Shown: piece by piece, positions 1 through 38,105 of the stretch
How positions within the stretch are numbered: the first letter of the stretch is position 1
Layout of the letters: every line of letters starts with the position of its first letter
Source: Cetobacterium sp. ZOR0034
GTDB taxonomy: Bacteria > Fusobacteriota > Fusobacteriia > Fusobacteriales > Fusobacteriaceae
Reading direction: 5' to 3'
Length of the DNA stretch: 38,105 nt
NCBI RefSeq assembly: GCF_000799075.1
Contig: NZ_JTLI01000024.1
Coordinates: 1-38,105, forward strand
The notes under the pieces: generated by a model
What the model was told of the DNA's origin: nothing
The model's input: only the letters and a program-made list of their open reading frames with translations
Databases searched by the model: none
Made by a program: the position numbers and the translations under genes

Positions 1-72
1 GATAGCTCAGTTGGCTAGAGCACCCGGTTCATACCCGGGCGGTCGAAGGTTCGAATCCTTTTCTAGGCACCA
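1..72 (+). tRNA. tRNA-Met (CAT), 5' end cut by window
   Basis: The anticodon arm has a 5-bp CCCGG/CCGGG stem with loop TTCATAC, so the anticodon CAT lies at 30-32. The T-arm GGTTCGAATCC is intact and the CCA end is encoded at 70-72. The 3' acceptor strand (62-68, TCTAGGC) predicts a 5' strand GCCTAGA, of which only the last two bases are inside the window, so about 5 nt are missing. The anticodon stem lacks the three G-C pairs of initiator tRNA, which favours an elongator methionine tRNA. A lysidine-modified tRNA-Ile cannot be fully excluded by eye. Confidence 0.93.
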
Positions 73-83
73 TTTAGAAACTT

Positions 84-109
84 AAACACTCTTAATGAGT
101 GTTTTTTTT
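84..109 (+). terminator. Rho-independent terminator after tRNA-Met
   Basis: A stem of AAACACTC (84-91) and GAGTGTTT (97-104) around a 5-nt loop is followed by a T run, just 12 nt after the tRNA CCA end. Confidence 0.8.
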
Positions 110-126
110 ATTTATAATATCCTTTT

Positions 127-159
127 AAAAAAAAGGTCACCCTAAAGGTGACTTTTTTT
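127..159. terminator. Bidirectional terminator at the ATPase 3' end
   Basis: GTCACC (136-141) pairs with GGTGAC (147-152) across loop CTAAA. An A-tract lies on the left and a T-tract on the right, so the hairpin can terminate in both directions. It abuts the stop codon of the minus-strand ATPase (158-160) and backs up the tRNA terminator on the plus strand. Confidence 0.8.
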
Positions 160-2764
160 ATCTATCATATTTAATAAATTTCAAAATTTGTATTATTAAC
201 GTTGGAACAAACGCCAATACTGTCATTTCCAAGAAATTCATAAGAGTTAAATCTGATACTGCAAACATATCGTGGAAAGCTGGAATAATCAATACACTGT
301 ATAAGAAAGCTGTTCCTAATAAAAACGCATATACACTAAACATATTCTTTGTTAAACCCAGTCTAAGAATCGTTCCATTTCCTCTACAATTAAATCCATG
401 GAACAATCTACCCAAACACAATGTTGAAAATGCCATTGTACTTCCCAATCCAGCATCCCCTTTAACAAACCCTAAATAAAAAGCAATCATTGTTACAATT
501 GCAATTAATGCTCCCTCCATCAAAATTCTACTTGATAATTGTTTATCTAACAACGGAGCTCCCGCTTCTCTTGGTTTTTCATCCAAAACATTTCCCTGTG
601 ATGGCTCCATACCGATTGCTATCGCAGGTAAACTATCAGTTAAAAGATTTATAAATAAAAGATGTACCGGAGCAAATATTACTGGCAATCCCATTAACGA
701 AGCATAAAATACCGCCAATATTCCAGCTGTATTCCCAGACAATAAAAATCTTATTGAGTTTTTTATATTTGCATAAAGATTTCTTCCAGTTACAACCGAC
801 TTCACTATAGTTGAAAAATTATCATCAGTTAATATCATCGAAGCAGCATCTTTAGAAACCTCTGTTCCTGTTATTCCCATTGCTATTCCTACATCTGCCT
901 TTTTTAAAGCCGGCGCATCATTTACACCATCTCCTGTCATAGCACAAATTTTCCCTAACTTCTGCCAAGCTGAGACTATTCTTATCTTATGTTCCGGTGA
1001 TACTCTTGCATATACAGATATTCTTTCAACATGTTGCAATAACTCTTCATCTGTCATTTGTTCAACTTCTGCTCCATTTAAAGTTTCATCTCCATCTTTA
1101 TAAATACCAATCTCTTTTGCTATCGCTTTAGCTGTAACTTTATAATCACCTGTTATCATAACAGGTTTTATTCCTGCTCTAATACAATTTTGAACAGCAA
1201 CTTTAGATTCTTCTCTTGGTGGATCAATCATACTTATCAAACCGATAAAGATAAACTCATTTTCATCTTCAAATTCTAATTCACGATCGACACCAATCTC
1301 TTTCATTCCAAAAGCTAAAACTCTAAGTCCTGATTCAGCAAATTTTACATTTGCTCTTTTTATACCCTCTATATCTTTTGTTTCTACTAATTCTATCTCA
1401 CCATCTTCTCTCAATATATACTTAGCTTTATCAATTATAATATCTGGAGCTCCTTTTGTTATTAGATAATCTCTCTCCTCTATTCTATTTAAAGTACTCA
1501 TCATTTTTCTATCAGAATCAAACGGCAACTCTTTCAATCTTAAATACTCTTTTCTAACCTCTGTTTCTATCATATTATATTTATGCCCTATATTAACAAG
1601 CGCAATCTCCGTTGGGTCCCCAATCTCTTGACCATTTACATTTACAGCATCACTACAAAGTATGGCCGCTCTTAATAATCCCATTTCAATCTTAGAATCT
1701 ATCTTTATACTCTCCGCATCCACCACTTTTCCATCTACAAATAAGTTTTTTACAGTCATTTTATTTTGAGTAAGAGTCCCTGTTTTATCAGAGCAGATTA
1801 CAGAAACACACCCTAAAGATTCAACTGAATGTAATTTTTTTATAATTGCATTCTCTTTTGCCATCTTTTGAGTTCCTATCGCTAAAACTATCGTTACAAT
1901 CGAACCAAGAGCTTCAGGAATGGCTGCTACTGCTAGTGCTACTGCAAACATCAACGAGTCAAGTATATTTATACCCCTTGCAATACTCATAAAAAATACA
2001 ACAATGCAAAGTACTATTATGGCTATTGATAGTTTGTGACCAAATTTTTCTAAAGATTTCTGTAACGGTGTCGTTGCATCCTCTGTCTCATCTAGCAAAG
2101 CCGCAATTTTTCCCAGTTCAGTTTTCATTCCTATCGATGTTACCACTAACTTCGCTCTACCATAAGTTACTAAACTTCCTGAAAAAACCATATTTTTTTG
2201 ATCACCTACAGTTAGATTTCCCTCATCTAATACTTCAGATATCTTCTCAACACTTTCAGATTCCCCAGTTAAAGAGCTCTCATTTACCATAAGCGAATAT
2301 GATTCTAATATCCTAGCATCACTTGGAACAACATCTCCGGCTTCTATAAGAACAATATCACCAGGTAACAACTCGCTTGAATCAATCTCTTGCTTTTGTC
2401 CATCTCTTATAACCTTCGCTTTTGGAGAGGACATCTTTTTTAAACTTTCTAATGATTTTTCAGCTTTCATATGCTGAACTGTTCCCAAAATCGCATTCAT
2501 TGTTATAACCGCTAAAATAACTATCGTACTCTCTTTATTTCCTGAAATAAAAGATATTGCCGCTGCTACTAAAAGAATAATGACTAAAAAATCTTTAAAT
2601 TGCTCTAAAAAAACTATAAACGCACCTTTTTTCTCTTTACTGTTTAATTCGTTACTTCCATATTCCTCTCTTAATTTTTCTAAATCTTTGACTTTCAATC
2701 CTTGCTCAGATGTATCAAAATATCCCATTATCTCATCTTTACTTTTAGAATAAAACTCTCTCAT
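158..2764 (-). CDS. P-type cation-transporting ATPase (Ca2+/Mn2+ type, P2A)
   Basis: This 868-aa inner-membrane pump couples ATP hydrolysis to cation export through a phospho-aspartate. Visible marks are the actuator TGES (166-169), phosphorylation motif DKTGT with D326, nucleotide-domain KGAPD (437-441) and hinge GDGVNDAP (611-618), with paired TM helices near 50-95, 245-300 and 670-865. M4 has PEAL (283-286) and M6 has N706 and D710 (NLLTDSLPA), as in SERCA-like Ca2+ pumps. In M5, N678 is kept but the residue matching the SERCA site-I glutamate appears to be Gly681, as expected for single-ion bacterial pumps such as Listeria LMCA1. The start has a strong GGAGGG site upstream. A Mn2+-type riboswitch in the leader suggests that manganese is a physiological substrate or signal; this is inference, and the family alone would be called a Ca2+-ATPase. 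Confidence 0.93.
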   Translation of the reverse strand: MREFYSKSKDEIMGYFDTSEQGLKVKDLEKLREEYGSNELNSKEKKGAFIVFLEQFKDFLVIILLVAAAISFISGNKESTIVILAVITMNAILGTVQHMKAEKSLESLKKMSSPKAKVIRDGQKQEIDSSELLPGDIVLIEAGDVVPSDARILESYSLMVNESSLTGESESVEKISEVLDEGNLTVGDQKNMVFSGSLVTYGRAKLVVTSIGMKTELGKIAALLDETEDATTPLQKSLEKFGHKLSIAIIVLCIVVFFMSIARGINILDSLMFAVALAVAAIPEALGSIVTIVLAIGTQKMAKENAIIKKLHSVESLGCVSVICSDKTGTLTQNKMTVKNLFVDGKVVDAESIKIDSKIEMGLLRAAILCSDAVNVNGQEIGDPTEIALVNIGHKYNMIETEVRKEYLRLKELPFDSDRKMMSTLNRIEERDYLITKGAPDIIIDKAKYILREDGEIELVETKDIEGIKRANVKFAESGLRVLAFGMKEIGVDRELEFEDENEFIFIGLISMIDPPREESKVAVQNCIRAGIKPVMITGDYKVTAKAIAKEIGIYKDGDETLNGAEVEQMTDEELLQHVERISVYARVSPEHKIRIVSAWQKLGKICAMTGDGVNDAPALKKADVGIAMGITGTEVSKDAASMILTDDNFSTIVKSVVTGRNLYANIKNSIRFLLSGNTAGILAVFYASLMGLPVIFAPVHLLFINLLTDSLPAIAIGMEPSQGNVLDEKPREAGAPLLDKQLSSRILMEGALIAIVTMIAFYLGFVKGDAGLGSTMAFSTLCLGRLFHGFNCRGNGTILRLGLTKNMFSVYAFLLGTAFLYSVLIIPAFHDMFAVSDLTLMNFLEMTVLAFVPTLIIQILKFIKYDR

Positions 2765-2835
2765 AAAAACCCTCCTTCAAACTCTTATATTTTAAATTAT
2801 TTTACTAACTACGATTCTATTTTCATTTTAAAAAT

Positions 2836-2881
2836 AAAAAAAAGACTTTCAGTGTAGGTTAAAACCTACACTAAAAGTCTT
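2836..2881 (-). terminator. Expression-platform terminator of the ATPase riboswitch
   Basis: On the minus strand AAGACTTT and AGTGTAGGT pair with ACCTACACT and AAAGTCTT around a 4-nt loop (one mismatch), followed by eight U. The 5' arm of this hairpin (2874-2881) is the same segment that forms the 3' strand of the aptamer P1 helix, so aptamer and terminator are mutually exclusive. This fits a transcriptional ON switch: ligand-bound aptamer leaves the terminator unformed and the ATPase is transcribed. Confidence 0.85.
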
Positions 2882-2962
2882 GTCACCATTTTTAGGTGTA
2901 TAATACCAGATTTTTGCAATCGAGATGTTGATATTATACTTTTGACTACTCCCTTTGAGTAT
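2867..2962 (-). promoter_or_regulatory. yybP-ykoY family (Mn2+) riboswitch aptamer
   Basis: The minus strand carries the diagnostic 5' segment AAAGGGAGTAG (consensus AAAGGGGAGUAG), the internal TCAACATCTCG (consensus near UCAACAUACUCG) and the 3' segment GACAAGACTTT (consensus near AGCAAGACCUUU). P1 pairs CAAAG-side bases near 2953-2962 with CTTTTAGTGT (2868-2877, one mismatch). A second helix pairs GTATAATA with TATTATAC, and a short ACC/GGT hairpin lies just before the closing GAC. This family is established as a Mn2+ sensor and often precedes P-type ATPases, for example yoaB of Lactococcus. Identification is by recalled consensus and structure, without a covariance-model score. Confidence 0.85.
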
Positions 2963-2985
2963 ATTTTTAAATTATTCTTTTCTCA

Positions 2986-3014
2986 AGTGTATACTTTTTC
3001 AAAAGTTTTGTCAA
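2986..3014 (-). promoter_or_regulatory. Sigma70-type promoter of the riboswitch-ATPase transcript
   Basis: On the minus strand, a perfect -35 TTGACA (3009-3014) is followed after 17 nt by TACACT (2986-2991); TATACA two bases upstream is an alternative -10. Transcription would start near 2979, about 17 nt before the aptamer. The -35 lies only 5 nt past the carB stop codon, so the ATPase has its own promoter despite co-orientation with carAB. Confidence 0.7.
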
Positions 3015-3019
3015 CAGAT

Positions 3020-6000
3020 TTATATTTGAGCGATATCAAATATATCTAAATCCATCTTATCTACATTTAACTCTTGAACTTTTATTATCGCATTTAATGT
3101 ATCTATTGAAGTTAGCACCTCTACACCATATTCAATCGCTGTTCTTCTTATTTTGAATCCATCTCTTTGAGCGTCGTTTGCTTTCGTTGGTGTATTGATT
3201 AATAAATCTACTTCTCTATTTTTTAGTAAATCTAAGATATTAGGAGACTCTTCATTTATTTTTCTTACTGCTGTTGCTTCAATTCCATTTTCAGCAAGAT
3301 ATTTTTGAGTTCCTTCCGTTGCAAACAATTGACATCCTAAATCTTTTAATGATTTTGCAACCGGTAAGAATTCATCTTTATCCTTATCTCTTATTGTTAG
3401 AAGAACTTTTCTATTTCTTACGTTTTGAACTCTTCCTCCTCCTAAAAGACCTTTAAAGATTGCTTCATCCGCTGTATGTCCAACTCCTAAAACCTCTCCT
3501 GTAGACTTCATCTCTGGTCCTAACGAAACTTCTACTCCTGATAATTTTTCTGTCGAGAACACAGGTACTTTAACTGCAACAACTGATGGTTTTTTATAGA
3601 TTCCAGTTCCAAAACTTAAATTCTTCAACTTTTCTCCCATAATTACTTTTGTTGCTATATCAATTACAGGTACACCTGATATTTTTGCTATATAAGGAAC
3701 TGTTCTTGAAGATCTTGGGTTAACCTCTATCACATACAACTCATTTTCATAAGCTATAAACTGAATATTCATCATACCTTTAATTTTTAGCTCTTTAGCT
3801 ATTTTTCTAGTAATCTCCTCAATTTTTTGCTCTGTTCCCTCATATAAATTTTGTGGAGGATATATTGTTATTGAGTCTCCAGAGTGAATCCCAGCTCTCT
3901 CTAAATGTTCCATAACCCCTGGTATTAAAATGTCGTCTCCATCACAGATAGCATCTACTTCTACTTCGATTCCATTTAAATATTTATCTATCAGCACTGG
4001 ATTTTCAGGATCTCTTTCAAATGAAGCTTTTAAATAGTTAACAAGGTTGTATTCATCATGACAAATTTCCATCCCTTGTCCACCTAAAACGTAAGATGGT
4101 CTTACTAAAACTGGGTATTGAACTTCTGCAGCTATCTTCTTTCCTGCTTCTACTTCCCATACAGCTCTTCCTTTAGGTCTCTTTATATCTAACTTCTCCA
4201 TTATATCTTCAAACTTTTCTCTATCCTCTGCTGCATCTACCATCTCAGCTGAAGTTCCTAAAATTGTAACTCCTCTATCTCTAAGGTCATTCGCTAATTT
4301 TATTGCTGTTTGTCCTCCGAATTGAATAATTACTCCTGCAGGTTTCTCTTTATCGATTATATTCATAACATCTTCCGTTACTAATGGCTCAAAGTATAAT
4401 CTATCTGCTGTTGAGAAGTCTGTTGAAACTGTTTCAGGGTTATTATTTATAATGATACTTTCAATTCCCATATTTCTTAAAGTTTTTATCGAATGAACTG
4501 TACAGTAGTCAAATTCAATTCCTTGTCCTATTCTAATCGGTCCCGATCCAATAACTATTACTTTCTTGTTATCAGTTACATCAACTTCATCAAATTGATC
4601 ATAAGTTGAGTAGAAGTATGATGAATCTGCTGCGAACTCTCCAGCACACGTATCAACCATTTTATACACTGGTTTTATTCCATAATCTCTTCTCTTTCTA
4701 GCTATATCCTGCTCAGTCACATTTAGTAGTTGAGCTATTCCTTTATCTGAGAATCCTTTTTTCTTTGCATTTTTCAAGAACTTTTCATCTAAATCTTTAA
4801 GTTCCATCTTTTTCATTAACTCTTCTTGTCTTACAAGCCACTCTAACTTTTCCATAAAGAATTTATCAATTCCAGTTAGTTTTTGTAATTTCTCTTTTAC
4901 ATATCCTCTTCTTAACATCTCTGCAACAACGAATATTCTTTCATCATCTGGTCTTACAACAACCTCTTTTAATTCCTCCATAGACATCTTTTCAACAACT
5001 GGATGCTCTAAGTTATATCTTCCAATCTCTAGAGATCTTAATCCCTTTAGGAAAGCTGCTTCAAAGTTATTTCCGATAGCCATAACCTCACCAGTTGCCA
5101 TCATTTTTGTTCCCAATCTCTTATTAGCCTTCTTAAATTTATCAAATGGCCACTTTGGAATCTTCACAACAATATAGTCTAATGCTGGTTCGAAACATGC
5201 GAATGTTTTTCCAGTAACTTCATTTACAACTTCATCTAACGTATATCCTAAAGATAATCTTGTAGCAACTCTAGCTATTGGATAACCTGTAGCTTTTGAA
5301 GCTAGTGCTGATGATCTTGAAACTCTTGGGTTGATCTCTATAATTGCATATTCGAATGATTTTGGGTGTAGAGCAAACTGTACATTACATCCTCCTACAA
5401 CTCCAATTTCGTTTATTATCTTTAATGCTGAAGTTCTTAGCATTTGATACTCTCTATCTGATAGAGTTTGTGATGGTGCCACAACTATAGAATCTCCAGT
5501 ATGTATTCCAACTGGATCTATATTTTCCATATTACAAACTGTAATACAGTTTCCATCCTTATCTCTAATTACTTCGTACTCAACCTCTTTCCAACCTAAG
5601 ATTGATTTTTCAATTAAAACTTGTCCAACTCTTGACAGTTTTAATCCTTTTAATAGAATATCTTCTAACTCTTGAGGATTATCTGCAATTCCCCCTCCCG
5701 TTCCTCCAAGAGTATAAGCTGGTCTTACAACAACTGGATATCCAATCTCTCTAGCTACTCTAAATCCTGTCTCTAGATCTTCAACTATTCTACTTTCAAT
5801 AGTTGGTTCTCCAATTTTGTCCATAGCTTCTCTAAATAACTCTCTGTCTTCTCCTCTTTTTATAGATTCAACAGTTGTTCCGATAACTCTCACTCCATAT
5901 TTTTCAAGGATTCCTTTATCGTTTAATTCAACAGCCATATTTAACGCTGTTTGTCCCCCCATTCCAGCTAATATTGAGTCCGGTCTCTCTTTAGCGATTA

Positions 6001-6226
6001 CCTTCTCAACAAACTCTGCTGTAATTGGCTCTATATATATTCTGTCTGCAACAGCTTTATCAGTCATTATTGTCGCTGGGTTTGAGTTTATTAGTACAAC
6101 TTCAATTCCCTCTTTTTTCAATGTTTCACACGCTTGTGTTCCCGAATAGTCAAACTCTGCTGCTTGTCCTATTATGATTGGTCCTGATCCTATTACTAGT
6201 GTCTTTTTTATCGATTTATCTAACAT
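3020..6226 (-). CDS. carB: Carbamoyl-phosphate synthase large subunit
   Basis: This subunit makes carbamoyl phosphate from bicarbonate, ATP and ammonia tunnelled from CarA, feeding pyrimidine and arginine synthesis. At 1068 aa it is full length. Its two homologous synthetase halves are visible as repeated nucleotide-binding starts ([19 protein letters not shown] near residue 11 and [18 protein letters not shown] near 560). ATP-grasp motifs ([12 protein letters not shown] and [10 protein letters not shown]) follow, and a C-terminal MGS-like regulatory domain occupies roughly 930-1068. The start ATG follows an AGGAGG site in the 42-nt gap after carA, so the two are co-transcribed. No separate terminator is seen after it; the next minus-strand terminator is the riboswitch one near 2836. 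Confidence 0.98.
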
Positions 6227-6268
6227 TTATATACGCCTCCTGAAAACTCTACTAAAAATCTTAAAATT

Positions 6269-7321
6269 TTATCCCTCTATTACTGCTAAGAAATCATCAA
6301 ATAAATATTCTGAATCAGCTGGTCCTGGCCATGCCTCTGGATGATATTGAACACACAGTATTCTGTGTTCTTCACTTCTCATTCCTTCAATTGAGTTATC
6401 ATTTAAGTTTATATGTGTAACTTTCATTGAATCAGGAACTTTATCTACAACATATCCGTGATTTTGAGAAGTTATAAATATTCTATTCTTCTCTAAGTCT
6501 TTTACTGGATGATTACATCCTCTATGTCCATATTTTAATTTTTTTGTAGTCCCACCTAAAGCCCAAGCTAACAGTTGATGTCCTAAACATATTCCAACAA
6601 TTGGTAATTTCCCTACTAATTTTTTGATTTCATTAATAACACCAGTTAATTCTGCAGGATCCCCTGGTCCATTCGATAAGAACACTGCGTCTAAATCATG
6701 AGATAATAGCTCTTCAGCTGTCACATTCCAAGGGAAAACGATTTGGTGAACTCCTCTTGCCTCGAAAGATCTAAGTATATTCTTTTTAACTCCAAAATCA
6801 ATTACCCCAATTCTTTTTCCTGGTCCCGGAATCTCATACTTCTCTTTAGTACTAACTTGCTCTACTGCATCTTTATTACTAAACTTAGCAAAATGCTCAT
6901 CAATCTCTTTTTGAGTTAAATCCTTTGATGTTATTAGAGCCTTCATAGCTCCCTCTTCTCTTATGATTTTAGTAAGATGTCTTGTATCTACTCCTTTAAA
7001 TCCAACAACTTTATATTGTCTTAGGAAACCATCTAAAGTCATCTCACATCTGAAGTTATTTGGAAGTTTTGCATCCTCTTTGATGATAAACCCCTTTAAT
7101 TTGATTCCGTTTGATTCCATATCCTCTAAATTAATTCCGTAGTTTCCTACCATCGGATAAGTCATAACAACAATCTGTCCATAGTATGATGGATCTGTTA
7201 GTAATTCTTGGTAACCTGTCATTCCCGTGTTAAAAACAAGTTCTCCTACACTTTCACCTAGCTCTCCAAAAATTTTTCCATCGAAACTCATTCCGTTTTC
7301 AAGAATTAACTTCCCCTTCAT
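6269..7321 (-). CDS. carA: Carbamoyl-phosphate synthase small (glutaminase) subunit
   Basis: CarA hydrolyses glutamine and passes ammonia to CarB in the cytoplasm. The 350-aa protein has the N-terminal CPSase_sm domain (about 1-140) and a class I glutamine amidotransferase domain with nucleophile Cys245 in GICLGHQ and the His327/Glu329 pair in QYHPEA. All three catalytic residues are present. The start has an AGGAGGT site 5 nt upstream. Upstream of it lie a leader ORF and a terminator hairpin, so expression of the carAB pair is probably set by attenuation (see the leader entry). Confidence 0.98.
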   Translation of the reverse strand: MKGKLILENGMSFDGKIFGELGESVGELVFNTGMTGYQELLTDPSYYGQIVVMTYPMVGNYGINLEDMESNGIKLKGFIIKEDAKLPNNFRCEMTLDGFLRQYKVVGFKGVDTRHLTKIIREEGAMKALITSKDLTQKEIDEHFAKFSNKDAVEQVSTKEKYEIPGPGKRIGVIDFGVKKNILRSFEARGVHQIVFPWNVTAEELLSHDLDAVFLSNGPGDPAELTGVINEIKKLVGKLPIVGICLGHQLLAWALGGTTKKLKYGHRGCNHPVKDLEKNRIFITSQNHGYVVDKVPDSMKVTHINLNDNSIEGMRSEEHRILCVQYHPEAWPGPADSEYLFDDFLAVIEG

Positions 7322-7331
7322 TTTTTACCTC

Positions 7332-7514
7332 CTAAATTTTTTGCATAAAAAAAGGAATATGAAAATCATATTCCTTGTCTATATTAATATTAAAATTAAA
7401 AACTAAAAAATTAAAAAATATAAATAAATCATTAGAAAATGAAATAAATAAATCTAAAAATAACAAATAGTTTTTCTGTTTCTGTCTAACTCTTGTGTCA
7501 TTTTTGTAAACCAT
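7332..7514 (-). CDS. carAB leader peptide, 60 codons (attenuation ORF)
   Basis: This small ORF starts with ATG at 7512-7514 behind a strong AGGAGGG site that lies within about 25 nt of the predicted transcript start. It stops with TAG 10 nt before the carA ATG, overlapping the carA ribosome binding site region. The product is not protein-like: it is Phe/Leu/Ile/Asn-rich (12 Phe in 60 by my count). Its codons fall in an extremely U-rich tract: 59 of the 90 nt at 7381-7470 are U, with only 7 G or C, and the ORF then runs straight through a terminator hairpin. I infer a leader ORF whose translation couples to transcription, as for E. coli pyrL in pyrBI. It is probably regulatory rather than a functional protein. 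Two early Arg codons (8 and 10) leave an arginine-sensing alternative open but weak. Confidence 0.7.
   Translation of the reverse strand: MVYKNDTRVRQKQKNYLLFLDLFISFSNDLFIFFNFLVFNFNINIDKEYDFHIPFFMQKI
7347..7376 (-). terminator. Attenuator hairpin in the carAB leader
   Basis: A perfect 11-bp stem (7352-7362 with 7366-7376) around a 3-nt loop is followed on the minus strand by a run of seven U. It lies between the carAB promoter and carA and inside the leader ORF, so it would abort carAB transcription unless a closely following ribosome prevents folding. Confidence 0.88.
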
Positions 7515-7546
7515 ATTTCACCCTCCTTTTTTTTGCTCTGAGAAAA

Positions 7547-7575
7547 AGTATATACTAAAATTAAAAACTTGTCAA
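7547..7575 (-). promoter_or_regulatory. carAB promoter
   Basis: On the minus strand, consensus -35 TTGACA (7570-7575), a 17-nt spacer and -10 TATACT (7547-7552) place the start near 7540. The leader ORF begins about 26 nt later. It is divergent from the plus-strand promoter at 7593, with 17 nt between the two -35 boxes. Confidence 0.82.
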
Positions 7576-7592
7576 TTTTTATTTTTTTACTC

Positions 7593-7621
7593 TTGATATA
7601 TTACCGTTTACGTTGTAATAT
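7593..7621 (+). promoter_or_regulatory. Promoter of the GrdX-family gene
   Basis: TTGATA (7593-7598), a 17-nt spacer and TAATAT (7616-7621) lie 40 nt before the ATG. The AGGAGG site at 7650-7655 sets the start. Confidence 0.7.
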
Positions 7622-7661
7622 TACTACTGAAAATTCTATTCAAAAAAGCAGGAGGTTTTTT

Positions 7662-8045
7662 ATGGATTATAAAATCATTACAAATAACAATAAAGTTTTT
7701 AATTTCTTCAAAGAAACAGATAATGTAATTTACTTAGAGAACCACAATATCAACCAAGTATTGAATTACATAGAACAAAAATGTCTTGAAGGTCATAGGC
7801 TTCTAAGTGATCCTATCCTATATAATTTAGAAAATCAAGATAATCCTTTTAAATCAATACTAATAACAAATAAACAAATTGAAGATAACTCTCACTCTAT
7901 TAAAATTATTCTTGGAGTTTTAGATATTGTTAAAAAAGTTAGTTTCACTCCTAAAGAAGAGCAGTCAGACATATCTTTAGAAGAATTTAGGTTTGTTGAT
8001 TTGAACCTAATCAGAGATAGCATCTCTAAAATAAATTTACTTTAA
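7662..8045 (+). CDS. GrdX family protein
   Basis: The 127-aa cytoplasmic protein resembles GrdX, a small protein first named in glycine reductase operons whose biochemical role is not established. Supporting features are the N-terminal IITNN, the central GHRLLSDP and the following NPFKSILIT, matching the family's GHKLLTHP and PYKS-type segments in order and spacing. The start is ATG at 7662 behind AGGAGG. A longer in-frame opening from 7569 lacks a ribosome binding site and would span the promoter. No glycine reductase, thioredoxin or selenoprotein gene is nearby. It is monocistronic, with its own promoter and terminator. Confidence 0.72.
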   Translation: MDYKIITNNNKVFNFFKETDNVIYLENHNINQVLNYIEQKCLEGHRLLSDPILYNLENQDNPFKSILITNKQIEDNSHSIKIILGVLDIVKKVSFTPKEEQSDISLEEFRFVDLNLIRDSISKINLL

Positions 8046-8059
8046 TTTCACTTATTTTT

Positions 8060-8087
8060 GGATAGGTCATTTACCTATCCTTTTTTT
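8060..8087 (+). terminator. Terminator after the GrdX-family gene
   Basis: GGATAGG (8060-8066) pairs with CCTATCC (8074-8080), followed by seven T. Confidence 0.9.
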
Positions 8088-8117
8088 ATTTTTTTATATA
8101 ATTTTAATTTAGATTAT

Positions 8118-8125
8118 TGTATAAT
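8118..8125 (+). promoter_or_regulatory. Possible -10 box of the rapZ operon
   Basis: TATAAT at 8120-8125 lies 28 nt before the rapZ start. No convincing -35 hexamer is found at the proper distance in this AT-rich stretch, so only the -10 is proposed. Confidence 0.35.
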
Positions 8126-8153
8126 AAAGTAAACTATATTTGGAGGAATTATA

Positions 8154-9023
8154 ATGGAGTTGATTATTTTAACTGGACTTAGTGGCTCTGGAAAGTCAAC
8201 AGGTTTAAAAACTTTAGAGGATCTAGGATTTTTCACAATGGACAATATCCCTTTCAGATTTGCCGGATTGATTTTAAAAGACCTACAAACTTCTAGTAAA
8301 GATAGTAGCGTTAAAAGAATAGCCCTGGGTCTTGATATCAGAACAATAATTGACGCAAACGATTTTGATACTTTTTTTAATGAGATTGATAATCTTGAAA
8401 TTGACTATAAAATAATATTTCTAGAAGCTTCAACTCAATCTATATTGAACAGATACAATCTTACAAGAAGGAAACACCCCTTGACTAAGGATACTCTACT
8501 ACAAAGTATTGAAGATGAAATATATCTTATGGAAGATATCAAAGATAAAGCCAATATGATTGTCGATACGAGCTTTTTAACCGCTAAGGAGTTATCTAGA
8601 AAAATAGAGATGGCTGTAGCTTCTTTCTCTAAAAATATTTTATTAAATATACATCTTCAGTCATTCGGATTTAAACATGGTGTCCCTATCGATGCAGATA
8701 TGATTTTTGATGTAAGAACTTTGCCTAATCCGTATTATCTAGAAAATTTACGAGAAAAAACAGGATTTAACGATGATGTCTATGATTACGTTATGAGCTT
8801 TGAATCCGCACAAGCTTTATACTCTAAAATTTTAGATTTAATAACTTTCCTTATCCCCGGATATATCAAAGATGAGAAAAGGCATCTTACCATAGGCATT
8901 GGATGCAGCGGTGGAAAACATCGTTCTGTCTCTTTTGTTAGAAGGCTTCAAAAAGATTTAAACAGTTTAGATGATATCAATATTTACTCTATACATAGAG
9001 AGAAAGAGAGAGGAAATTGGTAA
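8154..9023 (+). CDS. rapZ: RNase adapter RapZ / YvcJ-type nucleotide-binding protein
   Basis: The 289-aa cytoplasmic P-loop protein binds nucleotides. In enterobacteria RapZ delivers GlmZ sRNA to RNase E and so controls GlmS; in Gram-positives the homologue is YvcJ. Here the Walker A GLSGSGKS is at 8-15, and the C-terminal domain carries the family's GIGCSGGKHRSV stretch near residue 248. Start ATG follows a GGAGG site. It is separated from uvrC by only 4 nt, so the two are co-transcribed. Whether it acts as an sRNA adapter in this lineage is unknown; the family assignment is firm, the role less so. Confidence 0.95.
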   Translation: MELIILTGLSGSGKSTGLKTLEDLGFFTMDNIPFRFAGLILKDLQTSSKDSSVKRIALGLDIRTIIDANDFDTFFNEIDNLEIDYKIIFLEASTQSILNRYNLTRRKHPLTKDTLLQSIEDEIYLMEDIKDKANMIVDTSFLTAKELSRKIEMAVASFSKNILLNIHLQSFGFKHGVPIDADMIFDVRTLPNPYYLENLREKTGFNDDVYDYVMSFESAQALYSKILDLITFLIPGYIKDEKRHLTIGIGCSGGKHRSVSFVRRLQKDLNSLDDINIYSIHREKERGNW

Positions 9024-9027
9024 GCTT

Positions 9028-10797
9028 ATGATTACTGTTTTTAATAAAGAGATTCCTAGCAATCCTGGAGTATACTTAATGAAAAACAACTCTAAAATTA
9101 TATATGTCGGAAAAGCTAAAAATCTTTCAAAAAGAGTTAATTCTTACTTCAATAGAGAGCACTCTGATGAAAAAACTAAAGAGCTTGTTAAAAATATCGA
9201 CGATATCGATTTTATTATTTGTAACTCTGAAATCGATGCTTTAATTTTAGAAAATAATTTGATAAAAAAATATTCTCCGAAATATAATATAAATTTAAAA
9301 GATGAAAAAACTTATCCCTATATTTTAATTACTGATGAACGATTCCCTAAGATTTCAATCATTAGAACTACTAAAAAATTAAATCAAAATCTAGGTGATT
9401 ATTTTGGACCATTTCCCTTTGGAGCTTGGAATTTAAAATCTACTATTTCCAAACTTTATAAAATTAGAGATTGCAATAGAGATATGGAAAAAATATATCC
9501 TAGACCCTGTCTTAAATTTTATATGAACCTTTGTAGCGGACCTTGTAAATATAAAAATATTTTAAATGAATATAGCGAAAATATTTCTGATGCGAAGGAA
9601 ATTTTAAAAGGAAACACAACATCAATAATTCAAAAATTAGAAAAAAATATGACCTCTGCTGCTGAAAATATGGAATTTGAAAAAGCTATTATGTTCAGAG
9701 AACAAAAAAAAGAGATTGAAAACAACATACAAAAACAAGTAACAGAGGCTGCTTCATCTATTGATGAGGACATCTTTACACTTATTCTAGAAGACAATAA
9801 AGTTTTTCTTTGTGTTTTAAACGTTAGAGAAGGAAAAATCTTAGGAAAAAACTTTCACTCTATAAATTTAGAAAATACTATTTTTGATGATATTATTGAA
9901 GATACTATTATGAGTTATTACTCTAAGTATCCTATTCCCAAAAATATAATTTTCGAAGATTCTATGGCTAACCTTGAAAAAGATATAACTTTTATCTTTG
10001 AAGCTATTTCTAAACATAAAGTATCTCTATTTTTCCCTAAAATAAAGTCTCGTAGAAGAGAACTCTTAGAAATGGGGATTTTAAATCTAAAAAAAGATAT
10101 CGAGAATTTTTACAATAAAAAAACTATTGTTGAAAAAGGATTGAGTGATTTATATACGAAACTTAATCTCAAACGATTCCCATTTAAAATAGAATGTTTT
10201 GATATATCAAATATCCAAGGTAAAGATGCCGTTGCTTCTATGAGTGTCAGTGTCGAAGGAAAAAAAGCAAAAAAACTTTATCGAAAATTTAAAATTACAA
10301 CTAAAGATACCCCCGATGATTTCGCTATGATGAGAGAGGTTATTGAAAGGCGTTACTCTAAATTACCTGTCGAAGAATTTCCAGATGCTATTTTAATAGA
10401 TGGTGGTCTTGGCCAGATTAATGCTGTCGGACAAATTCTTGAAGATATCGGAAAAGGAGGAATTTCTGAACTTTTAAGTATTGCCAAAAAAGAAGAGGAA
10501 ATTTATAAATATACAGAAAATACTCCATATATATTTTTGAAAAGTGATGAAGCTTTAAAAATTCTACAAAGAGTCAGGGATGAAGCTCATAGATTTGGAG
10601 TTACTTATCATCGATTACTACGAAATAAAAGGGTAATATCTAGTCAGTTAGATAACATCCCTGGTATTGGACCAAAAAGAAAAGAGATTCTTTTAAAAAC
10701 TTTTGGTTCGGTAAAACAAATTCAAAATGCAACTTTAGAGGAATTAGAAAAAGTTATTCCTAAACAGCTAGCCTTAAAAATAAAGGAGATGATTTAA
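9028..10797 (+). CDS. uvrC: UvrABC system protein C (excinuclease)
   Basis: UvrC makes both incisions in nucleotide excision repair. From ATG 9028 the protein has 589 aa. It shows the GIY-YIG domain (PGVYLM near 13 to YVGKAKNL, with Glu75 in LILENN matching the catalytic glutamate), then four cysteines at 149, 161, 169 and 173. Their spacing matches the Fe-S cluster cysteines of E. coli UvrC. A UVR helix pair (about 203-238), the RNase H-like nuclease domain (FDISNIQG) and a C-terminal helix-hairpin-helix (IPGIGPKR) follow. I prefer 9028 to an upstream in-frame ATG at 8971, which would overlap rapZ and add residues that UvrC proteins lack. It is in the rapZ operon. Confidence 0.96.
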   Translation: MITVFNKEIPSNPGVYLMKNNSKIIYVGKAKNLSKRVNSYFNREHSDEKTKELVKNIDDIDFIICNSEIDALILENNLIKKYSPKYNINLKDEKTYPYILITDERFPKISIIRTTKKLNQNLGDYFGPFPFGAWNLKSTISKLYKIRDCNRDMEKIYPRPCLKFYMNLCSGPCKYKNILNEYSENISDAKEILKGNTTSIIQKLEKNMTSAAENMEFEKAIMFREQKKEIENNIQKQVTEAASSIDEDIFTLILEDNKVFLCVLNVREGKILGKNFHSINLENTIFDDIIEDTIMSYYSKYPIPKNIIFEDSMANLEKDITFIFEAISKHKVSLFFPKIKSRRRELLEMGILNLKKDIENFYNKKTIVEKGLSDLYTKLNLKRFPFKIECFDISNIQGKDAVASMSVSVEGKKAKKLYRKFKITTKDTPDDFAMMREVIERRYSKLPVEEFPDAILIDGGLGQINAVGQILEDIGKGGISELLSIAKKEEEIYKYTENTPYIFLKSDEALKILQRVRDEAHRFGVTYHRLLRNKRVISSQLDNIPGIGPKRKEILLKTFGSVKQIQNATLEELEKVIPKQLALKIKEMI

Positions 10798-10801
10798 CAT
10801 T

Positions 10802-11734
10802 ATGAAAAAAATTCTTTTGCTTTTTTCTTTAATTACACTTGTTGGTTGTTCACAATTTTCTGCTAGAAAAGATCAAAGCCAACACATCACATTCAACAAC
10901 TCTATTTCTAGAGGGAAATACAATTTTAATTTAATCTCTTTAGAATATCCAAATAATTATAACGGTAAAATTGATTTCTTAAAAAACCTAAATAATAGTT
11001 TAACTAATCTTAACAGCGTTCAAAAAAATAACCTTAATCTACTTATTACAAAAGAGATGGATACAGACTTTAGTTCTCTTATAGAGACTGGTTGGTTTGA
11101 CAAAGAGATTATTGGAATGAAAATTGTAGAAGATTTGAGTACAGAGGAAAAAGCTTTTTTAAATGATTTTAGTATTGAAGTTCCTGAAAATGCTGGTATA
11201 ACACAAAAATTATTAAATAGACAATATTTTTTATTACTAAAACTAACAGATAATGAATCACTTTACAACTCGTCTTACCTTTATACAGAACTTGATAAAA
11301 GTTTATTAATGGAAGATATTTTATTGAGCAGAAAATCAATTGTTGATAACATCAACTCAATTAAGAAAAACTTTGTTTATTCTGATTGGACAGAAAATGA
11401 TAAAAAAGCTGTCTATATAAAAAATGCAAATCAAGATATTAACTCTTTAGAAGACAAAAGTATTATCTTTAAAAATTCTGATGTTAATTCTGGATTTAAA
11501 GTTTTTCCTAACTCATTGGTTTTATTCTTAGGAAATAGCCATAAATATTTATCAACTGATGACTATGAACTTACCTCTAATTTGGTACTAGTGAAATCTT
11601 TCGATGAGTTAAAAAATCTTACTAATGACTCAAACTCAGTTTCTAACCTTTTATCTTGGAAGAGAAAAGATTGGACGAAAAATGATACTACAGAATCTCT
11701 TGAAAATAGATTCTCTACATGGGAGGCTAAGTAA
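10802..11734 (+). CDS. Lipoprotein of unknown function
   Basis: The 310-aa product begins with a lipoprotein signal peptide: KK, a hydrophobic run and the lipobox LVGC with Cys16 as lipidation site. I do not recognise the mature part, which is mixed alpha/beta, Asn/Ser/Lys-rich and has no clear motif. Its AAGGAG site overlaps the uvrC 3' end, and the next gene (a membrane-anchored phosphatase) starts at the very next base after its stop codon. That tight coupling suggests a functional pair, for example an envelope sensor with a cytoplasmic output enzyme; this is inference only. Confidence 0.85.
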   Translation: MKKILLLFSLITLVGCSQFSARKDQSQHITFNNSISRGKYNFNLISLEYPNNYNGKIDFLKNLNNSLTNLNSVQKNNLNLLITKEMDTDFSSLIETGWFDKEIIGMKIVEDLSTEEKAFLNDFSIEVPENAGITQKLLNRQYFLLLKLTDNESLYNSSYLYTELDKSLLMEDILLSRKSIVDNINSIKKNFVYSDWTENDKKAVYIKNANQDINSLEDKSIIFKNSDVNSGFKVFPNSLVLFLGNSHKYLSTDDYELTSNLVLVKSFDELKNLTNDSNSVSNLLSWKRKDWTKNDTTESLENRFSTWEAK

Positions 11735-13246
11735 TTGATTATCTACTTCTCTTTTATTATTCTATTTTTTATTTTCTTTTTAATCTTGAAGAAAATTGAA
11801 AAGAAAAACTTTGAAGAAACAAGTAAAATTTTAAAAAGTTTTATAAGTAAAGAGTTCCTTACTGATATATCTGAAGATTTAAAAAATGACTACGAAAGAG
11901 CTACTACAGCTATTACAAAACAAGACTTAGAGCTTGATAATTCTATCGAAGAGTTACGGGAATATAAGAAGGAACTTGAAGTTACTTATGAATCTTTACT
12001 TACAAAATCAAAACAACTTGAATACAGTAATCAAGTTCTAGAGCAAAGAGTTGCTAGTTTATCAAATATCAATTCATTATCAAGAACAGTTTTGTCTATA
12101 ATGGAGTTAGATAAAATAATCTCTACTATTCTTGACGCTTATTTTGTTCTAACAGGAGCTAAAAGAATCTCCCTTTACTTATGGGAAGGAGGACGTCTTT
12201 TAAACAAAAGAATTAAAGGTGATATTCACTTCAAAGGAGAACTGAGTTATCCTGAAGAGGTTTTATCTCAATTTACTCGTAAAGACTATAAAAAAGTTTA
12301 TAACGAGATTTTAAAAGGTTTCTCTATTACACCAGATGAAAAAATAATTGCATCACCTCTTACTGTAAAAGGAAAAGAGCTTGGAGTTATCTTTATAATA
12401 GAGGACAAATCTAAACTTATAAAAAGCGACGAAGAGACAATCTCTGCACTAACTATACAAGTTGCGATTGCAATAAATAATGCTCAAATATACTCTGATT
12501 TAGTTGTTAAGGAAAGAATGTCACAAGAACTTGAAGTTGCTTCTAGAATTCAAAAAAGAATAATCCCTAAAAAGATTAAAAATGTTTTAGGATTAGATGT
12601 AGCTACTTTCTTTGAACCTGCTAAAGAGATTGGAGGAGATTACTATGATTACTCTCTTCTAAATGAAAAAACTTTTAGTATTACTATTGCTGATGTAAGT
12701 GGAAAAGGAGTTCCTGCTGCTTTCCTTATGGCACTAGGTCGTTCAGTATTAAAAACACTTGAACTTCAAGGTGAGGAACCTTGCTGTAATGTTAAAAAAC
12801 TCAATAAACTTATCTATCCTGATATAACTGAAGATATGTTTATAACTATGATGCATAGCAAATACGATTACGATAGCAAAATCTTAACTTATTCAAACGC
12901 TGGACACAATCCGCTTGTTGTTTACAACAGTACTACTGGTCTTATTGAAACTCATTCTGTTAAAGGTGTTGCTATAGGATTTTTAGATGATTACAACTAT
13001 AAACAAGGAGAAATAAAATTAAATATTGGCGATATTGTTATCTATTATACAGATGGAATTAGTGAAGCAGAAAACACTAATAAAGAGCTATTTGGAATAG
13101 ATAGATTAAAAGATGTCTTACTTCAAAGTTCATCTCTTTCAGCTAAAGAAATAAAACAGAAGTTACTATCTGAAGTTAACAACTTCCAGAATGGTTGTGA
13201 ACAAAATGATGATATCACATTCGTTGTAATTAAAAGAGAGGAATAA
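11735..13246 (+). CDS. Membrane-anchored GAF - PP2C (SpoIIE/RsbU-type) phosphatase
   Basis: This 503-aa protein has one N-terminal TM helix (about 1-19), a coiled coil (about 55-105) and a GAF-like sensory domain (about 115-240). A PPM/SpoIIE-type serine phosphatase domain (about 265-500) carries the metal-binding IGGDYYDY, DVSGKGVPAAF, SNAGHNP, YTDGISEA and QNDDITFVV motifs, so it should be active. RsbU/SpoIIE relatives dephosphorylate anti-anti-sigma (STAS) proteins, but no STAS, anti-sigma or sigma gene is in the window, so the substrate is unknown. The start is TTG at 11735: GGGAGG at 11721-11726 sits 8 nt upstream and no better start exists. It is the last gene of the rapZ operon; no terminator hairpin is visible after it. 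Confidence 0.9.
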   Translation: MIIYFSFIILFFIFFLILKKIEKKNFEETSKILKSFISKEFLTDISEDLKNDYERATTAITKQDLELDNSIEELREYKKELEVTYESLLTKSKQLEYSNQVLEQRVASLSNINSLSRTVLSIMELDKIISTILDAYFVLTGAKRISLYLWEGGRLLNKRIKGDIHFKGELSYPEEVLSQFTRKDYKKVYNEILKGFSITPDEKIIASPLTVKGKELGVIFIIEDKSKLIKSDEETISALTIQVAIAINNAQIYSDLVVKERMSQELEVASRIQKRIIPKKIKNVLGLDVATFFEPAKEIGGDYYDYSLLNEKTFSITIADVSGKGVPAAFLMALGRSVLKTLELQGEEPCCNVKKLNKLIYPDITEDMFITMMHSKYDYDSKILTYSNAGHNPLVVYNSTTGLIETHSVKGVAIGFLDDYNYKQGEIKLNIGDIVIYYTDGISEAENTNKELFGIDRLKDVLLQSSSLSAKEIKQKLLSEVNNFQNGCEQNDDITFVVIKREE

Positions 13247-13252
13247 AAAAAG

Positions 13253-13281
13253 TTGACTACTTTTATATAACATAATATAAT
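13253..13281 (+). promoter_or_regulatory. Promoter of the nucleoside ABC transporter operon
   Basis: TTGACT (13253-13258), a 17-nt spacer and a perfect TATAAT (13276-13281) precede the GTG start by 56 nt. Confidence 0.82.
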
Positions 13282-13337
13282 TTTAAAAGGTTATTTTTTA
13301 CAACGTAATATTGAAATAAATTTAGGGAGGATTCTAA

Positions 13338-14858
13338 GTGAATAATTATATCTTAGAAATGCAACACATCAGAAAAACTTTCTTAGATGGAAAAGTTATC
13401 GCAAATGACGATATCACTTTAAAAATCTTAAAAGGTGAAAAACACGCTATTGTTGGTGAAAATGGAGCAGGTAAGTCAACACTTATGAAAATGTTAAATG
13501 GTCTTTATACTCCAACTTCTGGTAAAATATTTTACCACGGGAAGGAAGTACAAATAGATTCACCTAGTAAAGCTGCTGAGTTAGGAATTGGAATGGTTTA
13601 TCAACATTTTATGCTTGTTCCAACTTTAACTGTTGCTGAAAATATGATTTTAGGTGTTGAGCCTAAAAAAGGTCTATCTTTAGATATTAACAAAGCTAGA
13701 CAAGATGTTATCGAGGTTTCAAAAAAATATGGATTAGCTATAGATCCAGATGCTTTAGTATCTGATCTTTCTATCGGAATGCAACAAAGAGTAGAAATTT
13801 TAAAGATTCTTTTCAAAGGTGCAAACCTTTTAGTTTTCGATGAACCTACAGCTGTTTTAACTCCACAAGAGATTAAAGAGCTTTACAAAATCATGGACAA
13901 CTTAATTGCCGAAGGAAAAACTATTATCTTTATCTCTCATAAACTACAAGAGGTTCTTGATATCTCTAATAACATAACAGTTATTAGAAGAGGAGCAGAT
14001 ATTGCTAATTTTGCTACTGTGGATGCCACAAAGGAAAAAATTGCTAACGCAATGGTTGGAAGAGCTGTACTATTCACAACAGAGAGACCTGAAGTTGAGA
14101 TTGGGGAAACTGTTTTATCTGTAAAGAATGTTAGCGTTAAAGATCATCTTGGAGTTATGAAAGTTGAAAATGCTTCATTCCAAATCAGAAAAGGTGAAGT
14201 ACTTGGTATTGCCGGTGTTGAAGGAAGTGGGCAAACTGAACTTGTTGAAGCTTTAACTGGATTGAGAGAAACTTGTTCAGGTGAAATGATTCTTGACAAT
14301 GTTATTTTAAAAAGAAAAACTCCTAGAAAAATATCTTTACTTGGATTGGCTCATATTCCTGAAGATAGACATAAAAGAGCTGCTATTTCACAATTTAGTG
14401 TTATGGAAAACTTCGCTCTTGGTCTTGAAAGAGATGAGTATTCAAAATTTGGTCTTCTTAATTTCTTCAAATTAAGAAAAGATGCTGAAATGTTTATGGA
14501 AAAGTATGATGTTAGACCTAGAAGTGTCGATACTGCTTTTGGTAGACTATCTGGAGGAAATCAACAAAAGATTATCGTTGCTAGAGAGTTAGAAAAGAAA
14601 AACAACAATCTTATTATAGCTGGTCAACCTACTAGAGGAGTTGATATCGGAGCTATTGAATCAATACATAAACTTATCCTTAATGAAAAAGAAAAAGGAA
14701 AAGCTGTTATGGTTGTTTCATCAGAACTATCTGAGATTTTAAATCTTTCAGATAAAATTGCAGTTATGTGTGCGGGTAAAATAACTGGAATTCTTTCTAG
14801 AGAAGAAGCAAATGAAGAAAAAATTGGAATACTTATGGCGGGTGGTAAACTTGATTAA
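13338..14858 (+). CDS. Nucleoside-type ABC transporter, ATP-binding protein (NupO/YufO family)
   Basis: The 506-aa cytoplasmic ATPase has two fused ABC domains and energises import through the two permeases encoded next. Domain 1 has a full Walker A GENGAGKST (40-48), signature LSIGMQQ and Walker B LLVFDEPTA. Domain 2 has a degenerate P-loop (GVEGSGQTE, no Lys), signature LSGGNQQK and AGQPTRGVD. This asymmetry is normal for the NupO/RbsA class. The start is GTG, chosen because GGGAGG lies 7 nt upstream. The permease neighbours point to nucleosides or purine derivatives as substrate (inferred from the family), but no BMP-type binding lipoprotein gene is present in the cluster. Confidence 0.92.
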   Translation: MNNYILEMQHIRKTFLDGKVIANDDITLKILKGEKHAIVGENGAGKSTLMKMLNGLYTPTSGKIFYHGKEVQIDSPSKAAELGIGMVYQHFMLVPTLTVAENMILGVEPKKGLSLDINKARQDVIEVSKKYGLAIDPDALVSDLSIGMQQRVEILKILFKGANLLVFDEPTAVLTPQEIKELYKIMDNLIAEGKTIIFISHKLQEVLDISNNITVIRRGADIANFATVDATKEKIANAMVGRAVLFTTERPEVEIGETVLSVKNVSVKDHLGVMKVENASFQIRKGEVLGIAGVEGSGQTELVEALTGLRETCSGEMILDNVILKRKTPRKISLLGLAHIPEDRHKRAAISQFSVMENFALGLERDEYSKFGLLNFFKLRKDAEMFMEKYDVRPRSVDTAFGRLSGGNQQKIIVARELEKKNNNLIIAGQPTRGVDIGAIESIHKLILNEKEKGKAVMVVSSELSEILNLSDKIAVMCAGKITGILSREEANEEKIGILMAGGKLD

Positions 14859-15903
14859 AAACAAAAATATATTAAATGCCCTTGTTCCTATTGTAGCTGT
14901 AATATTAGCACTACTAATTGGAGCAGGTATAATTTTATACATGGGTGAAAGTCCTACAAAAGCATACTACTATTTATTTACTGGAGCTTTTGATGGTCTT
15001 ACTCCTATAGCTAGAACACTTTTAGAAGCAACTCCTCTTATATTTACAGGATTATCTGTTTTAGTTGCATTTAAGGGTGGTATGTTTAACATTGGTGCTC
15101 AAGGACAAATGACTATGGCTGGACTTGCTGCTGCTGCAGTTGGAGGATTTGTTGCTAATGTATTTATCAGTAATGTGTTTGTTATATTAATTATTGGAGG
15201 ATTAGCTGGTTTCCTATGGGCTGCAGTTGCTGGTTGGTTAAAAGCTAAACTTGGAGTTCATGAGGTTATATCTACTATAATGCTTAACTATATCGCAGTT
15301 AGTTTTGAACAATATTGTTTAAATTATCCGCTTAAAGCTCCTGGATTCAATCCACAAACTCCTGCGGTTATTGAATCTGCTAGATTAGGAAAATTATTAG
15401 ATGTTAGAGTTCCTTTAAACTATGGATTTATTATTGCTTTAGTTGCTGTTTTTGTAGTTTGGTTTGTACTTGAAAAAACAGTTTTAGGTTATCATATTAA
15501 AGCTGTTGGTTTCAATCCTACTGCTGCTGAAAATAATGGTATCAACGTAAAAAAAATTATTCTTTTAACTTTAGGAATTTCTGGTTTCTTAGCTGGACTT
15601 GGTGGAGTTGAAAGAGTTTTAGGTGGAGTTGGACAATACGCTTATAAAACTGGTCTAACTGCTACTTACGGATTTGATGGAATTGCTGTTGCTCTTCTTG
15701 GAAAAAATACTCCTATCGGAGCTTTACTGGCTGCAATTTTATTTGCTGCTCTTAGAGTGGGTGGAAGAGCTATGCAATTTAATACAACTATTCCTAGTCA
15801 AATGGTTATTATGATTCAAGCTATTATTATCTTATTAATTGCTGCTGAAAATATGATTAGATCTTGGTTAGAGAAAAAAGGTTCAAAAGGAGGAGCTGAG
15901 TAA
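14851..15903 (+). CDS. Nucleoside-type ABC transporter permease (NupP/YufP family)
   Basis: A polytopic membrane protein of about 350 aa in the BPD_transp_2 family (branched-chain/ribose/nucleoside type). Its hydrophobic segments and the GGMFNIGAQGQM loop are typical of the NupP side of the pair. I take TTG 14851 as start: it overlaps the ATPase gene by 8 nt, has GGGTGG 5 nt upstream and gives the usual family length. An ATG at 14812 in the same frame would overlap by 47 nt and add a charged N-terminus, and cannot be excluded. Confidence 0.88.
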   Translation: MIKNKNILNALVPIVAVILALLIGAGIILYMGESPTKAYYYLFTGAFDGLTPIARTLLEATPLIFTGLSVLVAFKGGMFNIGAQGQMTMAGLAAAAVGGFVANVFISNVFVILIIGGLAGFLWAAVAGWLKAKLGVHEVISTIMLNYIAVSFEQYCLNYPLKAPGFNPQTPAVIESARLGKLLDVRVPLNYGFIIALVAVFVVWFVLEKTVLGYHIKAVGFNPTAAENNGINVKKIILLTLGISGFLAGLGGVERVLGGVGQYAYKTGLTATYGFDGIAVALLGKNTPIGALLAAILFAALRVGGRAMQFNTTIPSQMVIMIQAIIILLIAAENMIRSWLEKKGSKGGAE

Positions 15904-16784
15904 TGGTAAGTATCATTTTAAGTTTAATTTTAGCCACAATCAGACAGGCTGCTCCAATTCTTATTACAGCAATTGGTGGAATGTTCTCAGAAGTTTGTGG
16001 AGTTGTTAATATAGGTCTTGAAGGAATGATGCTTATTGGAGCATTCTCTTCAGCTGTTGTTTCTTACTACACTGGAAGCTGGGTTCTTGGAATTTTAGCT
16101 GGTGCTATATCTGGTGGACTGATTGCTCTAATTCATGCTATAATCAGTATCAAGTATAGAGGAAATCAAACTGTTTCTGGAGTTGCGATAAATCTTTTCG
16201 CATCTGGATTTACAATCTTCATGTTAAGAGTTCTATTTGAACAAGCATCAAATAGTCCTTCTGCAACTAGAATACCATTACTATTTAACTTCTCTATATT
16301 AATTTATATCATATATGGTTTAGCTATTTGGTCTGGTTATTTCCTTTACAAGACGGTTACTGGTCTTAGAATGAGAGCTGTAGGAGAATATCCTTTAGCT
16401 GCTGATACTGTTGGTATAAGCGTTGCTAAAATTAGATATTTTGGTGTTGTTATGTCTGGAGTCTTTGCTGGACTTGGTGGAACATACTTAGCAATTGGAG
16501 CTCTTAGCCAATTCTCTAAAGAGATGTCTGCCGGAAGAGGATTCATTGCGTTAGCCGCACTTGTTTTTGGTAAGTGGAAACCAAAAGGAGTTTTATTTGC
16601 AAGTTTATTATTTGGATTTGCTGATGCTGCACAAACAGTAATTCAACAATATGTTACATTTATTCCACCTCAATTTATCCAAATGATACCTTACTTATTA
16701 ACACTTCTAGCTCTAGCTGGAGTTGTTGGTAAAGCAGTTGCACCTAGTGCTGCTGGAAAACCTTATGATAAAAATACAATCTAA
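15903..16784 (+). CDS. Nucleoside-type ABC transporter permease (NupQ/YufQ family)
   Basis: This 293-aa polytopic membrane protein is the second permease of the importer. It has the paired glycine-rich loop NIGLEGMMLIGAF and the later GLGGTYLAIG segment typical of the NupQ side. Its ATG overlaps the previous stop codon by one base (TAATG), indicating translational coupling and a heteromeric channel. The substrate is inferred to be nucleosides from family membership only. Confidence 0.9.
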   Translation: MVSIILSLILATIRQAAPILITAIGGMFSEVCGVVNIGLEGMMLIGAFSSAVVSYYTGSWVLGILAGAISGGLIALIHAIISIKYRGNQTVSGVAINLFASGFTIFMLRVLFEQASNSPSATRIPLLFNFSILIYIIYGLAIWSGYFLYKTVTGLRMRAVGEYPLAADTVGISVAKIRYFGVVMSGVFAGLGGTYLAIGALSQFSKEMSAGRGFIALAALVFGKWKPKGVLFASLLFGFADAAQTVIQQYVTFIPPQFIQMIPYLLTLLALAGVVGKAVAPSAAGKPYDKNTI

Positions 16785-16803
16785 TTAATTACGGATGGTG
16801 ACA

Positions 16804-17712
16804 ATGAGTAAAGAAAAATTTTCGAGCGTAGGTGGACAAGCAGTTATTGAAGGAGTTATGATGAGAAATGCAGACCTTCTTGCTACAGCTGTTAGAAAAC
16901 CCAATGGTGAAATCGTTTACAAAAAAACAAAAATATCAAAAAGTAGAAACAAACTTTCTACAATTCCTTTTCTTAGAGGTGCAATAACCCTATTTGATTC
17001 TCTAGTTTTAGGAGTTAAAGAGCTTACTTTCTCAGCTAATCAAGCTGAGGTTGAAGAAGAGCAACTGTCTCAAAAAGAGGCTGTAATGACTACCATTGTT
17101 TCTTTAGCTTTGGGAATTGGTCTTTTTATTGTTCTTCCCTCTATTATAAGTAGTTTTTTATTTAAAGATAATAAAATTTATAGTAACCTTCTAGAGGCTG
17201 GATTAAGGCTTGCATTCTTTGTTCTTTATATATTCTTGATTTCATTCTCAAAGGATATTCAAAGAGTCTTTCAGTATCATGGTGCAGAACATAAATCAAT
17301 CTATGCTTATGAACAACATTTAGAACTAACAGCTGAAAATGCTAAAAAGTTTACAACTTTGCATCCTAGATGTGGAACTAGTTTCCTTTTAATAGTTATG
17401 TTTATAGCTATTATAGTTTTTACTGGTTTAGATTTTATTCTACCTCCACCTAGTAGTTTTACAACAAAATTACTTACAAAAGTGGTTTTAAGAGTCTTAT
17501 TTATGCCTTTGATAGCAGGAATATCTTATGAACTTCAAAGATATACTAGTAATCATCTTGATAATCCCTTTGTCAGAATGATTGCAGCTCCTGGAATGGC
17601 TCTTCAAAAGATTACAACTAAAGAACCTGATCTTGAACAGCTTGAAGTTGCTATTGTAGCAATAAAAGTAGTTTTAAACGAACCTGTTGAAAATGCTACT
17701 GAAGTTTATTAA
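16804..17712 (+). CDS. DUF1385 (YqhQ-like) membrane protein
   Basis: This protein of about 302 aa has the DUF1385 hallmarks: GGQAVIEGVMMR near the N-terminus, YHGAEHKSIYAYE in the middle and HPRCGTSFL, with TM segments near 90-150 and 195-250. The function of the family is unknown; some Bacillus work links YqhQ to membrane-associated traits, and conserved His/Glu/Cys suggest metal binding. I choose ATG 16804, which has GGATGG just upstream; ATG 16795 lacks a site. It is the last gene of the transporter operon, followed by a strong terminator. Confidence 0.88.
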   Translation: MSKEKFSSVGGQAVIEGVMMRNADLLATAVRKPNGEIVYKKTKISKSRNKLSTIPFLRGAITLFDSLVLGVKELTFSANQAEVEEEQLSQKEAVMTTIVSLALGIGLFIVLPSIISSFLFKDNKIYSNLLEAGLRLAFFVLYIFLISFSKDIQRVFQYHGAEHKSIYAYEQHLELTAENAKKFTTLHPRCGTSFLLIVMFIAIIVFTGLDFILPPPSSFTTKLLTKVVLRVLFMPLIAGISYELQRYTSNHLDNPFVRMIAAPGMALQKITTKEPDLEQLEVAIVAIKVVLNEPVENATEVY

Positions 17713-17734
17713 TAAAATATATGTTTTGATTTTT

Positions 17735-17767
17735 AATGGTCTAAATTTTGAATTTAGACCATTTTTT
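17735..17767 (+). terminator. Terminator of the transporter-DUF1385 operon
   Basis: A perfect 13-bp stem (17735-17747 with 17751-17763) with a 3-nt loop is followed by a T run. Confidence 0.92.
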
Positions 17768-17779
17768 TATTTTATTGAC

Positions 17780-17808
17780 TTGATTTAATCCTCCTACAGT
17801 AGTATATT
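17780..17808 (+). promoter_or_regulatory. Promoter of the cysteine-rich gene and clpB
   Basis: TTGATT (17780-17785), a 17-nt spacer and TATATT (17803-17808) precede the 17844 start by 35 nt. No CIRCE-type heat-shock operator is seen. Confidence 0.6.
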
Positions 17809-17843
17809 TAAATTATAGATTTAAAATTTTCTGGGAGGTACTT

Positions 17844-18146
17844 ATGAACTACAAATTTAATCAAAATAAAAACTGCGAATTTTTTCCATGTCACAAAATG
17901 GAGAATACCGAGAATTTTAACTGTTTATTTTGTTATTGCCCACTTTATATGCTAGGAAATGAGTGTGGAGGTAAGTATAAACATACTGCAGGAGGAGTTA
18001 AAGATTGCTCTGACTGTATCCTTCCCCATATAAAAGATGTAGGGTATGACCATATTCAAAAAAAAATGATGGAAGTTATTGAAATAGTTAGAAATAACCA
18101 TCTTAAAGATATTGGTGAAGAGGATAAAATAATCAGCTTAAAGTAA
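17844..18146 (+). CDS. Cysteine-rich small domain protein (putative zinc-binding)
   Basis: The 100-aa protein contains eight cysteines (11, 16, 27, 30, 32, 41, 55, 58) with His17 and His62. The order CxxxxCH, CLFCYCP, NECGG and CSDCxxPH matches the 'cysteine-rich small domain' family, thought to bind zinc and sometimes fused to cobalamin-synthesis enzymes. No cobalamin gene is nearby, so its role here is unknown. The start has GGGAGG upstream. The gap to clpB is only 28 nt with no terminator, so the two are probably co-transcribed. Confidence 0.85.
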   Translation: MNYKFNQNKNCEFFPCHKMENTENFNCLFCYCPLYMLGNECGGKYKHTAGGVKDCSDCILPHIKDVGYDHIQKKMMEVIEIVRNNHLKDIGEEDKIISLK

Positions 18147-18174
18147 GCAAAATTTATAATTATGAGGTGATTTT

Positions 18175-20739
18175 ATGAATCCAAACAATTTTACAGAAAA
18201 CTCTATGTTAGCATTAACTGATGCTCAAACTCTTGCTCAAACTTATATGCAGCAAAGTATAAAGCCCGAACTCTTGGCTTTAGCACTTGTTGCTCATAAA
18301 GAGGGACTTATTGTTAGAGTTCTAACTAAAATGGGTCTTGATACTAACTCTTTACAAAACTCCTTAGAAGCACTTTGTAACAAATTACCTAAAGTTTCAG
18401 GAACTCCATCTTCAATTGGAGTGGATACAAAAACTAATGAGATTCTTATTGAAGCACAAAAATTGATGCAATCTATGGGCGATTCTTACATAAGTGTTGA
18501 ACATATCTTTTTATCTCTTTTAGATAAAACTTCTTTTCTGAATAACTTAGGAATTAATGCTTCATTATTCAAAAGCACTATTTTAGAAATAAGAGGAAAT
18601 AAAAAGGTCGATTCTCCTAATCCTGAAGTTAAATATGAAGTTTTAGAAAAGTATGGTAGAGATCTTGTTGAACTCGCTAGAAAAGGAAAGATAGATCCTA
18701 TTATTGGAAGAGATGGTGAAATTAGGAGAACTATACAAATTATTTCTAGAAGAACTAAAAATAATCCAGTTCTTATAGGTGAACCTGGTGTTGGGAAAAC
18801 AGCTATTGCAGAAGGATTTGCTCAAAGAATTTTAAATGGAGATGTTCCTGATTCTTTAAAAAATAAAAAAGTTTTCTCATTAGATATGGGATCTCTAATT
18901 GCTGGAGCTAAATTTAGAGGAGAATTCGAAGAACGTTTAAAAGCTGTCTTAAAAGAAGTTGAGGATTCGAATGGAGAAATTATTCTATTTATTGATGAGA
19001 TTCACACTATTGTTGGAGCTGGTAAGACTGATGGAGCAATGGATGCAGGAAATCTATTAAAACCTATGCTTGCTAGAGGAGAGATTCGAGTAATTGGAGC
19101 TACAACTTTAGATGAGTACAGAAAGTACATTGAAAAAGATCCTGCTCTTGAGAGACGTTTCCAAATCGTTATGGTTAATGAACCGAGTGTTGAAGATACT
19201 ATCTCTATCTTAAGGGGAATTAAAGAAAAATTTGAAGTTTATCACGGAATAAGAATTGCTGACGGAGCCATTGTAGAAGCTGCTGTACTTAGCAATAGAT
19301 ATATTCCAGATAGACAACTTCCTGATAAGGCAATTGACTTAATTGATGAGGCTGCTGCAATGATTAGAACTGAAATGGATTCTATGCCTGAAGAGTTAGA
19401 TCAACTAACTCGTAAAGTTATGCAATTAGAAATTGAAAAAGAAGCTTTGAAAAAAGAAACAGATCCTTACTCTAAAGAAAGACTTGAAATTTTAGAGAAA
19501 GAACTTTCAAATTTAATTCAAAATAAATCAATTTTAAAAACTCAGTGGGAAAATGAAAAACAAGATTTAAATAAAGTTAAAGATATCAAATCTGAAATTG
19601 AAAAAGTAAAACTTGAAATTCTTGAAGCTGAAAGAAAATACGATTTAAATAAATTAGCAGAACTTAAATATGGAAAATTAGCAACACTTGAAAAAGAATT
19701 AATTGAAGAACAAAAGCGTCTTGAAGAAGCTCCTGTGAATAGATTAGTTAAACAAGAGGTTGGTGTTGAGGAGATATCTGAAATTATTTCAAAATGGACT
19801 GGAATTCCTCTTTCTAAACTTATGGAAAGTGAAAAAGAAAAACTTCTTAGCTTAGAAGATAATTTAAATGCTAAAGTTATTGGACAATCTGAAGCTGTAA
19901 AAGCCGTTTCTGAGACAATTCTAAGAGCACGTGCAGGATTGAAAGACCCTAATAGGCCTATCGGTTCATTTGTGTTTTTAGGGCCTACTGGTGTTGGAAA
20001 AACATATCTAGCTAAATCTCTTGCATACTTCTTGTTTGATGATGAGGAGAATGTACTTCGAATTGATATGAGTGAATATATGGACAAATTCTCTGTAACT
20101 AGATTGATTGGTGCTCCTCCAGGGTATGTTGGATATGAAGAAGGTGGACAATTAACTGAAGCTGTTAGAAGAAAGCCTTACTCTGTAATATTGTTTGATG
20201 AAATCGAGAAAGCTCATCCAGATACATTCAATATTCTACTTCAAGTATTAGATGATGGTAGATTAACTGATGGACAAGGTCGAGTTGTTGATTTTAAAAA
20301 TACTTTAATCATTATGACATCTAATATCGGTAGCCATTTAATTTTAGAAGATCCAACTCTTACTAATCATACTAGAGAAAAAATAAATCAAATGATGCTC
20401 GCTAACTTTAGACCTGAGTTCCTAAATAGAATTGATGAAACGATTCTATTTAAAGGCCTTGGTATCGATGAAATTAAAAATATAGTTCGACAACTTTTAA
20501 AAACTCTTGAAAATAAATTAAAAGAACGAAAAATAAACTTTAGTATAACTGATTCAGCAGCTGAATTTTTAGCTAAAACAGCTTATGATCCTCAATTTGG
20601 TGCAAGACCTCTTAGAAGATATATTCAAAAATATATCGAAACTGAAATCGCAAAAATAATTTTAAAAGGTGAAATTAAAGAAAGAGAAACTATTGAAGTT
20701 GGTTATGATAACGATGAAGTTACATTCAAAGTTGTATAA
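18175..20739 (+). CDS. clpB: ATP-dependent disaggregase ClpB
   Basis: ClpB is a hexameric AAA+ chaperone that works with DnaK to pull proteins from aggregates. The 854-aa sequence has the Clp N-domain (about 1-145) and AAA-1 with Walker A GEPGVGKT (202-209). A long middle coiled coil (about 395-525) distinguishes ClpB from ClpA/C, and AAA-2 follows with GPTGVGKT (603-610) and arginine-rich C-terminal motifs. AGGTG lies before the ATG. No CIRCE operator precedes it and it shares a transcript with the cysteine-rich gene, so any heat-shock control is not obvious from the sequence. Confidence 0.97.
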
Positions 20740-20751
20740 ATAATTCTATCG

Positions 20752-20780
20752 AAAAAATGGGTTTATAACCCATTTTTTTT
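20752..20780 (+). terminator. clpB terminator
   Basis: AATGGGTT (20756-20763) pairs with AACCCATT (20767-20774), flanked by A and T runs; the loop is TAT. Confidence 0.9.
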
Positions 20781-20781
20781 G

Positions 20782-20810
20782 TTGACTTTTTATAAAAAAA
20801 ATGTTATTAT
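20782..20810 (+). promoter_or_regulatory. Promoter of the solitary 5S rRNA gene
   Basis: TTGACT (20782-20787), a 17-nt spacer and TATTAT (20805-20810) place the start about 7 nt later, at the first base of the 5S stem. Confidence 0.8.
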
Positions 20811-20816
20811 TATATA

Positions 20817-20934
20817 GCTTGGTAACGATAGCTACGGAGGTACACCCAGTTACATTTCGAACCTGGAAGTTAAGCCCGTAAACGCCGAAAGTACTTGGGG
20901 GGCAGCCCCCTGGAAGGATAGGTAGTTGCCAAGC
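20817..20934 (+). rRNA. rrf: 5S ribosomal RNA
   Basis: About 118 nt with the standard 5S landmarks: closing helix I GCTTGGTAAC / GTTGCCAAGC, the loop-A/helix-II stretch ending in GGAGG, ACACCCAGT...ACCTGG, the invariant CGAAC, AAGTTAAGCCC and the helix IV-V region. Mature ends may be 1-3 nt inside these coordinates. Six T follow helix I directly, so the transcript can end on this helix. No 16S or 23S gene is in the window: it lies alone between clpB and a minus-strand operon and has its own promoter. Confidence 0.95.
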
Positions 20935-20983
20935 TTTTTTATTGGCTGATTTAATAAAAAAAACTAAAAATATCTAAAATGAG

Positions 20984-21009
20984 AAAAGGGACCTTTTGGT
21001 CCCTTTTTT
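20984..21009. terminator. Terminator at the 3' end of the sepF operon (bidirectional)
   Basis: AAAAGGGACC (20984-20993) pairs perfectly with GGTCCCTTTT (20998-21007) around TTTT. It overlaps the sepF stop codon and can also stop plus-strand read-through from the 5S gene. Confidence 0.9.
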
Positions 21010-21328
21010 ACCTTCTATTATATCTTGGAATTATCTCTTCCTCTTCATCGAATCTCGGATTTGTTATATTATTAGATAACTCTTTATACTCTATTTGATA
21101 ACTTTTATTTTTAGGAATTGAGCAGTATATTTTATCTCCCGGATTTATAATTTGCCCCTCTTGAATATGTACAGCCCCACTAATGAAATCTAAAACTCTT
21201 TGTGATTTTTCTGAATCTAAATCACATAAATTTATATGAACTATTTTCTCTGCCTTTATATGCTCTACACACTTTAAACAATCTTCGAATCTAGTTGGTT
21301 TTAAAAAAATTATATCAAAATCTGCCAT
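21008..21328 (-). CDS. sepF: Cell division protein SepF
   Basis: SepF bundles FtsZ filaments and tethers them to the membrane at the division site. The 106-aa protein corresponds to the SepF core: a short beta start (DIIFLKPTRFEDCLK), then VHINLCDLDSEKSQRVLDFISGAVHIQ, the family's most conserved segment, and a C-terminal beta strand. It lacks the usual N-terminal amphipathic membrane-binding helix and long linker (typical SepF is about 140-160 aa), so membrane attachment may differ here. It has a GGAGGGG site and is the last gene of the operon. Confidence 0.88.
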   Translation of the reverse strand: MADFDIIFLKPTRFEDCLKCVEHIKAEKIVHINLCDLDSEKSQRVLDFISGAVHIQEGQIINPGDKIYCSIPKNKSYQIEYKELSNNITNPRFDEEEEIIPRYNRR

Positions 21329-21366
21329 TATTATTCCCCTCCTTTTTTTATAAAATTATACACTAT

Positions 21367-22308
21367 TTATAAATTTTCTACTACTTTTTTTATAATTTCC
21401 TCTGATGAAAGTTCTGATGTAAATCCAGCAGCTTTTATATGTCCGCCTCCACCAAAAATTCCAGCGATTTTATTCACATCTATATCGTGCTTACTTCTCA
21501 TACTTCCCTTTATTTTTCCAGTTTCATCCTCTCTTAAAAATAGAGAAACTTCACTGTCACCATAGTTAAGAAGCTCTTCTACAACTCCTTCAGTATCATC
21601 TTTAATTGCACCTAAACTTTTTAATCCTTCATATGATAAGTTAAAATACATAAGTTTTTTATCTTGAATAAATTTCATTTCGCTTAAAGCTTTTCCTAAA
21701 ACTTTCATTCTTTGGAAAGATTTTGTTTTAAAGAAATCATTTACTATTTTATTATTATTTACACCTAATCTCATTAGCTCTGATGCAACTAAAAATGTTT
21801 TATCAGTAACATTACTATGTGCAAAATTTCCTGTATCATTTACTAAACCTAAATATATCGCCTCTCCCATTTCTAAAGTTACTACCAAATCTAACTCTTT
21901 TAGCAATGAAAACATAATTTCAGATGTTGAAGATATATCCTTCACTAAATTTATATCTCCATATTTAGGATTACTTATGTGATGATCAATATTTATTTTA
22001 AATGTATCTCCTATCAAGCTCTCAACTTTTCCAACTCTTTCTATCGTTGCAGAATCCACAAAAATAGCCAAATCATAATTCGGATTGTTTATATCTTCTA
22101 TTTTTTTTATTTTTTCAGTTCCTTTTAAAAAAGAGATATTTTTAGGTACTGGGTCTTGAAGTACAAAATCAATTCTTTTATTTGGATATTTATTTTCTAA
22201 TCCTAATAAAAGAGATAATCCTGCTCCAATTGTATCTCCATCAGGGTTTACATGTCCTGCTATTATTATACTATTACTTTGTTCTATTTTTTCTTTTATC
22301 TCTATCAT
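21367..22308 (-). CDS. nrnA: DHH/DHHA1 phosphoesterase, NrnA-type oligoribonuclease / pAp phosphatase
   Basis: The 313-aa cytoplasmic enzyme degrades nanoRNA and/or 3'-phosphoadenosine 5'-phosphate. Manganese-binding residues are visible: His19, Asp23 and Asp25 (GHVNPDGDT), Asp85, Asp108-His109-His110 (the DHH motif) and Asp158 (NDTGNF). The DHHA1 domain ends with the substrate-binding GGGGHIKAAGF (about 286-296). Its ATG overlaps the yitT stop codon by one base, so translation is coupled. Confidence 0.92.
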   Translation of the reverse strand: MIEIKEKIEQSNSIIIAGHVNPDGDTIGAGLSLLLGLENKYPNKRIDFVLQDPVPKNISFLKGTEKIKKIEDINNPNYDLAIFVDSATIERVGKVESLIGDTFKINIDHHISNPKYGDINLVKDISSTSEIMFSLLKELDLVVTLEMGEAIYLGLVNDTGNFAHSNVTDKTFLVASELMRLGVNNNKIVNDFFKTKSFQRMKVLGKALSEMKFIQDKKLMYFNLSYEGLKSLGAIKDDTEGVVEELLNYGDSEVSLFLREDETGKIKGSMRSKHDIDVNKIAGIFGGGGHIKAAGFTSELSSEEIIKKVVENL

Positions 22309-23207
22309 TATTTTTCCTTTCTCTTAGTTGTATTTTCTGTATCAAAAGTATAACCTCTTCCTAAAACTTCATGAACATCTGATACAACTACAAATGCTTC
22401 TTTATCGACTTCTGTAATCAACTCTTTTAATAAGAAAATCTCTCTATTTCTCAAAACAGTTGTTACTACATCTCTTTTACTTTTTGAATATAACGCTTCC
22501 GCTTGGTAATAATTTCCTGTTTTACCTAAATCTTCAACTATTATTTTTCTAACTTTCTCAACTTCAGAGGTTACAATATATGCCATTTTAGCATCACCTA
22601 AACCATTTATCATTTTATTTATTACAACTCCAGTCATATAAAGGTTTATAAGAGCATATAGGGCCTTTTCAGCACCAAAGATATACGCAGCTACCAAAAC
22701 TACTGTTGAATCAATCATTATTAATGCTTGCCCAATTGGGATTCTAAAAAACTTATTTAAAATTCCTGATACTATATCACTTCCACCAGTCGTTCCACCA
22801 TTTTTTATAACTGTTCCAAGTCCTATACCCATAAGTAGCCCTCCATAAAGAGTCCCTAAAAAAATATTACTCGGATTAGTAAAATCTATTATTTTATCTA
22901 TCTCAGGCACAACTTTTTTTACCAATTCAACATTTAAAGATATAAAAGAGATTCCCGCCAATGTTTTTGCTCCATATGATTTTCCGAATATTTTTACTCC
23001 TATTAAAAAAAGAGGTATATTTATTGCGAATATTAAAGTCCCAACGGGAATTCCTGTAACATAATTTATTAAAATTGAAAGTCCTGTTGCTCCTCCAGGC
23101 GCTAAATTTGATGGAACTAAAAATCCATTTATTCCTATCGAAGCTATCAGAGTTCCAATATAAATGTAAATATATTCTATTAAAACTTTAATTTTTTTTC
23201 TTTTCAA
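22308..23207 (-). CDS. YitT family membrane protein (DUF161 + DUF2179)
   Basis: The 299-aa inner-membrane protein has about five TM helices (roughly 10-210), with the family's APGGATGLS and GGTTGGSDI motifs. A cytoplasmic DUF2179 domain (about 215-295) contains the VTTVLRNREIFLLKELI segment. The biological function of YitT proteins is not established. The start is TTG (23205-23207), chosen because a GGGGGA site lies 7 nt upstream and the first residues match the family. Confidence 0.9.
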   Translation of the reverse strand: MKRKKIKVLIEYIYIYIGTLIASIGINGFLVPSNLAPGGATGLSILINYVTGIPVGTLIFAINIPLFLIGVKIFGKSYGAKTLAGISFISLNVELVKKVVPEIDKIIDFTNPSNIFLGTLYGGLLMGIGLGTVIKNGGTTGGSDIVSGILNKFFRIPIGQALIMIDSTVVLVAAYIFGAEKALYALINLYMTGVVINKMINGLGDAKMAYIVTSEVEKVRKIIVEDLGKTGNYYQAEALYSKSKRDVVTTVLRNREIFLLKELITEVDKEAFVVVSDVHEVLGRGYTFDTENTTKRKEK

Positions 23208-23224
23208 TTTAAATCCCCCGATTA

Positions 23225-25153
23225 TTAATTATTTTCTCTATAGTTTTTGTTTTTTAACTCTTTTAGATAAACTTCTTCAGAATTATATCCCATTCTTTTT
23301 GCCATTAAATTCATAACGGCTATTTCAACCATAGCTGCAGCGTTTCTTCCTGAAGATATATATAACTTTATTTTAGGAATCTCATTTCCTAAAAGTATCT
23401 CTGTCGATTCTTGATAATCCATAGCTGTTAAATAATCTTCACTTTTTAGCTCTTGCAGTTCAATAATTATATCTAATCTTTTACTTATTCTTACTGCTCC
23501 AACGCCATATAAAGCTTTGACATCTATTATACCTAAGCCACGAATCTCCATAAAATAAGGTAACTTTGAAGCTCTTCCTGTTATATCTCCAATAACTCCC
23601 TTTTCGAATCTAACAGAATCATCAGCTATTAATCTATGACCTCTATGAATCAATTCTAATGCTGTTTCACTTTTTCCTATTCCACTTTTACCCGTCAATA
23701 AAACACCAAAACCATAAAGTTCAACAAACACCCCGTGAACCGAAGCCGAAGGTGCAAAGTAGTTCTCTAAATATGCACTAAAGGTTGCTACTACATGGCT
23801 TGGTCTGTCTAATTTTGTTTCTAATAAAATTATATTTTTTTCAATAATTTTATCCAAGAAATAACTTGGTATATTTTTAACTCCAGAGATTATTATTGCT
23901 GGAAAATCCTCTTCTAAATACCTTTCTAAATTCTTTTCTTTCTCTTCTACAGAGATACTTTCTAAATATTTAAATTCGGTATCCGTAAATAGTTGTAATC
24001 CTTTATAACCCTCTTCTCCATACATATCAAAATAACCTGTCAAAGCTAATGAAGGTCTGTAAACTCCTGTTGTTGTTATATATTTTGTATCTAAATATTC
24101 CTCTCCATTTAAAACATTTAAACTAAATCTTGATTTTATATATCTTACTGGCATACTTGTTTTATCATTCACAACTAAACCTCTCTTTTTATTTTCTCTA
24201 TTTTCCTCTATCAGCTTTTTAGATTCTTTCCAAAAATATTCAGCTGAATTTACCCCTGTTTTTTTCAATCTATAGTTTATTGCTGCGGTTTCAATTATTA
24301 TCGCTAAATTTCTTCCTTTTCTTACCGGAAGTGTAACTTTAGGAATTTTAAAACCTAAGAACTCTTCATGTAATTCATCTAGTCCTAATCTATCATAGAA
24401 TTTTTTTTCATCCCACTTCTCTAATTCTATCAAAAGATTTATTTTCTTCTCTTTCCTTGTGCTTTTTATACCAAAGTGTGTTGTGACATCTATATCATTT
24501 CCATCTTTTCCAAAAAGATAAAAGTGACTATCACCATTTTCTTTATCTGCTGTATTTGAGCCTAGTATAAACCGATTTGCTATATTTCTAATTTTCAATC
24601 TTGTGTCTGTTATAAATTTATGACCTCTCTCAAGTAACTCAACTGTAGCCCCAAGTCTTGCATCTTCATATCCTGTCAATAAAAGTCCAACACCATAAAC
24701 ATCTAAAAGAATATACTCATCTATTAAAATCTCTTCTGCTAAAACTTTTTGTAAATAAAATTTTGCATTTCTTATAAACTCGATAGTTTTATTATTTGAC
24801 TTTAATACTGGTTTTTTATATTTTTTAGCTATTTCTACAATTTCATTCACTATATGATTTTCTAAAGTCACAATCAATGCTGGAAATGGGTAGCTCATAT
24901 AGCGATTTAAAATTTCCCTTCTTTTCTCAAAATTCATTCTTTCTAAATAGCTAATCTCTTTTCTTCCTAAAACATTTACATTTGTTAAAAGTTCTTCTCC
25001 TTCTGAAAAAAAACCATTCAATTCATATCCAACTCTATATACACTTTGAGTTTTTATTTCTGATTCCATTTCAACATCTAAAAGAGGAACTAATCCTAAA
25101 ACATCTGCTAATTCTTTAACTTTTGGAAACTTTCTTTGTTTAATTCTATCCAT
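23225..25153 (-). CDS. hprK: Tandem HPr kinase/phosphorylase, N-terminal copy degenerate
   Basis: HprK phosphorylates and dephosphorylates Ser46 of HPr in carbon catabolite control. A normal HprK is about 310 aa; this protein is 642 aa with two HprK-like halves. The C-terminal half (about 340-642) is complete: His473 (SVHGVF), P-loop GKSGIGKS (488-495), Asp511-Asp512 (LIADD), the MEIRGLGIIDV signature near 535-545 and Arg603. The N-terminal half (about 10-320) aligns by eye, but the P-loop is GYEDARLG (161-168), the histidine is absent and the signature is lost; GRN (280-282) is retained. I infer an active C-terminal enzyme and a structural or regulatory N-terminal copy. No HPr gene is nearby. 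It sits 11 nt after a small membrane protein gene and ends 17 nt before yitT. Confidence 0.9.
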   Translation of the reverse strand: MDRIKQRKFPKVKELADVLGLVPLLDVEMESEIKTQSVYRVGYELNGFFSEGEELLTNVNVLGRKEISYLERMNFEKRREILNRYMSYPFPALIVTLENHIVNEIVEIAKKYKKPVLKSNNKTIEFIRNAKFYLQKVLAEEILIDEYILLDVYGVGLLLTGYEDARLGATVELLERGHKFITDTRLKIRNIANRFILGSNTADKENGDSHFYLFGKDGNDIDVTTHFGIKSTRKEKKINLLIELEKWDEKKFYDRLGLDELHEEFLGFKIPKVTLPVRKGRNLAIIIETAAINYRLKKTGVNSAEYFWKESKKLIEENRENKKRGLVVNDKTSMPVRYIKSRFSLNVLNGEEYLDTKYITTTGVYRPSLALTGYFDMYGEEGYKGLQLFTDTEFKYLESISVEEKEKNLERYLEEDFPAIIISGVKNIPSYFLDKIIEKNIILLETKLDRPSHVVATFSAYLENYFAPSASVHGVFVELYGFGVLLTGKSGIGKSETALELIHRGHRLIADDSVRFEKGVIGDITGRASKLPYFMEIRGLGIIDVKALYGVGAVRISKRLDIIIELQELKSEDYLTAMDYQESTEILLGNEIPKIKLYISSGRNAAAMVEIAVMNLMAKRMGYNSEEVYLKELKNKNYRENN

Positions 25154-25164
25154 TTTAAACTCCC

Positions 25165-25353
25165 CTAGTTAACTTTGTAAAACTCACTCTCTCTTTCTTT
25201 ATAAGTTTTATCTATTTCTTCTAAAAAAATCTCTTTTTTTTGCTCTCTTTTTATATATTCAGATTTCAAAATAATAATTTGCTTATATAGATAATAACTA
25301 ATAAGTAAAGTTGCTACTAATACTAAAATTTTAAAAAACCCTTTATTCTTCAT
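25165..25353 (-). CDS. Small single-pass membrane protein with coiled coil
   Basis: The 62-aa product has a positively charged N-terminus, one TM helix (about 8-26) and a charged helical tail rich in Lys/Glu. That is the layout of short DivIC/FtsB-like proteins, but there is no diagnostic motif and I do not claim that function. Its ATG overlaps the folC 3' end by 11 nt, with GAGGAAG inside folC as a plausible binding site, and it ends 11 nt before hprK. The overlap and coding character support it as a real gene. Confidence 0.65.
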   Translation of the reverse strand: MKNKGFFKILVLVATLLISYYLYKQIIILKSEYIKREQKKEIFLEEIDKTYKERESEFYKVN

Positions 25354-26587
25354 TCATCAATACTTCCTCTTTGAATTTACTTAAAAGATAGAATGATCCG
25401 CAAAATAAGATTCCTTTTACTTTCTCTTTTTTTGCTAACTTATAGGCTTCTACTATACTCTCTTCATATTTTTTATCCACTTTATTTGACGATTCATAAA
25501 GCTCTAAAGCAGTTTGTCCTCTTTTATTCTCAGCTAAAGACGTAAAAATTATATTTTTAACACATGGTTCTAGTATCTCTAATATTTTCTTATAATCTTT
25601 ATCTTTTAAAATTGAAACTACAGCTACAAGTTCATCTTTTTTATATCCTAATTTTAAAGTATCACAAAGAGTTTTCATTCCATCCTCATTGTGAGCCCCA
25701 TCTAAGATTAAAACCTTATCATCTAAAGGAATTATTTCAAATCTACACTGCCACTTTACTTTCTGAACCCCTTTTTTTATGATCTCGATAGGTATCTCTA
25801 ATATTTTCAATACTTCATATGCACATAAAAAGTTTTTATATTGATAATCTCCAAATAACGAAAACTCATATTTTTCATTATCTAAGTTTATGATAGTTTT
25901 AAAATTATCAAAATCTAAAATATACTCTGCCTTTTCATATTTTTTTAAAACATTTGTATAATCTTTTGTTTTTTCCTCTATCCCTTTTAAAAACTCTAAA
26001 TCAGAACATCCTACAACTACTTTTGATTTTGGCTTTATTATTCCAGCTTTTTCTCCTGCTATTTCATATATTGTTTTTCCTAAAAAATCTGTATGATCTA
26101 AGCTAACATTTGTCACAACACAAATATCACTCTTTATAATATTTGTTGCATCAAATCTTCCACCCATACCAACTTCAATCACTGCAAAATCCACCTTCTT
26201 ATCAGAGAAATATTTAAACATCATCGCTGTTGTTACTTCAAAGAAAGTAGGAGTTATTTCTAACTCCCTTACAATATTTTTTATATATGAGTAATAATAA
26301 GCTATCTCTTCATCGGTTATCTCTAATCCGTCAACAGATATTCTTTCATTAAATTTAAGTATATGGGGTGATGTATATTTTCCAACTTTATTTCCCGCTT
26401 CTATTAAAACAGTTTCTATCGTTGTCGATGTAGATCCCTTACCATTAGTTCCAGCTACATGTATTGTTTTATAGTCAAATTGTGGATTATTCATAGCTTT
26501 GCAAATATCCTCAATATTTTTTAATCCTAATTTTATTCCATGAAGTGAATATGAATATAGCTCCTCTAATAATTTCTCAATATTCAT
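25343..26587 (-). CDS. folC: Folylpolyglutamate synthase / dihydrofolate synthase
   Basis: FolC adds L-glutamate to dihydropteroate and to folates with ATP in the cytoplasm. The 414-aa protein has the Mur-ligase-like P-loop GTNGKGS (46-52), followed by the family pattern KYTSPHILKFNERI, the VIEVGMGGRFDATN block with conserved Gly-Gly-Arg, and the C-terminal ILDGAHNEDG. Length is typical. A GGGGGA site precedes ATG. It is third in the minus-strand operon, 31 nt after mtnN and overlapping the small membrane protein gene. Confidence 0.95.
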   Translation of the reverse strand: MNIEKLLEELYSYSLHGIKLGLKNIEDICKAMNNPQFDYKTIHVAGTNGKGSTSTTIETVLIEAGNKVGKYTSPHILKFNERISVDGLEITDEEIAYYYSYIKNIVRELEITPTFFEVTTAMMFKYFSDKKVDFAVIEVGMGGRFDATNIIKSDICVVTNVSLDHTDFLGKTIYEIAGEKAGIIKPKSKVVVGCSDLEFLKGIEEKTKDYTNVLKKYEKAEYILDFDNFKTIINLDNEKYEFSLFGDYQYKNFLCAYEVLKILEIPIEIIKKGVQKVKWQCRFEIIPLDDKVLILDGAHNEDGMKTLCDTLKLGYKKDELVAVVSILKDKDYKKILEILEPCVKNIIFTSLAENKRGQTALELYESSNKVDKKYEESIVEAYKLAKKEKVKGILFCGSFYLLSKFKEEVLMNEE

Positions 26588-26618
26588 AAAGCAATCCCCC
26601 TTATTTTAATTTAAAAAA

Positions 26619-27314
26619 CTATAACGCTTGTAACATTCCTTCTATTATTATTTTAGAGTTTTGTGCTGCTAATTTTACAAACTCATCAAAGTTCATATTT
26701 GCATCATGGTTTGCTTTATCTGATATTGATCTGATAATTACAAATGGTTTATTTAAAACTTGGCAAACATGTGCTACTGAAGCTCCTTCCATCTCTGTAC
26801 ATTCTCCAGTAAATGTTTCTCTTAACCAGTTTATTTTTTCATTAGAAGCAACAAATGTATCTCCACTTACTATAGTTCCCACAAATACTCTCTCTTTTCC
26901 AAAGTTTTCTTCTGCAACTTTTTTAGCTAAAGCTGTTAACTCTTCATCTGATTTAAATTTAGAGTTTTCCATTCTTGGAATTACCCCATGCTCATATCCA
27001 AAAGCTGTACAATCAAAATCATGCTCTATTAAATCAGTAGATACAACAATATCCCCTATATTTATTTCTGGATTCAATCCACCTGCTACTCCCGTGAATA
27101 AAATCTTATCTACATTAAACTCTTGAATTAATAGTGTTGAACAGATCGCAGCATTTACTTTTCCTATTCCACACTCAACTAAAACAATCTCTTTATTTAA
27201 AAGTGTTCCTTTGAAAAATTGATATCCACCAATCTCTCTAGTTTCTTCAAGATTCATAACCTCTTTTAATTGTATTACCTCTTCATGCATCGCTCCAATT
27301 ATTCCTAATAACAT
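26619..27314 (-). CDS. mtnN: 5'-Methylthioadenosine/S-adenosylhomocysteine nucleosidase
   Basis: MtnN cleaves MTA and SAH to adenine plus the thioribose product, recycling S-adenosylmethionine by-products and supplying the LuxS precursor. The 231-aa protein shows every catalytic and binding residue at the expected place: Glu11, the FTGVAGG loop (73-79), Met175-Glu176 in TEMEGAS and Asp199 in SDKANHD, matching E. coli Glu12, Met173, Glu174 and Asp197. AGGAGG precedes ATG. Confidence 0.96.
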   Translation of the reverse strand: MLLGIIGAMHEEVIQLKEVMNLEETREIGGYQFFKGTLLNKEIVLVECGIGKVNAAICSTLLIQEFNVDKILFTGVAGGLNPEINIGDIVVSTDLIEHDFDCTAFGYEHGVIPRMENSKFKSDEELTALAKKVAEENFGKERVFVGTIVSGDTFVASNEKINWLRETFTGECTEMEGASVAHVCQVLNKPFVIIRSISDKANHDANMNFDEFVKLAAQNSKIIIEGMLQAL

Positions 27315-27326
27315 TTTTCCTCCTAA

Positions 27327-28214
27327 TTAACTATTTATATCTTCTTTTTTTATTTTTTTTGATAATTTCCATCTGTCATGGAACCACATCCATTGATTTG
27401 GATGATTTTTTATTATACTCTCTATTGTATCCATCACTATTTGAGTATTTATTTTTACATCATCTTTAAACGAGCTAGATCTTACAAGTTCTATCTCTTT
27501 TGTGAAATATGTTGTACATGTATTATCTCCATGCATAACATTATACCCTATAACCAAAGGCAAGTTATGTTTTAATGCTATATTTATAATTCCCGTTGGC
27601 GAAACTGTTTCCTCTCCAAAAAACTTCACTGATGACCCTTTATCTCTATGATCAGTAAATAAAGCAACCATATTTTGTTTTTCTATCTCTTCTAACAACT
27701 CTCTTGAAGTTTGTTTCGATTTTTTTAACAGTGTCACGTTTAATTTTTGTCTAGCATCCGTTATAAACTTATCGATGTATGGATTTCTTTGAGCTTTAGC
27801 CACAGTCACTGTCTTATATTTCTCCCCAGCCTTTAAATTGGCCTCCATATTTCCCATATGAATCAATGCTACAGCTAAGCCACCCTTTTTCTCTTTTAAA
27901 TCCATAACTCTTTGAAAATCCTCTAGAGAAACATTTGTTTTTAAATAATCCTCAAACCATAATGTTGAGATAAATGCTTTTGCCATTATTTTATATGATT
28001 CAATCGCAATTTTTTTTCTCTCTTCAAAAGTTTTATCTGGAAAAGCCAATTTCAAATTTGCTAGTGCTATCAATCTTCTTTTTTTTATCAGATAATAACC
28101 TAAAACTCCTAATTTTTCTGCAAACTTAAATCTTGTTTTCTCAGGACATAACAACAAAAGATGTCGAACAACTTTAAATATTAAATACTGAAGTTTGTAC
28201 ATTTTTTTTATCAC
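27327..28214 (-). CDS. LpxL/HtrB-family lauroyl acyltransferase
   Basis: The 295-aa protein belongs to the late lipid A acyltransferase family, which adds secondary acyl chains to Kdo-lipid A at the inner membrane. It has an N-terminal hydrophobic anchor (about 8-24), the catalytic HX4E motif (His119-Glu124, HMGNME), the downstream FTDHRDKGSSV block and the C-terminal NQWMWFHDRWK. It is strong evidence of a diderm with lipid A-like lipids. The exact acyl specificity (LpxL, LpxM or another) cannot be told from the sequence. It is the first gene of the eight-gene operon behind an extended -10 promoter. Confidence 0.88.
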   Translation of the reverse strand: MIKKMYKLQYLIFKVVRHLLLLCPEKTRFKFAEKLGVLGYYLIKKRRLIALANLKLAFPDKTFEERKKIAIESYKIMAKAFISTLWFEDYLKTNVSLEDFQRVMDLKEKKGGLAVALIHMGNMEANLKAGEKYKTVTVAKAQRNPYIDKFITDARQKLNVTLLKKSKQTSRELLEEIEKQNMVALFTDHRDKGSSVKFFGEETVSPTGIINIALKHNLPLVIGYNVMHGDNTCTTYFTKEIELVRSSSFKDDVKINTQIVMDTIESIIKNHPNQWMWFHDRWKLSKKIKKEDINS

Positions 28215-28238
28215 CTATCCAATTAGTTTTGCAGATTT

Positions 28239-28247
28239 ATTATATCA
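28239..28247 (-). promoter_or_regulatory. Extended -10 promoter of the lpxL-sepF operon
   Basis: On the minus strand TGATATAAT is an exact TGnTATAAT extended -10 element, 24 nt before the first ATG. No good -35 hexamer is seen, which is common for extended -10 promoters. Confidence 0.65.
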
Positions 28248-28274
28248 TAGAATAAGCAGTTATGCTATTCTTAT

Positions 28275-28299
28275 AAAAAAGGGTGAGCTAAGCTCACCC
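28275..28299 (-). terminator. Terminator of the ten-gene operon (after the L,D-transpeptidase)
   Basis: GGGTGAGC (28281-28288) pairs with GCTCACCC (28292-28299) across a 3-nt loop. On the minus strand a run of U follows (A run at 28275-28280). Confidence 0.92.
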
Positions 28300-28304
28300 T
28301 TGAT

Positions 28305-29489
28305 TTAAAATACTATTACCATTACATTTTCATCTGGTCTTTGTTCATTTGATTTTCTATTAACTTTACCATTAGTTACCCAATCAAACAGGAATTTTAT
28401 ATGTGATTCCATATTTCTAATACACTTTCTTGTTCCCTCAACTGTTCCTAATGTTCCATCTTTCTCTCTTAAGAAGAAGTCTCTATTGATATTTTCTTCA
28501 AAATTGATTGGTGTTCCATGAATATATCCACCACCAGAGAAACGAATAGCATATTTTGCCATTCCAGCTGCGTTATTATACTCATCTCTATATCCCATTT
28601 CATATTTTAAAACTGGAACTATGAAATAACCTCTAGGAGTTTCAAATCCAAGAGTACTTTCCATTCCTGTTTTATTTAATGTATAAGATATTAACTCCCA
28701 TCTACCATCGGGATTCTTTTGGAAAATACCTTGATTCTCATTTTCTAAATCTATCACGATAGCTTTTCTAAAGTTTGCATTTACAGCTGGATATCTAGTT
28801 ATAACATTTTTACTTACTTTCAATGGTTTCTCTTTTATCGAAAGAGCATTTACAAATACATCATTTCCACTAACAGATTCAACTGACATAAGTGATCTGT
28901 CAGGAATATGAATTACTTCTCCATTATAAGTTGCTCTAGCATTTTGATCTGCCGAAACTCCATATTTATCTTTTGCTCTATTCATATTCTGATTACTTGG
29001 ATTAGGAACGTAAGTATTTATTGATACTAATTCTCTTCCTTTTCCAGATTCTGTTTGTAAGAATTCAGATAATTTGTGCACTCTACTATTCATCTCTTCA
29101 AATCTAAATTGTCTTAATGTTACTAGCATAGCTGAAATATATCCAATTACTTTATTTCCATTTCTATCTTTCAACTCTACTTTATACCATTCATTTCCAT
29201 TTGATTCAACCTTCTCTAATACTTTCAATTTAGTATTAAATGGAAATCTCACAATCTCTTTAGAATAAATTGACGAATCCTGTCTTATCGGAGCATCAAC
29301 GCTCTTTATAAAAACATAGTTTAAATATTCTGGCTCAGCTTCGTTGTTCATTATATTTACGTGAACACTCATTGGTATTATGTTTTCATATTTTTGCTTT
29401 ACTGTTTTAGCAACCGCATGCGCTGGTTGTGTTAAAAAAGTAAGCCCGAATACCATAATCCCTAAAGAGATCAATTTGCTTTTTTTCAT
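28305..29489 (-). CDS. Exported SH3-domain L,D-transpeptidase (YkuD family)
   Basis: The 394-aa protein has a Sec signal peptide (about 1-25, ending AHA), a bacterial SH3 domain (about 63-125) and a C-terminal YkuD-type catalytic domain (about 240-375). The domain has His324 (GYIHGTP) and Cys356-Ile-Arg358, so it should cross-link or modify peptidoglycan in the periplasm. The usual S/T-x-G-C-x-R motif is here T-R-K-C-I-R, with Lys replacing Gly before the cysteine, so activity should be treated as likely rather than certain. It lies 11 nt after gatB, with its ribosome binding site inside the gatB 3' end, and is the last gene of the operon that also holds mreB. Confidence 0.85.
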   Translation of the reverse strand: MKKSKLISLGIMVFGLTFLTQPAHAVAKTVKQKYENIIPMSVHVNIMNNEAEPEYLNYVFIKSVDAPIRQDSSIYSKEIVRFPFNTKLKVLEKVESNGNEWYKVELKDRNGNKVIGYISAMLVTLRQFRFEEMNSRVHKLSEFLQTESGKGRELVSINTYVPNPSNQNMNRAKDKYGVSADQNARATYNGEVIHIPDRSLMSVESVSGNDVFVNALSIKEKPLKVSKNVITRYPAVNANFRKAIVIDLENENQGIFQKNPDGRWELISYTLNKTGMESTLGFETPRGYFIVPVLKYEMGYRDEYNNAAGMAKYAIRFSGGGYIHGTPINFEENINRDFFLREKDGTLGTVEGTRKCIRNMESHIKFLFDWVTNGKVNRKSNEQRPDENVMVIVF

Positions 29490-29500
29490 TTATAACCCAC

Positions 29501-30946
29501 CTATTTTAATTTCGATTCCATTAGGTCTGTTACTATCTTTGGATTTGCTTTTCCTTTTGATAGCTTCATTACCTGTCCTATTAATCCCTTTAAAACTCTT
29601 GGTCTTCTTCCTTCATCAGAGTTTTTAAAGTCCTCAACCATCTTAGGATTTTCAGCTAGTACTTGATCTACTATTCCTTCAATCTCTCCTAAGTCAACAA
29701 CTTGTATCATTCCTTCTTCTTTTACTATAACTTCAGGATCTCTACTATCATTTAATTTAATAGTAAATAACTCTTTAGCTATTTTTGAAGATATTACATC
29801 TTTTTGAATTAGGTTTATTATTTTCCCTAAATCTTCAGATGAAATTTTTGATTCCTCAATTGTTTTACCACTTTCTTTTAAATCTCTTAAAACTTCTGTC
29901 ATTATCCAGTTTGAAGATAATTTTGGATTATTCGTTACTGAAACTACTCTCTCAAAATAATCCGCTAATTCAATCTCATCAGTTAGAATATTTGCATCAT
30001 ATTCTGGTAATCCATATGCTTCTTCAAATCTTTTTAATTTAGCTGTTTTTGATTCAGGCATTAACTCTTTAACTCTTTCAATCTCTGAATCTTTAATTAC
30101 AAGTCTTGGTAAATCTGGTTCTGCAAAGTATCTATAATCCATTGCATCCTCTTTACTTCTCATAATTCTTGTTACTTGAGCTTCATCATCCCATAATCTA
30201 GTTTCTTGATCTATTGTTTCTCCGTTTTCAATCGCTTCAATCTGTCTTCCAATTTCATAGTCTATTGCTCTTGCTACAGCTTTGAATGAGTTTAAGTTTT
30301 TAACTTCTACTCTTGTTCCATAAACTTTACTTCCTTTTTCCATAACAGAAATATTAGCATCACATCTTAAAGATCCTAATTCCATTGAAACATCACTTAT
30401 TCCAGTATACTTTATTGTACTTTTTAAAAGGTTTAAGTATTCGTAAGCTTCTTCAGAAGTTCTTAAATCTGGCTCAGATATTATTTCTAAAAGAGGCATT
30501 GAAGCTCTATTAAAGTTTATTAATGATTCAGAACCAGCATGTATTGATTTTCCTGCATCTTCCTCAATTTGAATTCTTGTAATCCCAACTCTTAATTCTC
30601 TTCCTGAGTTTAATTTAACATCTAAATGCCCTTTTTCACAGTAAGGTTTTTCAAATTGAGTTATTTGATAATTCTTAGGTGTATCTGGATAGAAATAATT
30701 TTTTCTATCGAATCCACTTATATTGTTAATATTACAATTTAAAGCTAAAGCTGCCTTTATTGCATATTCAACTACAGTTTTATTTAATTTTGGTAACGCT
30801 CCTGGATGCCCTAAACATATTGGACATGTATGTGTATTTGTTGGAGAATTATCATAGTCTGCACTACATCCACACCATACTTTTGTTCCTGTTTTTAATT
30901 GAAGGTGTACTTCAAGTCCTATTACCGATTCCCATTGTCTCGCCAT
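29501..30946 (-). CDS. gatB: Aspartyl/glutamyl-tRNA amidotransferase subunit B
   Basis: GatB binds the misacylated tRNA and phosphorylates the Glu (or Asp) group before transamidation to Gln (or Asn). The 481-aa protein has the GatB core with WESVIGLEVHLQL at the N-terminus and the GYDxxN-like block FDRKNYFYPDTPKNYQI. Zinc-binding cysteines lie in CGCS and CPIC, and a C-terminal YqeY-like helical domain (about 330-481) ends in KGKANPKIV. Its ATG overlaps the gatA stop codon by one base. Order gatC-gatA-gatB is the usual one. Confidence 0.98.
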   Translation of the reverse strand: MARQWESVIGLEVHLQLKTGTKVWCGCSADYDNSPTNTHTCPICLGHPGALPKLNKTVVEYAIKAALALNCNINNISGFDRKNYFYPDTPKNYQITQFEKPYCEKGHLDVKLNSGRELRVGITRIQIEEDAGKSIHAGSESLINFNRASMPLLEIISEPDLRTSEEAYEYLNLLKSTIKYTGISDVSMELGSLRCDANISVMEKGSKVYGTRVEVKNLNSFKAVARAIDYEIGRQIEAIENGETIDQETRLWDDEAQVTRIMRSKEDAMDYRYFAEPDLPRLVIKDSEIERVKELMPESKTAKLKRFEEAYGLPEYDANILTDEIELADYFERVVSVTNNPKLSSNWIMTEVLRDLKESGKTIEESKISSEDLGKIINLIQKDVISSKIAKELFTIKLNDSRDPEVIVKEEGMIQVVDLGEIEGIVDQVLAENPKMVEDFKNSDEGRRPRVLKGLIGQVMKLSKGKANPKIVTDLMESKLK

Positions 30947-32391
30947 TACACTCTCTCCTTTATCGCTTTTTCAAAAGCATCTCCTGCTTTTAAGATATCT
31001 TTTTCTCCAAATGCTTTTCCTAATAGTTGAATTCCAACTGGCAACCCTTCAGTCATTCCCGCTGGAATTGAAATTCCTGGAATTCCTGCTAAGTTTGCCG
31101 GTATTGTAAAGATATCCTCTAAGTATAGTTCCACTGGTGACTTTTTAGCATCTAATCTAAAAGCAGGTCCTGGTGTTACTGGAGTAAATATAATATCTAC
31201 TTGTTCAAAAGCCTTATCAAAATCATTTTTTATCAATCTTCTAATTTTTTGAGCTTTCTTAAAGTACGCATCGAAGAATCCAGCACTTAAAACATAAGTT
31301 CCTATCATTATTCTTCTCTTAACTTCGTCTCCAAATCCTTCGCTTCTTGATTTTATGTATAGCTCATCTATATTAGCTGCATCAGTTGTTCTATGTCCAT
31401 ATCTTATTCCATCGAATCTAGCTAAGTTAGAACTCGCTTCTGCTGGAGCTAGCACATAGTATGTTGGTGCTGCATATTTTGTATGCGGTAATGAAATCTC
31501 TACAATCTCTGCACCAAGTGATTTGAATGTTTCTAAAGCTTCGTCTACAACTTTTTTAACTCCTGGATTTAGTCCCTCTATAAAGTATTCTTTCGGAACT
31601 CCTATCTTCATTCCTTTAATATCTCCAGTTAAATAATCTAAATAATTTGGAACCTCAACATCTTCAACCGTTGAGTCATAATCATCTGCTCCAGAAAGAA
31701 CATTTAAGCTTAATGCTACATCTTTAACTGTTTTTGCAAATGGTCCAATTTGATCTAGTGATGATGCAAACGCCATAAGCCCGTATCTTGATACTCTTCC
31801 GTAAGTTGGTTTTAGTCCAACTACACCACAAAATGCTGCTGGTTGTCTAATACTTCCTCCTGTATCAGAACCTAAAGAGATAAAACATTGATTTGCAGCA
31901 ACCGATGTTGCTCCTCCTCCACTACTTCCTCCTGGAACTCTATCTAAATCCCATGGATTTTTTGTAGTTCTTTCATATGCTGATGTTGTTGTTGTTGATC
32001 CCATTGCAAATTCATCCATATTTGTTTTTCCAATTATTATAGCATCTGCATCTTTTAATTTTTTTACAACTGTAGCATCATAGATACCTTCATATCCTTC
32101 TAATATTTTTGATGCTGATTGAGATGGTTCTCCGATAGAAACCATATTATCTTTTATAGCCACTGGAACTCCAGCTAAAGCTCCTACTGCTTCACCATTT
32201 TGTATCTTTCTATCAACTTCTTTAGCTTCAGCTAAAGCTTTTTCTTTTCTTAAAGATACAAAACTTCCAATCTCTTTATCAGTTTCTTCTATTCTATCAA
32301 AAATAGCTGTAACAACCTCTTCAGATGTTAGCTCTCTATTTAATATTTTCTCTTTTATTTCAAAAGCTGTTAACTCATATATTTTTTTCAC
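30946..32391 (-). CDS. gatA: Aspartyl/glutamyl-tRNA amidotransferase subunit A
   Basis: GatA is the amidase that releases ammonia from glutamine for GatB. The 481-aa protein carries the amidase-signature catalytic triad: Lys80 (PVAIKDN), cis-Ser156 in GGSSGGG and nucleophile Ser180 in GSDTGGSIRQP. The start is GTG (32389-32391), fixed by an AGGAGGA site 8 nt upstream and by the family N-terminus. It is separated from gatC by 19 nt. Confidence 0.98.
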   Translation of the reverse strand: MKKIYELTAFEIKEKILNRELTSEEVVTAIFDRIEETDKEIGSFVSLRKEKALAEAKEVDRKIQNGEAVGALAGVPVAIKDNMVSIGEPSQSASKILEGYEGIYDATVVKKLKDADAIIIGKTNMDEFAMGSTTTTSAYERTTKNPWDLDRVPGGSSGGGATSVAANQCFISLGSDTGGSIRQPAAFCGVVGLKPTYGRVSRYGLMAFASSLDQIGPFAKTVKDVALSLNVLSGADDYDSTVEDVEVPNYLDYLTGDIKGMKIGVPKEYFIEGLNPGVKKVVDEALETFKSLGAEIVEISLPHTKYAAPTYYVLAPAEASSNLARFDGIRYGHRTTDAANIDELYIKSRSEGFGDEVKRRIMIGTYVLSAGFFDAYFKKAQKIRRLIKNDFDKAFEQVDIIFTPVTPGPAFRLDAKKSPVELYLEDIFTIPANLAGIPGISIPAGMTEGLPVGIQLLGKAFGEKDILKAGDAFEKAIKERV

Positions 32392-32410
32392 AGAAAAATC
32401 CTCCTTTTAA

Positions 32411-32701
32411 TTATTCTCCAATTACCTTCGGTACTATTAATGCTCCATCTTCTGAAGCAGGGGCATTTTTCATAGCCTCTTGAGGTGTTAAAGATTCTTT
32501 TATAATATCCTCTCTTAATTTTACTCCAGTTTCATGAACTTGTACTAACGGTTGTACATCATCAGTATTTATTTCTCCTAGAACATCTATGTAATCTAAA
32601 ATGTTATTTAGATCTGCCTGGAATCTTACAATTTCCTCTTCATTAAATTCTAATCTTGCTAATTTAGCTACATTAAGAACCTCTTCTCTTGTTAAAGACA
32701 T
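32411..32701 (-). CDS. gatC: Aspartyl/glutamyl-tRNA amidotransferase subunit C
   Basis: The 96-aa belt-like subunit holds GatA and GatB together. The family pattern VAKLARLEFNEEE near residue 12, LNNILDYIDVLGEINTDDV and the C-terminal EDGALIVPKVIG are all present. AGGAGGA precedes ATG. It is the first gat gene, 19 nt after the pseudouridine synthase. Confidence 0.97.
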   Translation of the reverse strand: MSLTREEVLNVAKLARLEFNEEEIVRFQADLNNILDYIDVLGEINTDDVQPLVQVHETGVKLREDIIKESLTPQEAMKNAPASEDGALIVPKVIGE

Positions 32702-32720
32702 CTATCTTCCTCCTGTATTT

Positions 32721-33434
32721 CTATAATGATTTTAAATATTTTATCTCTTGCGATGTTAGCTTTCTATATTTTCCTGATTCTAAATCTCCTAGATTTATCT
32801 TTCCAATAGCATCTCTTCTTAAGTACATTACAGCATGCTTAACAGCATCAAACATTCTTCTAACTTGACGATTTTTACCCTCTCTTATTGCTATTATAAC
32901 CTCACTTTTTCCTGCAGCTCTTTTTAATATCTTTGTCTTAGCTGGTAAAGTAGGACCATCGTCTAAAATTATTCCTTTTGCTAATCTTGAAAGATCCTTA
33001 TCTCTAATCTCTCCTTTTACGATAGCAAAATACTCTTTATAAACCTCTCCTTTTGGATGGATAACTTTATTAAAAATATCACCATCATTAGTCAAAATTA
33101 TTGCACCCTCTGTATCTGCATCTAATCTTCCTATAGGATATAGTCTCTCTTTTGTATCTATTAAATCTGTTACTGTTTTTCTTCCTCTATCATCTTTCGA
33201 AGCACTTAAAACACCTTTTGGTTTATTAAGTAGGAAGTAAACTTTCCCTTCCGATTTAGGTTTTTCAAATAACTTTCCTTTTATATAGATCTTGTCCGCA
33301 TCCGTAACTTTTTGGCCAGGCGCTGTATCCTTTCCATTAACTTTTATATCTCCATTTTCTATAAGTTTATCTATCTCTCTTCTTGATGCATATCCATTTT
33401 GAGCTAGATACTTATTTATTCTCATCGGTTCCAT
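32721..33434 (-). CDS. RluB/RsuA-type pseudouridine synthase
   Basis: The 237-aa enzyme converts a specific uridine of rRNA to pseudouridine. It has an S4 RNA-binding domain (about 4-50, RINKYLAQNGYASRR) and the catalytic GRLD with Asp105 (GRLDADTEG), then the KEGKNRQVRRMF-type motif (REGKNRQVRRMF) near the C-terminus. Family members include RluB, RluF and RsuA; the target site cannot be assigned. Its start overlaps the scpB 3' end by 23 nt with AAGGAG upstream, so translation is probably coupled. Confidence 0.93.
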   Translation of the reverse strand: MEPMRINKYLAQNGYASRREIDKLIENGDIKVNGKDTAPGQKVTDADKIYIKGKLFEKPKSEGKVYFLLNKPKGVLSASKDDRGRKTVTDLIDTKERLYPIGRLDADTEGAIILTNDGDIFNKVIHPKGEVYKEYFAIVKGEIRDKDLSRLAKGIILDDGPTLPAKTKILKRAAGKSEVIIAIREGKNRQVRRMFDAVKHAVMYLRRDAIGKINLGDLESGKYRKLTSQEIKYLKSL

Positions 33435-33963
33435 TTAATCTCTCCTTCATTATTTCATATTGTGGTAGTTCTTCCACTGTTGAGATTCCTAAGTACCCTA
33501 AAAATTTATCAGTTACTTCATATAAGTTTGGTTTCCCTATTGCCTCTTTTTTCCCACATACTCTTACAAATTTTCTTTCTTCTAATGTTAATATAACTCT
33601 ATCAGTTGATACTCCTCTTACCGCTTCAATCTCACTTTTTGTTACTGGTTGACGGTAAGCTATTATAGATAACGTTTCTAGTGCTGCATTAGATAATTTC
33701 TTAGGTTTTACATCCTGTTTAAAATATAAATTTACTATCTCGCCACATCTAGGATTTGTTATTAAATAAACAACTTCTTGATCTATCTCTAAGTTTATTC
33801 CTGTATTAAAACGTTCTATTTTTAAAGTTTCCAATATATTTAAAACCTTTTCTATTGATATAGAAAAAAACTTACTTAAATCTCTTATTTTTATCTCTTC
33901 TCCACCTAATAAAAGTATTGATTCGATCTGTTCTTTTATTCCAATGGTATTATTTTCTATCAT
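33412..33963 (-). CDS. scpB: Segregation and condensation protein B
   Basis: ScpB dimers bind ScpA and the SMC coiled-coil complex during chromosome condensation. The 183-aa protein shows the two winged-helix domains, with the conserved ALETLSIIAYRQPVTKSEIE and RGVSTDRVI segment near residues 94-123. The usual partner scpA is not next to it; the upstream gene is an unknown exported protein whose stop codon overlaps its ATG by 4 nt. Confidence 0.95.
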   Translation of the reverse strand: MIENNTIGIKEQIESILLLGGEEIKIRDLSKFFSISIEKVLNILETLKIERFNTGINLEIDQEVVYLITNPRCGEIVNLYFKQDVKPKKLSNAALETLSIIAYRQPVTKSEIEAVRGVSTDRVILTLEERKFVRVCGKKEAIGKPNLYEVTDKFLGYLGISTVEELPQYEIMKERLNGTDENK

Positions 33964-35468
33964 ATCAATCCCCTATAATGAATATTTTCTAAATATAAAA
34001 ATATCTCATCTAGATCAAGTTGACTATAATTCTCCTCAAAATTAATAAAATAATCTATGCTATAAAATATTTTATCACTTTCAATCAAAAAATTATTTTT
34101 ATAAAGTAAAAGTGCTAATTCTAAATTAATTTTTCTATTAATATTCTCATTATCTTTTAAAACTCCTAAAGAGTTATCAACTTTTTTTAGTAAATATTTA
34201 ATATTCCTTTCTCTATCAACCACTTCTAAAATATTTAAATATTTTATATATTCATATTTTTTTATATTTCCACTACTATTTAAAATTTCGTCTCTTACCT
34301 TTTCAACAATTTCATTTTTTATAAAAACTGAATCTTTATAAATTAAATCTGCTAAATCTAATCTTTCTAATTCTGATAAAAACTCATAAAATAAAATACT
34401 GTTATCTAACCATTCACCTTCTCTATTTAATATGCTTCTATAGGCTTCCGATACATCTTTTCGTATTTTTTCTATATTATTATCTATCATTTTTTTTTCA
34501 ATAGTTTTTCCTTCTAAATTTAATAGCTTTAAATTATAATAATACGAATAGACATTTTGAATATAATCATACTTATTATAATTAAACTTCGGAATCTCTT
34601 CGTATCTATTTAATATAACATTTAAATATAGGACTTTCAATTGCCTTATATACTCAACTCTGCTAATGTTCATAATCAAGCTATTTTGAGCATAATTACT
34701 AGATGAAATAAGATAAAATTTTTTTATTTGATTAATTACATTACTTCTTAAATATTTATATTTATTTTCAAATTCTTTCCAAAATCGTATTTCTCCATTT
34801 AAAAGTTCTTTAAAAGTTTGTTTTGGAAAAGTTGGATTTTCTTTAACTAAACTTAATTTTAAAAAATCATCTTGTTCTTCACTTTTTATATCTTTAACTA
34901 AATATATTCTCTCATCTAACTCTTTTAATAAATTTGATTGAAGTACTTTAACCTTAAAATTTTCAAAATCTCTTTCTGTTGCAACTAATAGTTCAGAGTT
35001 ACTATCTTTAAATATATTTAAACTTCCATATTTATAGTAGTTCTCTTTATTTTCAACAACTACACTTTTTATCAATGGAGAAAACTTGTAAACTAATTTA
35101 TATGATCCCTTCCAATCTAGCTTATCTAAATTTGTATAAATATACAGATTATTTTTATTTTCGGTGGATGCTATGACATAACTTTCTATAATTTGGTTAT
35201 TAAAAAAATATTTCATGTAAAAAATATTTTTGCCATTTATAAATTTTGTTTCTGTATAATAGTTTCTAGCTTTATAGACTTTATAATCTTTAATTAATAA
35301 TATCTGTAAATTTGATAAAAAATCTTGTATATTTTCATCTTTGTTTCCAATATTTTTTAAAATATTATTTTGTCCATCATAAAAAAGAGCTATCTCACCA
35401 TTGGTGATGAGATAGTCTGCTCTCAATATTGAAGTTATAAAGAAAAGTAATAATATGACTTTTTTCAT
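33960..35468 (-). CDS. Exported protein of unknown function
   Basis: The 502-aa product has a signal peptide (MKKVILLLFFITSILRA, cleavage near residue 17) and no further TM helix, so it is probably periplasmic. The N-terminal part (about 18-200) looks beta-rich and the rest (about 220-500) is almost wholly alpha-helical, rich in Lys, Asn, Ile and Tyr. The beta-sandwich-plus-helical layout recalls glycoside hydrolases of the GH15-like, six-hairpin fold, but I see no convincing catalytic motif and do not assign one. It lies 12 nt after mreB and overlaps scpB by 4 nt, so it is tightly placed in an envelope and chromosome operon. Confidence 0.85.
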   Translation of the reverse strand: MKKVILLLFFITSILRADYLITNGEIALFYDGQNNILKNIGNKDENIQDFLSNLQILLIKDYKVYKARNYYTETKFINGKNIFYMKYFFNNQIIESYVIASTENKNNLYIYTNLDKLDWKGSYKLVYKFSPLIKSVVVENKENYYKYGSLNIFKDSNSELLVATERDFENFKVKVLQSNLLKELDERIYLVKDIKSEEQDDFLKLSLVKENPTFPKQTFKELLNGEIRFWKEFENKYKYLRSNVINQIKKFYLISSSNYAQNSLIMNISRVEYIRQLKVLYLNVILNRYEEIPKFNYNKYDYIQNVYSYYYNLKLLNLEGKTIEKKMIDNNIEKIRKDVSEAYRSILNREGEWLDNSILFYEFLSELERLDLADLIYKDSVFIKNEIVEKVRDEILNSSGNIKKYEYIKYLNILEVVDRERNIKYLLKKVDNSLGVLKDNENINRKINLELALLLYKNNFLIESDKIFYSIDYFINFEENYSQLDLDEIFLYLENIHYRGLI

Positions 35469-35480
35469 AAGTTCCTCTTT

Positions 35481-36527
35481 TTAATAATCACTTTCTGGTG
35501 AAATTAAAACTCTTTTATACTTATCAAACTCTTTTAAAAGTTGCTGAATTCCATTTACAACTGCATTTAAAGGATCTTCCGCTACTGTTACCTCTAAGCT
35601 TAAACTTTCTGCAATTCTTTTATCTATTCCTCTTAAAAGTGCTCCTCCTCCTGCTAAGTAGATTCCTTTTCTTTTTATATCTGAAGATAATTCAGGTGGT
35701 GTTTTTTCTAATATTCCTTTGATTTCTTCAATTACTAAAACTATAGCTTCTTCTAACGCTTCCGCTATTTCCGATGAATAAACTTTTACATTTTTTGGTA
35801 ATCCACTCAATGCATTTCTTCCACTTATTTCGATGAAAATATCCTCTTCTAAATCTGTTACTGCTCCGACAGCTATTTTTATCTCTTCAGCTGTTTTCTC
35901 TCCTATAAATAAGTTATGTTTTTGTCTTATATAATCAATTATTAAAGAATCAAACTTATCACCAGCTATTTTCAGTGAAGATGTTTTTACAATTCCTCCA
36001 AGAGATATAACTCCTATCTCTGTTGTTCCTCCACCAATATCTACTACCATATTTCCTTCAGGTTCAAATATATTTAACCCGATTCCAATTGCTGCTGCCA
36101 TAGGTTCTTCTATTAAGTAAGCTTCTCTAGCTCCCGCTTCTCTTGTAACATCCATTACTGCTCTTTTCTCAACTTGAGTTACACCTGCAGGAACACAAAT
36201 TATAACTCTTGGACTTGATAAACTTTTTCCTCTATTTACAACTTTATAAAACTCTCTCAGCATTTTTTCTGTTATTTCATAGTCTGCAATTACACCATTT
36301 TTTAATGGTCTTATCGCTTCAACTGTATGTGGAGTTCTTCCTATCATCTGTTTAGCTTTATCACCAACTTCAAAAATCTCTTTTGTCTTTGTGTTTATAG
36401 CTACAACTGATGGTGCATTCATTATTATACCTTTATTTTTTACACATATTAAAGTATTTGAAGTTCCCAAATCTATTCCTAAATCATCTGAAAATATTCC
36501 TAAAACTTTTCCAAATATTTTTTTCAT
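35481..36527 (-). CDS. mreB: Rod shape-determining protein MreB
   Basis: MreB is the actin-like filament that guides lateral cell-wall synthesis at the inner face of the membrane. The 348-aa protein has the phosphate-1 loop GIDLGTSNT (17-25), VPAGVTQVEKRAV, EPMAAAIG, the phosphate-2 VDIGGGTTEIGV and the adenosine motif LAGGGALLRGI. AAGGAGAG precedes ATG. mreC and mreD do not follow, unlike the common mreBCD order; downstream genes are the exported protein and scpB. Confidence 0.97.
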   Translation of the reverse strand: MKKIFGKVLGIFSDDLGIDLGTSNTLICVKNKGIIMNAPSVVAINTKTKEIFEVGDKAKQMIGRTPHTVEAIRPLKNGVIADYEITEKMLREFYKVVNRGKSLSSPRVIICVPAGVTQVEKRAVMDVTREAGAREAYLIEEPMAAAIGIGLNIFEPEGNMVVDIGGGTTEIGVISLGGIVKTSSLKIAGDKFDSLIIDYIRQKHNLFIGEKTAEEIKIAVGAVTDLEEDIFIEISGRNALSGLPKNVKVYSSEIAEALEEAIVLVIEEIKGILEKTPPELSSDIKRKGIYLAGGGALLRGIDKRIAESLSLEVTVAEDPLNAVVNGIQQLLKEFDKYKRVLISPESDY

Positions 36528-36548
36528 TATAACTCTCCTTAAATTAAT

Positions 36549-37127
36549 TTATATTTTATTTAAACTTTCTATTGTTATTCCTAAATTGTTTAAAGTTTTT
36601 ATAAAATGATTTATTGGAAACCCCATAATCGCAAAGAAATCTCCATCTATCTTATCCACAAAAATAGATCCCAATCCTTGAATACCATAAGCACCAGCTT
36701 TATCCATCGGTTCTCTACTTTCTACATACCATTTTATCTCTTCTTCACTTATACTCTTAAAATAGACTCTACTTTCCACAGCATTAGTTATATCTATATT
36801 TTTAGCTAAATTTACAATCGAATAAGCTGTAATTACTCTATGATCTCTTCCTGAAAGAGATCTCAACATATTTTTAGCTTCCTCTTCAGTTCTAGGTTTT
36901 CCCAAAATAATTCCATCTATTTCTACAACCGTATCTGCACCTACAACATACTCATCTCTGTTCTCTTCTGCTACTGCTATAACTTTTTTCCAAGAAATAT
37001 CTTTTATCTGATCTACAACATTTTCCTTTTCACTAACTTCTTCAATGTCTTTAGTCTTTATTTCCAATTGAAATCCCAGCTGGTTTAATATCTCTTTCCG
37101 TCTCGGAGATTTTGATGCTAATATCAT
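36549..37127 (-). CDS. maf: Maf-like nucleotide pyrophosphatase
   Basis: Maf proteins hydrolyse dTTP/UTP or modified nucleoside triphosphates to monophosphates and have been linked to septum control. The 192-aa protein starts with ASKSPRRKEIL (4-14), has the catalytic GADTVVEIDG (Asp65 region), KPRTEEEAKNML and the C-terminal AGAYGIQGLGS typical of the dTTP/UTPase class. Its start, behind GGGAAGAAG, lies 77 nt inside the end of the preceding gene. Confidence 0.94.
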   Translation of the reverse strand: MILASKSPRRKEILNQLGFQLEIKTKDIEEVSEKENVVDQIKDISWKKVIAVAEENRDEYVVGADTVVEIDGIILGKPRTEEEAKNMLRSLSGRDHRVITAYSIVNLAKNIDITNAVESRVYFKSISEEEIKWYVESREPMDKAGAYGIQGLGSIFVDKIDGDFFAIMGFPINHFIKTLNNLGITIESLNKI

Positions 37128-37905
37128 GCTCTTCTTCCCTCTCTATCTCTTCTATATCAACGATTTTTTTAATTTCATCTTCCTCTAATCCATCAAAACT
37201 CTCTGAATCAATACTCATCAACTCATCCTCATTATTCCCTAACTCTTCTAAACTATCTTTCTCTTGGTATATCTTTTGAATATTACATATCTCATCATAT
37301 ATATCCTTCTCTAATTTAGCTTGTTTTTCAAGTCTAATTCTCTCTTCTTTTAATCTTTTCTCTTCTCTTTTACGAGCTATGTGTCTTTTGAAAAGATTAA
37401 TTATAGATAAAATTGATTTTCTTATCATTTTTCCACAAATTATAATTACTGATATAAAGATTAAAAAAATTAAGCAACCTATAAAAATATCCTCTCTAAC
37501 ATGTGGAAATATTTTTAAAAACGTATATAACTCTATATATCCAAGATTTATATTTAAAAGTCCAATTTGAATAATATGTTCTTGAACTCCGTCGATTGCT
37601 ATTTCACCTAATTTTCTTAAACTATCTACTAAATAAAGATACCCAGTTGCTATTCCAAGAATTATCATAAAAACTAACCTTACTTTTAAAACTACCCTTT
37701 TATTTGGATTCTTCATAAACAAAGAAAATCCATAAGTTATTAAAAATACCCATAGCATTTTTTCATATATTCCTAAGTATTCATGTAGGTATAAATATAC
37801 ATTATTTATTTGTAAAAAATTTGGATAAAAATAACCTAAAAAAAAGTAAATCAATGAAACAATGTATATAACTTTAAAACTAAATAACATCTTTATATTT
37901 TTCAT
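37051..37905 (-). CDS. Membrane protein of unknown function with acidic coiled-coil tail
   Basis: The 284-aa protein has about four or five TM helices in the first 170 residues (around 10-27, 48-62, 75-95 and 140-160). A basic stretch follows (KRHIARKREEKRLKEE), then a coiled coil and a very acidic C-terminal part rich in Glu, Asp, Ile and Ser. I do not recognise a family. It is the first gene of the ten-gene operon, with a good promoter and AAGGTG 5 nt before ATG, just upstream of maf and mreB. Its 3' end overlaps maf by 77 nt. Confidence 0.82.
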   Translation of the reverse strand: MKNIKMLFSFKVIYIVSLIYFFLGYFYPNFLQINNVYLYLHEYLGIYEKMLWVFLITYGFSLFMKNPNKRVVLKVRLVFMIILGIATGYLYLVDSLRKLGEIAIDGVQEHIIQIGLLNINLGYIELYTFLKIFPHVREDIFIGCLIFLIFISVIIICGKMIRKSILSIINLFKRHIARKREEKRLKEERIRLEKQAKLEKDIYDEICNIQKIYQEKDSLEELGNNEDELMSIDSESFDGLEEDEIKKIVDIEEIEREEEHDISIKISETERDIKPAGISIGNKD

Positions 37906-37938
37906 TCATGCACCTTTTTATTAAACTTTTTTCATAAT

Positions 37939-37967
37939 ATTGTACCATACAGATATAGAGTTTTCAA
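37939..37967 (-). promoter_or_regulatory. Promoter of the ten-gene maf-mreB-gat operon
   Basis: On the minus strand TTGAAA (37962-37967), a 17-nt spacer and TACAAT (37939-37944) precede the first ATG by 33 nt. Confidence 0.8.
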
Positions 37968-37987
37968 GCAATTAAGATTTGGGTAAT

Positions 37988-38015
37988 AAAAAAGTAGACT
38001 TCTTTGAAGTCTACT
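37988..38015 (-). terminator. Terminator after tRNA-Leu
   Basis: AGTAGACTTC (37993-38002) pairs perfectly with GAAGTCTACT (38006-38015). On the minus strand a U run follows. It lies 17 nt past the tRNA 3' end and separates it from the next promoter. Confidence 0.9.
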
Positions 38016-38032
38016 GTATAATGTCTATAAAG

Positions 38033-38105
38033 TGGTGCGAGAGGAGGGACTTGAACCCTCACGTCGAAACGCCAGATCCTAAGTCTGGTGCGTCTGCCAA
38101 TTCCG
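38033..38105 (-). tRNA. tRNA-Leu (TAG), 5' end cut by window
   Basis: Read on the minus strand, the anticodon arm CCAGAC-TTAGGAT-CTGG gives anticodon TAG for leucine. The long variable arm (TGGCGTTTCGACGT region) is typical of class II tRNAs. The T-arm GGGTTCAAGTCCC and a CCA end (38033-38035) are present. The 5' acceptor strand lies beyond the window end. Confidence 0.93.

Follow-up and report, generated by a model that had tools for sequence, protein, structure and literature searches.

A U-rich leader reading frame running into a terminator-like hairpin ahead of carAB in Cetobacterium, a likely translation-coupled attenuator of pyrBI type

Premature transcription termination on pyrimidine genes is familiar from the PyrR-dependent attenuator (RF00515). 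In the pyrL leader of the Escherichia coli pyrBI operon, RNA polymerase runs through and terminates when UTP is plentiful, whereas at low UTP it pauses on a template that requires U, and the coupled ribosome prevents the hairpin from folding (PMC10135430). Concerning carAB, attenuation by pyrimidines has been suggested in Pseudomonas, and the idea is therefore not new for carAB as such (PMC4997734). Pseudomonas has in common with the locus described below a terminator ahead of carA and, in P. aeruginosa, a leader peptide; no leader start codon was found in P. syringae. The lineage is a different one, and the available portion of that paper describes no U-rich tract. The carAB operon of E. coli responds to UTP, a property that our locus may have in common with it, through tandem promoters, DNA-binding proteins and UTP-dependent reiterative initiation; the text of that source does not use the word leader (PMC6245113). 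The initial annotation of our locus knew of no description of a pyrBI-like device for carAB in its lineage, and none of the literature matches listed, judged by title and abstract, concerns leader attenuation of carAB or pyrB in Fusobacteriota. A Fusobacteria genome has been screened for structured RNAs, and the carA motif reported in that study occurs in beta-proteobacteria (PMC8632094). In the main text of a paper on dRNA-seq and term-seq in F. nucleatum, neither carA nor words beginning with attenuat- occur (PMC11005410).

The DNA examined here, referred to as the window, is a stretch of 38,105 nucleotides of contig NZ_JTLI01000024.1 from Cetobacterium sp. ZOR0034. Its minus strand contains carA (7321-6269) and carB (6226-3020), identified with NCBIfam as the genes for the small and large subunits of carbamoyl-phosphate synthase, with a P-type ATPase gene downstream. 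The nearest named relatives by CarA are Cetobacterium, with 97-99% identity. On the same strand upstream of carA, the initial annotation had pointed out a consensus promoter followed by a 60-codon ORF with a strong ribosome binding site (RBS), and both were confirmed. The sigma-70-type promoter TTGACA-17-TATACT (7575-7547) matches the consensus at 11 of 12 positions; reading of the sequence placed the Shine-Dalgarno sequence AAGGAGGG at 7528-7521, and the ORF listing together with the sequence gave an ORF from ATG to TAG at 7514-7332. The hand count of 59 U and 7 G+C at 7470-7381, in the second half of this ORF, was exact, with A at the other 24 positions; we propose this tract as a UTP-sensitive pausing region. 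A hairpin search and folding identified a terminator-like hairpin of 11 bp with a loop of 3 nt at 7376-7352 (-11.2 kcal/mol). A stem of 11 bp and a tail of 7 U had been claimed together. Each is present, but not both at once: the 7-U run (7353-7347) has two U inside the stem, and the structure is therefore either 11 bp with 5 U or 9 bp with 7 U. Termination would be expected near 7347. With three G-C pairs among the 11, the hairpin is weak, and we counted this against an attenuator. The leader stop codon (TAG, 7334-7332) lies 10 nt ahead of carA, as had been noted, and overlaps the carA Shine-Dalgarno sequence AGGAGG (7333-7328).

The claim that the parts of pyrBI stand here in the order of pyrBI held up, and as a positive control E. 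coli pyrL-pyrBI was found with the same detector at the same settings. Features in common are the RBS, a short ORF with a U-rich stretch, an intrinsic terminator inside the ORF, the lack of an antiterminator signal and a structural gene beginning a few nucleotides past the leader stop. The differences are the phylum, the position ahead of both carAB and pyrB, a leader peptide that matches no Pfam family at E 0.001, and a leader whose stop codon in our sequences mostly falls within the hairpin. In the 75 nt that precede the hairpin, U makes up about 55% in the carA leaders studied here and 33% in E. coli pyrL; 49% is given for the pyrL template (PMC10135430). Rfam searches over the window, and at low threshold over the leader, gave no cis-regulatory family at the gathering score, with just weak matches to unrelated small RNAs.

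When both strands of the window were compared, 7470-7381 was the U-richest 90-nt stretch. The leader's 75-nt maximum of 52 U was reached by none of 11,227 sense stretches from window ORFs of at least 150 codons; its 30-nt maximum is not unique, being matched by two of 11,662 stretches. Nor is extreme U-richness alone unique in the genome. In a 371-kb sample, five contig-strands contained 59 U or more in 90 nt, and the richest stretch of each was non-coding, antisense, or within an ORF without an RBS. A stretch of the same genome, L286:16027-16116 (+), is richer than the carA leader (65 U in 90) and lies outside ORFs of at least 40 codons. Among the 267 RBS-bearing ORFs of the 371-kb sample, six matched the architecture, ahead of five genes, with U fractions of 0.20-0.32.

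The presence of carA was searched for in 100 relatives. A match was obtained in 92, some merely weak amidotransferase matches. From the matches listed, 90 CarA places were taken and combined with the window; of these 91 loci, L089 (cut at a contig edge) and L082 (a duplicate of the window) were removed, leaving 89. Two C-terminal CarA pieces (G052:C4 and G097:C36), one doubtful match (G061:C16) and the weak amidotransferase matches were left out of the census. The loci were divided by identity, with no tree, into the clade of the window (clade 1, above 52% identity to the window's CarA) and a second group (51% or below). A first look at 18 loci, the window and 17 Fusobacteriaceae-like ones that were named or came from MAGs, had revealed a leader ORF with a terminator at 17 of the carA genes, L016 lacking one. 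In the census, an RBS-borne leader ORF of 31-71 codons, whose end lies at a terminator hairpin upstream of carA, within it or shortly past it, was present at 59 of the 62 clade-1 carA genes among the matches listed, and at none of the 27 of the second clade among these matches. The exceptions in clade 1 were L115 and L123, from one genus, and L170, from another family. Also among the matches listed, a carA leader occurs in 14 of the 16 genera of the window's CarA clade (hand count) and, counted by genome, in 51 of 61 genomes of family f1, here called Fusobacteriaceae, including the window's own genome; F. mortiferum (L007) has one. All leader counts refer to sequences from related genomes and are not independent. 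The initial annotation had proposed to align related carA leaders, and the outcome was as it predicted: the ORF, the U-richness and the hairpin are kept, and the peptide drifts. A promoter within two mismatches was found ahead of 60 of 77 related carA and pyrB leaders; among shuffled upstream regions the number was 5 of 77.

In four genomes (G019, G024, G035 and G042) a second-clade carA adjoins an ornithine carbamoyltransferase gene and has no leader, and the other carA copy has one. The neighbor was identified by family search for L143 and L146 and by equal gene order for the other two genomes; from a reading of their first residues, the remaining neighbors appear to be further arginine genes. 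Two clade-1 carA genes, each with its own leader, were seen in G015, G045, G057 and G058 (L117 with L122 in G015; L095-L097 with L137-L139). The detector also fired ahead of carA in Clostridium (L025, L030, L032, L034, L035 and L057). These leaders were not counted, because they are not U-rich (0.29-0.45) and because L035 has a sub-threshold match to the PyrR RNA element upstream of carA (36.6 bits against a gathering score of 54); the PyrR gathering score was reached by none of the six.

The U content of the leaders was compared with that of other sequences. In the 75 nt before the hairpin, the mean was 0.549 for 54 unique carA leaders and 0.494 for 23 pyrB leaders, compared with 0.286 in 13,184 sense windows, among them some spurious ORFs, and 0.322 before 135 gene-end terminators, whose maximum was 0.52. 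The 99th percentile of the sense windows (0.453) was reached by 51 of the 54 carA leaders and 15 of the 23 pyrB leaders, the other 8 pyrB leaders falling below it; L134, a clade-1 carA leader, has 21% U. In carA leaders the U fraction is about 0.58 beside the hairpin and declines to 0.28 at a distance of some 110 nt, where A becomes the prevailing base. Ile codons are AUU in 170 of 279 cases in the leaders versus 2476 of 7398, and NNY codons end in U in 804 of 866 cases versus 11988 of 15860. As A+T content is equal for U and A at the third position of Ile codons, the preference for U suggests that U is selected for in the RNA. The unique fusobacterial matches of the detector were 77 carA or pyrB leaders, two pyrK leaders and two others that are not U-rich (L008 and L164), a tally that shows only that neighboring genes rarely fire, since the loci had been chosen for carA or pyrB. 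At L008:2986 (-), a short ORF is joined to a strong hairpin (-20.4 kcal/mol), and the gene behind it is presumably a formate-tetrahydrofolate ligase gene.

We then considered the reading frame. The leader frame was open in all 77 selected leaders, a figure inflated by the fact that the detector selected leaders for an ORF; the expectation from dinucleotide shuffles is 2.5, and the other two frames were open in 6 of 154 cases. The carA census is free of this fault, as its genes were chosen regardless of an ORF. Among eight Cetobacterium leaders, internal gaps were multiples of 3 in 21 of 21 pairwise runs, which represent few events, all in L092. L112 and L138 each have a single 1-nt indel near the hairpin that moved the stop codon, which is still at the hairpin. 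The peptides differ widely between genera; on reading, many begin with basic residues and are hydrophobic in the middle. Of the 54 unique carA leaders, 46 have their stop codon within the hairpin (38 in the 5' arm or loop, 8 in the 3' arm), 7 have it past the hairpin and 1 has it ahead of the hairpin; for the 23 pyrB leaders the four numbers are, in this order, 8, 11, 3 and 1. At most of these positions a ribosome would presumably mask some of the hairpin. The initial annotation had described the ORF as running through the terminator to a point near carA. This holds for the window, but not family-wide, as it applies to 7 of the 54 unique carA leaders, namely five near relatives including the window, L105 and L117. 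Our best reading is a family-wide coupled attenuator of pyrBI type, of which the leader that reads through to just before carA would be the near relatives' version.

The device had been described as standing ahead of carAB. It does, but it is not peculiar to carAB, as pyrB of this genome has it upstream as well. On contig C61 (L208), a pyrB-pyrK-pyrD-pyrF-pyrC-pyrE operon has its own leader of 41 codons with a hairpin; the leader has just 40% U over its last 75 nt, and no Rfam cis-regulatory family reached the gathering score at L208. Among 45 genomes examined, a pyrB leader was found in 26 (24 by script and two, L212 and L222, missed by the script and found on reading), 23 of them in f1 and three in f4, the second family with the device, which we guess to be Leptotrichiaceae. 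In three genomes pyrB lies downstream of carAB, and in 16 it has no leader: 13 of genus g17, two of genus g11, and G030, which has PyrR. The g11 genomes (G021 and G032) have the device at neither carA nor pyrB and are without PyrR, and the 13 g17 genomes are without a pyrB device and without PyrR. A pyrK leader was present at two loci, L015, where PyrK was confirmed by family search, and L017, where the gene was identified by its similar start. Among 30 uracil permease loci (L234-L263), a U-rich leader is present at one, L249 in G013; the other matches there are not U-rich. The L249 uraA leader is an ORF of 44 codons (U 0.53) with a hairpin, and G013 has no pyrB match. In the window's genome, the pyrB leader (L208:6427-6596) has 17 nt (ATTTTAATATTAATATA) in common with the carA leader, shortly ahead of the hairpin. 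Of 13 genomes tested, four, each from the same genus as the window, had a motif of 15-17 nt common to both leaders, and this candidate was discarded.

The PyrR protein model gave a weak match in all 61 genomes searched and passed the cut-off in two, G018 and G030. The PyrR RNA element was detected in three, over the cut-off in G030, just below it in G018, and weakly in G027 (38.8 bits against a cut-off of 54). In G018 (L206) and G030 (L224), which belong to one genus, the element stands ahead of pyrR, pyrB and carA, and carA (L147 and L148) has no U-rich leader. G027 has both carA and pyrB leaders, with the PyrR RNA match elsewhere. The window's genome has neither a PyrR RNA match nor a PyrR protein over the cut-off, unlike a system built on RF00515.

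The arrangement is genuine and conserved, and it goes with pyrimidine genes. The leaders have the features of the pyrBI class: an RBS-borne ORF right after the promoter, an ORF that enters or spans a predicted terminator just before the gene, a U-rich tract between start codon and terminator (with exceptions such as L134), a position ahead of carA, pyrB and pyrK and, on pooled leaders, no competing antiterminator helix. We predict with good confidence that the carA leader is a translation-coupled transcription attenuator likely sensing UTP in the manner of E. coli pyrBI, the same arrangement heading the genome's own pyrB and the carA of most sampled family members. Action as a coupled attenuator is likely; UTP as the signal, and likewise the role of the ribosome, is our best inference. 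UTP would be sensed by way of the speed at which RNA polymerase moves, probably with no regulatory protein of its own. At low UTP, the polymerase would pause in the U-rich tract, allowing the first ribosome to close up. When the polymerase resumes, the ribosome, still translating or standing at a stop codon inside the hairpin, would cover the 5' arm; the terminator could then not fold and carAB would be transcribed. With plentiful UTP, the polymerase would outrun the ribosome, the hairpin would fold and transcription would end near 7347. The leader peptide itself is predicted not to matter.

The leader might instead be an amino-acid attenuator, in which a ribosome stalled by scarce charged tRNA at Phe, Asn or Ile codons decides termination. 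Phe, Ile, Leu and Asn codons do dominate, Asn and Asp reach 1.67 and 2.64 times the expectation from nucleotide shuffles, and a U-run leader read as Phe has been proposed ahead of aroF in Acholeplasma (PMC8632094). However, Phe is just 1.13 times expectation, which indicates that the codons follow mostly from the U-richness; moreover, the U excess reaches synonymous sites and the genes are pyrimidine genes. The 77 pooled leaders also gave no antiterminator signal. Pairing of the leader with the 5' arm of the hairpin was no better than in shuffles (mean z -0.05, with 3 of 77 at p<=0.05), making a classical antiterminator unlikely. The window leader alone gave p=0.15 in this test, which has low power for single leaders: among E. 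coli leaders thrL was clearly positive, and trpL (p=0.24), leuL (0.10) and hisL (0.07) were weak cases, with pyrL at 0.76. Taking these results together, we regard control by an amino acid as unlikely. We think it quite improbable, too, that a coupled attenuator reports general translation capacity or elongation rate and not UTP, with the U-tract merely slow or unstructured. In E. coli, trailing ribosomes suppress terminators that lie shortly downstream of a stop codon (PMC4824070), and any leader of this kind would therefore respond to ribosome lag; yet the U-rich cases of the architecture in our sample stand only ahead of pyrimidine genes, and none of the other architecture matches in the window's genome is U-rich.

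A protein or small RNA binding the U-rich leader RNA could in principle control termination, the tract serving as a binding site, and with the hairpin left out the folding of the 77 leaders is indeed slightly more stable than that of shuffles (mean z -0.90, with 15 of 77 below -2). We judge this very unlikely, considering that 59 of 62 clade-1 carA genes retain an RBS-borne frame that ends at the hairpin while the RNA sequence drifts, that PyrR protein exceeds the cut-off in just two of 61 genomes, and that the window leader has no Rfam family at the gathering score. The basic start and hydrophobic middle of many peptides would suit a small membrane protein, which, like a plain constitutive terminator, would have no regulatory role. 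Dissimilar peptides between genera, lengths of 31-71 codons, the lack of a Pfam family for the window's peptide and the tie to pyrimidine genes make either of these extremely unlikely.

Returning to the coupled attenuator responding to UTP, a broader proposal seems to us about evenly balanced. In Fusobacteriaceae and part of a sister family, pyrimidine synthesis may form a multi-operon regulon without a regulator protein, in which the leaders of carAB, the pyrB operon, pyrK and, once, uraA would use polymerase speed on the U-tract as a UTP meter, the number of U setting the threshold of each operon. It would be a convergent counterpart of enteric pyrBI, in the place that PyrR has in Clostridium. 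If true, the enteric pyrBI switch would be a recurrent solution, used for several operons in another phylum that includes the animal-associated Fusobacterium. Dozens of leaders with varied U counts and stop positions would then represent a natural series for measuring how polymerase and ribosome stay synchronized, and there would be a simple account of how pyrimidine genes are controlled in the absence of PyrR.

On the plus strand of the window, a divergent gene of the GrdX family (7662-8045) has its upstream region in common with the carA promoter. The GrdX model covers residues 36-152 of the ORF 7569-8045, the start at 7662 being a reading from the sequence. A terminator-like hairpin is present downstream of this gene at 8060-8080.
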